Positions 1 through 64,000 of a stretch of 64,000 nucleotides of DNA are shown in pieces. The stretch lies in contig JAHBAS020000024.1 of the NCBI GenBank assembly GCA_018499965.2, positions 1 through 64,000 of the forward strand. Reading direction: 5' to 3'. This DNA comes from Candidatus Uhrbacteria bacterium (GTDB taxonomy: Bacteria > Patescibacteriota > Patescibacteriia > 2-12-FULL-60-25). The notes below the pieces were generated by a model. The model ran no database searches, had not been told where the DNA came from, and worked only from the letters and a program-made list of their open reading frames with translations. The translations under genes were made by a program, and so were the position numbers. How positions within the stretch are numbered: position 1 is the first letter of the stretch; each line of letters opens with the position of its first letter.

Positions 1-40
1 GGTTCTGGCTCCCTCCCTTCGCAGGGAGGGAGCCAGAACC
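1..40. repeat. Perfect palindrome, 18-bp stem and TCGC loop, inside the reading frame
   Basis: GGTTCTGGCTCCCTCCCT-TCGC-AGGGAGGGAGCCAGAACC. Confidence 0.9.
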
Positions 41-1118
41 AGAGGAAGATACCTTCCCTCCGATCTCGCGTCGCAACCTTTATAAGCATCCGATCTTTTG
101 GGCGCGATTCCTTGGGTACGCGATTCCTCTGGGATTCTTGCTCTACGTCTTATATTTGAACTATCTCCCCTTCGGATACCACAAAACATTCACCATCACC
201 GTCGGCTCGCCGGATGATACGAAGGTGTCAGAGTTCTATTTGGAGCCGTCAAAAGGGCTTTCCGAACGAAAGACCGCAGAAGATGGAACCACGTATCGGG
301 AATTGAATGGCGTAGGAAAGGTCGTTTTCAAGCCAAAGGCTGTTTTAAAAGACGCTTTGATCACCGTGGAAACGAACGATCCGGGGATTTCGTTCATTCC
401 TCCGTATGTCGATATCAATCCTCAAGAGATCTCTTGGGATATTGATTGGAATCTCACCAAAGAAGTCCCGCAAGAACTCGAGAATACGAATGTCTTCTAT
501 TTCGAAGGTGAACCGTACTTTGATGGAACATCCCGCCTGGAATACGCCAGCTCAAGCGACATGTTCGAAGATGGTCCGTTTACGGTATACGCAGAATGGA
601 AACCAAAGGATGCGGAGAACGATTTTCAACAAATCGTAGGACACTTTAATTGGGAAGTCCTCCAGAATAAAAACGTCGTTCGCTTTATGGTGGGACGCGT
701 TGATAATGCTGAAGGAAAATTTTACATCGCGGATTACACCATTCCGGACCCCACGACCTTCTTTAGCAACAAGCACGCCCTTTTAGCTATCTATAACCCC
801 GATCCTGAAAATGGAAACGGATACATCGAAATCTACGTAGACGGGTATTTCGGATCACGCATCAATATCGGAAACAGTGTGATCTGGAAGGACTATAACG
901 GAACAAAAAACCTCACTTCGGGGAAAAGTGGACATGGCGCAGCGAAATACTATCAAGGAAGTATTTATGCCATTCGCATTCGAAAAAGAACGTTCTTAAA
1001 AGAGTACCAAAAAATTTACTTGGACTTTTCTGAAATCAAAAGCAGCATAAAAATACCTATTCTAAGTCAGACCTCAAGCACTTTTAAGAACGTAAAACTT
1101 CATGCCGATCAGGATTAA
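1..1118 (+). CDS. LamG/concanavalin-like membrane-anchored protein, 5' end outside window (ORF stays open upstream of the listed start at 138)
   Basis: Frame 3 is open from base 3; a TM segment (HPIFWARFLGYAIPLGFLLYVLYLNYL) precedes an extracellular domain with LamG-like text (FDGTSRLEY...FTVYAEWKP...IYVDGYFGSR...YQGSIYAIRIRKR). Confidence 0.6.
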   Translation, partial: FWLPPFAGREPEPEEDTFPPISRRNLYKHPIFWARFLGYAIPLGFLLYVLYLNYLPFGYHKTFTITVGSPDDTKVSEFYLEPSKGLSERKTAEDGTTYRELNGVGKVVFKPKAVLKDALITVETNDPGISFIPPYVDINPQEISWDIDWNLTKEVPQELENTNVFYFEGEPYFDGTSRLEYASSSDMFEDGPFTVYAEWKPKDAENDFQQIVGHFNWEVLQNKNVVRFMVGRVDNAEGKFYIADYTIPDPTTFFSNKHALLAIYNPDPENGNGYIEIYVDGYFGSRINIGNSVIWKDYNGTKNLTSGKSGHGAAKYYQGSIYAIRIRKRTFLKEYQKIYLDFSEIKSSIKIPILSQTSSTFKNVKLHADQD

Positions 1119-3384
1119 AAATTTTAAATATTTCAATACTTTTTCCAAGATCTCTCTAATTAGAGCTCTATACTTAACGTTTTTCATTTTTCTATATCTA
1201 GCAATAAGCGACACAAAAATCTATTCCTTAACAAATAACCAGACCTGGTTCTTTACATCAATGCTGGGATATCTGTCACTAAACCAATTCGTAAAAAAAT
1301 GGAAAAAGGGTGATCAGATTCTTTTTGAATTTTCAAAAATAATATTTTATTGTAGCTTAATGTTACTCTTTCTTAGTAAGAACGATTTTTTTAACATACT
1401 CAAAATAGAAAATCATCAAGTATTATTAGGAGTGGCAGCGATATCAGGAATTATTATTTTCTCAAAAAATAAAAAACAGACCCATGAACTCATCAATCAA
1501 GCCGAGCAAAAAGAATACGAAGCCGAGCAAAGCAGAAGACGGCTAGTCGACGAATCCAAAAAGAATATCCTTATCAAGATAAAAAACGCTCTTTATATCG
1601 AGGGGTGGAAATACTGTCTGGTTCTTTTCTTTCTTATAGCCTTAGCTACGGGGATTAAATACCCATATTTTGGAACCTCGTTCACAGGAAAGCATTCAAT
1701 GAAATATGCGGTCTATGTAGACACGACTAAGTACATGTATGAACAAAATAATCCATTTTTAAATATAAGAAAATATTTAGCCGATCCCGTAGAAAGGCCC
1801 GACGGAAAATGGGACACGCTCGGACGACCCCCTATCATCGAGTGGGGCCTGCTGTACACATATAAAATGCTCCCATTCAAAACCATAGAATACAACACTC
1901 GGGTGTTCATGCACGTGTTAGAAGTTATAGCTATAATATCCGCCTACCTATTTTTTAAAAAAATATTAAATAAGACACAAGCTCTTTTTATCATTTTTTT
2001 CCTTGTTATAAACCCGATATTTAATTTTATATACTTCCTCACCGTTGAGGACAGCATGCTTATCATTTTCACTTTTCTCTGCTTAAGATTTTTTTATGAT
2101 TATCTAGAAGAAAATCAAATGAGAGACCTGTTCATCGCTGGTATATTTTTAGGACTAGGACTCTCGAACAAATCTTCTATCTTTCTATGGCTATTTCCAA
2201 TGCTATTGACCTTATTTTTATTAAAAAATCGAGACATAAACTCCTTTATAAAAAGCTTTGGCATTCTAGCGATAACATCACTCCTGCCAACGATGGTATT
2301 TAGAACATCGATAAGATATTTACCTAAAAATGCCTTATTATTTTTGGGTATTTTTATTATATGGATCATTGCCATATGGCACTATAAAAACCTTCTTATT
2401 AAGCAAGAAAAAAATCTTACAAACCTCATAGAAAAACTTCTAAAACAAAAACTACTTATCTACGGATCGATTGGTTCCTTTTGCATTGCAAGTCTTGTTT
2501 TTCTCTATACCACAAAACTATACCAACTAAGCGGAGAATTTTTAACAGACTCGAGTCTAATCTTCAATAAAAAACTCTATGCATACATGCTAGATCAGGA
2601 ATTTAGAATATACATTACGGACAATATTTATTATCTTGGCATAATTTCACTAATCTTTATCTTCATAGCAGGAAATAAAAAACAATTAAAATCAATCTCC
2701 ATAATCCTCGGCGCTATCTTTTATTGGGTTATAGCCTCAAAAGTTATTTTTTTCCATGACTACTACACGACTATCATCACCATCAGTTTTTGCTTAACTT
2801 GCGGAATATTTATTTATCTTCTAAGTAAATCTACTAAAAATAAAATCGGATCGACCTTGTTTGTGATACTGGTACTTCTTTGGGTAACCCCTCCAGCTAT
2901 AAAGGCAAATCGAGAGCGTCTCAGCAAAGAAAGAGAACAAATTAGCTTCAAAGCGGCGGTCGATTACCTACGAGAACATACGAATCCAGATGATTTATAT
3001 ATAGACAATATTGACCTAAGCCCTCTCACGATCGCAACTAGTCGCTCTCGTATAGAACCCGATACTCTTATAAAAGACAGTATCAAATTATCCATAAAAA
3101 ACATAGGTTTTTCTGAAACAATGAAAAAACTCAATATCGCTTACCTCATCACTTTTAAAGAAGATCCTCCTCTCGAATCCTTTGCAAATATTTTTACAGA
3201 AGAAGATCTTCAAGCCGTGAGCTATAGACGCGCAGATATTATAAAATCAAGACTGGATCCGGATTTTAAATATTTTTCCGACTCCGAAAAACGAAAAATG
3301 ATAATAAATGACAAAAACTTAAAAGATAAATTCGTCCTAGAGCAGACGATTGGGGAATATCGATTCTATACATTCAAAGACTAA
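1102..3384 (+). CDS. GT39/PMT-like polytopic glycosyltransferase
   Basis: 760 aa, many TM helices, early acidic loop and ArnT/PMT-like layout; visibly AT-rich. Confidence 0.65.
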   Translation: MPIRIKNFKYFNTFSKISLIRALYLTFFIFLYLAISDTKIYSLTNNQTWFFTSMLGYLSLNQFVKKWKKGDQILFEFSKIIFYCSLMLLFLSKNDFFNILKIENHQVLLGVAAISGIIIFSKNKKQTHELINQAEQKEYEAEQSRRRLVDESKKNILIKIKNALYIEGWKYCLVLFFLIALATGIKYPYFGTSFTGKHSMKYAVYVDTTKYMYEQNNPFLNIRKYLADPVERPDGKWDTLGRPPIIEWGLLYTYKMLPFKTIEYNTRVFMHVLEVIAIISAYLFFKKILNKTQALFIIFFLVINPIFNFIYFLTVEDSMLIIFTFLCLRFFYDYLEENQMRDLFIAGIFLGLGLSNKSSIFLWLFPMLLTLFLLKNRDINSFIKSFGILAITSLLPTMVFRTSIRYLPKNALLFLGIFIIWIIAIWHYKNLLIKQEKNLTNLIEKLLKQKLLIYGSIGSFCIASLVFLYTTKLYQLSGEFLTDSSLIFNKKLYAYMLDQEFRIYITDNIYYLGIISLIFIFIAGNKKQLKSISIILGAIFYWVIASKVIFFHDYYTTIITISFCLTCGIFIYLLSKSTKNKIGSTLFVILVLLWVTPPAIKANRERLSKEREQISFKAAVDYLREHTNPDDLYIDNIDLSPLTIATSRSRIEPDTLIKDSIKLSIKNIGFSETMKKLNIAYLITFKEDPPLESFANIFTEEDLQAVSYRRADIIKSRLDPDFKYFSDSEKRKMIINDKNLKDKFVLEQTIGEYRFYTFKD

Positions 3385-4667
3385 ACTAACTCCAAAGAAA
3401 CATCTTCGGCTTCCGTTTGAATAACCATCTTTTTCATTTCTTTAAAAAACATGATGCGTAGAGCGACAACCATGATCGTCACGCAAAAAAGGGTCGCGTA
3501 CAGGATGCCCATGTAGCCAAAAAGCTTGACCGCAAAAACATTGATAACCAAATTCGTGATCGCTAAGCCCGAATACAGCCACGTCATCAATTTCGCATGA
3601 CCCGTTGCCACGATCATGCCATGGTCAATGGTCGCCGTCGTGATGTTTATGGTAAAAATAAGCAGAGATATCACGAAAACATTCCAAAAATACTCATTGA
3701 TATACGCAGGAAAAAAGAATGAGATGATCAACGGGATCGTAAAAAAACAAAAAACACCAATGGCAAGGCCGCTTCCTAAAAATATGGCCGTATACCGCTT
3801 CAACGAGGTATAGATTTGCCCATACGCCTTCTGCCCATAAAAAAGCTCCGTAAATCGAGGCGCAAAAACCTGTCCAAGCAGCGTAAAAGGGATGACAAGG
3901 ATAGAAAAGATCTTATTAAGTAGCTCATACGTGGCAATCTGACCCATGAACCCGTAATGACCGAGGAACAGGACATCAATGCGGGCAAAGATCTGATAAC
4001 TGATAACGGCTAATCCGTAGATAAGAGAATACTTCCCTATCTCTTTTATGATCGTGGAATTAAACTTAATGTGAAAGTTTTTATACGAAAAAGCAAAGAG
4101 AAGGAAAAGTAACGCGTAAAACGAAACTTGCGTAAAAATAGAACCAACCATTCCAAACCGCATGATGAAAAAAGGGGCGAGAAAAAGGAAAAGTATGCCC
4201 AAACCGGTGGTGATCACCGCCCCTTCTTTAAAACGCTTCAATCCCCTATACACCCCGTCATAAATCGACGAGGCTGGAACCAAAAAAATAAGCGGAGAAA
4301 AGTAAACGAGGTAACGGAAATGCTCTTTAAAGTACCAACCGCCAAATAACCCCATACCAAGCGCAATCACGGCAACGAAAGCCAAAACCATTAAAAGCGC
4401 ATTGAAAACAACGTGCTTTAGCTTTTCCTGATTCAAGCTATGATACTCGGCTACATATTTACTCGTAGCCGTTGAAACACCAAAATCACAGAGTAAAATC
4501 AAGAAAAAAATCGCCGAAAGGATGTAATTATAAACACCAAACAACTCAGGACTTAAAGTTCGCGCGGTTAGGATGAAGATATAAAAAACAATCCCCTGTT
4601 TCGAAAGCGTAAACAAGATCCTCCAAAAAAAGTCTTTTACGAATTCCGCATTAACGATTTTCGCCAT
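3381..4667 (-). CDS. Wzx-like polysaccharide flippase (MATE/MVF superfamily)
   Basis: 428 aa polytopic; FGVYNYILSAIFFLILLCDFGVSTATSKYVAEY motif region. Confidence 0.85.
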   Translation of the reverse strand: MAKIVNAEFVKDFFWRILFTLSKQGIVFYIFILTARTLSPELFGVYNYILSAIFFLILLCDFGVSTATSKYVAEYHSLNQEKLKHVVFNALLMVLAFVAVIALGMGLFGGWYFKEHFRYLVYFSPLIFLVPASSIYDGVYRGLKRFKEGAVITTGLGILFLFLAPFFIMRFGMVGSIFTQVSFYALLFLLFAFSYKNFHIKFNSTIIKEIGKYSLIYGLAVISYQIFARIDVLFLGHYGFMGQIATYELLNKIFSILVIPFTLLGQVFAPRFTELFYGQKAYGQIYTSLKRYTAIFLGSGLAIGVFCFFTIPLIISFFFPAYINEYFWNVFVISLLIFTINITTATIDHGMIVATGHAKLMTWLYSGLAITNLVINVFAVKLFGYMGILYATLFCVTIMVVALRIMFFKEMKKMVIQTEAEDVSLELV

Positions 4668-4671
4668 ACGA

Positions 4672-5643
4672 TTAAAGCCTCGGCGGCTTTATAGACAAAA
4701 AATCGTCCGTTGCGACCTTCCTACGTGATTGAAGATCTTTTCTGTTGCGTAAAGCGTTCGGTAGAATGCTGAAAAAAATTCCAATGGAGACGCAAAAATT
4801 ATAAAAAACCCTTATGTCACCTTTGATAAACGAAAACCTTATCGCCTTGATGCATTGATAGAGGAAAAACAGCGGGAAGCGCAAACAAACGTCGCCAAAG
4901 GTGTCGTTTTTAATGATGGATACCCCTTCTCCGGAAAAAAGGTATCGGTATCGATGTGCGTAAATCTTTGAGCTCGATGCGTGCTTGACCCCTAAATGCG
5001 TCAAAACCCTTTTCGTGTAAAGGAAATTCGAATATCCGAAAATAGCAAAACGCGGGCCGATATCCGATTCGTCCAAATGGTAAACCTGGCTTTCATCAAA
5101 TCCGCCAAGTCCATTCCACACATCCCGTCTAAAAAATAAACACGCACCCGTCGCGGACGCGATAGGAAGCATTTCCGGCAACTTGGAGATCTCCTCCCTA
5201 CTCGCCCACGGAATATTTCGATGGACGCCAAACGCCGTAAAATAAATTCCGTAGTACTTGGTTTTTTCCTTATCGACATCAAATAGCGGAAGTTGGATAA
5301 TGCCAGTACCTGGCGTAAAACGTTCAACCATCCTTTCAACAACATCCTTATCATTAATCAAAATGTCCCCATCAAGCGAAAAAACATATTCCCCCTTCGC
5401 ATGTTGAATACCGATATTTTTCCCCTTATTGAAACCTTCGTTGATCTTATTCTCAATGACAACGATACGCGAAAATTGTTTTAAATACTCAACGCTCCCA
5501 TCCGTAGAAGCATTGTCAACGTAAATAATTTCTAAATTCGGATAACTCAAATCCAAAAGAGGTTGAACGGTCTTTTGTAAAAATTCCAAACCGTTATAGG
5601 TCAATACGACGACGCTCACTAACGGAAATTCTTCATGCATCAT
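4672..5643 (-). CDS. GT2 family glycosyltransferase
   Basis: PLVSVVVLTYNGLEFLQKTV...YVDNASTDGS...SLDGDILIND. Confidence 0.9.
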   Translation of the reverse strand: MMHEEFPLVSVVVLTYNGLEFLQKTVQPLLDLSYPNLEIIYVDNASTDGSVEYLKQFSRIVVIENKINEGFNKGKNIGIQHAKGEYVFSLDGDILINDKDVVERMVERFTPGTGIIQLPLFDVDKEKTKYYGIYFTAFGVHRNIPWASREEISKLPEMLPIASATGACLFFRRDVWNGLGGFDESQVYHLDESDIGPRFAIFGYSNFLYTKRVLTHLGVKHASSSKIYAHRYRYLFSGEGVSIIKNDTFGDVCLRFPLFFLYQCIKAIRFSFIKGDIRVFYNFCVSIGIFFSILPNALRNRKDLQSRRKVATDDFLSIKPPRL

Positions 5644-6625
5644 ACTTTTTTATACCTACACGGCATCGCTTCCATACAAACTTCGGAAACAACAAGAAAG
5701 CGAAAAAATGCGCCTTGCAAAGGATCCGAATCATCGAAAACATCCCCATCCCCTCTTGCAACTTCTCAACCGACTCATTCTTTTTGCGAAGATAGCTCAA
5801 TTTCAAACCGATATTCCTGAATGGGAACAATATCAGATCCACGAATGACAAATCCTTTATCGCCGTAAGGATCGTATTCCTCTCACAATAGTAGGCTTTA
5901 AACGGAGACGCCTTGCCGCCGGTTTGTGAATGCAAATGGATCAGCGTCGCCCCCGGGGCAAGATACGCCTTATACCCCAAACCCTTTATGCGAAAACCCA
6001 AATCCAAATCTTCAACATACGCAAAATAGTCCTCATCAAAAACTTCCCCATCCCGCTTATACAAACGCTCCAAAACATCACGTCGATACAGAGGAGCCAC
6101 CCCGCCGGCGGCAAATATCTCGATCTCCCTTGATAATTCCGGAGCCTCTTGGTCCGTTAATCCATACCCCATGGAAATCCCGCCCTTGGCGTTTCTCTGC
6201 AACGCTTTTTCAAAAATCAACCCGGCGTTATTGATGACTTCACCTCCGATAAAATACGCCTTGCTCGAAACCGCTCCGATACTCCCATCGGTTTGCGCAA
6301 CAGCTACAAGCGACGCCAACCAATGCACGTCAACGATGGTATCGTTATTCAAACAAACGATGTAGGCGATATCCCGATCCTTAAAAGCCTCCTTCATGCC
6401 TTCGTTGTTCCCTTTGGCGAACCCTGTATTTTCCTGTAAGGCAATAATTTTCACTTTTTGAAAATGCTCTCGGACATAGGCAACTGATCCATCCCGGGAT
6501 CCGTTATCGACAAAAAACACCTCAAAATTTTGATAACTCTGACGGTATACCGCCGTTAAACAATCTTCTAAAAACCGAAGTCCATTCCAATTCACGATGA
6601 TGATGGCAACCTTTGGATCCGTCAT
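5633..6625 (-). CDS. GT2 family glycosyltransferase
   Basis: VAIIIVNWNGLRFLEDCL...FVDNGSRDGS...CLNNDT. Confidence 0.9.
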   Translation of the reverse strand: MTDPKVAIIIVNWNGLRFLEDCLTAVYRQSYQNFEVFFVDNGSRDGSVAYVREHFQKVKIIALQENTGFAKGNNEGMKEAFKDRDIAYIVCLNNDTIVDVHWLASLVAVAQTDGSIGAVSSKAYFIGGEVINNAGLIFEKALQRNAKGGISMGYGLTDQEAPELSREIEIFAAGGVAPLYRRDVLERLYKRDGEVFDEDYFAYVEDLDLGFRIKGLGYKAYLAPGATLIHLHSQTGGKASPFKAYYCERNTILTAIKDLSFVDLILFPFRNIGLKLSYLRKKNESVEKLQEGMGMFSMIRILCKAHFFAFLLFPKFVWKRCRVGIKKYDA

Positions 6626-7758
6626 AGCAAGTTCAAATGCTCACGCGAAATACGATCCAAATCAAATCGCTTGATCGTTTCCAAATTCTGTTCCGAAAAA
6701 AACTTTCTGGCCTCGGCATCTTCCCGCATGCGCGACAATGCATCAACCAATTCATCATCCTTGCCATGAGTAATCAAAAAGCCATTCTGTCCTTCTTTTA
6801 CGAAATCGACCTGTCCACCTTCATTGGTTGCGATAATCGGCAAACCCACTTGCATAGCTTCTTGCACCACGATCCCAAACCCCTCGTGCACAGAGGAAAG
6901 GACGAAAACATCGGCAACCGACAAATACTGGAACTTCCGTTCATCCGTAGCCCCGGAAATGATGTGTACACGATCTGAGATCCCGAGAGATTCGGCCAAC
7001 TCATGCAAACGATCACCTTCAGGACCCGAGCCGACGATCAATGCCTGAACCCGCTCATCGGGGATCTTCGCCAAACTACGAATTAAAAAATCAAATCCCT
7101 TTCGAGGAACCAACCTACCAACGCTAACCGTATAAAAGACATCGTTTCGCAAACCCAACTCCTCCCGCGTCTTGGGCGAAAAAGGAAATGATTCATAAGC
7201 CAACGGAATCAAGGCGATTTCCTTTGTATCGTCATAATACTTCTTCACGCCTCCTGCCGTATTCGAAGATTGCGCGGTCACAACATCAGATTGTCGCAAA
7301 ACCCAACGCACGACCGACCGGAAATACCATTTGCGATGCGGAGAAAAACGCTTGGTAGGATCATAGATATCGCCGCCATGCAACGAAAGGATATTCTTGA
7401 TACCGAATCGTTTAGACATCCAAACACCCAAAGGACCCGTGGGAAGTGCAAAATGCGTATTGATGAATTCATACCGATGCAGCTTGCACAGTTCTGCGGA
7501 CTTGCGATACGCCAAAAACGGGAAAGAGAGCAAAGAAGACATTGTCGCGGTCGGCAATTCCTTGCGACCTATCACCCGAACGCGATGGACATGAATACCA
7601 TCAACGACCTCAAACGACTTCAATCCCTCAAAGGAAGAGGTCACGCAGTCCACATGGTATCCCATGCGTAAAAACCCGATCGCAAGCTGCCTCGTGGCAA
7701 CGCCGCCTCCTCCTCCCAGCGGCGGAAACTCGTAATTCAATATCAAAATCCGTTTCAT
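6622..7758 (-). CDS. GT4 family glycosyltransferase
   Basis: N-terminal PPLGGGGGVATRQLA; SVGRLVPRKGFDFLIRSL; SVHEGFGIVVQEAMQVGLPIIAT. Confidence 0.9.
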   Translation of the reverse strand: MKRILILNYEFPPLGGGGGVATRQLAIGFLRMGYHVDCVTSSFEGLKSFEVVDGIHVHRVRVIGRKELPTATMSSLLSFPFLAYRKSAELCKLHRYEFINTHFALPTGPLGVWMSKRFGIKNILSLHGGDIYDPTKRFSPHRKWYFRSVVRWVLRQSDVVTAQSSNTAGGVKKYYDDTKEIALIPLAYESFPFSPKTREELGLRNDVFYTVSVGRLVPRKGFDFLIRSLAKIPDERVQALIVGSGPEGDRLHELAESLGISDRVHIISGATDERKFQYLSVADVFVLSSVHEGFGIVVQEAMQVGLPIIATNEGGQVDFVKEGQNGFLITHGKDDELVDALSRMREDAEARKFFSEQNLETIKRFDLDRISREHLNLL

Positions 7759-7761
7759 ACC

Positions 7762-8742
7762 TTATCTTCCTTCTTTCAACGTTAATAGCCACTCCCTATT
7801 CTCTAAAAACCAATCCGCAAAAACCTGAATCCCCTCCTGCATCCCCACTTTCGGGTCAAACCCCAGCTCCGCGCGTGCCTTTGAAATATCTGCGTAGGTT
7901 TCAACCACATCCCCAGGCTGCATGGGAAGATATTCTTTCTTCGCCGAAACGCCCAAAGCAGCTTCGAGCATATTCACGACATCCTCCAAGCCCACCGGAT
8001 GATCCCCGCCAAGATTATAGACCTCAAAGCCCACATCTTTCTTCGTCATCGCGCCTTTGATTCCACTGACGATATCCGTGATAAACGTGAAGTCACGCTT
8101 CATCTTGCCGTGATTATAAATCGCGATCGATTCGCCCTTGAGCATCTTCGTGGCAAAACGGAACAATGCCATATCCGGACGATAGTACGGACCGTACACC
8201 GTAAAGAAACGCAGGCCGATCATTTCAATGCCATAGAGATGGTGATACGTATGCGCCATGAGCTCGCAAGCCTTTTTCGTGGCAGCATAGAGAGACACCG
8301 GGGAATCGGTCATGTCGCTTTCCGCGAATGGGATTTTCTCGTTCTTCCCATACACGCTCGAAGACGATGCGAACACAACCCGCTTGATCCCATGCAATCG
8401 CGCAGCTTCAAAAACATTCAGCGTGCCAAGCGTATTCGCTCGCTCATAGGCCCACGGATTCACCAACGAATACCGAACGCCCGCTTGCGCCGCAAGATGG
8501 ATGATTTGATCCGGCTTTTCCGTGCCAACGAGATCGCTCAACGCGCTCTCCTCCGCAATGTCGAAGGAATGAAAACGATACTTCGAAAATGCCGACAAGG
8601 CTTCGTTTCGCTTTTGTTTAAGCAACGGATCGTAATAATCATTCAACGAATCCACGCCAATCACCTCATGCCCCTCGGAAAGCAACGTCTCGGCTAGATG
8701 ATAGCCGATGAAACCGGAAGAGCCTGTGAGGAGAATGCGCAT
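7762..8742 (-). CDS. NAD-dependent nucleotide-sugar epimerase (UDP-glucuronate 4-epimerase-like)
   Basis: MRILLTGSSGFIGYHLAETLL, YxxxK (YAATKKAC); internal Met chosen over the listed start. Confidence 0.85.
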   Translation of the reverse strand: MRILLTGSSGFIGYHLAETLLSEGHEVIGVDSLNDYYDPLLKQKRNEALSAFSKYRFHSFDIAEESALSDLVGTEKPDQIIHLAAQAGVRYSLVNPWAYERANTLGTLNVFEAARLHGIKRVVFASSSSVYGKNEKIPFAESDMTDSPVSLYAATKKACELMAHTYHHLYGIEMIGLRFFTVYGPYYRPDMALFRFATKMLKGESIAIYNHGKMKRDFTFITDIVSGIKGAMTKKDVGFEVYNLGGDHPVGLEDVVNMLEAALGVSAKKEYLPMQPGDVVETYADISKARAELGFDPKVGMQEGIQVFADWFLENREWLLTLKEGR

Positions 8743-8743
8743 A

Positions 8744-9784
8744 TCATCCGTTTTCAATGACCTCGCGGACGTCATACGGACGATCCAGCGTAGCACCGAA
8801 ATAAATCTTCGTAAGCATGTCGGAAACCAAACCAAAAACGAGAAGAAGCAAGCCGATGAAAAATCCGAACATCGAAAGGTTGGTCATGGCGCTATTCGAG
8901 AGATCTTGGAAGGCGAAAAACTTTTTATAGAGCGCCATGAAACCCGCGAAGGCCGAAATCGCCATAAGCGCCACACCGGCTCCGCCAAAAAGATGGAGCG
9001 GACGCGCAGCGTACTTGTGCCAAAACCATACGGAGAACATGTCGAGAATCCCTTTCACCCCCCGCTTCCAGTTGTATTTCGTTTTCCCGGTCGTTCGCGC
9101 ACGATGATCAACGACTTCTTCGCCAATACGGAAGCCTTTGATTTTGAGGATCGCGGGAATGAAACGATGCATCTCACCATAGAGGTTCACACGATCAAAG
9201 CACTCGGATCGATAGACCTTGAGCGAACACCCACTATCATGGATCCCGTCCTTGATCAGACGACGCCGCACGAAAGCCGCAGCAAGCGACGCCCAACGCT
9301 TGGACTTCTTGTCCTGACGGTTCTTACGCCATCCGCTCACAACGTCCAAATCATCCTTTTCCAGCTTTGCAATGAGCCGAGGGATGTCCGCAGGGTTATT
9401 TTGCCCATCGCCGTCTAAGGTGGCCAAATAACGCCCACTCGCAGCCTTAATCCCTGCATCCATGGCCGCAGTCTGCCCGAAGTTGCGACGAAGGTTCACG
9501 ATCTTAATGGGACTCAGGGTCTTTAGGACCTCCATGGTCCGATCGGAAGAACCATCGTTGACGAAGATGATTTCGAAAAATGGGGAGTGAGTAGGGGGTA
9601 GAGGGGAGGGTGTTGGAGCATTTTCTTCAATCCCGCCACCCACTACCCTCTCCCCTCTCCCCATCCCCAAACACATGGCTAAAATTTCACGATGCAAATT
9701 TGCAACCGCCCCTTCTTCGTTATACACGGGCACGATGACGGATAAGTAGAGGGATTGAGATGACATAGAAAGATAGGCGCTCAT
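8744..9784 (-). CDS. DPM1/ArnC-like GT2 glycosyltransferase with C-terminal TM helices and an in-frame low-complexity insertion
   Basis: LSVIVPVYNEEGAVANLHREIL...[insert]...FFEIIFVNDGSSDRTMEVL; LDGDGQNNPADIPRLI. Confidence 0.9.
   Translation of the reverse strand: MSAYLSMSSQSLYLSVIVPVYNEEGAVANLHREILAMCLGMGRGERVVGGGIEENAPTPSPLPPTHSPFFEIIFVNDGSSDRTMEVLKTLSPIKIVNLRRNFGQTAAMDAGIKAASGRYLATLDGDGQNNPADIPRLIAKLEKDDLDVVSGWRKNRQDKKSKRWASLAAAFVRRRLIKDGIHDSGCSLKVYRSECFDRVNLYGEMHRFIPAILKIKGFRIGEEVVDHRARTTGKTKYNWKRGVKGILDMFSVWFWHKYAARPLHLFGGAGVALMAISAFAGFMALYKKFFAFQDLSNSAMTNLSMFGFFIGLLLLVFGLVSDMLTKIYFGATLDRPYDVREVIENG
9579..9668. repeat. Imperfect GC-rich palindromic element inside the GT2 coding sequence
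   Basis: ATGGGGAGTGAGTAGGGGGTAGAGGGGAGGG...CCCACTACCCTCTCCCCTCTCCCCAT. Confidence 0.7.
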
Positions 9785-9867
9785 TTATCTCATGGTTGAG
9801 AGAAAAATATCCAAAAAAGCATAGCATGGTGTCTATGAGCCATCAATGGAAAAGGATCGAGGATAAC

Positions 9868-9905
9868 AAAAAATCAGGCGCGTCACGTATCGACACACCT
9901 GATCC
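9868..9905 (-). terminator. Rho-independent terminator (minus strand)
   Basis: Minus strand: ATCAGGTGTGTC-loop-GTGACGCGCCTGAT followed by TTTTTTG; GU pairs in the stem. Confidence 0.65.
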
Positions 9906-9932
9906 TTGAATACGGCGCACAATCCCTCCAAC

Positions 9933-10031
9933 TCAGAATCTCACCCAGAGCAAGTCGTAGATCGGATGACCTACGCCAAGAAAAGAAAGGACAACTACCT
10001 TCATCGTTGAAAGAACTTTTTTCAGGGTCAT
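9933..10031 (-). CDS. Small ORF, 32 aa: MTLKKVLSTMKVVVLSFLGVGHPIYDLLWVRF
   Basis: AAGGAGG Shine-Dalgarno 5 nt upstream of ATG; own terminator downstream; TTGATT-N17-TACGCT upstream. Confidence 0.5.
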   Translation of the reverse strand: MTLKKVLSTMKVVVLSFLGVGHPIYDLLWVRF

Positions 10032-10109
10032 AAAACCTCCTTCGACAGCGGCGCGAGCGTAGCAATAATTATGAAGAAAATCAAGATACGGCGCTCGGAA
10101 AAACGTAAA

Positions 10110-10137
10110 GCGACCATCCCCGATTGGGAATGGTCGC
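10110..10137 (-). terminator. Hairpin terminator downstream of the 275-aa CDS
   Basis: GCGACCATTCCC aatc GGGGATGGTCGC then TTTACGTTTTT on the minus strand. Confidence 0.6.
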
Positions 10138-10160
10138 CGAATGACGTGCCAATGAGCAAA

Positions 10161-10958
10161 TCAGTCCCTCAACTTGCGAAACACATGCATCGTATCCGAG
10201 CTGCCACGCTTATAAGGCAATGGCCAAAGCAAGGAGCCAGTATCCGTCGGATCCCCAAAAACAGGACCGTTAGGATCGCCGAGCTTAGCCATCGCATACT
10301 TTGCCCGAACGTAGAGGTCGATGTATCGATTGAGCAACGAACCCTCCACGGAAACGTTGTAGCATTGGCTGTACAGATGCAGATTACGCTGAAGCCCAAA
10401 ACCACCCGCGGGGTAGCGATCAACGAGCTCCTGATCCGTTTCCACGGTCTGGAAGTATTCCGCGAGCGCCTTTGATGATTCCTCGAAATCGTCTCCGTTC
10501 GGACTGATTGCCGCAACATGCTGAAACCGTTCATCGCGATGCATATTCGCCGCAAGACCAAACCGCTCCGTACAAATGAAGTATCCACCCAGATTCAATC
10601 GATGACACCCTACATCCATACCAGCAGACGCGTTCATCAAGACAACGATGTCCAAAGGAACCTTGGGATCGTACCGCAAGGCATCCGCATGAACGAATTC
10701 AAGGTCTGGACGAAGAGCGAACGTAGCCACGACATCCGGATCACAGTCCACGTAGATCACGCGCGCCTCTGGAAACACCAAGGATGGTGCGATGTCCGTA
10801 TGGCAACACGGATGATAGATCACCGAGTGACAATCACCGAACTTTTCAGAAAAAAGCCGGAGCTGCTCCGCGTGATGCTGCGCAGGAACGAGATCAACGA
10901 TCCGCTCCTGCTGCTGAATGACTCCGTCTTGTTGAGATGCTGATTGAGAAATGTGCAT
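10161..10958 (-). CDS. Hypothetical Rossmann-like protein, possibly SAM-binding
   Basis: Rossmann-like ARVIYVDCDPDVVATFALRPDLEFVHADALRYDP; MHISQ start used. Confidence 0.5.
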   Translation of the reverse strand: MHISQSASQQDGVIQQQERIVDLVPAQHHAEQLRLFSEKFGDCHSVIYHPCCHTDIAPSLVFPEARVIYVDCDPDVVATFALRPDLEFVHADALRYDPKVPLDIVVLMNASAGMDVGCHRLNLGGYFICTERFGLAANMHRDERFQHVAAISPNGDDFEESSKALAEYFQTVETDQELVDRYPAGGFGLQRNLHLYSQCYNVSVEGSLLNRYIDLYVRAKYAMAKLGDPNGPVFGDPTDTGSLLWPLPYKRGSSDTMHVFRKLRD

Positions 10959-11021
10959 AACCAAAAACCTCCTGATTAGGATATTCAAGCATAGAAAAGA
11001 AAAGGGGTCAACGCTCTTGGA

Positions 11022-11208
11022 GGAACCCCTAAATCCCCTTATCAGGGGACTTGAGCGCGGTACTAAGTAGGTATCAGATCATGATTCTTAAAAAGAAGTT
11101 CCCCTCCTTTCGGCTTGCCGAAGGGAGGGGTTAGGGGTGGGTTTTGGGATCGGCACGATGCATTCAGCATCGCGCCAAAGTCCCCTGATAAGGGGATTTA
11201 GGGGTTCC
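11022..11208. mobile_element. MITE-like element with perfect 30-bp TIRs and a nested palindrome
   Basis: TIR GGAACCCCTAAATCCCCTTATCAGGGGACT at 11022-11051 and its exact reverse complement at 11179-11208; nested CCCCTCCTTTCGG...CCGAAGGGAGGGG at 11101-11130. Confidence 0.8.
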
Positions 11209-11210
11209 TT

Positions 11211-13064
11211 CTACTGTCCAATCACGGCTTTAATGCGTCGAACGCCTGCGGATGAGGCTTCTTCTTTTTGGATCTTGAATGATCCGAGCTCTCCGGTATG
11301 CGCGGCATGAGGACCGCCGCAAATTTCTTTACTAAACCAATCCGCATCTTCACCCACCTGATATACGCTCAAACTTGGAAGGTTTTCGTACTTCTCTTTG
11401 AAGAATCCGAGCGCGCCCGAAGCTTCCGCATCTTTGACGCTCATATGCTGACAATTGATCGGAAGATCGCGCTTAATCGCCTCATTCACCAAGTTTTCCA
11501 CTTCTGTGATCTGCTCCGGCGTCATTTTTTCCGGATGCGAAAAATCGAAACGCAAACGTTCCGGAGTGATGTTCGATCCTTTTTGTTGGACATGCGGACC
11601 TAAAACTTTTCGCAATGCCGCGTGAAGCAAGTGCGTGGCCGTATGCAAACGAGCGCTCTCCGCCGAATCATCCTGCAATCCCCCTTTGAACATACCTGCG
11701 GATGCGGTACGTGACAGCTCCTGATGCTTTTCGAACTCAGCCTTAAAAGCATCATGATCAACCACGCCTCCGCGTTCACGGACGATTTCTTCCGTGAGTT
11801 CAAGCGGGAATCCGTACGTAGAATACAGCATGAACGCCTGTTCGCTCGTCATCGCGCCCTTTTCCAAAATCTTCTCAAGCTCTTTGACGCCGTTCGCGAC
11901 CGTCTTGCTGAATTTTTCCTCTTCTTTGACGAATTCCGCAATAATTTCCAAACGCTTCGCCTCAAGTTCATGATAATGCTCACCGAATTGACCGATGACC
12001 ACGTTGGCGATCTGATCACAGAACCGCGTCGAGATTCCGATACGGAGACCTTCGCGAATCGCACGACGGATCAAGCGACGGATCACATAACCCTGTTGGA
12101 CATTCGATGGAACAATGCCATCCGCGATCGCAAACGTCGCGGAACGGATATGATCCGCAATGATACGCATGGAACGATCCACGGATGCATCCGATCCATA
12201 CGTTTTATCGCACAACGATTCAATGCCACGGAACATCACCTGGAACACATCGAGATCGTACACGGTTGAAAACCCGTTCAAGACCGCAGCCGTACGCTCC
12301 AATCCCATGCCCGTATCCACGTTTTGCTTTGGAAGGACTTCAAGCGAACCACCTTCTTCCATGCGGTTGAATTGCATGAAAACGTTGTTCCAAATTTCTA
12401 CGAAACGTCCACAATCGCAGTTCGGATGACAAACCGGACCGAAAGCCGGGGTATGCGGAAGGCCGGTATCGTAAAAAATTTCCGTATCCGGTCCACACAA
12501 TCCCTTCGCCATCGCCCCAGGCCACCAATTCTTCGCTTTTGGATACGTGTAAATTCGAGGACCATCGCCATGCGCCGGTTCATCCTTTTCCGCAACGCCG
12601 ACATCCGCGACAACGCCTTTGACTTCATACTGCGCCCGCCAAATCCCGATGGACGTTTCATCACGAGGCGCGTCATCATCCCCTTCGAACACCGTCACGT
12701 AAATTTTCTTCGGATCGATCCCAAGCCAACGGCTGGACGTCAAAAACTCGAATGACCATGCGATGGATTCTTCCTTGAAATAGTCGCCGAGCGACCAGTT
12801 GCCAAGCATTTCAAAAAACGTCAGATGGCGATTGTCGCCGACTTCGTCGATGTCACCCGTGCGCAAACACTTTTGCGCATCCGCCAACCGCGTCCCCATG
12901 GGATGCGTCTCACCCTTCAGGTACGGCACCAAGGGCTGCATGCCAGCCGTGTTAAAAAGCACGCTCGGATCGTTTTCCGGCAATAACGAAGCCGAAGGGA
13001 TAATGGCATGTCCCTTTTCGGTAAAAAAATCGAGAAATTTCTGGCGAAGTTCGTGTATGGTCAT
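11211..13064 (-). CDS. alaS: Alanyl-tRNA synthetase, short form without C-Ala domain
   Basis: MTIHELRQKFLDFFTEKGHAIIPSASLLPENDPSVLFNTAGMQPLVPYL; editing HxxxH (HTATHLLH) and CxxxH (CGGPH). Confidence 0.97.
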   Translation of the reverse strand: MTIHELRQKFLDFFTEKGHAIIPSASLLPENDPSVLFNTAGMQPLVPYLKGETHPMGTRLADAQKCLRTGDIDEVGDNRHLTFFEMLGNWSLGDYFKEESIAWSFEFLTSSRWLGIDPKKIYVTVFEGDDDAPRDETSIGIWRAQYEVKGVVADVGVAEKDEPAHGDGPRIYTYPKAKNWWPGAMAKGLCGPDTEIFYDTGLPHTPAFGPVCHPNCDCGRFVEIWNNVFMQFNRMEEGGSLEVLPKQNVDTGMGLERTAAVLNGFSTVYDLDVFQVMFRGIESLCDKTYGSDASVDRSMRIIADHIRSATFAIADGIVPSNVQQGYVIRRLIRRAIREGLRIGISTRFCDQIANVVIGQFGEHYHELEAKRLEIIAEFVKEEEKFSKTVANGVKELEKILEKGAMTSEQAFMLYSTYGFPLELTEEIVRERGGVVDHDAFKAEFEKHQELSRTASAGMFKGGLQDDSAESARLHTATHLLHAALRKVLGPHVQQKGSNITPERLRFDFSHPEKMTPEQITEVENLVNEAIKRDLPINCQHMSVKDAEASGALGFFKEKYENLPSLSVYQVGEDADWFSKEICGGPHAAHTGELGSFKIQKEEASSAGVRRIKAVIGQ

Positions 13065-13087
13065 AAGACGGGTCCGTAGATCTAAAC

Positions 13088-13837
13088 TTAAGCCTCTTCG
13101 GCTTCTAGCTGTTTTTGAGCCAATACACGATACAATAATTCTGCCTGGTTTGCATAGACACGAAGGAATCCTCCGTCAATTTCCAGGTTATCCTGCATCT
13201 TTGTCGGTAAAAGTAAAAACGCCTTTGCATCCATATCCTTTCGTGAAGATGGGATGACTAAGACATTCCGACCTTGTTCATCACGAACAAAATGATGCGA
13301 TCGATCACGCAAATGGACTTCGAGAAGATCCTTATTCGAAATAGAGATCGCCACATTCGGATCAACGAGGAATTCTTTAAGCGTCCGGAGCTTCGTCAAG
13401 GAAACGAAACGAATCGCCCCATGTTCCGAACGTACGAGCGCCGCAGCGCTCGCGGCGATAGATCGGAATAATTCTTTTCGTAAATGCTGCTCTGCATCAA
13501 TGGATCCGGCAGTTTGATTCGCAAGCTTCTTCAAAGCTTCAATTTGACGATTCACGGCACCGATATATTCATACGATTCCACCAGCTCCCGCTTTGTCCG
13601 ATCTAAATTCGTCACAACCTCTACATGCTCTTGGTTTTTATGATCAACCAAGCGTTCATACAAACCGAATATCGCAAGACCGGTCAATCCAAAAAAGAAA
13701 ATGAGAACCTCTTCAACGTGATCTTCCGAAATGCCAAAAAAATCATGACGAATAAGAGAAGGAGAAAGCACTGCGAGCACGAAAAGGAGAAGGTATAACA
13801 AAGAAATCCATTCAAGCCTGGGAGGACGACGTGCCAT
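13088..13837 (-). CDS. Conserved hypothetical with two N-terminal TM helices, coiled coil and GAF-like region
   Basis: Hydrophobic N-terminus, then coiled coil, then a soluble alpha/beta domain. Confidence 0.5.
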   Translation of the reverse strand: MARRPPRLEWISLLYLLLFVLAVLSPSLIRHDFFGISEDHVEEVLIFFFGLTGLAIFGLYERLVDHKNQEHVEVVTNLDRTKRELVESYEYIGAVNRQIEALKKLANQTAGSIDAEQHLRKELFRSIAASAAALVRSEHGAIRFVSLTKLRTLKEFLVDPNVAISISNKDLLEVHLRDRSHHFVRDEQGRNVLVIPSSRKDMDAKAFLLLPTKMQDNLEIDGGFLRVYANQAELLYRVLAQKQLEAEEA

Positions 13838-13895
13838 AGTTAAAAACTATACCCGAAAAGAAGATCAGGGTCCAGCGCTCACATGAGCACAAATC

Positions 13896-14966
13896 TCAAC
13901 GAATAACGCCTCCACCGAGACACTCCTGCCCTTTATAAAAAACAGCAGATTGGCCCGGAGCAAGGGCAAAAACGGGCTTTTTAAAGATCAGACGGCAGGT
14001 AGATGCGGTCGCCGTAACAATTTCAACCGGCGTCGCTTCCTGACGATAGCGCACAGCGACCGAAACCCCTCGGGCATCGGCTTTCAGCGAATCCGCGATC
14101 CAATGGATTCCGCCCACATTCGCTCCCGACGCGTACAGAGCCGGATGATCATGCCCAGCAACCACGATGAGGAGATCCTTCTTTTCGTCTTTCGCTGCAG
14201 CATACCATGGTCCGCCTGGAATTCGAACGCGAAAACCGTGACGTTGTCCGATCGTAACCGCATCCAGTCCGTCATGCGAACCGATCACTACGCCGTCCTG
14301 GTTTACCACCTCTCCCGGCCTCGAGGGAATGCGCGAACGCAAAAAATCCTTCATAGGAAGTTTTCCCACAAAGCAAATACCCATACTTTCTTTCCGCTCT
14401 GCCGTCGGAAGCTTAAAAGATCGTGCGAGCGTACGGACATCCGATTTCACGAGATCACCGATAGGAAACAACGTTTTCCGCAAAGCGCCCTGACGGATGC
14501 GATGCAAAAAGTAACTCTGATCTTTTTCCGGATCTTTTCCGCGCAAGAGATGTGCGATGCCGTCACGGTCTACGCGACAACGGGCATAATGACCCGTCGC
14601 GATATAATCCGCCTTTAACCGCTTTGCCGCCTCAAAAAATACCCCGAACTTAATCTCCTGATTGCACAGCACATCTGGATTCGGAGTTCGTCCCTCACGA
14701 TATTCCGCGAACATCTTATCGATGACTTTTGCACGATAGAGATCTTCAAAATCAAACGTGATGAGTGGGATATCCAATGCTGCCGCAACGCGCATCGCAT
14801 CCCGTCGATCCCCTCGCCACGAACACTCCCCTGTCCACGCATCCTTGGAATCCGACCAATTCTTAATGAAACCGCCGATCACCCGATACCCCTTCTTCAA
14901 CAACAAAGCGGCGCTGACACTTGAGTCAACGCCTCCGCTCATGCCGACGAGAACGGTTTTAGCCAT
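13896..14966 (-). CDS. mnmA: tRNA-specific 2-thiouridylase MnmA
   Basis: MAKTVLVGMSGGVDSSVSAALLLKKGY; GHYAR; GICFVG; GQRHG. Confidence 0.96.
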   Translation of the reverse strand: MAKTVLVGMSGGVDSSVSAALLLKKGYRVIGGFIKNWSDSKDAWTGECSWRGDRRDAMRVAAALDIPLITFDFEDLYRAKVIDKMFAEYREGRTPNPDVLCNQEIKFGVFFEAAKRLKADYIATGHYARCRVDRDGIAHLLRGKDPEKDQSYFLHRIRQGALRKTLFPIGDLVKSDVRTLARSFKLPTAERKESMGICFVGKLPMKDFLRSRIPSRPGEVVNQDGVVIGSHDGLDAVTIGQRHGFRVRIPGGPWYAAAKDEKKDLLIVVAGHDHPALYASGANVGGIHWIADSLKADARGVSVAVRYRQEATPVEIVTATASTCRLIFKKPVFALAPGQSAVFYKGQECLGGGVIR

Positions 14967-15014
14967 GGAAATAGTCGATCCGTTGATTGAGAACAACGAC
15001 TCCCAATCAACCGT

Positions 15015-16238
15015 CTACATGCCCGAATGCATCGCGAATCGCGTGTAGTAATCCAAATACCCCGAGCCTTTCACGGCCTTATGCGGGGTCAGAATCGCAT
15101 CCGCATGCGCCTCTTGATACCGTATTAAGGCGGCTTTCGTCAATGCGCCAAAAAGCGCCGTCTCTTTTCCCGGAGATCCCGGTCCGCTGGCGGCGATAAG
15201 AAAACCATGCGTATTGAGGTATTTTTGCAAATCCTTCACATCTTCTCCTTTATCGCCCAAACTCCGATTTTTCGGTAAAGACACCGTTGACGTCGATGCT
15301 TTCCAATCAAATCCGCTCCATGCCCAACGCATGAGCATGAGAGAATCGTCGATCGACGTTTTACGGACATCCGCGCCAAGAACCACGGCGACGAGCTCTT
15401 TTTCCGGCTCGCCCTTTGGATACGCACGTACAACGAAGTTATATTTCGCTTCATTGATGAATCCCGTTTTCCCCGCCGTAATCACCAAATCTTTCTGGCT
15501 GAACAGAAGGTCGTTTGTGCTCTTGATCGTCTTTTTTACTACCGGCTTTTTGATGGCAAACGTATACGTTGCGAGTGACATCGCTTTGGCAGCCTCAGGG
15601 TCCTCTGCCGTTTCTGCGATAAGAACTGCCGTATCGTATGCAGAAAGCGTATTCTTTTCATTCATGCCCGATGCGTCATGATACGACGATTGGACCAAAC
15701 CCAGATTCGCCGCCTCCTGATTCATGAGCGCGATGAATGCTGATTTGCCAGCTTTTGGAGCAAATAATCGACCTAAAGCCTCCGCTGCATTGTTCGCTGA
15801 TCCAATCAATGCAGAATAGAGGATGTCACGAAACGTCATCACGCTCCCAGATGAAACCTGAAGACGTCCTCCGCCGACTTCATCCGCCTTGAGAATCGCC
15901 GCATTCCCCTCCCACTTCGTTGGTGTGGTCGTAAATACATGCGACGTCATGAGCTTAGTCAAACTCGCTGCAGTCCACGTTTTTGCCGGTTCATGAGCAT
16001 AGAGAATTTTTCCGCTTGCCGTATCAACCAAAATCGCAGATGCGATATCCGTTGTGACAATCGGTTCCGCGACTCGCTCTTCGCGTTCAAAAGGGATCGC
16101 AATGCCCGCCGCTTGCGTTCCAAGAGGCATAACGAGGCACACCAATGCAACCACGCCCCTAGCGCACCAAGACCAAAACAGCTGCCGCGAGGATGAGGCG
16201 GTAAATCGCAAAGGATTTGAATGAATGCGTTTCAACAT
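15015..16238 (-). CDS. D-alanyl-D-alanine carboxypeptidase (peptidase S11) with C-terminal peptidoglycan-binding repeat
   Basis: SxxK (ASLTKLM), SAN (IGSANNAAEAL), KTG (AGKTGFI); PG_binding_1-like LGDKGEDVKDLQKYLNTHGF. Confidence 0.9.
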   Translation of the reverse strand: MLKRIHSNPLRFTASSSRQLFWSWCARGVVALVCLVMPLGTQAAGIAIPFEREERVAEPIVTTDIASAILVDTASGKILYAHEPAKTWTAASLTKLMTSHVFTTTPTKWEGNAAILKADEVGGGRLQVSSGSVMTFRDILYSALIGSANNAAEALGRLFAPKAGKSAFIALMNQEAANLGLVQSSYHDASGMNEKNTLSAYDTAVLIAETAEDPEAAKAMSLATYTFAIKKPVVKKTIKSTNDLLFSQKDLVITAGKTGFINEAKYNFVVRAYPKGEPEKELVAVVLGADVRKTSIDDSLMLMRWAWSGFDWKASTSTVSLPKNRSLGDKGEDVKDLQKYLNTHGFLIAASGPGSPGKETALFGALTKAALIRYQEAHADAILTPHKAVKGSGYLDYYTRFAMHSGM

Positions 16239-16959
16239 AGGTTCGCAAAAAACGAATAGCCCACACACCTGCAATCGTCGCACTCGCGAAGCCGACGGCA
16301 AGAGAGAGGAATGACGCATCTCCAGCTCCATCTTTCACGAGCTTGAGAATGCCGTACGATGCTGCAGCGCCAACCGTCGGAATGCTTACGAGAAACGAAA
16401 AACGGACAGCAGTCTTTCGATCCAATCCAGAGAATAACCCGCCAGTTGCCGTAATGCCAGACCGAGAGGTTCCAGGGAAGAACGCAAGCATTTGCGAAAA
16501 TCCCACTACCATCGCCTGCGTCCACGTCATGGTTTGCACGGATGTAACAGATCGCGCTCGCTTGGCTGCATACACATCAGCAATCCACAGGATAATGCCC
16601 CAAAACGCCAAGCCGAACGCCACCCATACCGGAGATCGAAACGCCGCTTCAATCACGTCTCCAAAAAAGAACCCGAAAGCCAAACCTGGAACAGCCGCGC
16701 TGACAATCATCCACGATTCACGTTGCGTAGTTTTTTCCGGTTTAACGAACGTCCCGTGAAGCAACCTCCAAATATCCAAACGAAAAACCCACAAGAGAGC
16801 GAGTAAGGTTCCACCATGGAGCATCACGTCAAAAGCAACACCTTGGTCGCGCCACCCAAAAAGCACCGGCACGAGGATTAAATGCCCGCTTGATGAGACC
16901 GGGAAAAATTCCGTAACCCCTTGTACAACGCCGAGGATGGCGGACTGAATGAGAGACAT
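16159..16959 (-). CDS. uppP: Undecaprenyl-diphosphatase
   Basis: LGVVQGVTEFFPVSSSGHLIL; PGTSRSGITATGGLFSGL. Confidence 0.96.
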   Translation of the reverse strand: MSLIQSAILGVVQGVTEFFPVSSSGHLILVPVLFGWRDQGVAFDVMLHGGTLLALLWVFRLDIWRLLHGTFVKPEKTTQRESWMIVSAAVPGLAFGFFFGDVIEAAFRSPVWVAFGLAFWGIILWIADVYAAKRARSVTSVQTMTWTQAMVVGFSQMLAFFPGTSRSGITATGGLFSGLDRKTAVRFSFLVSIPTVGAAASYGILKLVKDGAGDASFLSLAVGFASATIAGVWAIRFLRTYVETHSFKSFAIYRLILAAAVLVLVR

Positions 16960-16976
16960 GATGAAAACGATTTAAA

Positions 16977-17663
16977 TTAAATATCGAAGTTTTGAATCGT
17001 GTCACGGCACCAATTGGCGATTTCACCCATCAACGCCGCATCGCCATCAATCATTTTCATCGCATGACCCGCTAATTTAAGCCGATGATAAACTTTTACG
17101 TCCACTTCCAATTGATCCATAAGCGTATTCGCGGCATTCGCGCTCTCGTCGTCATCACCAGCCGAAGCCGTCATCCATACGCTCTGATGTGGGGCGACGT
17201 ATCGCACAATATCATCCGTTCGAACGCCATGGTAATTCAAACCAGGACTTAAAAGCACCGCGCCAGGAAGCGTCGGATACTCCGTAAGGAAACGCAAAGC
17301 AAGGTTCGCGCCAATCGAAGCGCCGATAACAACAATTTGTTCCCGATCAATGCCGCGACGACGAATCCACTCGTACGCTCCGCGCACATCTTCCATGGAA
17401 GAGAGATGTTCTTCATCCGAAAACGCCCGAGCATCAAGCGGCGCGCGTCCATTAGCATGAATCGATTCCCCATGTCCACGAAGATCAATCGCAAGCGATG
17501 CGATACCGCGTTTTGCAAGGATCATCTGAAATGCTCCCCACGACTCTTTCGTCGCCGGCATAGAATGCAGCAAAATCGCGCCGCCAATCGTCGTTGGCGT
17601 GGAAACCCAGTGACCAACGATATCGACATCATCACTCGTAGTGAATTGAATGCGTTCTGGCAT
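16977..17663 (-). CDS. Alpha/beta hydrolase
   Basis: GASIGANLAL nucleophile elbow; HGxxxS-like DLRGHGES. Confidence 0.85.
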   Translation of the reverse strand: MPERIQFTTSDDVDIVGHWVSTPTTIGGAILLHSMPATKESWGAFQMILAKRGIASLAIDLRGHGESIHANGRAPLDARAFSDEEHLSSMEDVRGAYEWIRRRGIDREQIVVIGASIGANLALRFLTEYPTLPGAVLLSPGLNYHGVRTDDIVRYVAPHQSVWMTASAGDDDESANAANTLMDQLEVDVKVYHRLKLAGHAMKMIDGDAALMGEIANWCRDTIQNFDI

Positions 17664-17674
17664 ACGAAGAGAGG

Positions 17675-20389
17675 TTAAGAATCAAACGTGATGCGTTGAC
17701 CCGGCTGAACGCGCATCCCGCCCTTAATCAGCGTTGGACGGTTCGGTACCGGAGGAGGCGATACTGGACGTTGACCGCGAAACACCGTTGCGGAACCGGA
17801 TGGCGTATCTTCTTTATCATCCCCTGCGGAAACAGAATTGTCGAGCGCGTGCCGTTCCGGAGGAATAATCCGTATCGACGGAGGCGCTGCCGCAGGATGC
17901 TTCGGAGGAAGAACCGGTGCCGGTCGTGGCGCAGGAGGGGTAGGCGGACGAGAAGGTACTACAGGAGGAGCAGGCGGCACGGATCGTGGCACGCTCGAAG
18001 CAGACGTCGGTGATGGCGCCATTGACCGTGGCGGGATAGCAGCAGATAACGAAGACGGTCGTGGCGATACAGAACCGGGCGTAGCCATAACAGGCCTTGC
18101 CGAAGAAATCGGCGTCGGAAGCGTCGCTCGAGCATCTTCACGATCAACATGCGCAAAATGACGCTCCAAGGAATCCCGTCGCTTCTCTTCCGGACGCGGA
18201 CGATCACGGTGCTTACGTTTGCGCTTATGCCGCTCTTCTTCCGTTTCACGATGTTCCATCGTTTGACGCTCCGGCTGATTCTCACCTTCCTGACGCGTCC
18301 CCACGTCCCCAGACGGAGGCGATGGGGTCAACGTTGCAGGACGCGGCATCGATGCCGCAGGAGACAGTGTCTTTGGCGGATTCGCAACGCTGCGACGTGT
18401 ATCAACCGCAACTCCACGCTGTTCGGCGATATCCGAAAGCAACGGCGAAACTTCCTCATCGCTTTCATCTTCTTTTTCCGCAATTTCCGCAAACCGCGAT
18501 GGATCCTCTACGACGATACGTGGACGATTCGGCTCTGGAGGCGTTGCCTTTTTTCGAATCGCTACAGAACCGCCTTCTTCAATAGCGCGCATCGCTGCGG
18601 CCAATGAGTCCGATTTTACATGTGCTTGCGACGGATCCGGTGGCGCCTCTTCCAACGCAACGCCCTCCGGTGGACGACCGCTTACTGCCGCTTTCATGAC
18701 CTTGCCTTTCACCTTCTGTTCATCGCGAATCAACGGCAAACACTCGGAACAGTACATTGGTCGCGTTGGATCCAATTGGATTGGCATTTCCCATACGGCA
18801 CCGCATCGCGAACACGTATGTTTGAATTTCGGTTTTTCTTTCTTCTTCGCCGGTTGCGACTTCTGGATTGCCGCTAAACGGTCCGGTGAAAAACGAAGGT
18901 ATTCCGCAGGGCCGCCGTGCTCCTGATCGTTCTCCTCCCCTTCATGCTCGCGCTTCGCTTCCAATTCTTCTTCAGACTCAATTTTCGGATATTGCAATGC
19001 CGTTTTCGCACCATCCTCTCCCTGCTCCTTATCCGGATCCTCTCCATTCACCAAAAACGTCGGGGACGCAGACGCCGAAGATCCGGATTCCATGCCGCTC
19101 CATTTCAATACCTTGTCTTCGATTTCCTGACGAGGCATGGCATAGCGTTCACGGGAAACCGCAATCACCTTTTCCATGCTCGCGGTGCGTTGGGCGATCG
19201 GGGGAAGCGTGGACGCGCTGAACGGTTCGGTTGAAACGCCATCCACCATCAACTTGAGATATATGCCGTACTTCGGAAGGCTCGTGAGATCCTCAGGAAT
19301 GAACGCCGGAGCGAATTCCTTTTCCATGTACAACGCATCCGGCGAACCCACACGGAACGTGAGAATGGATCCGATGTTACCGAACACGGCATCGCGAACC
19401 GTCTCATCAAGCTGTTCAATGTACTGGTGAGCCAAAATCAACGCCAAACGATACTTTCGAGCTTCGGACAAGATGTTCGCAAAGCTCGGCGTGGCGAAGT
19501 TTTGGAACTCGTCGACATACAGGAAGAAATCTTTTCGATCCGCCTCCGGCATATCCACGCGTTCCATGGCCGCCAACTGAAGTTTCGTGATGATCAATCC
19601 ACCTAACAAACGCATGTTATCTTCACCGATACGACCCTTCGAAAGGTTCACGATGAAAATCTTGCGATCATCCATAATCCGACGCGGATTGATCGTGGAT
19701 TTGACCTGCGCCAAAATATTTCGAATCACGCTTGCGCTCAAAAACTGCCCGACTTTGTTCTGCACCGGAGCCACGGCTTCCGTCGCATACTTTTCAGACC
19801 AAGAGGAGAACTCCGCCACCCAGAACGTCTTCACGATCGGATCCCGGATTTTCTCAATGACGCGCTGACGGTAATCCTTATCCACCAACAACCGGTTGAT
19901 GCCCAAAAGCGTAGCGCCTGGGAAATCAAGCAAGGCCAACACGCAGTTGAGCAAAATATATTCCATGCGGGGACTCCACACGTCCGGCCAAATCTTCTTG
20001 AACACGCCCATGAGTCCGGAGCCGACCAAATGTTTCTGCTCATCGCCGATGGTTTCAAGGATATTGAATCCGATCGGGAAATCCAAATCCGCCGGATTGA
20101 AGTACACCACGTCATTGATACGCCAGCTCGGGATGAAATCCAAAATCTTTTCCGCCGTATCGCCGTGCGGATCGATGTACGCGCATCCATGCCCAGCATA
20201 GATGTCGGACAAGATCATGTTTTCGAGCAACGTCGTCTTGCCCATACCCGTTTTTCCAAGGACGTACATGTGACGACGCCGATCGTCTAACTTAATCCCG
20301 AATCTCCGCTGTTGATTACGAAAATTCGTTTGCGCGAACAGCGTAATGCCATTTGGATCGATATTCAATTCGGAATTGGGTTGGGACAT
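17675..20389 (-). CDS. VirD4/TraG/HerA-like ATPase with zinc ribbon and Pro-rich C-terminus
   Basis: Walker A GKTGMGKTTLLENM; Walker B FFLYVDEFQNF; CSRCGAVW...YCSEC; low-complexity tail. Confidence 0.85.
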   Translation of the reverse strand: MSQPNSELNIDPNGITLFAQTNFRNQQRRFGIKLDDRRRHMYVLGKTGMGKTTLLENMILSDIYAGHGCAYIDPHGDTAEKILDFIPSWRINDVVYFNPADLDFPIGFNILETIGDEQKHLVGSGLMGVFKKIWPDVWSPRMEYILLNCVLALLDFPGATLLGINRLLVDKDYRQRVIEKIRDPIVKTFWVAEFSSWSEKYATEAVAPVQNKVGQFLSASVIRNILAQVKSTINPRRIMDDRKIFIVNLSKGRIGEDNMRLLGGLIITKLQLAAMERVDMPEADRKDFFLYVDEFQNFATPSFANILSEARKYRLALILAHQYIEQLDETVRDAVFGNIGSILTFRVGSPDALYMEKEFAPAFIPEDLTSLPKYGIYLKLMVDGVSTEPFSASTLPPIAQRTASMEKVIAVSRERYAMPRQEIEDKVLKWSGMESGSSASASPTFLVNGEDPDKEQGEDGAKTALQYPKIESEEELEAKREHEGEENDQEHGGPAEYLRFSPDRLAAIQKSQPAKKKEKPKFKHTCSRCGAVWEMPIQLDPTRPMYCSECLPLIRDEQKVKGKVMKAAVSGRPPEGVALEEAPPDPSQAHVKSDSLAAAMRAIEEGGSVAIRKKATPPEPNRPRIVVEDPSRFAEIAEKEDESDEEVSPLLSDIAEQRGVAVDTRRSVANPPKTLSPAASMPRPATLTPSPPSGDVGTRQEGENQPERQTMEHRETEEERHKRKRKHRDRPRPEEKRRDSLERHFAHVDREDARATLPTPISSARPVMATPGSVSPRPSSLSAAIPPRSMAPSPTSASSVPRSVPPAPPVVPSRPPTPPAPRPAPVLPPKHPAAAPPSIRIIPPERHALDNSVSAGDDKEDTPSGSATVFRGQRPVSPPPVPNRPTLIKGGMRVQPGQRITFDS

Positions 20390-20407
20390 GGGAGGAATGG
20401 TACGGAA

Positions 20408-21787
20408 CTAACCGAATGGGAGGTTGATCGGAGGCTCGATCTTCTTCGCCTCGGTCTTCTTCAGCTGCGGAGCCTTCACGTTCTTCACAACCGGCAAATG
20501 CCACAAGCTCGCAATTTCATCAACGCCTAAATGGAACGGCGGAAGACCCATGCCGGGTGAACGGTTTCGATACGCCTCGATCAGCTTGTTTTTACGCCGA
20601 TTGTTCCGACGCTCTTTCATGAGCAAAATCGTGCTGCTCACGCCCACTTTTTTACTCTCCGGCTTTAAGGACTGAAGGTCATTCGCATTGAACTGCTTAA
20701 TGGCTCCAATGAACGATTGAAGGATTCGCGGCTTGGAAAAAACCTCTTTTTTCGCCACGTAAATGAAACGAATTTTACACAAAAATTGGATCTTCGACCG
20801 TTTGCGTTCAATCGCCTCGATCACATTGCGCTCACCAGGGGAAAGCATGAGCATTTTCATGGTCTTATCATCCTTTTTCGCCTCTTTTTCCCCTACCGCC
20901 ATACCAAGCAACGACGCACCAATGCCCGTAATCAGCTTGACCGGGAAATCCAACAATTCCTCCACCATGCTCTTTTTGGCCACTTTCGGAGGATCGCCTT
21001 TCAACTTCGAGACTTCCGCCTGGGCTTTGACCCCGAAATCCTTTTGATCGATCGGAATGAGGATCATTTGATACCAAGCTTGTTCGCCAGGACCTAAACG
21101 CGAAAAAGCCTCAAGAACCGCAGCGAGCGGATCCTTGAACTCACCGGTCAAGGAATGCTCAAAATCAACATACGTCTTAATCGGATACACGTCGCTTTTC
21201 ACGGGCATGAGCTCATTCCCGTATAACTCATACTCCTCATCTGGGTATTTTGACGGCACCGAAGGAACGTAATCACCTACCTGGGAAATTTCCGCCGTCG
21301 GATACTGGGCGTAGATCGAAGCTTCAACCAAATCCCGCAATTTATCCAAACATCGAATCAAGTACTGCAAATGCCCTTCCATGGAAATGATTTCAATGGA
21401 AAAACAATCCTGCACTTTTCCGTCCATCCACTTTTCCGTCCATGTCGCCGGTGAATGCGCACCCGCCAAATGAGCAAACGTATTTTCAACGGCTTTCACG
21501 CTTTGTTCCGATTCACGAGGGACATCAATAGCGAGTAAGACGTATTTTTTCTTCGAGATCGTCTTCCCCTGTTTGTAATCGAGAAACAATTCCGTAAAGG
21601 CGTACCACGCCAAAATCACAAAGACAATCCAACCGCCATGTGAAATAATAAACCACATGGCCTTGATTGGATCCTGACCCATTTGGGCTAATAATCGATC
21701 GAAAAACGTCACGTACGCTTCGTAATTCAACCAATCGGAGAACCCCGCGGCAATCGTCGGATCCGCTGTGAGTGGAATATCCTCCAT
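20408..21787 (-). CDS. Membrane-associated partner protein of the VirD4-like ATPase (conserved hypothetical)
   Basis: TM segment WFIISHGGWIVFVILAWYAFTELFL; directly upstream of, and co-oriented with, the ATPase. Confidence 0.55.
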   Translation of the reverse strand: MEDIPLTADPTIAAGFSDWLNYEAYVTFFDRLLAQMGQDPIKAMWFIISHGGWIVFVILAWYAFTELFLDYKQGKTISKKKYVLLAIDVPRESEQSVKAVENTFAHLAGAHSPATWTEKWMDGKVQDCFSIEIISMEGHLQYLIRCLDKLRDLVEASIYAQYPTAEISQVGDYVPSVPSKYPDEEYELYGNELMPVKSDVYPIKTYVDFEHSLTGEFKDPLAAVLEAFSRLGPGEQAWYQMILIPIDQKDFGVKAQAEVSKLKGDPPKVAKKSMVEELLDFPVKLITGIGASLLGMAVGEKEAKKDDKTMKMLMLSPGERNVIEAIERKRSKIQFLCKIRFIYVAKKEVFSKPRILQSFIGAIKQFNANDLQSLKPESKKVGVSSTILLMKERRNNRRKNKLIEAYRNRSPGMGLPPFHLGVDEIASLWHLPVVKNVKAPQLKKTEAKKIEPPINLPFG

Positions 21788-21919
21788 GGAAGCTATTATA
21801 GCACAGAACGCATCTCCTATCTCTCCCTTGTCGCAGAAGGACACGAACGAGATTACAGAATAGTTCAGACAACAAAAAGGACCCGGTTTCCCGAGTCCTA
21901 CCACACCCCACGCCCTACC

Positions 21920-22804
21920 CTACGACTTCTTGCTCAATTTATTCCAAGTCACCAAAATCGGACTGGCGATGAAAATGGAGGAATACGTTCCGACGACAAT
22001 ACCGATGATCAAGGCGAGCGCAAACGGACGAAGCGTCATCCCTCCGAAAAAGAAGATCGCGACGAGTGAAAGTAACGTCGTCATAGACGTGTTGATCGAT
22101 CGAACATACGTCTGCCTCAACGACTCGGTTACGATATGCTCAAACGACCCGCTCATGCGACGCAAATTCTCACGGATACGATCCAAGACGACGATCGTGT
22201 CATTGATGGAATACCCAAGCACGGTCAAGATGGCGACGACGAATGTCGTATCCACTTCAAGCCCCATCTGCTTTCCGAGAACGGCGAATACCCCAATTGG
22301 AATAATCGTGTCATGCAGAGCGGAAATCAAGGTTACGATGCCGTACTTCCAGTTCTGTACCGCACCAGAAACGCCACGGAATGAATAGGCAATGTATAAC
22401 CCGATCGCGATGAGCGCCACGATGAGCGCCGTCACGGATTTTGCACGTAATTCCGCCCCAATCGCAGGACCGATAGAATCGAATCGTAATTCTTTTGCAC
22501 TCGCGAAGGCCTTTTGGAGACGACCGAATACTTCTTGATGCTGCACATCATCCAAGGACTTCATGCGAATATTCACATCCGTATCACCAACAGGCTGGAT
22601 CACGACAGATCCAACATCGAGACCATCCATTGCCCGTTCAATTTCCACCGACGTCGGACGGTGGTCAAAACGAACCGACAGCAAAGACCCTCCAGTGAAA
22701 TCAATACCGAATTTCAAACCGAATACAGCGACACAGAAGAGAGATCCGAGAACAAGGATGCCTGAAAGGGCATACCACACGGAACGAAGTTTAATGATAT
22801 TCAT
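21920..22804 (-). CDS. secF: Protein translocase subunit SecF
   Basis: GIDFTGGSLLSVRF; GYSINDTIVVLDRIREN. Confidence 0.97.
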   Translation of the reverse strand: MNIIKLRSVWYALSGILVLGSLFCVAVFGLKFGIDFTGGSLLSVRFDHRPTSVEIERAMDGLDVGSVVIQPVGDTDVNIRMKSLDDVQHQEVFGRLQKAFASAKELRFDSIGPAIGAELRAKSVTALIVALIAIGLYIAYSFRGVSGAVQNWKYGIVTLISALHDTIIPIGVFAVLGKQMGLEVDTTFVVAILTVLGYSINDTIVVLDRIRENLRRMSGSFEHIVTESLRQTYVRSINTSMTTLLSLVAIFFFGGMTLRPFALALIIGIVVGTYSSIFIASPILVTWNKLSKKS

Positions 22805-22807
22805 ACC

Positions 22808-24844
22808 TTAGACGTTGGTTGAGCGAGATTTCAAGAAGAGCCACGGAGCGATTCGTGCGAGCGGCGTCAATGCAACAAGTTTTAAGAGCACACGCGTAAT
22901 CACGATCGCTGAGAACATCGATGTCACGATACCGATGGAAAGCGTGAGAGCAAACCCCTTAATCAAGGACGACGTGAAGAGGAAAAGCACCAAACACACG
23001 ATCAGCGTTGTTGCGTTTCCATCTCGAATGGATGGCCATGCACGCGTAAACGCATCATCGATAGCTAATCCCAAGGCTTTTCCGGACTTCAGTTCCTCCT
23101 TCATGCGCTCAAAAATCAGCACGTTCGCGTCAACAGCAATGCCGATCGATAAGATGAAACCAGCGATCCCGGACATACTCAACGTAACCGGAATGAGCTT
23201 GAAGAGCGCGATCACGATCGCCGAGTAGCACACGAGCGCTAACACAGACATGAGTCCAGGCACGCGATAGAACATGACCATAAAGATGATCACGAAGAGG
23301 AATCCGACCAATCCAGCCACGAGCGAAGCGGATACCGATTCTGCTCCAAGTACCGGACCAACGGACTGCTGGGCGACGAGCGAGATCGCAACCGGCAAAG
23401 CACCAGCCTGCAAACGCTGCGAAAGCTCCTTCGCTTCCTGAATCGTAAAGTTTCCGCTGATCACAGCCTGACCGCTTGGAATTTCATTCTGAACCGTCGG
23501 AATACTGATCGGCGTTCCATCGAGGTAAATCGCGACCGGCTTGCCGATATTGCGACGTGTGATTTCCGAAAACATCTTCGATCCTTCGCCGTCGAACTGA
23601 AGCGAGACCTGCGCAGAACCCGTTTGCGGATCAAAATCGAGCGTGGCGCGCTGCAAGTTCTTTCCGGTCAAATCCGTACGCTTATACGGTTCGCTATCAA
23701 CGATATCCGACTGCCGCTGCTTTGCGACAGCGATGATCGTGGCGCGCATATCCTCACGAGGACGTTCACCAGTCTTCTTGATCAAGTGGAATCCGAATGG
23801 CGTTTCAATAACCTCGGAGATTTTATTCGTTTCCATCCCGAATGCCTTATTTTCAAAGGCCTCAACCATGTCCCCCTTCTTGAACCAACCTAAATCCCCA
23901 CCCGTCTCTGCCGCACCAGGCTCCTGCGAATATTTACGAACCAATGTGTCAAAGTTTTCTGAAGTCGCCTCTTTTGCAATCTTTTCAATCAATGCCTTTG
24001 CTTCTTCTTTGGTGGTCGTCGCCGTGCTGCGCTCCGCTCCCTTCCACTGGATCAAAAGATGCGCTGCGCTTACTTCAGAACCGATCGACTTCTTTTCCTT
24101 GATATCAACCACAGCCAACGTCGATCCATCATCAACGACTTTTTTCACGAGACCGGCCGATTGGCCCTGAAGAACATCCAAAAGTCCCGCATAAGTCGTG
24201 TTCTCGGAAAGCCATCCAGCATCAACCGCGCCAGAAACGTAGGCATGATCTTTCTGGAGATCACGCGCGACTTCATCGAAGTTCGCGCTTGATTGCACGC
24301 GCGTAAGCGCTTCTTCCGCAACCTTTGTCCGCGTTTCATTTTCCGCGTTCAACGCCTTCGTTTCTTCTTCGGTCAATGCACGACCTGCATCCGGATTCTC
24401 TTCGCGGAATTCCAAGATCGGCGTTTCACCGATCATTTTAATGGCTTGATTAATATCACGAACACCTGCGAGTTCGATCGTAAGACGCCACTGTTCACCG
24501 GATTTGGTGGTCAACACGGTTGGCTCTGAAACACCCATTTGGTTCACGCGACGCTCAATCACGTTACGGACGCCATCCATCGCGCTCTGTCGATCCTTTT
24601 CCGGGATCTTTGAGAGATCAGCGACGTATTCCAGGTGCGTCCCTCCCTGCAAATCCAAACCAAGGACGATCGGGAAATTCACAGATGGGATCTTTGCACT
24701 CGTAAGGGCGTTTACACGTCCAATGAGCCAATTAGCCCCTTGCGGATATGAGATAGAACCCGCAACGAGGAAAAGCACAAAAACGAGTAATGCCCGCTTC
24801 ACTAACGACTTCTTCGGAGTCGAAACGTTCTTCGTGGTAGCCAT
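22808..24844 (-). CDS. secD: Protein translocase subunit SecD with embedded parvulin-type PPIase domain
   Basis: SecD signatures GLDLQGGTHLEYVAD, AVDANVLIFERMKEE; parvulin signature AAHLLIQ...FDTLVRKYSQEPGAAETGGDLGWFKKGDMVEAFENKAFGM...ETPFGFHLIKK. Confidence 0.95.
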   Translation of the reverse strand: MATTKNVSTPKKSLVKRALLVFVLFLVAGSISYPQGANWLIGRVNALTSAKIPSVNFPIVLGLDLQGGTHLEYVADLSKIPEKDRQSAMDGVRNVIERRVNQMGVSEPTVLTTKSGEQWRLTIELAGVRDINQAIKMIGETPILEFREENPDAGRALTEEETKALNAENETRTKVAEEALTRVQSSANFDEVARDLQKDHAYVSGAVDAGWLSENTTYAGLLDVLQGQSAGLVKKVVDDGSTLAVVDIKEKKSIGSEVSAAHLLIQWKGAERSTATTTKEEAKALIEKIAKEATSENFDTLVRKYSQEPGAAETGGDLGWFKKGDMVEAFENKAFGMETNKISEVIETPFGFHLIKKTGERPREDMRATIIAVAKQRQSDIVDSEPYKRTDLTGKNLQRATLDFDPQTGSAQVSLQFDGEGSKMFSEITRRNIGKPVAIYLDGTPISIPTVQNEIPSGQAVISGNFTIQEAKELSQRLQAGALPVAISLVAQQSVGPVLGAESVSASLVAGLVGFLFVIIFMVMFYRVPGLMSVLALVCYSAIVIALFKLIPVTLSMSGIAGFILSIGIAVDANVLIFERMKEELKSGKALGLAIDDAFTRAWPSIRDGNATTLIVCLVLFLFTSSLIKGFALTLSIGIVTSMFSAIVITRVLLKLVALTPLARIAPWLFLKSRSTNV

Positions 24845-24922
24845 AATATGGGGCCGAGTGTACCCCCCGAGTGGGCAAAATGGCAAGGGAAAAGTCGATC
24901 TCGTCCTAATTGGCAGCTAGAC

Positions 24923-24951
24923 TTGACAAAATGACCATTTTATGTTATCTT
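24923..24951 (+). promoter_or_regulatory. Sigma70-type promoter TTGACA-N17-TATCTT
   Basis: Consensus -35, exact 17-nt spacer, good -10. Confidence 0.7.
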
Positions 24952-25072
24952 TATTTGTTCTCTAGAAGATCCGGAAGCCCCTTCCAAACCCTAGAGCGAG
25001 GAGAGACGACCGACGCATCAAGGTCGAAAAAGAACAGATGTTCGGTTTTGTGATAACAAAGCCAAAAATATG

Positions 25073-25104
25073 ACCGGCTCTCCTCAAAAAAGACGCCGGT
25101 TTTT
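25073..25104 (+). terminator. Terminator-like hairpin in leader
   Basis: ACCGGC-tctcctcaaaaaagac-GCCGGT-TTTT. Confidence 0.5.
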
Positions 25105-25131
25105 AGATCTTTATTCCGGTGATTCGACATA

Positions 25132-25232
25132 TCCCCTCACTTCAGGGCGCGAACAACATTCGTGAAATGAAGCGAGGGAGTATGGAACGCATGTCGCGTT
25201 TCACATCTTCCTCACTCAAAAGAGGATATCCC
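25132..25232 (+). promoter_or_regulatory. Structured leader copy A
   Basis: Homologous to copy B at 25560-25661; CCCTCACTTCA/TGAAGCGAGGG stem with inner CGAA/TTCG, plus GCGTTT hairpin. Confidence 0.6.
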
Positions 25233-25517
25233 ATGAATACCGCAGTCGCACTTTCCACCACCATGATCAATACCCGCACCACCCGTCGCTCTCTCAAAGA
25301 GCTTTGCCAACTCGCAATTGATGCCAATGCCGGCGTCGAACAAGTCGAGGCCATCGAATGTCTCTCTCGAGACTATGGAATCACGGAACGGCAACGACAG
25401 GCCCTTCGGACAAGGCTCTATCACATCGCCTTCCGCTACGCCTTCAAAAGCGACCCGAATGCCTGGCAAAGGCTCCATACGGAATTCGGCAAGATGAAGC
25501 CATTGAAGAATAACTGA
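25233..25517 (+). CDS. Orphan small protein
   Basis: 94 aa from MNTAVALSTTM; shares a leader type with the next gene. Confidence 0.6.
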   Translation: MNTAVALSTTMINTRTTRRSLKELCQLAIDANAGVEQVEAIECLSRDYGITERQRQALRTRLYHIAFRYAFKSDPNAWQRLHTEFGKMKPLKNN

Positions 25518-25559
25518 TCTTAGGTGGGACTTACGAGAGCGTTAGACATTCGTCTACGC

Positions 25560-25661
25560 TCTCCCCTCACTCCATCACACGAAACATATTCGCGGGATGA
25601 AGCGAGGGAGCATTCAAACGCACATCGCGTTTCATGACTTCCTCATACGGAGCACTTTCCC
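25560..25661 (+). promoter_or_regulatory. Structured leader copy B
   Basis: Shares CCCCTCACT, ATTCG, ATGAAGCGAGGGAG, TCGCGTTTCA and CTTCCTCA blocks with copy A in the same order. Confidence 0.6.
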
Positions 25662-25952
25662 ATGAACACTCGTTCAAGCGCAGTCGTCGATTCCACCGTC
25701 ACTTCCGAAGAAGAACTTAGCCTCGTCCTGGCCGACACACCCATCAGCGATGACGATATCAACTTTCTCTTCAACGGAGCGTTCGATCAGGAATTTTCCG
25801 GAGAAGTTACGGTCCAAAAACCGACGATAGAGAGCAGCATGAACTTCGATACGTTCCTCGCTTCCGGAATCGACCCCACGACGATCGGCGACGAGGCAGC
25901 ACCACTTACGCTGCCATCCACGCTTCTCCTGCGAAACGGAGAAGGGAGCTAA
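25662..25952 (+). CDS. Orphan small acidic protein
   Basis: 96 aa MNTRSSAVVDSTVTSEEELSLVLADTP...; ATG follows leader B. Confidence 0.6.
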   Translation: MNTRSSAVVDSTVTSEEELSLVLADTPISDDDINFLFNGAFDQEFSGEVTVQKPTIESSMNFDTFLASGIDPTTIGDEAAPLTLPSTLLLRNGEGS

Positions 25953-26133
25953 CGAGCTTCAACTCGCGTCACGCGGACGCAAACAGGATTGAGGAAAACA
26001 CTCGTTTTCCTCTCCTCACCTCAACGCTTCATGCCGCATGCATGGAACCTCGAGATGAGGATGCATCCTACGCACCTCGACAATCACACAAACCGGGACT
26101 CATCATCCCAACAACCGCATCGTGGAGGCAATC

Positions 26134-27426
26134 ATGTCGCTCTCTCAAGTTCTCGCAGACGTCTTCGGTATTAGCCGCAAACCAGCGAAGAAGCCAGAAA
26201 AGCAATTACCGACGATCATCGTCACACAACCCGCGGCAGCACAAGCAGGAAAAACCCAACCTTCCCAACGGAAGCAAGTAGAACAAACGAAGCGCAAGGG
26301 TCCACCGCCGCTTCCGCCGCCAGGAAGCCCTGTCTACGCAGAGGCCGCCCAAGGAGCTCGAGCTTTTCCAAAAGCCGCACATCCAACGGCAACCCTTTCG
26401 CCTCAACAGGAGTACGAGCGATCCAGAGCAGTGTTTCTCGCAAACCAACCCGCAAGTGCAGATCTAAATGCGCTCACATCGGATCTGGATCAAGAATGGA
26501 CCGCTATGGCAGATCAAGCACGTCAACAAAAGACGATGATGATGCCGCCCCGTCGTGCCACAGCGCCAGTCGCAATGACACCCACAACCGCGCCCACACG
26601 GACGCTCTACATGGAAGGAGCCATTCAAGTCCTACCATCGCCGCAAGCAGTGACTTCGACATCTTCGAAACCACCAGCTCCAAAGCGAACCATGGTCGGT
26701 ATCGGATCACCTACGCCGCCCGTGGCCGTACACGTGCCGCCTCAATCGAGACGACCCACGCCACCGCCAACGGCACCGACGCGCACTCCTGGAGGCAATC
26801 ACACCATCATGGGGTTCCCACAGGTACCGACAGCGGCCGCCGTTCCAGCAGCAACCGCCAAGCAACGCATCATGCCACCGAATACGCGGCAGACTATAAC
26901 CAGCGGACTATTCGACAAGACCAGACAGCCCGCAATGCCCGCGCCACTCAATGCACGAGAACAACTACGCCAAGGTCTGAGCACGGAACATGGACTATGG
27001 TATCTCTGCCAGCTATCCGAAATCATTTCACATGAACCACAAGGTGACGCAAAACCAATCACGATGGACTGCAACGGCTTGCCGATGTATTCAACCGGCA
27101 TTCTCGAGCGAGCCATCGCGAACGGCTATCGAGTCATCCTGTTGATCGACCGATTCAACTGCAAAGAGCAGCAGCCGGAAAGCAATCAGCCTGGGTGGTG
27201 GATGCAATATCTCGCATCGCAAGATGTCGTGATCAGCATCGATCAATTCTCAGGCAGTCATGCCGACCGACTTCTCTGGGCATGGAGGTCTATCTACGAT
27301 GCCATCGGCGCAAGTCAATTCGTTTCCCCTCGGATGACGCACGAGCAGCTTCGAGATAGCGTCCATCTGTATCAAGTCAGTCGCGGAAACAATATCCGCG
27401 CCTTCAATATCCGAGCCGCGTCCTAA
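26134..27426 (+). CDS. Orphan protein: Pro/Thr-rich N-terminal half and globular C-terminal domain
   Basis: About 430 aa; GGAGGCAATC precedes ATG at 26134 (ORF extends to 26122). Confidence 0.65.
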   Translation: MSLSQVLADVFGISRKPAKKPEKQLPTIIVTQPAAAQAGKTQPSQRKQVEQTKRKGPPPLPPPGSPVYAEAAQGARAFPKAAHPTATLSPQQEYERSRAVFLANQPASADLNALTSDLDQEWTAMADQARQQKTMMMPPRRATAPVAMTPTTAPTRTLYMEGAIQVLPSPQAVTSTSSKPPAPKRTMVGIGSPTPPVAVHVPPQSRRPTPPPTAPTRTPGGNHTIMGFPQVPTAAAVPAATAKQRIMPPNTRQTITSGLFDKTRQPAMPAPLNAREQLRQGLSTEHGLWYLCQLSEIISHEPQGDAKPITMDCNGLPMYSTGILERAIANGYRVILLIDRFNCKEQQPESNQPGWWMQYLASQDVVISIDQFSGSHADRLLWAWRSIYDAIGASQFVSPRMTHEQLRDSVHLYQVSRGNNIRAFNIRAAS

Positions 27427-27515
27427 CGCAGCTCATTCGCCCTTTCCCCTTTAACCTTCTCACCGTACCGAATTGCCATAGCAATCCGGTACAGAACAGA
27501 ACGTTGAAGCAATCA

Positions 27516-27557
27516 AAAAATCTCCTCACTTACAACAGAGTGACGGAGATTTTTTAT
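27516..27557. terminator. Bidirectional terminator between convergent genes
   Basis: AAAAAATCTCCTCAC...GTGACGGAGATTTTTT. Confidence 0.75.
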
Positions 27558-28069
27558 ACGACAGCTTTCATGAACGCACCCACGCCCATACCGATCAGGA
27601 TCGCTAATCCACCGAGAACAGCCATACGAAGACCGCTTCTGAAGATGCGCGTTCGGGAAACGCTTCCACTCCAAACGCCAAGCAAGAAAAGCGCGAGAAT
27701 AGACGAAGCGATGGAAACCGGAAACGCCGCAGCCACTGGAAGGATCATGTACGGTAAGAGCGGAACGAATCCAGCAAAAAAATATCCGGCGAACATCAAA
27801 AACGCCGCAGGGATAGATGCGATAGATGAAGATTCTTTTCGAAGCAAGAATTCCGCACCGGATCGCTCCGAAAGATAACTCCCGACGCCCATCGAAAACG
27901 CTTCGACAAAAATAACCACGATCCCGGTGATAAAAATGATGGATCGCGGAACATCTGCGAATGCGACGCCCGAAAGCACGCCAACCGTTGATACGAGACT
28001 GTCTTCAACGCCAAAAATAAAATTCCGAAACTGCTGGGCTTGCGATGAGCGCGGATGAAAAAGTCGCAT
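27554..28069 (-). CDS. VIT1/CCC1-family transporter
   Basis: FIFGVEDSLVSTVGVLSGVA; EAFSMGVGSYLSERS. Confidence 0.88.
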   Translation of the reverse strand: MRLFHPRSSQAQQFRNFIFGVEDSLVSTVGVLSGVAFADVPRSIIFITGIVVIFVEAFSMGVGSYLSERSGAEFLLRKESSSIASIPAAFLMFAGYFFAGFVPLLPYMILPVAAAFPVSIASSILALFLLGVWSGSVSRTRIFRSGLRMAVLGGLAILIGMGVGAFMKAVV

Positions 28070-28139
28070 GATGATAAAAGTATAACACGAACACGCGTAT
28101 CGACGAATTGATATGCTCGCATGCTACACTGCTTTCTAT

Positions 28140-28673
28140 ATGCGTATCCGAAAAGGCTTTACGCTCATCGAACTCCTGGTCGTCATCGCTATCATCGGGT
28201 TGATCGCAACGATCTCCGTGGTGACGCTGCAATACACCCGCGAACGCGCAAGAATCGCTCAAGCGCGCAATAGTTTAAAACTCCTCGAAAAACTTTACAT
28301 GGCCGCGCAACAAGAACAGAGCGCGCCGATCGTCAATATCACCCTTAATGGATGTACGGATTGCAGTTGCCGAACGAGTACGGACATGAGGAATACCACC
28401 GGTCCTTGTTATACGGACTGGGAAACATCGCTCAATCGCGTCAAAGCGGCCGCAAGCGGAGCCATCACCGCAGCTCCAGAAGTTTTTCTGCGCGATCCAT
28501 GGGGAAGTCCGTATAGCCTGGACGAGAATGAACGAGAATTCTCTCCAGCCGATTGTCGCCCAGATACCTTTCGATCACTTGGGCCTGATGGCATCTACAA
28601 TACCGTAGACGACATCAACTTGGACGGCACTGCCTATCTCTCACCCATTCCGTATAGCAGGCCGTGTCCGTAA
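28140..28673 (+). CDS. Type II secretion/type IV pilin-like protein (GspG-like)
   Basis: Prepilin motif RKGFTLIELLVVIAIIGLIATISVV. Confidence 0.9.
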   Translation: MRIRKGFTLIELLVVIAIIGLIATISVVTLQYTRERARIAQARNSLKLLEKLYMAAQQEQSAPIVNITLNGCTDCSCRTSTDMRNTTGPCYTDWETSLNRVKAAASGAITAAPEVFLRDPWGSPYSLDENEREFSPADCRPDTFRSLGPDGIYNTVDDINLDGTAYLSPIPYSRPCP

Positions 28674-28751
28674 ATCGTCTGAACCAGGATTCTCAGGATT
28701 TAAGGATTTTCAGGATTGATAATACGAGACGAGATAGGCAAAAACGCTCTT

Positions 28752-28794
28752 AGTACCGCGCTCAAGTCCCCTGACAAGGGGATTTAGGGGTTCT
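28752..28794. repeat. Solo half of the MITE-like TIR family
   Basis: AGTACCGCGCTCAAGTCCCCTGACAAGGGGATTTAGGGGTTC. Confidence 0.8.
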
Positions 28795-29284
28795 TGTTTC
28801 GCACTTCCGCCAACCAGGCGTTTAGCGCACGATAGAAATCCCCGTTCTTTTCGAGGTCGGCTATGATCACTTCTTCGGACATCTCGGCATCGAAACGTTT
28901 TTGACTCTCTTCCGCGGATAAAAAGTTCATCGCTGGCACAGCAACGCGCGTACTCGAAAGACCGTCCCAGGTTACCGTCGGGAATGCCGAAGACAATCCG
29001 CGATCCCACGTTGGATCAACCACTTTCCAATCTCCATCGATGCGAACCTCTACGAAGACATGTGAACAGAGATCATCATGCGGGATTTCACTCACGGATG
29101 CTGGAAGAGAAACGTCGCTCCACCGAAACTCGCACATCCGTACTCGTGCTTCATAGCCAACATCATCAAAAAGACTTAAAAGAAGTTTCGCTTTTCCAGA
29201 GCAGCATCGATCCGGCGCATCAGGCGTTAACGGGATCTCATAGGGAATGTCACGAATGCTTTCAAAAGCGAGAGGAAGATTCAT
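28784..29284 (-). CDS. Transglutaminase-like superfamily protein
   Basis: Cys region DRCCSGKAKLLLSLFDDVGYEARV; CSHVFVEVRIDGDWKVVDPTWD. Confidence 0.75.
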   Translation of the reverse strand: MNLPLAFESIRDIPYEIPLTPDAPDRCCSGKAKLLLSLFDDVGYEARVRMCEFRWSDVSLPASVSEIPHDDLCSHVFVEVRIDGDWKVVDPTWDRGLSSAFPTVTWDGLSSTRVAVPAMNFLSAEESQKRFDAEMSEEVIIADLEKNGDFYRALNAWLAEVRNKNP

Positions 29285-29316
29285 AAGTGGGAGGAGTGAG
29301 GAGAGGGTGAAGGGAA

Positions 29317-29766
29317 TCAGATATCGGAATCCATGCATCGTATGCCCTCTCGATAAGATGTGATAGCCATGCGGCAATAGATAAATAAAGGCTCCGGCAA
29401 TGCATCAAGATCATACCAATCCCAAGATTCGCATTTATCCGGTTCAAGATTCACCGGATCCCCACTTTCCCAATCCGCGATCATGCCGATGCATACGTAA
29501 TGCCGTGGATCGAAATGAAGTGAGTTCGCACAGAATTGAAAACGCACGTTCTTGATACGTATTCCACACTCTTCCAACGTTTCACGCGTTGCGCACGCCG
29601 CAAACGACTCCATCATCTCTAATGATCCTCCTGGAGAGGCGTACTCCCCTTCTCCGTGCGCACCTTTTCGTTTTCCAAGCAAAACCTTTCCATCTTTCAC
29701 GACCATCACGTTAACCCCTACACGCGGCACGGAAAACGATGAGGAATGAGATGGTTCCTGCGTCAT
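29317..29766 (-). CDS. NUDIX hydrolase
   Basis: Nudix box GSLEMMESFAACATRETLEECGI. Confidence 0.92.
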   Translation of the reverse strand: MTQEPSHSSSFSVPRVGVNVMVVKDGKVLLGKRKGAHGEGEYASPGGSLEMMESFAACATRETLEECGIRIKNVRFQFCANSLHFDPRHYVCIGMIADWESGDPVNLEPDKCESWDWYDLDALPEPLFIYCRMAITSYREGIRCMDSDI

Positions 29767-29772
29767 ATGTCT

Positions 29773-30309
29773 TTAAACATCCGTATTCTCTCCCGCCGGC
29801 GGAAGCGTAGACAGAGACGATTTTCCGATGAGAAATTTCAAAGTCCCTTCAAAGGGACGGCCTTCTTTTCGCATTAAGGCGAGCGCGCATGCGCGATGCA
29901 TGCCTTCGATGACCATCATACGACCGTCGCTCAACTCCAAGGCTGTGATCATGGTTTCACGTGGATAGCGTTCCGAGATAGATCGAACCCCTTTGTGCTC
30001 AAGGATGCCGGAACGATCCGCGAGTTCTGCGAAGGTTTTTGTGATCGCCCCGTCGTAAAATCGCTCGATCCATGTCCGAAACGGTCCACCGTACCATGAC
30101 GCGATCACCTCAGACGGATTCTCGATCTCATAGATTCCCCACTCCGCATTCGCACAATCAAAACGCTTCGCATACCCGTTGATACGCCAATCTGCCCACG
30201 ATGCAAATCCACGTTCTTGCGCAAGCTTAATCCAATTCGGATTCTCTCCCTCGTTTTGATACCAAGAGAGAAAAACTTCTTCCCAGGAGCAGGAGCGGAT
30301 GAGTTGCAT
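29773..30309 (-). CDS. Hypothetical protein with ParB-like motif
   Basis: DGRMMVIEGMHRACALALMRKEG. Confidence 0.45.
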   Translation of the reverse strand: MQLIRSCSWEEVFLSWYQNEGENPNWIKLAQERGFASWADWRINGYAKRFDCANAEWGIYEIENPSEVIASWYGGPFRTWIERFYDGAITKTFAELADRSGILEHKGVRSISERYPRETMITALELSDGRMMVIEGMHRACALALMRKEGRPFEGTLKFLIGKSSLSTLPPAGENTDV

Positions 30310-30313
30310 AAGA

Positions 30314-30730
30314 TTACTTCTTCAGATACGCCTCAAACACTGGATACAAATTTTCAATCAATCCATGTTCACGAAATGTCACAGGATCAATCCATTTGAA
30401 TGCATCATGATCCTCACTCAATCTAACCCCATCATCTTCTGACGTACATGCAAAAAAGATGCCCACGATTTGCCATTGCTCTTCACGAACAATTGGACGC
30501 CACTCATTCACCGCTATTGGACCGCCGATCTGTACGCTCAAACCCGTTTCTTCACCCACTTCACGACGAAGTGCCTCATCGAATCGCTCACCTGGCTTTA
30601 ATCGACCTCCTGGAAGATCGAACCGACCGACGTTCGAACCATCTTGATAAGATCCAGCCTCTCTCAAAATCAACACCTTGCCTTTATGAAGAATGAAGGC
30701 CTTTGTTGCAATAAATAGTTTCGGCTCCAT
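30314..30730 (-). CDS. NUDIX hydrolase
   Basis: GGRLKPGERFDEALRREVGEETGL. Confidence 0.93.
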   Translation of the reverse strand: MEPKLFIATKAFILHKGKVLILREAGSYQDGSNVGRFDLPGGRLKPGERFDEALRREVGEETGLSVQIGGPIAVNEWRPIVREEQWQIVGIFFACTSEDDGVRLSEDHDAFKWIDPVTFREHGLIENLYPVFEAYLKK

Positions 30731-30758
30731 ATGAAAACAGCCTACCTCATTCGTGTCT

Positions 30759-31373
30759 CTATTTCAAAGCAACTTCAACCGCTTTCACGATATCGCTTGC
30801 ATGATGCACGAGTGCGGCGAATTCGCCTTTTCGCAAAGTTTCTTCACTATGGAATCCGTAAGTCACGGCGATAGATCGAACTCCGACTTTTTTCGCCTCC
30901 CGAAGGTCTCCGAGCGTGTCTGTGACGAAGACGCAATCTTTTGCTTCAACGCCATACTTCTGAAAAAGCATCTCGAACTTTTCAACCTTACTCTTAGAAA
31001 CATCCGCGCCAAGAATATCTTTGAAATATTCAAGCAAACGACTCTTCTCAAGCCACTCCCGAAGCACGCGAGAATCCGTAGAGGAAATCAATGAGAGCGA
31101 ATGGGATTCCGCAAGATGTCGAATGACTTCTGAAATCCCTTCCACAGGATCTCGTTGAAGGATTTTCGGAAGGTACTGATCAAAGAAACCCGAAAAAACG
31201 AAACAGAACTTCTTTTCCTCAGCCGCCTCATAAACGTTCCCCTCAAAACATTCGCGATATTCGTCTTCATGAATCACGAGATTGGGCTGATGTTCACGCA
31301 CGACTTCAAGCGCAGATTGAAACGAATCGACGATCACGCCGTCAAAATCGAAGATGATGAGGGAGGTATTCAT
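30759..31373 (-). CDS. HAD-family phosphatase
   Basis: MNTSLIIFDFDGVIVDS; FVTDTLGDLREAKKVGV. Confidence 0.9.
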   Translation of the reverse strand: MNTSLIIFDFDGVIVDSFQSALEVVREHQPNLVIHEDEYRECFEGNVYEAAEEKKFCFVFSGFFDQYLPKILQRDPVEGISEVIRHLAESHSLSLISSTDSRVLREWLEKSRLLEYFKDILGADVSKSKVEKFEMLFQKYGVEAKDCVFVTDTLGDLREAKKVGVRSIAVTYGFHSEETLRKGEFAALVHHASDIVKAVEVALK

Positions 31374-31485
31374 GCGGATAAGCATGCCATATCTCCTATC
31401 TATTGACCATACGGCCAAAATTCGCTACCGTCGCGACGATCGCAAGATCAACCGGAACATACAACATCGAACCTTTAGAGGTACC

Positions 31486-31752
31486 ATGGGAATTTCTCTA
31501 AGACTTACCGCAAAAGAAGAAGACGTTCTTCAAGCTTTCGATCAGACCAGCGAACAGGAGCCGACCACGCAAATGCTCGCCGCCCATACGAATGGAATGA
31601 AAACGAACGGCGTCAGCCAAGTACTTACCCACCTCCAAAACAAGAAACTTGTCGCCTATGTCAGCGGCGAAGGTGGCACAAAAAAGTGGAAGAAACTTCC
31701 ACCTCCGTCATCCGAACCTTCCGAGGCATCCGTAGCCTCAACATCCGAGTAA
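31486..31752 (+). CDS. Small winged-helix-like protein
   Basis: TAKEEDVLQAFDQ...NGVSQVLTHLQNKKLVAYVSGEGGTKKWK. Confidence 0.5.
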   Translation: MGISLRLTAKEEDVLQAFDQTSEQEPTTQMLAAHTNGMKTNGVSQVLTHLQNKKLVAYVSGEGGTKKWKKLPPPSSEPSEASVASTSE

Positions 31753-31775
31753 CTCAAACTCGGACGACTCATCCA

Positions 31776-31812
31776 GAGCCTCGCGAACCAAGTAGGTACG
31801 TGAGGCTCTTGC
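31776..31812 (+). terminator. Hairpin terminator
   Basis: AGAGCCTCGCG...CGTGAGGCTCTT. Confidence 0.5.
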
Positions 31813-31832
31813 AATATGAAATAAAAACGAAT

Positions 31833-32534
31833 CTAAACTTTCAGTCCGATATACGCCACCATCCCTTCCAACGGATCGGATTTGTCTCGACGTGCGGAGT
31901 AATACCGTTCATCTTTATACGTGCACGCAGGATGAACGGAGATCTCGCTCACACCCAATCCTCGAAGTCGCATTTCAGCTTCGCTTGCGAGCCTCACAAA
32001 CAGTTGACCATCGCGACGATCCACATTCTCTTCTGCGAATTGCGCAGCCACGTCTTCGCCGACTTTATAGTGACATGCACGAATATGCGGACCAATGATT
32101 ACGCGAATATCCTCTGGACGAGAACCGTATGCACGACCCATTTCCCGAATGACGTTTTCCAATACCCCAGCAATAAGCCCGCGCCATCCTGCATGTGCCA
32201 TCCCCACGCTCTTCGTCACCGGATCAAAAAAGAATACCGGCATACAATCCGCAGCCGTGACGCTTAAGACGACATCAGCAACATTCGTAATCAATCCATC
32301 GCTATTCAGAAGATATTGACCCGCGTGCTCATCACCAACCTTCACTACGCGCGTACCGTGAATAATACCACCAGCGACAACGCGAGCAGGATCTACACCT
32401 ATCTTCTCGAAATATCGATCACGATTTTGACGAACCGCTTCGTTCACCGGCAACGTATTCCACCAAATCATGGAACCATCCACACGCTCCGACATGCCGG
32501 AGATCACGCCTGGATGGTTAAAAGAGATACTCAT
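31833..32534 (-). CDS. YfiH/PgeF-family multicopper (purine nucleoside) oxidoreductase-like protein
   Basis: TAADCMPVFFFDPVTKSVGMAHAGWRG; IGPHIRACHYKVGEDV. Confidence 0.93.
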   Translation of the reverse strand: MSISFNHPGVISGMSERVDGSMIWWNTLPVNEAVRQNRDRYFEKIGVDPARVVAGGIIHGTRVVKVGDEHAGQYLLNSDGLITNVADVVLSVTAADCMPVFFFDPVTKSVGMAHAGWRGLIAGVLENVIREMGRAYGSRPEDIRVIIGPHIRACHYKVGEDVAAQFAEENVDRRDGQLFVRLASEAEMRLRGLGVSEISVHPACTYKDERYYSARRDKSDPLEGMVAYIGLKV

Positions 32535-32540
32535 AGATAT

Positions 32541-32750
32541 TTACTCCCCAATGTATTCGAATCTCGGCATCACCTTTCCATCTACCTCGACATGTTCAAT
32601 GAACATCGAGAGCGGACGAACCCATAACCCAAATTCACCGTAGAGCGCACGATACACCACGAGCTCTTCTCGTGTCTCGCTATGATGCGCCACGCCAATC
32701 ACTTCATACTCTTTATTCTTATAGTGACGGTATTTTCCGAGCTTGAGCAT
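32541..32750 (-). CDS. DUF1653 protein
   Basis: GKYRHYKNKEYEVIGVAHHSETREELVVYRALYGE. Confidence 0.88.
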   Translation of the reverse strand: MLKLGKYRHYKNKEYEVIGVAHHSETREELVVYRALYGEFGLWVRPLSMFIEHVEVDGKVMPRFEYIGE

Positions 32751-32752
32751 AT

Positions 32753-33076
32753 CTATAAAAGTTTAAAATCCAATATCTTCACGAGCGTATCAAGCGTAAC
32801 TACATCCCCATAGTACTTCCGATATTCCTCAAGCATCTTTTCGGGACTCTCGTACTTCTCATGCTTCTCAAAATCTTTTTCCTCAACTTCCCCTAATCTC
32901 TTTTCCTCCATCTTAATAATTTCCGCATCTGCAAATTTTTCTCCAGTCTCCCACACCAAAAATTCAACTCGATCTCCAGCATCAAGATCTTTATCATCAA
33001 ATAATCGCCAGGTAGACGTCTTTCGACCTGCTAAAATCTCCTTTGCAAGAAACTCACGGAATTTGATTTTTTTCAT
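32753..33076 (-). CDS. ASCH-domain protein
   Basis: ILAGRKTSTWRLFDDKDLDAGDRVEFLVWETGEKFADAEI. Confidence 0.8.
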   Translation of the reverse strand: MKKIKFREFLAKEILAGRKTSTWRLFDDKDLDAGDRVEFLVWETGEKFADAEIIKMEEKRLGEVEEKDFEKHEKYESPEKMLEEYRKYYGDVVTLDTLVKILDFKLL

Positions 33077-33084
33077 ATATTTAC

Positions 33085-33387
33085 CTAAGACTCCTCCAGA
33101 ATAATCTTCTGCGTAAACGCCCCTCGTTCTTCACGTTTTTCCTGCTGCTTCTTCACAACCTGTTCAATCGTCCACCCCTTCACCTCCAAGATCGCCGTGA
33201 TCACCTCAAACACATCCGCAAATTCTTCCAAACTCTCGTCTTGATCGAATTCCTGCACCTCTTCATGTAATTTTTCTTTCAACTTCTGCCAGTATTCTGC
33301 ATCATCGGCAACATGCGTCACCGGAACACCACCCTTTTGACGGATGATTTCAGGAATCTTGTCGCGAATAAGCTTGTTGTATCGCAT
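33085..33387 (-). CDS. MazG-like/phosphoribosyl-ATP pyrophosphohydrolase-like protein
   Basis: [13 protein letters not shown]...KLHEEVQEF...[10 protein letters not shown]. Confidence 0.85.
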
Positions 33388-33443
33388 ATCAATTTCTTCG
33401 GTTCTAGACTACGCCTTCATCCGCATTCGTACAATCTCATCTT

Positions 33444-33770
33444 TTAGACTTCCTCCAATGGATACACGTCCATCGCGATTTCTTCGTACGGATGAACTCC
33501 CTTGATGGCAGCGACAACATCCTGCAACAAACTCCGCTCGCATACCACTTCGATCCGCTCCTCTTCCACTGATTCCATTTTCCCAACCTCACCAATAGCC
33601 GGATGCGCGCCATCTTCAGGCTTAAAGCGTCCGATGCCCTTTGAAGAAAAGCTGCAAAACGTATAATTCCCGATCTTTCCAGCGCCTGCTTTTCCCATTG
33701 CTTCGCGAACCACATCCGCATGCGACTCCGGAACAAACACGACGATTTTTACGTGACGAGATTGGGACAT
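33444..33770 (-). CDS. YqfO/NIF3 C-terminal-like (CutA-like fold) protein
   Basis: FVPESHADVVREAMGKAGAGKIGNYTFCSFSSKGIGRFKP. Confidence 0.8.
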   Translation of the reverse strand: MSQSRHVKIVVFVPESHADVVREAMGKAGAGKIGNYTFCSFSSKGIGRFKPEDGAHPAIGEVGKMESVEEERIEVVCERSLLQDVVAAIKGVHPYEEIAMDVYPLEEV

Positions 33771-33775
33771 AGCGT

Positions 33776-34414
33776 TTACTCTTCCCCTTTCTTTCCCCAT
33801 TCGCGGTCTCCAGCATTCCGATCTACGAACCAGGCGTCATTCACATCAAACCACCACGCATCAGGATGCGTTTCAATCAAATGCTTCCCTATCCGTTTCC
33901 CGGCATCCGTCTTCAACCGCTTCATCGTGACCTCGATCCATTCCTTTGCCTTCGCATTCCCTTTCACCTCTTCCGCGCGCAACGTGGTGATCCATTCAAG
34001 CTGATCCGCATCTTTCACCAGCTGCGCTTCCAAAGTTTCCCGTGCCTGCTCTTCTTGGAAAAGCTCGAGGATTTCTCCACCGAACGGAAGGCTGTTTGCG
34101 ATATCCTTCACCGCCTCCCCTTCCGCGAGCCGACCGTATCGCTGATGCACGTAATTATGATCAGACGTTCGTCCTTCGCCGATATCATGGAACAACGCCA
34201 TGAGCACCACCTTATGCCGATCGACTCTCGGTTCCAAATGCGCGAGCGCATACGCGATCATCGCGGTATGGAACAAATGCTCGGCCACAGACTGCTGACC
34301 GCTCCCCAAAAACCACAACCCGGATCGTGGCGTTTTGCTATGGATACACGTCTCATACACGAAATCCGTGATCTGCTTATAGACTTTATCGTCTGATGAT
34401 TGTTCTTGAGGCAT
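33776..34414 (-). CDS. HD-domain nucleotidase-like hydrolase
   Basis: SVAEHLFHTAMIAYAL; ALFHDIGEG; KDADQLEWI. Confidence 0.85.
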   Translation of the reverse strand: MPQEQSSDDKVYKQITDFVYETCIHSKTPRSGLWFLGSGQQSVAEHLFHTAMIAYALAHLEPRVDRHKVVLMALFHDIGEGRTSDHNYVHQRYGRLAEGEAVKDIANSLPFGGEILELFQEEQARETLEAQLVKDADQLEWITTLRAEEVKGNAKAKEWIEVTMKRLKTDAGKRIGKHLIETHPDAWWFDVNDAWFVDRNAGDREWGKKGEE

Positions 34415-34452
34415 ATCTTTTTGCAGAATAATTCGTTTCGTAGATACCGAAA

Positions 34453-34475
34453 GGGCGGGGAAACCCCGCCCCTAC
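34453..34475. repeat. GGGCGGGG/CCCCGCCC palindrome at the secA 3' end
   Basis: AGGGCGGGGAAACCCCGCCCCTA. Confidence 0.8.
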
Positions 34476-34481
34476 CAATTT

Positions 34482-37151
34482 TTACGCACCGTGGCACTTC
34501 TTGAACTTCTTTCCGCTCCCGCATGGGCATGGATCGTTTCGCCCAACATCACCATGCGATTCAACCACCGTATCCTGACGCTCTGCGCCTTCTTCCATGG
34601 TCGCATTCGCGGCCACCGTGCTTTCACGATGGATCTGGATACGAAATACCATATGTGCAATATCACGGGAAATCTGCGACTGCATGTCATTGAACATGAA
34701 GTAGGCCTGCTTCTTATATTCCACGAGCGGATCGCGCTGACCGTAGCCCTGAAGGCCAATGCCATGACGAAGATGACCCATGTTTTCGAGCTGACCGATC
34801 CACGCATCATCAATGGCTCGCAATGAAATCGCGCGCTCGACATCCGTCAACGCCGCAGGATCACCGATCTGTTCCTCAAGCGCCGCATAGGATTCATTCA
34901 CCCAATTCATAACACACTTCACCAATGAATCACGACGTTCCGCGAGATCGAGCTTCCCATCAAGATCCGTTCGGCACACGGTGAGTTTTCCACCCACGTC
35001 TTGCGTTGGCGGCAAAATCGTCTTCAAACCGTCTTCGATCGCCTTCATGTCCCATGATGCAGGATCTTCCGCCGAGGTATGGAACATCACGAGCTGTTCG
35101 ACTTCACCTTCGATCGCTTCAAGAATCACCGCCTTCAATGGACGTTCGCCTTCATTCGTTCGTTCCATGGAAGCCAACAAAATCTTCTTGCGTCGCCCGT
35201 AAATCGCCATGCGATGCTTGTTCAATACATCATCGTATTCGATCAAATGTTTTCGAATATCGAAGTTGTGACCTTCCACGCGTTTTTGCGCCTGCTCCAT
35301 GGAAGAGGAGAGCATCTTATGCTCGATCGGCATGTCATCCGGTACATGAAGGACCTCCATCACCCGCTTCACGCGATCACCTCCGAAGATACGCATGAGA
35401 TCATCTTCAACCGAAAGGAAAAACTGCGTGGAACCAGGATCACCCTGGCGCGCAGCACGTCCGCGAAGCTGGTTATCAATACGACGGGATTCATGACGCT
35501 CCGTACCAAGGACGTGTAAACCGCCAAGTTCACGAACCGCTTTCGACTCCTCGCTATCCGGCGGGTTTCCACCAAGAATGATGTCCACACCGCGTCCAGC
35601 CATATTCGTGGCGAGCGTGACCGCGCCCCGGCGACCAGCCTGAGCGATGATCGCACCTTCGCGTTCATGGTTCTTCGCGTTCAGCACTTCATGAGGCACA
35701 TTCGCCTCGCTCAAAAACGCCGAGAGGATCTCATTCTTCTCAATCGATGCCGTACCGATCAACACCGGCTGACCCTTCTTTTGCCGTTCTTTCACCTCTT
35801 CGACCACGGCACGGAATTTGCTTATCTCCGTTTTATAAATGCGATCCGGAAGGTCTTTGCGTTGAGCTGTGCGATTCGTCGGAATCACGAGCACATCAAG
35901 TTTGTAGATTTTATAAAACTCCTCTGCTTCCGTTTCCGCCGTACCGGTCATACCTGCAAGCTTCGTGTACAAACGGAAAAAGTTTTGGAAGGTAATCGTT
36001 GCAAGCGTGATGGATTCGCGCTGGATCGTCACGCGCTCTTTGGCTTCGATCGCCTGATGCAACCCCTCGCTATAGCGACGACCCGGCATCAAACGTCCGG
36101 TGAATTCATCAACGATTAACACTTCATTGTCTTTCACGACGTAATCCTTATCTTTCTTGTACAACACCTGTGCGCGCAAAGCCTGCTCAAGATGATGCAC
36201 CGTTCGCATGCCTTCTGCGGTATACAAATTCCCCATGCCAAGCCATTCCTCCATCTTGGTAATACCATCTTCCGTAATCGTGGCAACACGCTGCTTCTCA
36301 TCGATCTTATAATCAACATCCGCCTCCAAACGAGGCACGAGATCCGCCATGCGATAGTACAACTCCGCTGGTTCGGATGCAGGACCGCTAATGATCAACG
36401 GCGTTCGCGCTTCATCGATCAAAATCGAGTCGACTTCGTCTACGATCGCGAAATTCAATTCCCGTTGCGCCATTTGCTCCACGCGCTGCACCATATTGTC
36501 GCGCAAGTAGTCGAATCCGAATTCGTTGTTCGTTCCGTACGTGATATCCGCGGCATACGCTTCACGACGCGTACACGGACGCATGTAATCCATGTCGACT
36601 TTAAAGCTCCCTGTAGCATCGCGCTCCACATCATGCTTCGGCTCATTGGTAAAATTCGGATCGTACAAAAATCCTCCCTCATGCTGGATACAACCGATAC
36701 TTAATCCGAGGAAATTATAGACCTGACCCATCCACGCTGCGTCGCGTCGAGCAAGGTAATCGTTCACGGTAATCAAATGAACGCCCTTCCCAGAAAGCGC
36801 GTTCAAAACAACCGGCGCAACAGCCGTCAGCGTTTTTCCTTCACCTGTTCGCATTTCCGCGATCGTCCCGCGATGCAATGCCACGCCACCAATGAGCTGA
36901 ACGTCATACTGACGCTGCTTCAATGTGCGATAGGTCGCCTCACGCGTTAACGCAAAAACCTCCACCAAAACATCATCTAACGACGCCCCGTTCGCGATTC
37001 GTTCTCGAATCCCCAAAATCCGCGCTCGAATCTCCTCGTCTGATAATGCCTTTATCTCAGCATCAAGGGCGTTGATTTGATCAATAATCGGCTGAATGGC
37101 CTTAATTTCCTTCGCATTCGGATCTCCAAAAATCTTGGTAAGAATTCCCAT
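34482..37151 (-). CDS. secA: Protein translocase subunit SecA
   Basis: MGILTKIFGDPN; MRTGEGKTLTAVAPVVLNAL; C-terminal SEC-C RNDPCPCGSGKKFKKCHG. Confidence 0.98.
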   Translation of the reverse strand: MGILTKIFGDPNAKEIKAIQPIIDQINALDAEIKALSDEEIRARILGIRERIANGASLDDVLVEVFALTREATYRTLKQRQYDVQLIGGVALHRGTIAEMRTGEGKTLTAVAPVVLNALSGKGVHLITVNDYLARRDAAWMGQVYNFLGLSIGCIQHEGGFLYDPNFTNEPKHDVERDATGSFKVDMDYMRPCTRREAYAADITYGTNNEFGFDYLRDNMVQRVEQMAQRELNFAIVDEVDSILIDEARTPLIISGPASEPAELYYRMADLVPRLEADVDYKIDEKQRVATITEDGITKMEEWLGMGNLYTAEGMRTVHHLEQALRAQVLYKKDKDYVVKDNEVLIVDEFTGRLMPGRRYSEGLHQAIEAKERVTIQRESITLATITFQNFFRLYTKLAGMTGTAETEAEEFYKIYKLDVLVIPTNRTAQRKDLPDRIYKTEISKFRAVVEEVKERQKKGQPVLIGTASIEKNEILSAFLSEANVPHEVLNAKNHEREGAIIAQAGRRGAVTLATNMAGRGVDIILGGNPPDSEESKAVRELGGLHVLGTERHESRRIDNQLRGRAARQGDPGSTQFFLSVEDDLMRIFGGDRVKRVMEVLHVPDDMPIEHKMLSSSMEQAQKRVEGHNFDIRKHLIEYDDVLNKHRMAIYGRRKKILLASMERTNEGERPLKAVILEAIEGEVEQLVMFHTSAEDPASWDMKAIEDGLKTILPPTQDVGGKLTVCRTDLDGKLDLAERRDSLVKCVMNWVNESYAALEEQIGDPAALTDVERAISLRAIDDAWIGQLENMGHLRHGIGLQGYGQRDPLVEYKKQAYFMFNDMQSQISRDIAHMVFRIQIHRESTVAANATMEEGAERQDTVVESHGDVGRNDPCPCGSGKKFKKCHGA

Positions 37152-37377
37152 AGTTTCGGCCATCGTAGCGTAAAATGGTCTTTTGAACAATAGAATAAAG
37201 TCCCTGCTAAAAAAAGCTCGTTTAAGATAAAAAACAGCGTGAAACGAACAATCTTCCGTGTTTTATTTCCACCAGCCTTTTCACAAACAAAAACCTCCAA
37301 CAAACCACCTCCCACTTCCCCAAGTCGTGCGTCGTAAAACGTTAAACATTATCTATATATACCCGCTCGCGCACGCA

Positions 37378-37415
37378 TACATAAAAGATGTCGTTTATGC
37401 GACATCTTTTATGTA
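37378..37415. terminator. 16-bp perfect palindromic stem, probable hpf terminator
   Basis: TACATAAAAGATGTCG-TTTATG-CGACATCTTTTATGTA. Confidence 0.55.
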
Positions 37416-37420
37416 ACTCA

Positions 37421-37442
37421 GGGCGGGAAAACCCCGCCCCTA
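37421..37442. repeat. GGGCGGG/CCCGCCC palindrome at the hpf 3' end
   Basis: AGGGCGGGAAAACCCCGCCCCTA. Confidence 0.8.
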
Positions 37443-37446
37443 CCGA

Positions 37447-37773
37447 TTACTCCATGGCCGGCTCACCTTCTGAATCGCGTCGCTTCTCTTTCCATTCAAC
37501 AATCATTTCCTGCAAATGGTCTTTCACCTTATCGATCGCCTTGTAGAGATCCGCTTCCTGCTTTTCAACGAAGAAATCCTTTCCCGGCACAAAGAGATGC
37601 CCGGTACAGGCGTAGACATCGCCATGCTGATGCTTATGCGAATCCATTTTCAATTCACAACGAATTTCCACGATTTGATCATCGTATTTTTCCAGCATCG
37701 TAAATTTTTCCTCCGCGTACGTCTTGAGGGCGTCCGTCAATTCGAGCCCCTGCGCTTTTACATCGATAAACAT
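37447..37773 (-). CDS. hpf: Ribosome hibernation promoting factor (short form)
   Basis: MFIDVKAQGLELTDALKTYAEEKFTMLEKY; SigS54-modulation/RaiA family. Confidence 0.9.
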   Translation of the reverse strand: MFIDVKAQGLELTDALKTYAEEKFTMLEKYDDQIVEIRCELKMDSHKHQHGDVYACTGHLFVPGKDFFVEKQEADLYKAIDKVKDHLQEMIVEWKEKRRDSEGEPAME

Positions 37774-37833
37774 AGATTTTATAGAGGTTACGAATAAGTT
37801 CCCCTTTACTATAGTCCGAGGGAAATAAAAAAG

Positions 37834-38316
37834 CTACTTCACCTGGCACACGCCTTCATTCGGATTCTCGTGACAAGCGTCTGAGAGCGTCTCGAATCGG
37901 ATGCGGTCGATCGCAGCCCTTGCGACGAGCGACATGTACTCCGGTAAATGCGTTACCGGAAACCACTTCGCATCTTCCACGAGATCGTCATGGATCTGGA
38001 ATGCCAAATCCTCCACATGGATAAGGAAACAGTGGAGCGTATCCTGTTTTTGACGACGACTGCTGAAGACCGTGTCGATTTCCCTCGCATCATCGACTTC
38101 GATCCCGACTTGGTCATACGTCGCACGGATCACCGCATCCAACGGATCCTCATCCTTCTCGATATTCCCGCTTGGCAATGTCCACGCCGTTTTTCGACTT
38201 AAAGAATGTCGAATCATTAAAATCGATCCCTCACACTCAATCAAACACGCAACGCCATGGATTTCCGGGCGTAAATACCGCCAATACCACCGACGAAAAG
38301 GACCAAAAAGAGACAT
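37834..38316 (-). CDS. NUDIX hydrolase
   Basis: TLPSGNIEKDEDPLDAVIRATYDQVGIEV (degenerate Nudix box). Confidence 0.8.
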   Translation of the reverse strand: MSLFGPFRRWYWRYLRPEIHGVACLIECEGSILMIRHSLSRKTAWTLPSGNIEKDEDPLDAVIRATYDQVGIEVDDAREIDTVFSSRRQKQDTLHCFLIHVEDLAFQIHDDLVEDAKWFPVTHLPEYMSLVARAAIDRIRFETLSDACHENPNEGVCQVK

Positions 38317-38352
38317 GTTGAGATCATTATACCAGACGAACGGTAAGAATTC

Positions 38353-39321
38353 CTACCAACCCACGAACTGAACCTCGGTCTGCAAACGGATTCCGAAACG
38401 ATTCCGAACTTCCATCTGGCAAATCGAAACAAGCTGTGCGACTTCGTCTGCCGTTCCGCCGCCGTGATTGATGAGGAAATTTCCATGCTTCGGGCTTACC
38501 TCGATATTTCCGATCCGTCGCCCCAAAAGTCCCGCATGATCAATGAGCCATCCTGCACCGATCGTCTTTGATGCGATCATCGACGCCGGAACATCGACTT
38601 CTGATTGCAATTGCGCGATTTCGGAAACATCCGCGAATTCCACGTTCTTGAACATGCACCCGGCGCCTGATTCGCCGAGCGGCTGTTTTTCTTTTCGCTT
38701 GGCATTGATTTCATCGATGCGCTGAAGAGACGCTTTCGCATCACCCGGAACCAAACGGAGCGTACAACCGAAAATGATATGTCTATCTTTTTTAAAATGC
38801 GACTCACGATATCCGAATCCACATTCCGCATTCGTCAACGTAACGCACTGACGGTCCGATAATCGATAGGCATCGACCGATACGATCGCATCCTTCATTT
38901 CGCCGCCATAGCATCCGGCATTCCCGTAAATCGCTCCACCGATCGTTCCCGGAACCCCCGCGGCCCATTCGAATCCCGCTAATCCTGCTTCCGCGGCCTT
39001 TCGTGCAACGAGCGCCGTAATCACACCAGCATCGCACACGATCTCTTCGCCATTCACCTCCATGGATCGAAATCCGACCTGGATCATCAATCCGTCGAAT
39101 CCCTTGTCTGCAACGAGAAGATTCGATCCGCCACCGTATACGTACCATGCAATCCCCGCCCGTTCAGCAACTTCGATCGCGTGAATACACGCTTCTTTCG
39201 TCGATGCCACAACATAGTATCGCGCCACGCCGCCGATACGAAAATTCGTATGCTTTGCCATGGGCTCGTTTTCAACAAAACCCGGGAGAGATTTAAGTTC
39301 AAGATACAAATCGTTCGTCAT
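38353..39321 (-). CDS. murB: UDP-N-acetylenolpyruvoylglucosamine reductase
   Basis: YVYGGGSNLLVADKGFDGL; GVPGTIGGAIYGNAGCYGGE. Confidence 0.96.
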   Translation of the reverse strand: MTNDLYLELKSLPGFVENEPMAKHTNFRIGGVARYYVVASTKEACIHAIEVAERAGIAWYVYGGGSNLLVADKGFDGLMIQVGFRSMEVNGEEIVCDAGVITALVARKAAEAGLAGFEWAAGVPGTIGGAIYGNAGCYGGEMKDAIVSVDAYRLSDRQCVTLTNAECGFGYRESHFKKDRHIIFGCTLRLVPGDAKASLQRIDEINAKRKEKQPLGESGAGCMFKNVEFADVSEIAQLQSEVDVPASMIASKTIGAGWLIDHAGLLGRRIGNIEVSPKHGNFLINHGGGTADEVAQLVSICQMEVRNRFGIRLQTEVQFVGW

Positions 39322-39327
39322 ACGTTA

Positions 39328-40752
39328 TCACTTTTTCTCAGCGATCTTCCTCGCCAAACCATCAATCGTTCCTGCGCCCATCATGAGCAAGAGATCCTGC
39401 GGGCCGACGATCGAACGAATAGCGGATTCGGTTTTTGGCAGGTCTTCAGCAAAAACAATCGTTCGCGATCGTCCGGCTTGCGCATCGCGCTCCCGCACCG
39501 CATCCGCCAACTGCGATGACGAAACATCCGCATCCTCTGCTGCTTCGCGGCCAGGAACATCGTAGATCTCTGAAAGGATCAAAACATCTGCGAGATCAAA
39601 GGCTGGGATGAACTCCTGAAATAATCCGCGCGTGCGATTGCGATGATGCGGCTGATAGCACAACACGATGCGACGATCTGGAAACGTCACCTTTGCCGCT
39701 TTGAGTGTTTCGGAAATCTCCGTTGGATGATGCCCGTAATCCGAAATTACCGGCGCACCCTCTAAGAGACCTACCCGTTCAAATCGACGCCAACATCCAG
39801 GGAATTCCGCAAATGCCCGTAGGACCTTTTCTTCCGCGCCATCATCTTCCACGCGCGCGATCGTCGCCGTAAGCGCCATGACCGCATTACGCATATTCAT
39901 TTCACCCGGAAGCTGGATGCGTAATTGCGCCGGCTCGGACTTTGAAGCCGTCACATTCGCAACCTGGCCGTCATGCTCAACCTCGACTTCGCCGAATTGA
40001 ATGTCTCCGATATTTTTTCCAACGCGCACGATATGAATCCCGCGTTCATGCATTTCCCCCTCATGTCGTTTGACGAGCGCCATGCACGTTTCATCATCCG
40101 CATTCACGATAAGCAATCCCTTGTCGCGAATCTGATGGAACGCTTCTTCGAACATCGTGTGGTAATCATCAACATCCTTAAACGCATCCGGATGGTCGAA
40201 CTCGATATTATTCAAAACGAGAATCGTTGGCTGGTACGAAAGCACATGCCGTCGATACTCATCCCCTTCTACGACAAGTAAATCATCCGATCCAAGATGG
40301 AAGTTGCCGTCCGGAAAGACCGAAGATTTCGTCCCCACGACTACCGTTGGATTTACGCCAGCCGCCATCAAGGCCATCCCGACCATGGTCGACGTCGTGC
40401 TTTTGCCATGCGTTCCCGTAACAACGACCTGATCCTTCCCTTCAAAAAGTTTTGCCAAAAACGCATGCGTGTCAATGCAAAGAATCCCACGCCGCTTCGC
40501 TTCCACAAATTCCGGATTATCCTCCGGTACCGCGTGCGTATACACCACGACCTCCGTATCCTCCGGAACATTTTCCGCACGATGTCCCACCGTGATCGAA
40601 AAACCTCGATCACGAAGCTCGCGAACGAGTTCATGGTTAACGGCATCGCTTCCGGAAAGGATTGCGCCATTTGCTGCAAGCAGCTTCGCAACCGCCCCAA
40701 CATGAATACCGCCAATGCCAATGCAATGAACGCGTGTATACGGGAGTTTCAT
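39328..40752 (-). CDS. murC: UDP-N-acetylmuramate--L-alanine ligase
   Basis: VHCIGIGGIHVGAVAKLL; VVTGTHGKSTTSTMVGMAL; DYGHHPTEI. Confidence 0.97.
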   Translation of the reverse strand: MKLPYTRVHCIGIGGIHVGAVAKLLAANGAILSGSDAVNHELVRELRDRGFSITVGHRAENVPEDTEVVVYTHAVPEDNPEFVEAKRRGILCIDTHAFLAKLFEGKDQVVVTGTHGKSTTSTMVGMALMAAGVNPTVVVGTKSSVFPDGNFHLGSDDLLVVEGDEYRRHVLSYQPTILVLNNIEFDHPDAFKDVDDYHTMFEEAFHQIRDKGLLIVNADDETCMALVKRHEGEMHERGIHIVRVGKNIGDIQFGEVEVEHDGQVANVTASKSEPAQLRIQLPGEMNMRNAVMALTATIARVEDDGAEEKVLRAFAEFPGCWRRFERVGLLEGAPVISDYGHHPTEISETLKAAKVTFPDRRIVLCYQPHHRNRTRGLFQEFIPAFDLADVLILSEIYDVPGREAAEDADVSSSQLADAVRERDAQAGRSRTIVFAEDLPKTESAIRSIVGPQDLLLMMGAGTIDGLARKIAEKK

Positions 40753-40844
40753 GCGCCTAGATTAGCCTTCTTTAGAGAAAAAGGCAAAAAGAGAAAGCAT
40801 GGGAGAAAAAAATTCCAATGCCCATGCCTTATCCTCAAAATCCC

Positions 40845-42245
40845 TTAGACTTTCTTTCGGAATACGAAGTAGGAAATTCCAAGAAGAACCGCCGCCACGA
40901 CTCCGATCGCCACCCGTACGAATAGCGCATTCGCATCCCAAAATGACATTACTTGAGACGGAACCTGCTCAGTCGATGACGATTTCGTCTCCAAAGACTT
41001 GGAAGATGTTGTCGAAACACTCGTTACCTCGCCTTTTATCGGAGCTGCGCGCAATGCTTCCATCTTCTTCAACATCACCTCATCAGGATAGCTAGCCTTG
41101 CCATGATATGCTTTTTGAAATCCATCCCAAAGATCCGCACACTGTAATAGCCAATCAATCAGATATCGATCATCTTCCTTCCATTCATGTGAACGAACAT
41201 AGGAAATGAGATTATCGTATGCCTTTTCATCCGTCATCGGGTAGCAACCGATGCCATCGCAAGGATCGACGAAATTATCTGAGTATAACCTCGCCAAATA
41301 AAACGCACCCTCTGCCGTACTTGGCGTCGTGGTCGTTCCAAACCGCAGCTCTGCCGCCTTGAACGACAAAGGCCAATAATCGATGATCAATGGGCGTCCT
41401 CGATATCCAAGAAGACTCTTCTCGAATTGCGCAAGATCTTCATACCCTTTCGGATCCGTAGGATCATGATCGATCACGGATTGCTTTTGAAGAATCTGTA
41501 CAACATCACTGGGATTATAAAAATGAAACTCTAGATCTTCCCGATCCTTTGGCTCAATATCCTTAAAGACATATGAAACGGTCTTCGTAGTATCATCGTA
41601 GGCGTAGGTAGGCGTTACCGTGTAGGCGCTTCCCACTTCACGATAATCAAATACCCACGGTCCTTTTGCATATGGATATTCAATTTCAAATGTCGCTTGA
41701 CCGATATTTCCAGCCCATCCCGCACCAGAGGCGAGAAGATACGAAAAAGCATTTTCACTGTCACTCAACGGAAGAACGGGAGATAAAAAATCGATCACAA
41801 CAACCGCCGTCTGGCCCGCCGCAATTTCTACAGGGAATTGATATCCCGTACTCGTCACCGCCTGCAAACCCCGATCATCTCTCACGGCATACGTATACGT
41901 TCCATCTTTTCCAGGTACGCTTTTCCCATCAATCGTGATGCGAACATCTTTTGCATACACAGCGCCACGCTCGCTCAATAAAAACGGAAATACGCTCTGA
42001 AACGCTACTTTTTTATCCGTCGGATTATGCATCCAAAACGTCGCTTTTGCTTTTAAAAATGCACTATCTTGATCCGGAGCTGGAATCGTGAAATGAACCA
42101 CCTCTTTTTCCATGCGAACCGAACTTTCTTCGATCGGGGCAATCGAACTCGCCTTATTTAATTCATACCCCATGTCCGCACTCGCCGCACTCGGCAGAAG
42201 CGCAAAACCACAAAACAAACCCACCAATAGGAAATAATTTTTCAT
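40845..42245 (-). CDS. Secreted/membrane-anchored hypothetical (signal peptide, C-terminal TM)
   Basis: MKNYFLLVGLFCGFALLPSAASA...; C-terminal VRVAIGVVAAVLLGISYFVFRKK. Confidence 0.7.
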   Translation of the reverse strand: MKNYFLLVGLFCGFALLPSAASADMGYELNKASSIAPIEESSVRMEKEVVHFTIPAPDQDSAFLKAKATFWMHNPTDKKVAFQSVFPFLLSERGAVYAKDVRITIDGKSVPGKDGTYTYAVRDDRGLQAVTSTGYQFPVEIAAGQTAVVVIDFLSPVLPLSDSENAFSYLLASGAGWAGNIGQATFEIEYPYAKGPWVFDYREVGSAYTVTPTYAYDDTTKTVSYVFKDIEPKDREDLEFHFYNPSDVVQILQKQSVIDHDPTDPKGYEDLAQFEKSLLGYRGRPLIIDYWPLSFKAAELRFGTTTTPSTAEGAFYLARLYSDNFVDPCDGIGCYPMTDEKAYDNLISYVRSHEWKEDDRYLIDWLLQCADLWDGFQKAYHGKASYPDEVMLKKMEALRAAPIKGEVTSVSTTSSKSLETKSSSTEQVPSQVMSFWDANALFVRVAIGVVAAVLLGISYFVFRKKV

Positions 42246-42380
42246 ATGAATTGGAGACATTTCCAGCATAGGCTTGTCCAAAAAATAAAGCAAAGACCTT
42301 GATTCTATTGCATAAACAACCACTTATCCACAGACAAAAAAAACGAAACACGCACCCACCCCTAAATAAATCAAGCTACC

Positions 42381-42409
42381 TTGACATTTTCGCCGTTTTA
42401 TCCTATGCT
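42381..42409 (+). promoter_or_regulatory. Sigma70-type promoter TTGACA-N17-TATGCT
   Basis: Consensus -35, exact 17-nt spacer, good -10. Confidence 0.75.
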
Positions 42410-42445
42410 CCGCAGCACCTGGAAGATTTTGCCTACGGAGAACTC

Positions 42446-43033
42446 ATGAACATTCACAAATTTTTCGGTTTTGTTTCCCTTCTATTCTGTCTCGTTATCA
42501 CATCGCTCGCATCAGCAAGCCCCGCGCGCGTTGTTCTATGGGCGCACGGGGATACCCCTCTCAAAGAGAAGAGCATCGTTTCGCTACGAAGCGACATGGC
42601 TATTGCTGGTTTGGAAAGCAATCGCCCTACGACGTACATCTACTTCGGATTAGGTTTCGATCTATCGAAACGCATCCGAGTCGATGCATTCGCAGGATAC
42701 GATACGCTCAATGAGTACATCGCGTCACCCAGGCTCGTAACGGCCTGGGACAAGTTCTCGACATGGACGCTCGTTGAGTACTATTCCAAAAACAAAGGCG
42801 GGTACATCTTTCAAATGGCTGATTATGCGCCGACCAAATGGCTGCAAGCTGGAGCAGAGTATGAATGGTTCGGATCGTACAAAACGATCGACCAATCCAG
42901 CCATGGCTTTGGCCCGCATCTTCTGTTCAATCTGGGTCGATACGGTCTAGATACCGTACTGCAAGCGCGACAGTATGCTGCAGGCAGCAACTGGAAGGCG
43001 GCACCATTCTTTCGTGTCCACTTCTTCTTATAG
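42446..43033 (+). CDS. Secreted beta-barrel-like protein
   Basis: Signal peptide MNIHKFFGFVSLLFCLVITSLASASPA; alternating amphipathic strands; C-terminus FFRVHFFL. Confidence 0.65.
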   Translation: MNIHKFFGFVSLLFCLVITSLASASPARVVLWAHGDTPLKEKSIVSLRSDMAIAGLESNRPTTYIYFGLGFDLSKRIRVDAFAGYDTLNEYIASPRLVTAWDKFSTWTLVEYYSKNKGGYIFQMADYAPTKWLQAGAEYEWFGSYKTIDQSSHGFGPHLLFNLGRYGLDTVLQARQYAAGSNWKAAPFFRVHFFL

Positions 43034-43058
43034 ACGGGAACAGAACCGCTACTTCACT

Positions 43059-43100
43059 ACAGGCATCGAACATCCGTTCGATGCCTGTTGTTGTTTTTTT
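43059..43100 (+). terminator. Rho-independent terminator
   Basis: ACAGGCATCGAAC-ATCC-GTTCGATGCCTGT, then TGTTGTTTTTTT. Confidence 0.9.
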
Positions 43101-43113
43101 GAATATCCCTTCT

Positions 43114-43491
43114 CTACGCCTTCCTCACCACCCTCACCCCTTCTTTTATTCCCCACTCCGCAGCTTTCCCGGCATTCACTTCAAGTACGTGATTCGCGGA
43201 GACGCGAGAACAAATAATCCGAGGCAACGCGAACCCTTTTGGATACGGAACATTCGAGACCACGGAAACAACGATACCATTACGAATAAAAATAATATCG
43301 ATCGGAAACTTCATGCCGAACATCCAAAAATATTGAACGGATACGAATGGAAAAACAAAGAGCATGCCATGATTCACATCTAAACCTTCACGTCCGAACA
43401 ATCCCCTCATCCGCGCCCACCACGAAGAAGCGATCTCAACGAAAATTTCGCGATCACCGATTTGGAGAATGGTTGAGTTGAGTGGCTTCAT
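43114..43491 (-). CDS. DUF192 protein
   Basis: ARMRGLFGREGL...GMLFVFPFVSVQYFWMFGMKFPIDIIFI. Confidence 0.9.
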   Translation of the reverse strand: MKPLNSTILQIGDREIFVEIASSWWARMRGLFGREGLDVNHGMLFVFPFVSVQYFWMFGMKFPIDIIFIRNGIVVSVVSNVPYPKGFALPRIICSRVSANHVLEVNAGKAAEWGIKEGVRVVRKA

Positions 43492-43500
43492 ACGCTATCT

Positions 43501-43598
43501 AGAACCCCTAAATCCCCTTGTCAGGGGACTTGAGCGCGGTACTGAGGAGATATTTGCATTAAAGTCTCCCCTGACAAGGGGAGATTTAGAGGGGTTCT
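43501..43598. mobile_element. MITE-like element (98 bp) with TIRs between two DUF192 genes
   Basis: AGAACCCCTAAATCCCCTTGTCAGGGGACTT...AAGTCTCCCCTGACAAGGGGAGATTTAGAGGGGTTCT. Confidence 0.8.
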
Positions 43599-44116
43599 CA
43601 TCTAAACACCTCCACTCTCGTTCCCTCTACAATTCCCCACTCCGCGGCTTTCCCGGCGTTAATCTCTAGGACCTGATCTGCGTCCGTCTTTGATCGAACG
43701 ATCGCGGGCGTAAGGCTTTCGGATGTAGGAGGTGGAACATCTGCATGAACATCTACCACTACGCCTTCTCGAAGAAAAATGATATCGAGCGGAAATTTCA
43801 TGCGATGCATCCAGAATATTTGCGGTTCTGGTCGATCGAACAAGAAGAGCATGCCGTGATCGCTAGACAAAAACTCACGATCAGACAAGCCCTGCTCACG
43901 CGCCGCATTCGTCATCGCGAGTTCGACGACGATCTGACGCGAACCGACATCAACGAGCGCGCTTGGAAGCACGCCAACCACCGGCGTTTCCCGATGCGCC
44001 TCGCGCTCCATCTGCAACATTAAGCCAATAAATAACGCAGCGCAGGAAATGACAACGCAGCACGCCACGAGCATCTTTTGTCCCGGCAAGTGGCTATTTC
44101 CTGGCTTGACGAGCAT
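43598..44116 (-). CDS. DUF192 protein with N-terminal TM
   Basis: REQGLSDREFLSSDHGMLFLFDRPEPQIFWMHRMKFPLDIIFL. Confidence 0.9.
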   Translation of the reverse strand: MLVKPGNSHLPGQKMLVACCVVISCAALFIGLMLQMEREAHRETPVVGVLPSALVDVGSRQIVVELAMTNAAREQGLSDREFLSSDHGMLFLFDRPEPQIFWMHRMKFPLDIIFLREGVVVDVHADVPPPTSESLTPAIVRSKTDADQVLEINAGKAAEWGIVEGTRVEVFR

Positions 44117-45155
44117 ACGCAGTAACGGAAAATCCGATCACGAGGATCAAAAGACCGGCTAATAAAAACATCTTTCCCCTGGTCTGCATGGTCAACGCCG
44201 CAAGACCAAAAATCGCCGCAACCGCCCAAATGACTCGAGCGGTCATGCGAGGAGACAGACCCGCATTCATTAAACGATGATGGATATGCGTAGCATCCCC
44301 ACGGAATGGCGACACGCCGCGCAACATCCGACCGATCACGACCACGCCGATGTCGATAATCGGAATTCCAAGCGCAATCGCAGCGGTCGCGACTTTTGCT
44401 CCAGAGATAATCGAAAGAACCGCGAGCGAAAAACCCGCGATCGTACTCCCCGCCTCGCCCAAAAAAATAGATCCTGATCGGTTGAATCGAATGAATCCCA
44501 AATGGATTGCCGCGATCGAAAGCGCGAGCAATGCCACGATAGGCTGGAAGTACGCCAAAGACGATGCAAGCGCACCAATGAGTAAGGCGCTGACGATCGT
44601 AAGTCCGGAAACCAATCCATCCAATCCATCAAGTAGCTTCATGGCGTAAGTCACCACAAGCAACCATAAAATCGTTAAGATGTCTGCAGGCCAAGAAAAA
44701 GAAAGGAGACCGTCCAGGAAGGAAAACTTCTGCCACACGAGCGAGAACGCTCCGCCCATTGGATTCGTGACATAGCTAATGCCGCTTCCGGAGAGCACGA
44801 TCACGACGGATGCGGCGAGCGGAAAAAGGAATTGAGCCCATGAAGGAAGCGTAAACGCATCATCGAGCATGCCACCGATCATGAGAATGGCGATCCCGCA
44901 GCCGAAACCGACGACCTGCATCATGCGAAGCTCGGATCCGTCCACGAGCGGCGAGACCGCGATAAGCGCCAAGATAATCGATGATCCGGTCGCGACGCCG
45001 CCCCACAAGGCAGTCCGTTTTTGATGGATCTTCCGTCCGCCAACAGGTTCGTCGCACACGCCAATCGCAAATGCCGCCCGACGGATCACCCACGTCAAAA
45101 CCATAGACACCAGGAGGGATCCAAGAATGACGAGAAAGAAGAATAAAGAAAACAT
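44094..45155 (-). CDS. MraY/WecA-like phospho-sugar transferase
   Basis: MKLLDGLDGLVSGL; RGVSPFRGDATHIHHRLMNAGLSPR. Confidence 0.92.
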   Translation of the reverse strand: MFSLFFFLVILGSLLVSMVLTWVIRRAAFAIGVCDEPVGGRKIHQKRTALWGGVATGSSIILALIAVSPLVDGSELRMMQVVGFGCGIAILMIGGMLDDAFTLPSWAQFLFPLAASVVIVLSGSGISYVTNPMGGAFSLVWQKFSFLDGLLSFSWPADILTILWLLVVTYAMKLLDGLDGLVSGLTIVSALLIGALASSLAYFQPIVALLALSIAAIHLGFIRFNRSGSIFLGEAGSTIAGFSLAVLSIISGAKVATAAIALGIPIIDIGVVVIGRMLRGVSPFRGDATHIHHRLMNAGLSPRMTARVIWAVAAIFGLAALTMQTRGKMFLLAGLLILVIGFSVTAYARQARK

Positions 45156-45233
45156 GGAGAAATAGGTCCGTAGAGTGGGAACTCACGAAGAGTGTCGCGG
45201 GCGGAGAGATAGATGTCAAACAATATACCTATC

Positions 45234-45262
45234 CGGCCCCCTCCCTTTTAAGGGAGGGCTAG
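45234..45262. repeat. CCCTCCCTTTTAAGGGAGGG palindrome
   Basis: Read directly; intergenic. Confidence 0.8.
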
Positions 45263-45285
45263 GGTGGGTGTAGAGCTAGCCTATA

Positions 45286-47952
45286 CTACGTCCCAATCGC
45301 CTTTGCTGGTTCAACAGCGAGCGTCGCATCCGCTTTTAATACGACCGTGTCACGACGCTTGATGCTATTGCGAAGCAAGAGATCCGCCAACTGCGTATCC
45401 ACACGATCCTGGATCACACGACGAAGCGGACGCGCGCCGAAGAGCGGATCGAAGCCAGCTTTTGCGAGAATCTCCACGCCCCCATCTTCCGCACGGAATC
45501 CGATGCCACGCTCGGCGAGCTGATGTTCGATGTGACGAAGCATAAGCCAACAAATCTGCTCCACATCATCCAACGTAAGCGGATGATACACGATCATGGC
45601 ATCAAAACGGTTCAAGAACTCCGGACGGAACAAGGTTTTCAATTCCCGTTCGATTAACGCGGTCTTGATTTGCTCGATCGGCGTTCCGAGCTGGATCTGT
45701 TCTTGAATATACGACGTTCCCGCGTTCGAAGTTGCGATAAGAACCACGTTCGTAAAATCAACCGTGCGACCGACGCCATCGGTTAATCGTCCGTCATCCA
45801 TGACCTGCAGGAACAGGTTCAAAATATCCGAATGCGCCTTTTCGATTTCATCAAGCAAGACAATGGAGAACGGACGTTTGCGCACCGCCTCAGTAAGAAG
45901 ACCGCCGCGCTCATCCCCTGCTGCGCCGATCATGCGATACACGGAATCCGCTTCCTGGTATTCCGACATGTCCACGCGAATCATATTCGCTTCATCGCCG
46001 AAATATTCCGCGGCCAACGCTTTTGCGGTCTCAGTTTTTCCAACACCCGTCGGACCCAAGAACAAGAAGTTCGCAATCGGCCGCTTGCCTTCACGGAGTT
46101 CCGCGCGTGCACGACGCATGGCTTGCGCCACCGCAGTCACCGCATCCACCTGACCGATCACACGCGTATGCAAACGCTCTTCCAAACCCAACAGCTTCTC
46201 GGATTCATCCTGAGACACAGCCTCCACTGGAATATTCGTCTTATCATGCACCACGCTTGCCACATCTTCTCCGGTAACCAAAGCCTGATCCCCTCGCGTG
46301 CGATGCGCGAGCACCGCAGCTTCACGAATCACATCCAAAGCCGTGGAAGGCATGGCTCGATCATGGAGGTATCGACTTGCGAGCTTTGCCGCACGCTCGA
46401 TCGCCGAGAACGTGAAAAAGACATTCTGCTTATACTCAATCGCTCCGGAGCGAGCCATGATCACGCGAATCGATTCATCAACACTCAGTTCAGGAACATC
46501 AACGCGCGCGAGCTTGGAGCCAAGCAAACGACGTTCGATATATGCCGTATACGCATCCGGCGTTGCGGTTCCGATCACGATAAAGCGTCCGCGATTCAAT
46601 TCATTTGCCAAGCTTTCCGAAAGATCCAATGGACCGCTCCCACGCGCCCCGGAAAGCGCTTCGATGCCCTCGAGGACAAGAATGATATTTCCGCTCATCT
46701 CGACTTCTTCCAGAATCGCAAAGAATCGCTCAGACGCGAGACTCGCATCGCCAGCGGCAACGACTTGCGGAATATTGATAGAAACAAGACGTCGATCGAA
46801 GAGCTCCGAAGGCACATCTTCTTCGACCATACGTCGCGCCAATCCTTCGATGAGCGCACGCTTCCCCACACCGCGAGGTCCGACGAGCACCACGGATCGC
46901 GATCCGCTTTCAATAGATCGAAGCAATTCCTCCATTTCCGTGGCACGTCCAACAATCGACGGGATATACCCGTTTCGTGCCGCAACCGTAAGGTCTTCGC
47001 TGAATCGATCGAGCAATGGCGTTGCACGAGCAGTCATGGAACGGTTCATCGCCGTCTTTGGCTTCAACATCGCTAAATGTGCAAAACGCTGATGGTCTTC
47101 GCGCATCTTTTCGCGCAAACGAATCCATTCCGCCACGTGTATCACGTGCTCTGGCGGATATCCCATACCATCAAATGCCTCACGAAGACGATCATCTTGC
47201 GTGAAACAGGCTAAGAATACTTCAATCGTCCGCACATTCATGCGTCGATCTTTTCGCGCCTGTTCATACGCGATAATCAACGCGCGAACCACGTCCGGCG
47301 AAAGCGTTGGCGCTTTTCGATCACTCGCTTCTCCGAGACGGATGAGTTGTGCGATCGGCTCCTTCGTTTTCTCAAAGGCCAGACCAACGCGAGCCAAGAA
47401 TCGCGCGCCGGTCATAGACGCAAGGGATGCTGCAAAAAGATGCGGGATGCCCACCTCGGCCTTTGAAAGATTTCGCGCCAATCGATACGCCGCATCAATC
47501 ACCTCCCAAACCTCGGCGCTAAAATACTCACTCACGTCAAAACGATGCTCCGCGCGATCGCGAGCTGTTTTCTCATGCTCCTTATTCCACACCGCACCCT
47601 TATCCCATCCCGGAATCCGCTTGGCATCCTGTCCGTATTCCATCAAGCGGAAGATCAGGAAACAATCAATAAAAATACCGAGCCAGAACAACGCAACTTC
47701 CGGATACCCTCCAAACCAAAACGCCGAGGTCAATACACCATCCAACGCATCAAGATGTACCACGCGCCATACGAAAATCGCCAAGGTCGTACCGGAGGCG
47801 ACCATGAGCAATAAGTGAAAAATCGTTGTGACCGTTCGACGAATGCGCCGGAACGCCAAATGAAACTCATCAACCGGCGCGCCCCAAATGAGCATGCCGT
47901 CCACGGATGCAAGACCGATCTTCGCCGCGGGTTCTTGTCTCTTCTCGCTCAT
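45286..47952 (-). CDS. Membrane-anchored Clp/Hsp100-type AAA+ ATPase
   Basis: Two N-terminal TMs; NBD2 GPTGVGKTETAKAL and IVLLDEIEKAH; FRPEFLNRFDAMIVYHPL. Confidence 0.93.
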   Translation of the reverse strand: MSEKRQEPAAKIGLASVDGMLIWGAPVDEFHLAFRRIRRTVTTIFHLLLMVASGTTLAIFVWRVVHLDALDGVLTSAFWFGGYPEVALFWLGIFIDCFLIFRLMEYGQDAKRIPGWDKGAVWNKEHEKTARDRAEHRFDVSEYFSAEVWEVIDAAYRLARNLSKAEVGIPHLFAASLASMTGARFLARVGLAFEKTKEPIAQLIRLGEASDRKAPTLSPDVVRALIIAYEQARKDRRMNVRTIEVFLACFTQDDRLREAFDGMGYPPEHVIHVAEWIRLREKMREDHQRFAHLAMLKPKTAMNRSMTARATPLLDRFSEDLTVAARNGYIPSIVGRATEMEELLRSIESGSRSVVLVGPRGVGKRALIEGLARRMVEEDVPSELFDRRLVSINIPQVVAAGDASLASERFFAILEEVEMSGNIILVLEGIEALSGARGSGPLDLSESLANELNRGRFIVIGTATPDAYTAYIERRLLGSKLARVDVPELSVDESIRVIMARSGAIEYKQNVFFTFSAIERAAKLASRYLHDRAMPSTALDVIREAAVLAHRTRGDQALVTGEDVASVVHDKTNIPVEAVSQDESEKLLGLEERLHTRVIGQVDAVTAVAQAMRRARAELREGKRPIANFLFLGPTGVGKTETAKALAAEYFGDEANMIRVDMSEYQEADSVYRMIGAAGDERGGLLTEAVRKRPFSIVLLDEIEKAHSDILNLFLQVMDDGRLTDGVGRTVDFTNVVLIATSNAGTSYIQEQIQLGTPIEQIKTALIERELKTLFRPEFLNRFDAMIVYHPLTLDDVEQICWLMLRHIEHQLAERGIGFRAEDGGVEILAKAGFDPLFGARPLRRVIQDRVDTQLADLLLRNSIKRRDTVVLKADATLAVEPAKAIGT

Positions 47953-48344
47953 AGCGCAGACGTCCGATCATGGATGGCGCTCAATACGCCACCCTGAATC
48001 GCCAAAATCAATGCCGTCGGAGGCAAAAGTACCCAAACCGCAATCCCAACTGCATACAAGAGGATTTCAAATACCAACCCGATGCATCGCCCGATCAATA
48101 CGACCAGTCGCATGAACACGCTGATCAATCGGCTCGTCCAATCATGCAAACCGTACATCGGAACGAAAAAATTCCGTATCCACACGCCAAAAGCGTATGC
48201 ACGAATGCGATATCCAATTGCCGTATACGCCGCATTCATCACCCGCTGCAACCCACGGGTATACCACCATACCGGAAACCAAACGATGCTCCCCGCAAGG
48301 TCAACGAAAAGAAGTTGCGCAACAGCACCAACGCGCGATTTCAT
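47949..48344 (-). CDS. Small polytopic membrane protein, translationally coupled to the Clp gene
   Basis: 131 aa, several TMs, 4-nt overlap with the Clp gene. Confidence 0.6.
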   Translation of the reverse strand: MKSRVGAVAQLLFVDLAGSIVWFPVWWYTRGLQRVMNAAYTAIGYRIRAYAFGVWIRNFFVPMYGLHDWTSRLISVFMRLVVLIGRCIGLVFEILLYAVGIAVWVLLPPTALILAIQGGVLSAIHDRTSAL

Positions 48345-48403
48345 AGGGACAAGTATAGCACGCGGAGAGGTGGAGGGAGAAGAAAAGAAATAGGAAGGAG
48401 AAA

Positions 48404-48436
48404 CAAAAAACGCCTCGACGACCGCCGAAGCGTTTC
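48404..48436 (-). terminator. Rho-independent terminator
   Basis: Minus strand AAACGCTTCG...CGAGGCGTTTTTTG. Confidence 0.7.
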
Positions 48437-48534
48437 CTGTTTATAATTGACCGTGATAGGTACGAGTTCCCCAGTCCCTGTTCAGAAGGCCGAGAAACCC
48501 TGGTGCGCTTTCAAGAACATCCGGTAGCACAAAC

Positions 48535-48909
48535 TCACCTGGCGAGGGCGTACGAATGGCCGACATCAACCGAATCAACCTGTTTGACGGCGACGAACCC
48601 GAGATCTTGCGCGCGAGCAGCCATGGCGTCGATCGAGGAAAGTCGAGCGACATCCATTTCGAGCGACCGTGCTTCGCTTTGCAAACGCTCTAAGCGTTGC
48701 TCTGCGTCACGGAGCTGGAATCCGCGCGCCGAAGAAGCCGTGATAAAGCCGATGTAGGTCAGGACAAACCCGAAGATCATCGTCCAAATCAAGGTCTCCC
48801 AGAGGAGCGGAGCATTCTGTGCAAGCTGGCGAACCCAAGGTTGCGCCATCCCGAGCCGTTCATGCGGCTTCGTCATTGTGAGTGCGTATGCACGTGTTGC
48901 GTTAGTCAT
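48535..48909 (-). CDS. FtsL/FtsB-like septum protein
   Basis: One TM then coiled coil (QLRDAEQRLERLQSEARSLEMDVARLSS); position after mraZ-rsmH. Confidence 0.6.
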   Translation of the reverse strand: MTNATRAYALTMTKPHERLGMAQPWVRQLAQNAPLLWETLIWTMIFGFVLTYIGFITASSARGFQLRDAEQRLERLQSEARSLEMDVARLSSIDAMAARAQDLGFVAVKQVDSVDVGHSYALAR

Positions 48910-48993
48910 TTTGTTTGGTATTGGTTTTCTTACGAACGAAAGAACAAAAAGCTGCACGTCTCCGTGCAGTTCTGCGCGAAAACTTTTTTTTAA

Positions 48994-49872
48994 TTACATC
49001 CGTTCTGCGACGCGAAGCTTGGCGCTGCGCGACCGAGGGTTCTCCATCACTTCCTGCTCGGATGGAGCAAGAGGTTTTTTGGTGATGGCATTCCACGGTT
49101 CGGCGGCAAACGCACGCTTCACAATGCGGTCTTCCAATGAATGGAAGGTGATGATGGCTAAACGCCCGCCAGGTTTGAGCACGCGTGACGCGGCTTCAAT
49201 GGCGATTTTGAGCGTTTCGAGCTCATCATTCACCGCAATGCGAAGGGCTTGAAATGCCTTCGTTGCAGGATGGATATGAGACGGAATATGCGGCACGGAG
49301 CGCGTGATCACGGATACGAGATCCAGGGTCCCGATAATCCGTGCGGACTTGCGCGCATCCACGATCCCATGAGCGATCCGTCGCGCGAACGGCTCTTCGC
49401 CGAACACGCTTAAGACGCGTTCAATATCCTGTACCGTCCACGTGTTCACGATATCTGCGGCGGTTAAGCCATCATCATTCGCATGCGGACCAAGACGCAT
49501 GTCTAGCGGTCCATCGATGCGGAATGAGAGACCCTTCGTCGGATCATCCAGCTCATCGGAACTCAATCCGAGGTCAAGCAAGATGCCATCAAGGGGCGCA
49601 AGGCCATTCGCTTCTGCGGCGCGATCAAGGTGACGGAAATTTTCTTCCGCACACATCCATCGAGCACCGTAGGGAGCTAAAAGCTCTCGTGTACGCGCAA
49701 GGGCTGATCGATCGACATCAAGGGAAAGCACTTTGCCATCCGGAGCACAGGCTTGAAGCAACGCACGGGTATGCGTTCCCCCGCCGAGCGTCCCATCAAG
49801 GTAACGCCCACCGGGTTGAGGTTGTAATCCCTCAATAGCCTCTTGCACCATTACGGCAATGTGTTTGGTCAT
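48994..49872 (-). CDS. rsmH: 16S rRNA (cytosine1402-N4)-methyltransferase
   Basis: MTKHIAVMVQEAIEGL...YLDGTLGGGTHTRALL; FQALRIAVNDEL; RLAIITFHSLEDRIVKRAF. Confidence 0.97.
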   Translation of the reverse strand: MTKHIAVMVQEAIEGLQPQPGGRYLDGTLGGGTHTRALLQACAPDGKVLSLDVDRSALARTRELLAPYGARWMCAEENFRHLDRAAEANGLAPLDGILLDLGLSSDELDDPTKGLSFRIDGPLDMRLGPHANDDGLTAADIVNTWTVQDIERVLSVFGEEPFARRIAHGIVDARKSARIIGTLDLVSVITRSVPHIPSHIHPATKAFQALRIAVNDELETLKIAIEAASRVLKPGGRLAIITFHSLEDRIVKRAFAAEPWNAITKKPLAPSEQEVMENPRSRSAKLRVAERM

Positions 49873-49877
49873 ATTCG

Positions 49878-50309
49878 TTACATGCCATCCGCTCCAAGGC
49901 GTTCGGCAATTGCATTCCCATCTGCTTCGGTCTTTTCGCGGTAGGTATTCCATGTCTCTTCATCCCAGATTTCGATACGGTCATAGAGACCGGTCACGAC
50001 GACATTCTTACTGAGATTGGCATACTCCCGCAAGTAGATAGGGATACTAATACGACCACTTGCATCGATCTCCGCCTCCATAGCGCCCGCAAGCATGAGT
50101 CGGGCGAAGGCGCGGGTATCAGATTTTCCGAGCGGGAGAGCGGCGAGCTTTTGTGCAAGCCGCTCCCACTCGGTTTTTGGGTACAGGAAGAGTGATCGAT
50201 CCAATCCACGCGTAATGACGAGGCCATGAGCCACGTCTGCGCGGAACTTCACTGGAACCGATAATCGGCCTTTTTCATCAAGGGTATGACTGTATTGGCC
50301 GATAAACAT
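49878..50309 (-). CDS. mraZ: Transcriptional regulator MraZ
   Basis: MFIGQYSHTLDEKGRLSVPVKFR; IDASGRISIP. Confidence 0.96.
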   Translation of the reverse strand: MFIGQYSHTLDEKGRLSVPVKFRADVAHGLVITRGLDRSLFLYPKTEWERLAQKLAALPLGKSDTRAFARLMLAGAMEAEIDASGRISIPIYLREYANLSKNVVVTGLYDRIEIWDEETWNTYREKTEADGNAIAERLGADGM

Positions 50310-50334
50310 AAAAAGCCAATAGCAGGGACAAAAA

Positions 50335-50378
50335 AGACGGATCTCGGAAGGATGTCTCCTTCACAAACTCTCCCGTCT
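50335..50378 (-). promoter_or_regulatory. Terminator-like hairpin in mraZ leader (candidate attenuator)
   Basis: Minus strand AGACGG...GAAGGA-gaca-TCCTTC...CCGTCT followed by TTTTT. Confidence 0.5.
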
Positions 50379-50409
50379 CTGTGTTTCCCACTACTCACCA
50401 CCTGATCCC

Positions 50410-50438
50410 ATTTTATGCCACTTCATGACATCCGTCAA
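50410..50438 (-). promoter_or_regulatory. Promoter TTGACG-N17-TAAAAT for mraZ
   Basis: Exact 17-nt spacing on the minus strand. Confidence 0.65.
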
Positions 50439-50566
50439 AGGTTCTGGGAATAGATATTTAACTCTCAACCCAGCCAAAAAAGCGTTCGTTTTCTGTTCCA
50501 GTGTTGATAACCCATTTCCCACTTGACTGATAATTAGAGAGATGGGACTGAATAGATGGCGCAAAG

Positions 50567-51033
50567 GTTAGCGAGTTGGCGGGTTTGCGTGTTTACGAGT
50601 TTACGAGTTTAAAAACAACATCTTATTATGCAGATTCGTTCTTACGACGAAATCCAATCTTGGAAAAAAGGTATCGAGCTTACAAAAAAGATCTATACCC
50701 TAACTTCAAATCCCCCTTTATCAAAAGATTGGTCACTATGCGATCAGATGAGACGAGCGGCCGTTTCAATAAGTTCAAATATTGCAGAAGGTTTTGAGCG
50801 AAATAATAACAACGAGTTCACTCGATATCTCGTGATATCAAAAGGTTCCGCAGGCGAACTACGCACGCAGATCATCATCGCATACCACGTTGGATATCTT
50901 TCGGAATCACAATATCTTCAAGTCCTGCAAGAAATAAACCATATTATGATCATGCTCGGATCATTTATTACCTACTTAAAAAAACTCAAAGCATCAAAAA
51001 CCCGCAAACACGCAAACCCACCAACTCGCTAAC
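50567..51033. mobile_element. Element with octamer-repeat terminal inverted repeats carrying an S23/IVP four-helix-bundle gene
   Basis: Left arm GTTAGCGA GTTGGCGG GTTTGCGT GTTTACGA GTTT; reverse complement of right arm GTTAGCGA GTTGGTGG GTTTGCGT GTTTGCGG GTTT; 33/36 identical. Confidence 0.7.
50628..51032 (+). CDS. Four-helix-bundle protein (S23/IVP family)
   Basis: SYDEIQSWKKGIELTKKIYTLT...LCDQMRRAAVSISSNIAEGFERNNNNEFTRYLVISKGSAGELRTQ. Confidence 0.93.
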   Translation: MQIRSYDEIQSWKKGIELTKKIYTLTSNPPLSKDWSLCDQMRRAAVSISSNIAEGFERNNNNEFTRYLVISKGSAGELRTQIIIAYHVGYLSESQYLQVLQEINHIMIMLGSFITYLKKLKASKTRKHANPPTR

Positions 51034-52282
51034 GTAATAATCCTCTTACTTTCCGATGATACGTGATCGCGAACCGATGCGCTTCGTCGCGTAATTGCGT
51101 TAAGAGCGTAAGATGCGGCTCGCAGGTTTTGCAAATATCTTCTTGACCCTGCTCGCATACGAGATCCGTTCGCTTGCGATCGCGGCCTTTGACCATGCCG
51201 ATCACCGGAACCGGAATGTTCATTTCTTTGAGCACGTGGAGCGCCATGCGAACCTGACCGATGCCGCCATCAATGAGTACGAGATCCGGCAAACGCCATT
51301 CCGGATGACGAAATCGACGGATCATGACTTCGCGAATCGACGCATAATCATCTGATCCGATCACGGTTTTGATCCGAAACTTTCGATACTCGGCTTTCGC
51401 AGGCGCACCCTGCTCAAAAACCACCATGGACGCAACCGTAGACGTTCCAGATACATGCGAGATGTCATACCCTTCGACTCGCCCGAAGATATTTACGCCA
51501 CCCGAGGGCGAAGGAACCTCGCCCCTACGAGCTTCCTCATCTTCTCGTTTCATCGAAGCGACATCACGGATGTGTTCGAGCGCAAAAATCTTATTTCGTA
51601 ATACAGCCGCTTCTTCAAATTGCTTCGCTTTGGACGCCTTTAACATTTGACGACGATACGACGAGATAATCCCCTCTTTTTTTCCTTCGAAGAACTTGAT
51701 CAAATCACGAATGGTTTTTTGATACGTTTTCTTTTCCGCAACACCGATGCACACGCCAGGACAAAGTTTGAGATGATGGTAAAAACACGCGCGCCGCTGA
51801 CCGGGCGTACAGGTGGTCCATGGAAAAATCGGTCGGATCATTTCCAATGCCGCACGAACCGATCGCGGAGACGTGTACGGACCGAACACGGCCTTATAAA
51901 CCTTTCCCGCATCCATTCCGAGATCCGATCCACGAATGAACAACGGACGTGGAAAATCCTCTTTTGTGATGACGAGATACAAAAAACTCCGATTGTCCTT
52001 GTCTTTGATGTTGTACTTCGGCCAATAGTGCTTAATGAGATTCGCTTCCAGGATCAAGGCTTCGACCACCGTAGGACGTTCAATGTAGTCAATCGTACGA
52101 ATCAAACTCACCATTTCTTCAATACGTCCGTCATGCGCCTTTTGAAAATACGAAGACACCCGCCGCTTTAACGAGGTCGCTTTGCCCACGTAGATGATCG
52201 TCCCCTTTGCGTCCTTCATCAAATAGACGCCCGGAACATCCGGCAATTCATCGTTTTTCACCTTGACCTTCGAAGGGATCAT
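51029..52282 (-). CDS. uvrC: Excinuclease UvrC, short form
   Basis: GVYLMKDAKGTIIYVGKATSLKRRVSSYF; EGYDISHVSGTSTVASMVVFE; LVLIDGGIGQV; DEAHRFAITYHRK. Confidence 0.93.
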   Translation of the reverse strand: MIPSKVKVKNDELPDVPGVYLMKDAKGTIIYVGKATSLKRRVSSYFQKAHDGRIEEMVSLIRTIDYIERPTVVEALILEANLIKHYWPKYNIKDKDNRSFLYLVITKEDFPRPLFIRGSDLGMDAGKVYKAVFGPYTSPRSVRAALEMIRPIFPWTTCTPGQRRACFYHHLKLCPGVCIGVAEKKTYQKTIRDLIKFFEGKKEGIISSYRRQMLKASKAKQFEEAAVLRNKIFALEHIRDVASMKREDEEARRGEVPSPSGGVNIFGRVEGYDISHVSGTSTVASMVVFEQGAPAKAEYRKFRIKTVIGSDDYASIREVMIRRFRHPEWRLPDLVLIDGGIGQVRMALHVLKEMNIPVPVIGMVKGRDRKRTDLVCEQGQEDICKTCEPHLTLLTQLRDEAHRFAITYHRKVRGLLR

Positions 52283-52331
52283 GGGAATAGCTTAGCACAA
52301 GATGAGCGTTAGACGAGAGACGCCTCTATTC

Positions 52332-52370
52332 ACACTCGCAAACCCATCAGCCCGCAAACCCGCCAACGAG
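52332..52370. repeat. Solo octamer array (GTTNGCGR-type)
   Basis: Reverse complement GTTGGCGG GTTTGCGG GCTGATGG GTTTGCGA GTG. Confidence 0.65.
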
Positions 52371-52447
52371 CCCTCGACACTTTCCCCGCAAAATGCTTTG
52401 ATACTGCCCAGAACCTTTGACATGCGAACCGCAGAAAGCGAGGCAGC

Positions 52448-53959
52448 ATGCACGCAGCGAAAAAACACGAAACAGAAACAAAACCTGCTCCGGTACGTCC
52501 GATCCGAAGGATAAGAAAAGAACCGAAATCCCTCGAAGAGTATCTTCGACGATCGCACAAAGCCAACCCACAAATCATTCCAAACGAACACCAACGGCTC
52601 GTGGAGCGATATGGTTCCGAAGAACGGGCCATGGCGCACATCCACGCGCTCATTCGAGCGAACTGGAATAGATTGCATATTCGACAATCCATGTCAGCGA
52701 CGTATTGCCCAATCACTCGAACGGCAGAAGAACTCTTGCGCTATCAGGCGATCCTCGTATCCTACGGCGTTAAATCTTTCGATGCCGAAAACGGCTCATA
52801 CAAACTGATTGCGATTCGGCGAACGACGTCTCCAGATGAATTCGAGGAAAAGCTTTACATCATCCTGAATTTGGACGAAACGCAACCGCCTACCCGATCG
52901 TTTCCACGTCGACTCTTCCGACAATCAAGCAGACTCTTCGAACTCTCGACCACGGAACTCCGCGCACTCAAACAGCGCACGCTCGCTCAAGGCACCCAAT
53001 TCGCCATTCTTCCTGAAGCGCTCTCCAGAACGCTCAAAGCAGAGCAAGTAAAAGCAAAAGCCGAACAGAAAGGACCGAAACAAAAAACGAAAGCCGAACC
53101 GCTTCCGCTCCCACCCGTTCCGATCGATCATCTCCGGACCATTCAGGACAAAAAATCGCTCGGCGACGGAAAATCCATCGACGATCTCGTTTCCGCATCG
53201 TTCACGACATTGCCGCATACCGCATCACGCCACGAACTTCAACGCCGACTCGATCTCTTTGAGAGAAAATGCAGGCGACCTATTGGAAGAATTTTTGCAC
53301 TTGTCCAGGCCCGATGGGATCAGATGATCAAGGCGCATGAAGCGCATATGACAACGCTCACCAACAAAAGGAGGCATGGCATCCCGGAATGCATCGCATG
53401 CAACACCCCGTTCATCGGACTCATGGAAGGCTTGCAACCGCTTCATGAATCCATTGATGAGGTTATGGACGTTGGAACGGCTCTCATCCGAAAGTATGCC
53501 GGTATGGATTCGACGGAGGTCATGGAATTCATCACTGAACATCCGGAGCTCCTCTGCTGGAACAGCCAGCCACTCATCGTTCTCATCAGCCTGATTCGCT
53601 GCTATGGCGCTTCCGTTCGGGACCTCCGCGTCAATCTCGGCAACCCCTTGGCTCGATTCGTACTTTTCATGGATCCGCCGGTCATCCAGGAACGCATTGC
53701 GAGCATTCGTCAGTTGTACCGCGGATATGAACGTCCGGAATGCAATCTGGATCCGGCGCGGGATTGGCGCAAGCTCTTCACGCCTCTTCCAATCCTCCAA
53801 CAACGATTCGAGCACATTCGGAAATCCGAAGACATCCGAACGAAAGTCGAATGGACGCAACCATTCGTCGACACCATTTTCTTCGCTCCGAATGAAGCGT
53901 TCGGACAAAGCCTCAGGCAACATCTGCGCACTCGCAAAACCGCTCGGGAAAAGGACTGA
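52448..53959 (+). CDS. Hypothetical helical-repeat protein, possibly mTERF-like
   Basis: EVMEFITEHPELLCWNSQPLIVLISLIRCYGASVRDLRVNLGNPLARFVLFMDPPVIQERIASIRQLY resembles mTERF-type repeats. Confidence 0.45.
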   Translation: MHAAKKHETETKPAPVRPIRRIRKEPKSLEEYLRRSHKANPQIIPNEHQRLVERYGSEERAMAHIHALIRANWNRLHIRQSMSATYCPITRTAEELLRYQAILVSYGVKSFDAENGSYKLIAIRRTTSPDEFEEKLYIILNLDETQPPTRSFPRRLFRQSSRLFELSTTELRALKQRTLAQGTQFAILPEALSRTLKAEQVKAKAEQKGPKQKTKAEPLPLPPVPIDHLRTIQDKKSLGDGKSIDDLVSASFTTLPHTASRHELQRRLDLFERKCRRPIGRIFALVQARWDQMIKAHEAHMTTLTNKRRHGIPECIACNTPFIGLMEGLQPLHESIDEVMDVGTALIRKYAGMDSTEVMEFITEHPELLCWNSQPLIVLISLIRCYGASVRDLRVNLGNPLARFVLFMDPPVIQERIASIRQLYRGYERPECNLDPARDWRKLFTPLPILQQRFEHIRKSEDIRTKVEWTQPFVDTIFFAPNEAFGQSLRQHLRTRKTAREKD

Positions 53960-53982
53960 CTCGTCCCCGACCCACCAAAAAC

Positions 53983-54016
53983 CCCGGTAGTACCATGCTA
54001 CCGGGGATTTGTTTTA
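53983..54016 (+). terminator. Rho-independent terminator
   Basis: CCCCGGTAG...CTACCGGGG-ATTTGTTTT. Confidence 0.8.
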
Positions 54017-54051
54017 TCCAGAATCCCCCTTCGGATGCACTCAGGGCGGGC

Positions 54052-54083
54052 TCTTGTCAGGGGACTTAAGCGCGGTACCGAGA
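54052..54083. repeat. Truncated copy of the MITE-like family at the uvrA 3' end
   Basis: CTTGTCAGGGGACTTAAGCGCGGTACCGAG. Confidence 0.75.
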
Positions 54084-54086
54084 GAG

Positions 54087-56645
54087 CTACTTCTTCAATA
54101 CCTTCCTCAAATACTGCCCCGTGTAACTCTCTTTGACCTTTACCACATCTTCCGGCGCTCCTTGTGCGACGATTTTTCCACCCAAATCTCCACCTTCCGG
54201 CCCGAGGTCAATGACCCAGTCGGCATTCTTGATGACGTCTAAGTTGTGCTCGATCACGACGACGCTGTTTCCGCGATTCACCAAACGATGCATCACTTCG
54301 AGAAGCTTGGCGATGTCATCGAAGTGCAATCCCGTGGTCGGCTCATCGAAAAGATAGAACGTCTTGCCCGTATCGCGACGCGAAAGTTCCGTGGCAAGCT
54401 TGACGCGCTGCGCTTCTCCGCCAGAAAGCGTGGTGGCGCCTTGTCCAAGGGAAATGTATCCGAGCCCGACTTCCATGAGCGTCTTGGTACGATCACGAAT
54501 CGGAGGGATATCCGCAAAGAAGGCATTCGCTTCTTCAATCGTCATCGAAAGTACATCGTGAATCGATTTGTTGCGATACTTCACTTCAAGCGTTTCGCGA
54601 CTAAAACGACGCCCCTTGCAAACATCGCAGGAAACGTACACCGTTGGCAGGAAATGCATTTCAATCGCAAGTTGCCCGTTTCCTTCACAGTGTTCACATC
54701 GACCGCCACCACGTGCCGCCGGAACGTTAAAACTAAAGCGTCCGACCTTATACCCACGCACGCGCGCTTCTGGCGTTAACGAAAAGAGATCGCGAACATG
54801 CGTCCAAATGCCTGTATACGTTGCAGGATTTGATCGCGGCGTTCGTCCGATCGGCGATTGATCCACGTCCACGATCTTATCCAGCCAATCCATACCCGTA
54901 ACGCCGCCATGCTTGCCGGATTCCGCCGTCGCACCATTAAGGCGCTTCGCGAGTTCACGATACAAGATATCGATCATGAGCGTGGACTTACCAGAACCGG
55001 ATACGCCGGTTACGCACACGAATCGCTTCAGCGGAATTTGCACGTTGATATTCTTGAGATTGTTCTCACGCGCGCCCTTGATTCCCAAAAAAGTCGTTGC
55101 TGGACCGCGACGCTTCTTTGGAAACGGAATGGATTTATCACCACGAAGATAGGCGCATGTCGAGCTCTCCGGCGTTTTCAATACCTCCGGCATCGGACCG
55201 GCGGCAACGATTTCTCCACCATGCCTTCCGGCACCAGGACCGATATCAACGAGATAGTCCGCAGCCGCGATCGTATCCTCGTCGTGCTCAACCACGATGA
55301 TGCTGTTCCCGAGATCCCGCAAGCGCTCCAGCGTTTCAACGAGCTTGGTATTGTCCCGCTGATGCAATCCGATCGTCGGCTCATCAAGAATGTAGAGCGT
55401 CCCAACGAGACGCGAGCCGATTTGCGATGCAAGTCGAATTCGTTGCGCCTCACCACCGCTCATGGACCCAGCACGTCGATCAAGCGTGAGGTAATGCAAC
55501 CCCACATCAAGTAAAAACGTTAAACGCGAGAGCACCTCTCGTAAAAGCGGCTCAGCGATGGCCGCATGTTGCTCGTTAAGTTTCAGGGTCGAAAAAAAGT
55601 CATGTGCCGCCTGAATATCCAACGCCGTCACCTCAACGATATTCTTCTTATTGATGAATACATGCAACGCCTCAAGACGAAGACGCGCACCCTTGCACGT
55701 TTCGCAGATCTCATCTGAAAAAACATCCTTCGTTCCCAATCCGTTACACGCTTCACATGCGCCGTACGGGGAATTGAACGAAAAAAGACGCGGCTCGATT
55801 TCCGGGAAGGTAAATCCGTCTTCGGGACAGGAAAAACGAGCACTCATCAACAACTCCGATCCGTCATCCAAAACCACGCGAACCGTATCTCCACCCCGCT
55901 CTAATGCAAGTTCAATCGCCTCACTCACGCGGGTTTGTAATCCCTTATTCCCTTTTACCGGCCATGCAAGCGGCACACGATCAATCACTAACTCAATCGT
56001 ATGCTGCTGATATCGCTTTAACTCCACACCTTCGCGCAACGAAACCACCTTGCCATCCACGCGCGCTTCTAAAAATCCATCGTGATAGTAATCCTGAAGG
56101 AGTTGATGATATTCACCCTTACGACCAAGCACGGACGGTGCTAATACGAGAATCTCGTTTCGATTCTCCCCTTTGCGTCCCTTGATCGCCGCAGGATCGG
56201 AATGGATTTCATCCGTACGCTTGATCACCGCATCCACCATTTCATCGATCGTCATTTTGCGAACCGGCTTTCCGGAAATCGGAGAAAACGGCTCGCCGAT
56301 GCGCGCGTACAACACGCGGAGGTAGTCGTAGATTTCCGTGATCGTAGCAACAGTCGATCGTGGATTATGCGAATGCGCTTTTTGGTCAATGGAAATCGCC
56401 GGAGAAAGCCCCTCGATCTCATCCACGTCCGGCTTGTCCATTTGACCCAAAAACTGCCGTGCGTACGCGCTCAGAGACTCCACATATCGACGCTGGCCTT
56501 CGGCAAAGATCGTATCAAACGCCAAACTCGACTTTCCAGATCCGGAAAGCCCCGTGAATACGACCAGCTTATTACGCGGAAGCTCAAGCGAAATATTCTT
56601 GAGATTATGCTCACGCGCGCCTTTGATGGAGATGATGTCTTTCAT
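54087..56645 (-). CDS. uvrA: Excinuclease UvrA (compact)
   Basis: [66 protein letters not shown]. Confidence 0.97.
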
Positions 56646-56903
56646 AAGATAGGTCCGTAGGTCTAAAAAATCCAAAGACCCCGCGAAAACGGGCCAACCA
56701 TAGGAGGATAGAGGAAGATGGGCAGAATGTCCACTGAAAGAAGGTTCATCTCCTGCACGTATAAATATACTGATTATTTACTATTCTACAAAATCACCAC
56801 GCCCATGCTCCGCGTCCCTTCTCTTATCCCTTGACGTCGCCTAGATCATCCCCTCCCTTTCGCGTATGATTCAACGGCAATTCCCTAATTAACGAAAGAT
56901 CTT

Positions 56904-57671
56904 ATGAGTATTTTGTCCAACAATTCAGACTCGGTCGCAGGGCTCACAGGCAGTCCAAAAACCATGTTCATTCTCGGTCTCGCCGTGGGCGTCGGCGCCA
57001 TGGCGATCCTCGCTTTAATCTGCACCATGATGCTTATCGTAAAGGGTAACCTTTCGATCGGAGGCAAAGCCGCAGCACCATCCGCACCAAGCGCACCGCT
57101 CGATCCGTCAGACCCGCAGGCGCAGGCGCCAACGCAGCCAGCCGGACCGGTTCCAGAAGTCACGGGTGAAGACCATGTGAAAGGCAATGCGAACGCGAAA
57201 GTGACCTTGATCGAATACTCGGATTTCGAGTGTCCATACTGCGCAAAGCACAACCCATCCATCGATCAGGCCTTAAAAGACTTCCCGAACGATGTTCGCG
57301 TGATCTACCGTCACTTCCCACTCTCCTTCCACCCGAATGCACAGAAGGCCGCTGTCGCGTCTGAATGTGCCGCGAAGCAAGGCAAGTTCTGGGAAATGCA
57401 TGACGGTCTCTTCAAGATGGCAGAAACCGAAGGATTGACCATCGAAGGCATGCGAAAGCTCGCCGGAGATCTCAAGTTGAACACGGGCGATTTCAACACC
57501 TGTCTTGACGGGGATGAAACCCTCGCCCGCGTTGAAGCGGACTACAATGGCGGCGTCGCTGCCGGTGTAAGCGGAACGCCAGGAACATTCGTCAATGGCA
57601 AAATCGTCGAAGGAGCCGTGCCTTACGCTTCCTTCAAGCAAGCCATCGTCGCAGCAGGAGCAAGCAAGTAG
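56904..57671 (+). CDS. DsbA-family thiol-disulfide oxidoreductase, membrane anchored
   Basis: YSDFECPYCAKHNPSIDQAL; cis-Pro region GVSGTPGTFVNGK. Confidence 0.93.
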   Translation: MSILSNNSDSVAGLTGSPKTMFILGLAVGVGAMAILALICTMMLIVKGNLSIGGKAAAPSAPSAPLDPSDPQAQAPTQPAGPVPEVTGEDHVKGNANAKVTLIEYSDFECPYCAKHNPSIDQALKDFPNDVRVIYRHFPLSFHPNAQKAAVASECAAKQGKFWEMHDGLFKMAETEGLTIEGMRKLAGDLKLNTGDFNTCLDGDETLARVEADYNGGVAAGVSGTPGTFVNGKIVEGAVPYASFKQAIVAAGASK

Positions 57672-57700
57672 TTCAGGATAAAAAAATAAAGCTCAAACAA

Positions 57701-57734
57701 AATCCCGGAAGCATCTTTGCTTCCGGGTTTTGTA
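57701..57734. terminator. Terminator
   Basis: CCCGGAAGC-atcttt-GCTTCCGGG-TTTTG. Confidence 0.8.
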
Positions 57735-57751
57735 TACGGGCGTTCGCTCGC

Positions 57752-57880
57752 TCAGTTTGTTGACTTCAATCTCTTTGCGCGCCACGCTCGAAACGACGTC
57801 ATCCAATCGCGCCACTGAAGAGCCACGACTGCGATCACAGTCAATGGCACCAAAATCTCCCAACTGATAGCACCGGCCAT
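57752..57880 (-). CDS. 42-aa single-TM small protein
   Basis: MAGAISWEILVPLTVIAVVALQWRDWMTSFRAWRAKRLKSTN; GGAAGGAGCT Shine-Dalgarno upstream. Confidence 0.5.
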   Translation of the reverse strand: MAGAISWEILVPLTVIAVVALQWRDWMTSFRAWRAKRLKSTN

Positions 57881-58064
57881 AAAGAGCTCCTTCCAAGGGA
57901 CGATTCCCCTCTTTGCATTCGCAAGCCTAGCAGATGGGAAGGATTGGTCAATTTCCCCATAAATATGACATTTATAACGAAAAGGTGAACAGAGCTCCCT
58001 TTCCGTACCGAACCTTGATTTCTTTAGCCGAATACCGTAAGCTTGCCGGGCAATTGAAGAACAC

Positions 58065-58152
58065 GGAGAGGTCGCATAGTGGCCTAGTGCACTTGCTTGG
58101 AAAGCAAGCATACCGCAAGGTATCCAGAGTTCGAATCTCTGCCTCTCCGCCA
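58065..58152 (+). tRNA. tRNA-Ser (anticodon GGA), CCA encoded
   Basis: GGAGAGG acceptor pairs CCTCTCC; anticodon arm CTTGCTTGGAAAGCAAG; long variable arm; GTTCGAATC T-loop; GCCA end. Confidence 0.93.
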
Positions 58153-58154
58153 TG

Positions 58155-58184
58155 ATAAAACCACCTGAAAGGGTGGTTTTATCT
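58155..58184 (+). terminator. Terminator of tRNA-Ser
   Basis: ATAAAACCACC-tgaaag-GGTGGTTTTAT. Confidence 0.75.
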
Positions 58185-58269
58185 TTTATACTGACCCTCC
58201 TTGCCTCCCCTTTTGTTTTAGCGTAAAGATAGAGCTATCGACCTACACCCCAAACCGGAGGAGAAACGA

Positions 58270-58920
58270 ATGGACCCTAGATCGAAAAGTATCGAAGTGC
58301 AGCCGCCTTTAAAAGCGACGATGCAAGTCGAAGTTGTTAACGCCCTTTTTGATGCCATTAAAGAAATGGATTCCGGAGAGCTTCAACGCCTCCGCGCGAT
58401 CATTCCGACCCTGTCGCAACAAGTCTCAACACGCGCCATTTACACGACGAGCAGTCATCTCGTAGTCACGAGCACGGAAAGCGTGACCATGAAAGACGTC
58501 CTTGCCCGACTTGGCGTAAAAATAAGCCTTGCGGCACGAGTGAGCAGCATCACGAGCCAACTCCCCAAAGAACCTATTCCAAGGGGTGTCATGCCGATCT
58601 CGATCGCCACGCTCTTTCGACGCATTCCAACCGAAACGATTCTCACGGAACTCGAAGCGCACGGCATGGTACTCGCGAACCCGCTCCATCTCGCGGCATT
58701 CATGAACATGGGAACGCATCTCGTTTGCACAGAACCGCTCATCGCCTTTGGACGCGTAACAATCAAACGTCGTACATGGATGATTCCCTATAGTATCCGT
58801 AAGGACAAAAAAGAAAACCTTCTCTTCGAAATCCATCGTCCGGACTTCTGGATGAAACAACCGAAACTTCCAGATCAAACATTTATCTTGCAGCTCCTTC
58901 TCGTCCCAAAAACAACATAA
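58270..58920 (+). CDS. Hypothetical protein
   Basis: 216 aa; GGAGGAGAAACGA precedes ATG. Confidence 0.7.
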   Translation: MDPRSKSIEVQPPLKATMQVEVVNALFDAIKEMDSGELQRLRAIIPTLSQQVSTRAIYTTSSHLVVTSTESVTMKDVLARLGVKISLAARVSSITSQLPKEPIPRGVMPISIATLFRRIPTETILTELEAHGMVLANPLHLAAFMNMGTHLVCTEPLIAFGRVTIKRRTWMIPYSIRKDKKENLLFEIHRPDFWMKQPKLPDQTFILQLLLVPKTT

Positions 58921-58930
58921 CGCTCCACTC

Positions 58931-58978
58931 AATGCCCTCTCCGGCTTCCGGACGAGGGCATTGGCATCGTTGACGAAG
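58931..58978 (+). repeat. 48-bp exact repeat copy 1: hairpin plus -35
   Basis: AATGCCCTCTCCGGCTTCCGGACGAGGGCATTGGCATCGTTGACGAAG. Confidence 0.95.
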
Positions 58979-58998
58979 TCTTAAAAAAACCATAAGAT
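58970..58998 (+). promoter_or_regulatory. Promoter TTGACG-N17-TAAGAT
   Basis: -35 lies in the repeat, -10 just outside it. Confidence 0.6.
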
Positions 58999-59076
58999 AC
59001 AATAATCATGCTCCACACGAAACGAATCGCAACGTGGTCCGGCTTCATCCACTCCTTTTTTATCCCTCTGCCCTAG

Positions 59077-59137
59077 TGGACAGGTTTTGATGTTCAAAAC
59101 CTCAAAATCTGTCCAGCTGGGACAGATTTTTTCTTTT
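59077..59137 (+). promoter_or_regulatory. Candidate transcription attenuator
   Basis: Terminator AAAATCTGTCC/GGACAGATTTT+TTCTTTT; competing 14-bp helix TGGACAGGTTTTGA/TCAAAATCTGTCCA. Confidence 0.65.
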
Positions 59138-59167
59138 CCCACCCTTCTCTATACAGGTAGAACGATC

Positions 59168-59773
59168 ATGGAATATCGAGCTGTACAGAACCGATCTACG
59201 TTCATTCTCGACGACCTGCAGTTGCCAATCTCGCACGAAGAAGCTATTCGCATCTTAAAAGAAAAAGGCTTCGTCTTTCTCGATATCGACATCGTGAAGC
59301 TTGCTCGATCATGCATCAAGACTTCACGGTATCGACGCGGAGCCAAACCATCCGAAGCCCCTGCAGTAGTAGATTGTTCGAGCTTCATCAAATGGCTCTA
59401 TGGTGAATGCGGTATCTGGCTGCCACGTCGATCCATCCAACAACGAGCATACGGTGAACACATCGACCTTCATGCACTCATGCCTGGCGATATCATCTTC
59501 ACCTCTGGACATATCGATTACTATGACCACGATCCGACAGACGGCGTAGGACACGTCGGTATCTATACCAAAAACCAAACCGTCATTCATGCCGCCAATA
59601 AAAAAGAACATGTCATCGAAACCGAACTCGCGCGCTTTATCAAAGGTAATGCCTTTCGTGGAGCGAGGCGATACATCCCCCAAAACAAAGAAGTACGAAC
59701 CGTTCAAGCGCCAAAAGAAAGAGAAATCGAAATCGCAAACGATCTTCGATGGATAATCCTGCAGTCACTTTAA
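59168..59773 (+). CDS. NlpC/P60-family hydrolase-like protein
   Basis: VVDCSSFIKWLYGECGIWLPRRSIQQ...LMPGDIIFTSG...GVGHVGIYTKNQTVIHAA. Confidence 0.85.
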   Translation: MEYRAVQNRSTFILDDLQLPISHEEAIRILKEKGFVFLDIDIVKLARSCIKTSRYRRGAKPSEAPAVVDCSSFIKWLYGECGIWLPRRSIQQRAYGEHIDLHALMPGDIIFTSGHIDYYDHDPTDGVGHVGIYTKNQTVIHAANKKEHVIETELARFIKGNAFRGARRYIPQNKEVRTVQAPKEREIEIANDLRWIILQSL

Positions 59774-59798
59774 ACGCCTGCATGAGCCACCCCTCCTT

Positions 59799-59846
59799 AA
59801 TGCCCTCTCCGGCTTCCGGACGAGGGCATTGGCATCGTTGACGAAG
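59799..59846 (+). repeat. 48-bp exact repeat copy 2
   Basis: Identical to 58931-58978. Confidence 0.95.
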
Positions 59847-59866
59847 CGTCAAATTATCCTTAGGAT
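59838..59866 (+). promoter_or_regulatory. Promoter TTGACG-N17-TAGGAT
   Basis: Same architecture as copy 1. Confidence 0.55.
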
Positions 59867-59903
59867 GCGCCCGTACATTCATCCCCAAACCCATGGAGGT
59901 ACT

Positions 59904-60353
59904 TTGCTAATCCCGAAACCCGCCTATCGGCTCCGTATCGGCTTCAACTGCCACGAAACCGCCCTTGATGCGACCGTGATCCAAAAGCTCGTCGCCGAAG
60001 GCCATCGCGTAGAATCCATTTCCTTCCACGACCCGCAAGCGCACCGCGCCACTGTCGCCTGGATCGAGGAATACGACATCAGCGTATCAGCGAGAATCCT
60101 TGGAAGAGACATGCATGAGGGTGATATCGCCAAAGATTACGACGTCATTCTTCACGACGATGCGATGCAGGCCGAAGAATACTTTTTATTCGGAACCGTC
60201 CACGTGTATTTCCTCACGCGTACCTCGAACGGCAGCATCGAAACCTCGCCGGGAATCACACACGTTCCGTCCTTTGAAGCGTTCTACGAGCACTTCACTG
60301 CCATCTACCAACGGCAATACCACTACCCCTCCCAAGAAAGGGAACAAACCTAA
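59904..60353 (+). CDS. Hypothetical protein
   Basis: GGAGGT precedes TTG start; MLIPKPAYRLRIGFNCHETALDATV... Confidence 0.6.
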   Translation: MLIPKPAYRLRIGFNCHETALDATVIQKLVAEGHRVESISFHDPQAHRATVAWIEEYDISVSARILGRDMHEGDIAKDYDVILHDDAMQAEEYFLFGTVHVYFLTRTSNGSIETSPGITHVPSFEAFYEHFTAIYQRQYHYPSQEREQT

Positions 60354-60392
60354 TACGCCCGACGCATTTCTCGCGTCCGGGCGTATTGTTTA
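60352..60392 (+). terminator. Terminator
   Basis: AATACGCCCG...CGGGCGTATTGTTT. Confidence 0.75.
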
Positions 60393-60405
60393 ACGACCCA
60401 CCCCG

Positions 60406-60432
60406 GCCCTCCCTTTGCAGGGAGGGAGGTAA
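60406..60432. repeat. CCCTCCCTTTGCAGGGAGGG palindrome
   Basis: Same family as window positions 1-40. Confidence 0.8.
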
Positions 60433-60435
60433 AAA

Positions 60436-61101
60436 TTATTTCTGCGTCGCTTCTTTGATCGCTGCATCCCACTGCGCATTACTCATTACGCCCACATAAC
60501 GCTTTTGGTTGACGAAGAACGTTGGCGTGGCATCCACTTTATTCGCCTGCGCTTCCTTGGAATCTGCCACGACCTTAGCGTCGTATCGTCGATCGTCAAA
60601 ACAGGTCGTAAACGAATCCTTATTCAACCCGATCTGCTCCGCATAACGAATGAATAAGGTCTGAGCGTCGCTCGCATTTTTCGACTGTGACCAATACGGC
60701 TGTTCCTGATACACGAGATCTCCATACTCCCAAAACTTCCCCTGTTCTTCCGCGCAACGACCAGCATTCGCCGCTAAGCGCGCATATTGATGCATCGGAA
60801 GTGGAACGTCATTCCACACGAAACGAACCTTATCACCATAGGTTTGCTTCACATAATCAACACCCGTCTTGGCTACGCGACATGCGGAGCACTCAAAATC
60901 TTCAAACATCCGAATGGTTATCGGTGCATCCGTTGGTCCGTACGTCGGATCTCCATCATCAACGAACGACACGTTCGCATCATAGGTACCGCTTGAAGAA
61001 GACGGGCCTGCGTATCGAACGGCAAAAATAATACCACCAACCATGAGCGCCGCGAGAGAAATCAGCCCAAGGACAAAGGGTTTTCGAGAGTCAGTCATCA
61101 T
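60436..61101 (-). CDS. DsbA-family thiol-disulfide oxidoreductase, membrane anchored
   Basis: FEDFECSACRVAKTGVDYVKQ; VDATPTFFVNQKRYVG. Confidence 0.92.
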   Translation of the reverse strand: MMTDSRKPFVLGLISLAALMVGGIIFAVRYAGPSSSSGTYDANVSFVDDGDPTYGPTDAPITIRMFEDFECSACRVAKTGVDYVKQTYGDKVRFVWNDVPLPMHQYARLAANAGRCAEEQGKFWEYGDLVYQEQPYWSQSKNASDAQTLFIRYAEQIGLNKDSFTTCFDDRRYDAKVVADSKEAQANKVDATPTFFVNQKRYVGVMSNAQWDAAIKEATQK

Positions 61102-61148
61102 ACCCAGAAATCATACGCGGAACGCAAAAAATCGTCTATGCCCATTTC

Positions 61149-61186
61149 AAAAACCCGCAAACTCGCCAACACGCTAACGCGCCAAC
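61149..61186. repeat. Solo octamer array (GTTNGCGR-type)
   Basis: Reverse complement GTTGGCGC GTTAGCGT GTTGGCGA GTTTGCGG GTTTTT. Confidence 0.75.
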
Positions 61187-61215
61187 CTAGAAACGAGTAA
61201 ACCCCCGCCCGCCCC

Positions 61216-62142
61216 CTACTTCCGATCCGGCTGCTTCTGTAACCACTTAATCATTTGCAAAGCCGCTTTGCTGCCCTCGCCGACCGCAACCGCGATTTGC
61301 TTCTCCGTGATATTCGTCACGTCTCCGGCGGCCCAAATGCCCGGCACACTCGTTTCATTCCGTTCGTTCACGAGAATCTCGTTCCATTTGTCTTTTTTCA
61401 CGATCGACACGAAATCACTCGCCGGAACCAAACCGATTTCAATAAAGACGCCTTGGACATCCAAAATCTGTCGCTTGCCGTCTGGCAATTCATACTCCAC
61501 GCCATTCACGAACGTATCGCCGAAAATCTTCGTGGTCTTGGCATTCGGAATCACACGGATCATCTTACTCGCAAGGATACGCTGCTTATACATCTCATCG
61601 CCCTTCAAGGCGTCATTCACTAAAACGATCGTGACGCTCTTCGCGTACTTTTCCAAAAGCAATGCCGCTTCCATGGCACTATTCCCGCCGCCGACCACAA
61701 TCGTATCTTTCCCGGCATACATCGGCGCATCGCAGGTGGCGCAATACGTCACCCCTCGTCCATAGAACGCCTTTTCGCCTGGCGCGCCAAGCTCGCGATG
61801 CTTTTCACCGGTCGCAATCAAGGCCATACGTGCATCAAACGTATCCCCCTTTTCGGTCTTCAAACGAAATCCTCCATCGATCGCCGTCAATTCCGTTGCT
61901 CGCTGGGTTTCTTTTAACGTAAACGAATCTTTATAGTCATTCAAATGCTCACGAAAACGCTCCACCAGATGCATGCCATCAATCAAATGGAATCCGAGAT
62001 AATTCTCCACATCGGAACTCCATGCCGCTTGTCCACCGATCACGTCCGCAATAACGATGAACTGCAATTTCTGACGCGCAAAATAAATAGCCGCAGCAAG
62101 TCCCGCAGGACCACCGCCGATAATCATCGCATCGTACATCAT
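61216..62142 (-). CDS. Thioredoxin reductase-like FAD/NAD(P) oxidoreductase
   Basis: MIIGGGPAGLAAAIYFAR; TYCATCDAPMYAGKDTIVVGGGNSAMEAAL; GIWAAGDVTN. Confidence 0.93.
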   Translation of the reverse strand: MMYDAMIIGGGPAGLAAAIYFARQKLQFIVIADVIGGQAAWSSDVENYLGFHLIDGMHLVERFREHLNDYKDSFTLKETQRATELTAIDGGFRLKTEKGDTFDARMALIATGEKHRELGAPGEKAFYGRGVTYCATCDAPMYAGKDTIVVGGGNSAMEAALLLEKYAKSVTIVLVNDALKGDEMYKQRILASKMIRVIPNAKTTKIFGDTFVNGVEYELPDGKRQILDVQGVFIEIGLVPASDFVSIVKKDKWNEILVNERNETSVPGIWAAGDVTNITEKQIAVAVGEGSKAALQMIKWLQKQPDRK

Positions 62143-62172
62143 GGCGTCAGTATAGCAGGAAGAAGAAAACTC

Positions 62173-62673
62173 CTACAGCGCGCCGATCAATTCCAATGCC
62201 TTCTTGAAGGAATGGATTGCCGAACGGGCCTGTGCATCACCGACCTCGAAATCCGTTTCGTGCACGAGCTGATTGCGCAGCTTGTGCGCATACCATACTT
62301 CGGAAATCTTCTGATACTTATATCCGGCCGCTTTCAAGCGCTCGCCCATGGTCTGCCCTGGCATCATCATGGATTTCAACGCGGCATCTAAAAGTTTATC
62401 CGCTTCCACAATCGCCATCTTCGCTCCCATTCTCCCCTGCTTGGAAATACGTTCGATTTCATCCCATCGCGCCTGGACTTCTTTGCGCGTCATGCCCTGG
62501 AACTGCGAACGACGAAGAACGCGACGAGCAAGACTGATGATAATCAATAAAAAAACGAGAATGACCAATCCAATTCCAATGGCAATCCCTATATCCATAC
62601 CCGATGACGACGCCGAAGAACCCTGACTTGCCGTCTGGGTCCCTTCCACGAGGTTCAAGGGGATATCAACCAT
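62173..62673 (-). CDS. Membrane-anchored conserved hypothetical with HEPN-like C-terminus
   Basis: One TM; helical domain with Rx4H (HKLRNQLVHETDF). Confidence 0.55.
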   Translation of the reverse strand: MVDIPLNLVEGTQTASQGSSASSSGMDIGIAIGIGLVILVFLLIIISLARRVLRRSQFQGMTRKEVQARWDEIERISKQGRMGAKMAIVEADKLLDAALKSMMMPGQTMGERLKAAGYKYQKISEVWYAHKLRNQLVHETDFEVGDAQARSAIHSFKKALELIGAL

Positions 62674-64000
62674 TAGAAGAAGATTCGTAGGCACGAGCGA
62701 CCGCAAAGAGCGTCGCCTCATCGAACATCCGACCCGTTAAGTGTACACCAACCGGAAGCCCTGCGGACCCCTTGGTAGCACTTGGGAATGAAAGCGCAGG
62801 CAAACCCGTGACATTCGCACCGACCGTAAAGAGGTCGCCGAGATACATCGCAAGCGGATCATTCACCTTTTCACCCAAACCATATGCAACGCTTGGCGTG
62901 GTTGGCGTAAGGAGCACGTCAACATTCGTAAGCGCAGACTGATATGCGTTTCGGATCAAGGTCTGTACCTTCTTTGCTTTCTTGTAGTACGCATCGTAAT
63001 ACCCTGCAGACAAGGCATACGCACCCAAAAGCATACGACGACGAGGTTCGCGGCCGATGAGTTCACCACGAGTGCGGAGATAAGTCTCAAGCAATCCGGC
63101 GCCTTGCAAACGAACGCCGTAACGCATGCCGTCGAATCGGGAAAGGTTCGCTGAAACTTCGCACGGCACAACCACGTAGTACACGGCGAGCACTTCATCC
63201 GAATACGGAAGATCGACGTCAACGATCTCCGCACCAAGACTGCGCAAGCGTTCAACAACGCTAAGTACGCTCTCGCGGACATCCGCATCGATTCCTTCAC
63301 CCCAAGCCTGTTTCGGCAAACCAATGCGAAGACCCGTGAGATCCTCACGCCATGCCGGCTGGAACGCCGGGGCATCCGCTGTCGTTTGATCTAACGCGTC
63401 TTTGCCCGCGATCGCTTGGAACACGTACGCTGCATCTTCCACGTTCTTCGTAAGCGGACCGATTTGATCGAATGATGATGCCATGGCCATAAGCCCGGAT
63501 CGCGACACGCGGCCGTATGTCGGCTTCAATCCGACCAAGCCGCAGAACGATGCTGGCTGACGGATAGATCCACCGGTATCAGAACCCAATGCCGCCAAAC
63601 AAAAATCCGCGGCCACCGCTGCCGCACTTCCACCGGAAGATCCGCCAGGAACACGACCCGCATCCAACGGGTTGCGCGTCACGCCGTACGCGGAATTTTC
63701 CGTAGACGATCCCATGGCGAATTCATCCATGTTCGTGCGCCCAACGAAAACCGCACCCTGCGCTTTTAATTTTTTGATCACGGTCGCATCACGAACCGCA
63801 ACGTAATTTTCTAAAATCTTCGATCCGGCCGTGCATCGTCGACCTTCAATGAGAATATTATCTTTGATCCCGAGCGGAATGCCATCAAGCACGCCAAGAC
63901 GATCACCGTTCGCACGACGAGCATCTGCAACCTCCGCTTCTTTCAACGCTTCATCTTTCCACGTTTCGAGAAAAGCGTGCACGCTCTCATCCTGATCATG
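62666..64000 (-). CDS. gatA: Glu-tRNA(Gln) amidotransferase subunit A, N-terminus outside window
   Basis: GIPLGIKDNILIEGRRCTAGSKIL; GGSSGGSAAAVAADFCLAALGSDTGGSIRQPASFCG; frame open to 64000. Confidence 0.96.
   Translation of the reverse strand, partial: HDQDESVHAFLETWKDEALKEAEVADARRANGDRLGVLDGIPLGIKDNILIEGRRCTAGSKILENYVAVRDATVIKKLKAQGAVFVGRTNMDEFAMGSSTENSAYGVTRNPLDAGRVPGGSSGGSAAAVAADFCLAALGSDTGGSIRQPASFCGLVGLKPTYGRVSRSGLMAMASSFDQIGPLTKNVEDAAYVFQAIAGKDALDQTTADAPAFQPAWREDLTGLRIGLPKQAWGEGIDADVRESVLSVVERLRSLGAEIVDVDLPYSDEVLAVYYVVVPCEVSANLSRFDGMRYGVRLQGAGLLETYLRTRGELIGREPRRRMLLGAYALSAGYYDAYYKKAKKVQTLIRNAYQSALTNVDVLLTPTTPSVAYGLGEKVNDPLAMYLGDLFTVGANVTGLPALSFPSATKGSAGLPVGVHLTGRMFDEATLFAVARAYESSSNG

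Follow-up and report, generated by a model that had tools for sequence, protein, structure and literature searches.

Transcription attenuators and riboswitch expression platforms combine an alternative pairing with a terminator hairpin, both placed before the genes. Hairpins in intercistronic and 5' positions protect segments of operons such as malEFG, papBA and puf (PMC5927463). The hairpins in these operons are stable, lack a U tract, and are found in the gaps between cistrons and at cistron 5' ends. The twin leaders described here are likewise stable hairpins, in a gap or at a 5' end, with no U tract; they differ in that a single sequence module, which includes the start region, occupies two gaps. 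REP and MITE-type palindromes are also imperfect palindromes between genes. The leader, however, is present in two tandem copies, whereas the real dispersed repeat of this genome has 37 matches. Integron cassette arrays resemble the locus in that small orphan genes lie between imperfect palindromes (attC) that fold better on one strand, but here there is no core-site pair and no integrase among the operon ORFs, and the palindromes are located 5' rather than 3' of the genes.

The host is a Candidatus Uhrbacteria bacterium, and the window that we analysed is the stretch of 64,000 nucleotides at the start of contig JAHBAS020000024.1 (GCA_018499965.2). The leaders sit in a three-gene operon adjoining secD. 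As claimed in a sequence-only reading of this DNA, they are clearly present, at 25132-25235 and 25562-25664 on the + strand, with 76-77% identity; the alignment consists of 77% over 52 nt plus 83% over another 29 nt. They are in tandem, 430 nt apart. Both copies have the same layout: a first hairpin (H1), a second (H2), a pyrimidine box, CTTCCTCA, a Shine-Dalgarno sequence (AGAGGA and GGAG, respectively) and a start codon. The similarity extends beyond this codon (ATGAAyAC ... CGCAGTCG...TTCCACC) and includes a 9-nt in-frame indel 3' of the ATG, so that the duplicated unit is the leader with roughly the first dozen codons, after which similarity stops. The downstream proteins are different, again as had been noted, and ORF1 and ORF2 have no BLASTP similarity. 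When leader 1 was compared by blastn with the 1.11-Mb genome (46 contigs), the only matches were itself and 25562-25645 (76%, E = 2.2e-10). The copies look like the products of an old local duplication, neither recent nor near-identical. What the earlier reading had named as evidence against its own view, in keeping with a simple recent duplication, is largely what was found: there are only two copies, with no compensatory change, but they have diverged.

Both predicted hairpins of that reading were recovered, namely H1 (CCCTC.CTTCA/TGAAG.GAGGG, with an inner CGAA/TTCG) and H2 (AACGC/GCGTT). In copy 1, alignment and RNAfold place H1 at 25132-25178 and RNAfold places H2 at 25183-25203; in copy 2 the corresponding positions, on the same grounds, are 25562-25608 and 25614-25634. 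The pyrimidine boxes, at 25207-25214 and 25638-25645, are identical between the copies at 8/8 positions. A further hairpin, H0 (GAGAGCGTTAGAC/GTCTACGCTCTC), lies immediately 5' of copy 2, at 25534-25562; all of these features are on the + strand. RNAfold gives leader 1 an energy of -39.8 kcal/mol (z -4.85) and leader 2 an energy of -28.9 (z -3.75), and in each case 0/200 dinucleotide shuffles were as good. The box in copy 1 has two possible partners, the GAGGGAG of H1 or the Shine-Dalgarno sequence, and the alternative fold has an energy of -36.7 in this copy and -28.7 in copy 2.

The strand on which H1 folds best deserves comment. An A.C mismatch is kept in H1 of both copies, and copy 2 has two extra mismatches on the + strand, where standard pairs number 16/17 in copy 1 and 14/17 in copy 2. 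The A.C mismatches of the + strand all become G.U pairs on the minus strand, with 16/17 and 17/17 standard pairs, respectively, and H1 of copy 2 has an energy of -18.5 as mRNA versus -31.3 on the opposite strand. Two other hairpins, one at 26013 and one in a congener (G001), show the same minus-strand lean. The lean amounts to about 4 versus 1 independent changes (about five in all) and is not significant. Because the minus strand supports the H1 fold at least as well as the + strand does, the evidence does not favor the mRNA strand, and the active molecule may be mRNA or DNA.

The differences between the copies are distributed unevenly. They affect 5/48 stem positions and 16/37 other positions (Fisher p = 0.0008). 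Since changes avoid the predicted stems, the fold was retained after the duplication. Drift was simulated with 20 substitutions, in the observed proportion of 14 transitions and 6 transversions, using 2000 runs per direction and strand. On the + strand, runs as stable as the observed leader numbered 293/2000 from copy 1 to copy 2 and 23/2000 from copy 2 to copy 1; the equivalent values for the minus strand were 1/2000 and 106/2000. These data support the conclusion that the fold has been retained beyond what drift predicts and that the leader is a real, constrained element. Among 24 stem pairs, a comparison of little power with two copies, none had changed on both sides, 1 had changed on one side and 3 were broken. 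Between ATGAAGCGAGGG and the start codon, indels of +1 and -2 separate the two copies, a net 1 nt. The ATGAAGCGAGGG frame runs into ORF1 in one copy and in the other stops at a TGA overlapping the ORF2 start codon. The leader is non-coding, since these indels break the frame; the net 1-nt indel, together with weak codon usage in both leaders, also led us to reject a leader peptide attenuator.

What kind of RNA might this be? A covariance model was built on both leaders. In this genome it recovered the pair and nothing else, and 40 family genomes gave no match better than chance. The suggestion of a cis-regulatory RNA is partly supported: the leader has been kept while the protein has not, and it is folded, constrained and non-coding. 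The idea of a widespread RNA class finds no support, with two copies in one genome, none in the 40 others and 0/24 compensatory pairs. A riboswitch-like class is not supported, because there are only two copies with no compensatory change and H1 is predicted to be at least equally stable on the other strand; nor do these data provide evidence for a regulatory RNA class. No Rfam family matched the operon at its gathering score, and matches below that score were attributable to chance. A RAGATH-10 match at 26007-26064 (-), with 24.6 of the 41.2 bits required, was rejected as due to chance; it is absent from the corresponding sites of the congeners, and control genomes, E. coli among them, give weak matches too. 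A viral origin was rejected as well, since scans of viral contigs with the pattern and with ORF1 and ORF2 were negative, apart from 1 pattern match with no leader similarity around it. With two copies in the genome, a dispersed repeat was likewise rejected. The twin leaders are neither a ligand-sensing class nor a dispersed repeat.

The operon is flanked by secD (22808-24844, -) and by a convergent gene (27554-28069). The SecD protein itself carries an inserted PpiC/SurA-type peptidyl-prolyl isomerase domain, at about residues 170-365. ORF1 (25233-25517, +) encodes an orphan protein of 94 aa, predicted to be helical. Its codon usage favors the annotated frame over the +1 and +2 frames, although an antisense frame reaches the same score. 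Searches of 57 relatives, Pfam, PHROGs, PADLOC and NCBIfam gave no homologue, and fold prediction gave a low-confidence four-helix model (pLDDT 60) that is too weak to indicate function. ORF2 (25662-25952, +; 96 aa), for which codon usage also favors the annotated frame, is another orphan with no homologue in the 57 relatives. ORF3 (26134-27426, +), a proline-rich protein of 430 aa whose codon usage favors the annotated frame over its two same-strand alternatives, has a C-terminal 'YSTGILERA' domain in common with the syntenic operons of the congeners G001 and G003. Protein family searches with ORF1-3 gave no matches.

The ORF3 family is genus-specific and is represented by the window copy, by L062 4885-5430 (-) and by L064 1868-2320 and 2431-3069 (-). 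The motifs YSTGxLExA and WW are invariant, and the proline-rich N-terminal extension is limited to the window copy. Pfam and NCBIfam searches with the family gave no match, and those of PHROGs and PADLOC nothing noteworthy; the model of the domain (pLDDT 67) is too weak for interpretation and a PDB fold search with it gave no significant match.

In the gap between ORF2 and ORF3, at 25989-26066 (+), a hairpin (GAGGAAAAC/GTTTTCCTC) is followed by an H1-shaped one (CCTCACCTC/GAGATGAGG) with one C.A mismatch; the gap as a whole has a z of -3.7 on the + strand and -6.5 on the minus strand. Homology of the 26013 hairpin to H1 is not supported (8.3 bits, E 3.2). A bidirectional terminator-like hairpin (AAAAAATCTCCTCACT/AGTGACGGAGATTTTTT, 27515-27556) closes the operon against the convergent gene, in a gap with a z of -7.2. 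There is no promoter-like match between ORF1 and ORF2, and the two probably belong to one transcription unit, so that a shared leader would not be needed for their co-regulation. Several gaps elsewhere in the window also have z values below -5, partly due to terminators and dispersed repeats. The operon gaps are thus among the stronger examples of a widespread tendency toward structured gaps rather than something unique.

The equivalent operons in the congeners G001 and G003 are informative in this regard. The downstream genes vary among the three species, save for the shared C-terminal domain of ORF3. Nevertheless all operon gaps longer than 70 nt in the three genomes are structured, with coding-strand z values of -2.9 to -7.8, and the hairpins in the congener gaps have sequences mostly unrelated to H1. 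G003 has a repeated hairpin leader of its own, 25 nt with 96% identity (L064 3923-3947 and 4920-4944), which precedes two different small genes, with both copies inside large hairpins. A hairpin of G001, CCCCTCACTCCGGCACA...TGTGCCAAAGCGAGG (L062, about 4818-4743, minus), was tried as a relative of H1 and is no more than a possible one (10.5 bits, E 0.24); the 11 nt and the A.C mismatch that it has in common with H1 are suggestive at most. Because G003 possesses its own repeated leader and the congener hairpins are mostly unrelated, the recurrent feature is an architecture, with hairpins before cistrons that are sometimes copied within the operon, and not a particular sequence.

Upstream of the twin leaders lie a promoter and a second leader, which we call l0 (together 24923-25107, +; L062 6355-6155, -; L064 5375-5165, -). 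The promoter of the operon is sigma-70-like, TTGACA-17-TATCTT with a TG before the -10, at 24923-24951 (+), and matches the consensus at 10/12 positions; G001 and G003 have a promoter of like shape at the corresponding position. The attenuator-like l0 follows at 24953-25107 (+); in it a purine box (GAGGAGAGA) and a CGACC/GGTCG hairpin come before a terminator-like one (ACCGGC..GCCGGTTTTT) that carries CTCTCCTC in its loop and ends at 25107. The terminator and the antiterminator, in which the purine box pairs with the terminator loop, are nearly isoenergetic (-47.2/-47.4). The two energies are near equal in the window and in G001, and the terminator is favored in G003. Among 41 family genomes the l0 signature is found only in this genome, G001 and G003, always beside secD, with 0 matches for a control pattern. 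A stricter pattern gave 16 matches in the GTDB genomes, compared with about 15 expected by chance from base counts; two of these are the congeners and the others are in unrelated organisms, so that no further relatives emerged. With its promoter, alternative pairing and terminator-like hairpin ahead of genes, l0 resembles attenuators and riboswitch platforms; unlike them, it has no ligand, no leader peptide and no Rfam family at gathering score, and it occurs in three congeners only. If the operon is RNA-regulated, l0 is a better regulatory candidate than the twin leaders.

We favor, at about even odds, the explanation that the twin leaders arose long ago when a structured module for translation initiation, acting in cis on the mRNA, was duplicated locally in a fast-changing operon. 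H1 and H2 would belong to this module, as would the pyrimidine box, the ribosome-binding site and roughly the first twelve codons, copied together with the start codon. Each leader does end with a Shine-Dalgarno sequence and ATG, and the copies are unlike after the first codons. The mRNA would be the active molecule and the genes would be co-transcribed; most likely, the module would act in cis on this polycistronic message. The hairpins would delimit each cistron, would shield the start region against base pairing with sequence 5' of it and would slow mRNA decay, an insulating or stabilizing effect that would give each orphan gene a working mRNA leader. Counting against an mRNA module is the weaker H1 of copy 2 as mRNA, and against a role specific to this operon, the z values below -5 in other window gaps. 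Plain duplication followed by drift, in which the similarity is a functionless remnant of an ancient DNA copy and the hairpins are incidental, would also account for just two tandem copies without compensatory changes. This is unlikely, given that the differences spare the stems, that stability exceeds that of simulated drift and that the unit stops just past the start codon, as befits a functional 5' module. A translational switch would operate if the CTTCCTC of the pyrimidine box paired with GAGGGAG, breaking H1, or masked the Shine-Dalgarno sequence, with a signal, whether a protein, an RNA or the position of a ribosome, toggling both genes together in line with the earlier suggestion of co-regulation. 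The box and GAGGGAG are fully conserved in both copies, the alternative fold lies within 0.2 kcal/mol of the best one for copy 2 and within 3.1 for copy 1, and the Shine-Dalgarno sequence of copy 1 is almost completely paired. The freed 5' arm of copy 1, however, can mask this sequence equally, so that the alternative fold would not release it; purine and pyrimidine boxes are promiscuous in their pairing, and two copies without covariation make such a switch very doubtful.

The minus-strand lean raises the question of whether H1 acts as DNA or from the minus strand, as a protein-binding palindrome, a cruciform or a recombination hairpin aiding gene swaps. The better standard pairing of H1 on that strand, the like behavior of the 26013 and G001 hairpins, the exceptional minus-strand fold of copy 2 in the drift runs and the variable gene content of the operon from species to species all point this way. 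Yet the lean is not significant, the operon's own ORFs include no recombinase, the hairpins of the other species are unrelated in sequence, and there are no dispersed copies, although the real dispersed hairpin repeat of this genome has dozens of matches. Inspection by eye of 25107-25661 found no attC core pair (RYYYAAC...GTTRRRY), only a single GTTAGAC in H0, and an integron attC site was rejected. We regard a DNA-level or minus-strand element as highly improbable. Finally, control may lie upstream, with the l0 attenuator governing the operon and the twin leaders serving translation only. Such an arrangement is compatible with the duplicated module rather than exclusive of it, and is a tentative possibility. 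In its favor, l0 has been kept at the same site in three congeners while the genes after it were mostly replaced, and neither the stretch from the l0 terminator to leader 1 nor the ORF1-ORF2 gap holds another promoter-like match. On the other hand, l0 might be a small RNA that has a promoter and a terminator of its own, its terminator was missed in the window by a simple scan, probably because of the long loop, and only three sequences are available. A more elaborate scheme would join the two elements in a two-tier, RNA-controlled operon of fast turnover, in which l0 at its fixed site drives changing orphans, and new ones gain translation when they capture a copy of the resident hairpin leader and start codon; we consider this quite unlikely.

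RNA-level regulation in Patescibacteria has been little described, and a full-text literature search on this subject found nothing relevant. If the leader was copied before new ORFs, the locus would illustrate a concrete route by which orphan genes gain expression. Should l0 prove to be an attenuator, the genus would have a new regulatory RNA of its own. If neither is the case, this is an ordinary structured operon leader that was duplicated once.

Two minor observations concern repeated sequences in the window. The motif YCCTCAY occurs 23 times on the + strand, and 6/23 occurrences are within this 2.6-kb operon (25134, 25209, 25564, 25640, 26013 and 27523); duplication does not account for 4/6 of these. 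The dispersed MITE-like hairpin repeat (GAACCCCTAAATC..CCCCTTGTCAGGGGA and its inverse) is present in the window at 43488-43600, 11023-11207, 28749-28794 and 54053-54092, and its 37 genome matches at E below 0.001 provide a positive control for the kind of search applied to the leader.

Follow-up and report, generated by a model that had tools for sequence, protein, structure and literature searches.

A probable leader-peptide attenuator ahead of folate-linked genes in Patescibacteria

Two exclusive folds before an NlpC/P60 gene

The window, a 64,000-nucleotide stretch of Candidatus Uhrbacteria DNA, carries an NlpC/P60 gene preceded by a promoter-like site, a short upstream open reading frame (uORF) and a series of RNA segments with alternative partners (Table 1). 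The protein scores 59.7 bits against PF00877 (cut-off 23) and its catalytic residues, Cys70 and His129, are invariant, placing it in the NlpC/P60 (C40) family; its AlphaFold model has a mean pLDDT of 95.9, and the PDB matches are C40/NlpC domains. A preliminary description had called the gene peptidoglycan-hydrolase-like. Profile and model bear this out at the level of the fold only, no signal peptide is apparent in the protein by eye, and the regulon that it shares points instead to folate, as described below.

Table 1. Features of the leader and the gene behind it (window coordinates)
Feature	Coordinates	Strand	Basis and remarks
Sigma-70-like promoter, TTGACG-17-TAAGAT	58970..58998	+	Consensus scan, 9/12 matches; predicted TSS ~59004-59008
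uORF, 22 codons + TAG, MLHTKRIATWSGFIHSFFIPLP	59008..59076	+	Read from the sequence; peptide core common to 46 loci
Conserved core Thr-Trp-Ser-Gly-Phe, codons 9-13	59032..59046	+	Conservation over 46 leaders, third positions variable
Segment 0 (last uORF codons + stop)	59067..59076	+	Partners 59117-59126 in the antiterminator; MFE of 59063-59137, covarying columns
Segment 1 (antiterminator 5' strand)	59077..59090	+	Under the ribosome footprint at the uORF stop; folding and covariation
Segment 2	59094..59102	+	9 bp with segment 1; folding and covariation
Segment 3	59102..59115	+	Partner is segment 1 (antiterminator) or, as 59104-59114, segment 4 (terminator)
Segment 4 (59120-59130) + U-rich tail (59131-59137)	59120..59137	+	3' part of intrinsic terminator; inverted repeat, terminator scan, covariation
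NlpC/P60 (C40) gene, 201 aa, cytosolic-looking	59168..59773	+	PF00877, invariant residues, PDB matches

The sequence at 58928-58998 recurs at 59796-59866 as a 71-nt direct repeat (87% identical) comprising a hairpin and a promoter-like site. As these are its only two copies in the genome, the NlpC/P60 gene and the next gene both start behind it. A gene for tRNA-Ser(GGA), which reads TCC and TCT, lies at 58065-58152, roughly 0.9 kb before the leader; the Ser11 codon of the uORF is TCC.

By itself the promoter call is weak, because consensus scans yield near-chance numbers of sites (7 in the region, 4.5 expected). The ATG of the uORF lies 9 nt after the predicted -10 box, so that the reading frame would be nearly leaderless, and its stop codon directly abuts segment 1. 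This uORF, the likely sensor, was absent from the preliminary description, which had proposed an attenuator alternating between 1:2 plus 3:4 and 1:3 pairing. All of those pairings are present. Segments 1 and 3 form a 14-bp helix with one GU pair (-19.8 kcal/mol); 59082-59090 pairs with segment 2 in a 9-bp hairpin (-8.4 kcal/mol); and the 3:4 hairpin is an 11-bp perfect inverted repeat (-13.5 kcal/mol) followed by TTCTTTT, which a terminator scan labels as terminator-like. Segment 0 also joins segment 4 (59067-59070 with 59123-59126, and 59072-59076 with 59117-59121), and thus the antiterminator is longer than first described. With segment 0 counted, the antiterminator state of the window leader RNA comes to -33.6 kcal/mol without a ribosome, versus -25.4 kcal/mol for the terminator state. 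Folding of the 163-nt leader beats 199 of 200 dinucleotide shuffles (z -3.1). No second copy of the leader was found elsewhere in the same genome by BLAST and pattern search.

Both folds are conserved in relatives. Across eight homologous NlpC-type leaders, the 22-pair antiterminator has 94.8% of its cells paired and five pairs with two-sided changes, which 0/500 shuffles equalled. The 1:2 plus 3:4 state has 92.5% paired and six such pairs (again 0/500 shuffles), and slid controls score lower than the true alignment for both folds. Energies and covariation together show that terminator and antiterminator are mutually exclusive in the window leader, and they back the attenuator architecture proposed for this gene.

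A peptide core shared by leaders of folate-linked genes

Homologous NlpC loci in other families of the class carry the same peptide core in different DNA. In all, we found the core T-W-S-(S/G)-F, with a start codon exactly 9 codons before the Trp, in 46 distinct Patescibacteria leaders, whose loci are related, so that counts over them are non-independent. Trp10, Ser11 and Ser or Gly12 are each present in 46/46, Phe13 in 43/46 and Thr9 in 42/46. The invariance of Trp10 and Ser11 is partly imposed, because both were built into every search pattern; the fairer evidence for conservation is the free third codon positions together with Phe13 in the NlpC and FolC2 sets. At Ser11, for example, the three codon positions have entropies of 0, 0 and 1.9 bits over the 46 leaders. 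Since third positions are free to vary, the peptide, not the RNA, is the conserved thing.

The uORFs also resemble one another in how they begin. A Shine-Dalgarno (SD)-like word precedes 2/46 uORFs versus 26/44 main genes, a generous figure for the latter, as the SD-favouring start was chosen among several in frame. A -10-like hexamer lies 4-13 nt 5' of the uORF ATG in 20 of 38 leaders, where 7.6 would be expected from position alone. Among the first 39 leaders, 11 uORFs are 14 codons long, with the stop directly after residue 14, and the others span 17-27 codons.

A start-free pattern search of 380 genomes gave 24 matches, a raw count that is no evidence, because a reversed-pattern control matched at a comparable rate. 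Thirteen of the 24 were short uORFs by eye, mostly with a terminator after them, and in all 13 the distance from the start to the codon for Thr is exactly 24 nt. Searches that included the start codon produced few or no control matches and added further leaders. In the reverse test, the leader was present at 7 of 30 FolC2 loci of the class, with the start 9 codons before the Trp in 7/7. Pattern matches in viral contigs looked like chance, and we rejected a phage origin of the leader.

Directly behind the leaders lie genes for NlpC/P60, Vut_1 (a queuosine precursor transporter in NCBIfam), FGase, SHMT, FolB, FolC2-type ligases and a Pfam-less membrane family; one leader (L176) precedes a gene of no recognised kind. 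The same gene strings hold the FolC2-type F420_ligase, HPPK (FolK), SHMT, FolD and a DHFR_1/RibD_C protein, and SHMT-FolD and FolB-FolK sets occur among the leader-preceded genes. In E. coli, FolC2 of COG1478 has been shown to take the place of FolC (PMC1971073). This gene content suggests that the leaders mark a folate regulon in Patescibacteria.

For the NlpC gene, the folate link consists of the shared leader and one locus (L059) where FolC2 follows NlpC; the window's own genome gave no FolC2 match. On this basis, the gene may have a part in the metabolism or salvage of folate. Since gamma-D-glutamyl bonds are what NlpC enzymes cleave, a role on gamma-glutamyl folates is conceivable. At loci L194-L199, Vut_1 repeatedly stands directly before a FolC2-type ligase and may carry folate or pterin in those genomes. 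At three others (L189, L215, L231), the membrane family, which has no Pfam or NCBIfam match, precedes FolC2 behind the same leader and is a candidate folate transporter. The leaders would offer a clue to the function of several genes whose role is unclear, namely the cytosolic NlpC/P60, FGase, Vut_1 and the unnamed membrane family beside FolC2.

Ribosome position and the choice of fold

We modelled the ribosome in silico by masking its footprint and folding the RNA at equilibrium, ignoring kinetics. Without a ribosome, the window RNA is predicted to adopt the antiterminator, which is also the ribosome-free default in many long leaders; with a ribosome at the uORF stop, P(terminator) is at least 0.93. 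A leader counted as switching if placing the ribosome at codon 14 gave P(terminator) <0.1 and moving it to the stop gave >0.9. By this measure, among the 24 long leaders that have a terminator, 16 switch, against 0.62 expected on shuffling the intervening sequence, a comparison whose nominal probability should not be taken literally because the leaders are related. The modelled switch is absent in the other 8/24, and a clear terminator is lacking from most leaders of 14 codons. The distance from stop to terminator is mostly 16-39 nt.

Four computed results, namely peptide-level conservation of the uORF, folds that exclude each other and covary, a predicted fold that changes with the position of the ribosome, and the occurrence of the leaders at folate operons, together lead us to consider the leader likely to be a leader-peptide transcription attenuator, by which folate-linked genes would be expressed according to how a nearly leaderless uORF is translated. 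Unhindered translation would bring the ribosome to the stop, where it would cover segments 0 and 1, let the 3:4 terminator form and turn the gene off. A ribosome paused near the Thr-Trp-Ser-(Ser/Gly)-Phe core (codons 9-14), or a failure to initiate, would leave segments 0 and 1 to pair with 4 and 3, and the gene would be on. We infer that the pause falls at the core and that low folate is its cause, possibly via 10-formyl-THF and formylation of the initiator Met-tRNA; low folate would then bring about antitermination by way of the pause or of failed initiation. A pause at codon 14 would suit the long forms. In the 14-codon forms, more speculatively, the target of a ribosome detained at the stop codon could be a terminator close by, or Rho.

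Candidate signals and their alternatives

Formylation of the initiator Met-tRNA is one candidate for the folate signal. Four points make this idea appealing: the uORFs have almost no leader, 70S initiation may depend more heavily on formylation (PMC7949028), fMet ranks among the main products of folate during Listeria infection (PMC10653936), and 23 of 26 leader genomes have an fmt match. When TWSxF stands at the peptidyl-transferase centre, a chain of 14 residues would place its N-terminal Met near the tunnel constriction, and an N-terminus left unformylated at low 10-formyl-THF could pause the ribosome there; alternatively, leaderless initiation could fail without fMet-tRNA. That the leader reads formylation in either way, as the folate signal of the regulon, is possible, if on balance doubtful. 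In 3/26 leader genomes no fmt match was found. One of them, a near-complete, AT-rich genome (G074), has its NlpC gene split into two frames (L020 and L029), and is neither proof nor refutation of the formylation idea.

A related reading, which we think rather unlikely, is that the uORF senses initiation and not arrest: low 10-formyl-THF would mean less formylated Met-tRNA, leaderless 70S initiation would fail and the RNA would fall back on the antiterminator, with the TWSxF core merely tuning speed or spacing. The lack of SD words, the ribosome-free default and the proposed weight of formylation in 70S initiation (PMC7949028) would all suit it. It leaves unexplained, however, the strong conservation of TWSxF and its fixed distance from the start, and several long leaders (L004, L036, L174) favour the terminator without a ribosome but disfavour it with one at codon 14.

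The leader may also bear some resemblance to TnaC-type arrest peptides, which have a short leader and a conserved Trp that acts through the nascent chain. Were a folate or pterin to bind nascent TWSxF in the tunnel and stall the ribosome, the conserved aromatic core would have a role, and so would the minimal length of 14 codons with a stop right after residue 14. Yet such stalling would switch folate genes on when folate is plentiful, an unusual direction, and we regard it as unlikely. Unlike TnaC, the TWSxF leader has another sequence, precedes other genes and uses an intrinsic terminator rather than Rho in its long forms.

In its RNA logic the leader matches the trp-type attenuators. Amino-acid leader attenuators (trp, his, phe, ilv and the Corynebacterium ilvB-II uORF; PMC10272879 and PMC11109978) likewise join a short uORF to an exclusive terminator and antiterminator, and there too the outcome depends on where the ribosome stands, with termination when it is at the stop. 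Starvation for Trp or Ser, stalling the ribosome at codon 10 or 11, would moreover agree with the invariance of Trp10 and Ser11. But the uORF has a single Trp codon, no codon runs and not the several codons for an operon's amino acid; Thr9, Phe13 and the start distance are conserved too; and the genes behind these near-leaderless uORFs are folate genes, none in a Trp or Ser pathway except SHMT. SHMT interconverts Ser and Gly. We therefore find ordinary amino-acid attenuation quite improbable.

The metabolite riboswitch or protein-controlled attenuator suggested in the preliminary description would account for mutually exclusive hairpins but is very improbable, given that what is conserved regulon-wide, at dozens of loci, is a coding uORF with variable third positions, in the window with its stop against segment 1, that hairpin sequences differ between gene families, and that, at gathering score, Rfam gave a tRNA as its only match in the window and no riboswitch, the THF riboswitch (RF01831) included. 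Searching class genomes for RF01831 gave 0/182, with the positive control likewise empty.

Two other candidates were rejected. Sensing of queuosine through NAY codons 3-6, read by Q-tRNAs and brought to mind by the Vut_1 annotation, does not fit leaders such as MLITKTTRTWSGF, which have no NAY codon before the Trp. MnmEG-type U34 modification at Lys8 (all AAA) does not fit either, as position 8 is not invariant.

Our search of the open-access literature yielded neither a leader peptide with TWSxF nor any attenuator of the leader-peptide kind in Patescibacteria. Closest among earlier proposals is the one for the Streptococcus fthC uORF (PMC11109978), which likewise stands with a terminator before a folate gene; its authors offer the speculation that levels of tRNA-fMet and initiation at the uORF are involved, a proposal similar to the initiation sensing considered above. 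That motif differs in being SD-led and confined to Streptococcus and one gene, and the passage on it describes no TWSxF peptide. The THF riboswitch also controls folate genes in cis, through an RNA aptamer and with no uORF. The TWSxF leader looks like an undescribed bacterial way to gauge folate and, if this is true, an uncultured phylum would do by translation what the THF riboswitch does elsewhere. The leader would also bring an old question, whether formylation of the initiator tRNA serves as a regulatory signal (Danchin 1973, as cited in PMC7949028), within reach of a test on a single short RNA.

L006 (G098) keeps the uORF and segments 0-1 and is without the terminator and segments 2-4. 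At L027 (G049), the NlpC homologue is a distant one, and the short ORF ahead of it (MKSIYSDNSFSSSLFLSKGRF) is different, with a terminator-like hairpin after it; this is possibly another leader type. At L128 (~1477, G093), the uORF begins 9 nt after the 3' end of an apparent tRNA gene, and thus maturation of the tRNA would leave the uORF with almost no leader.
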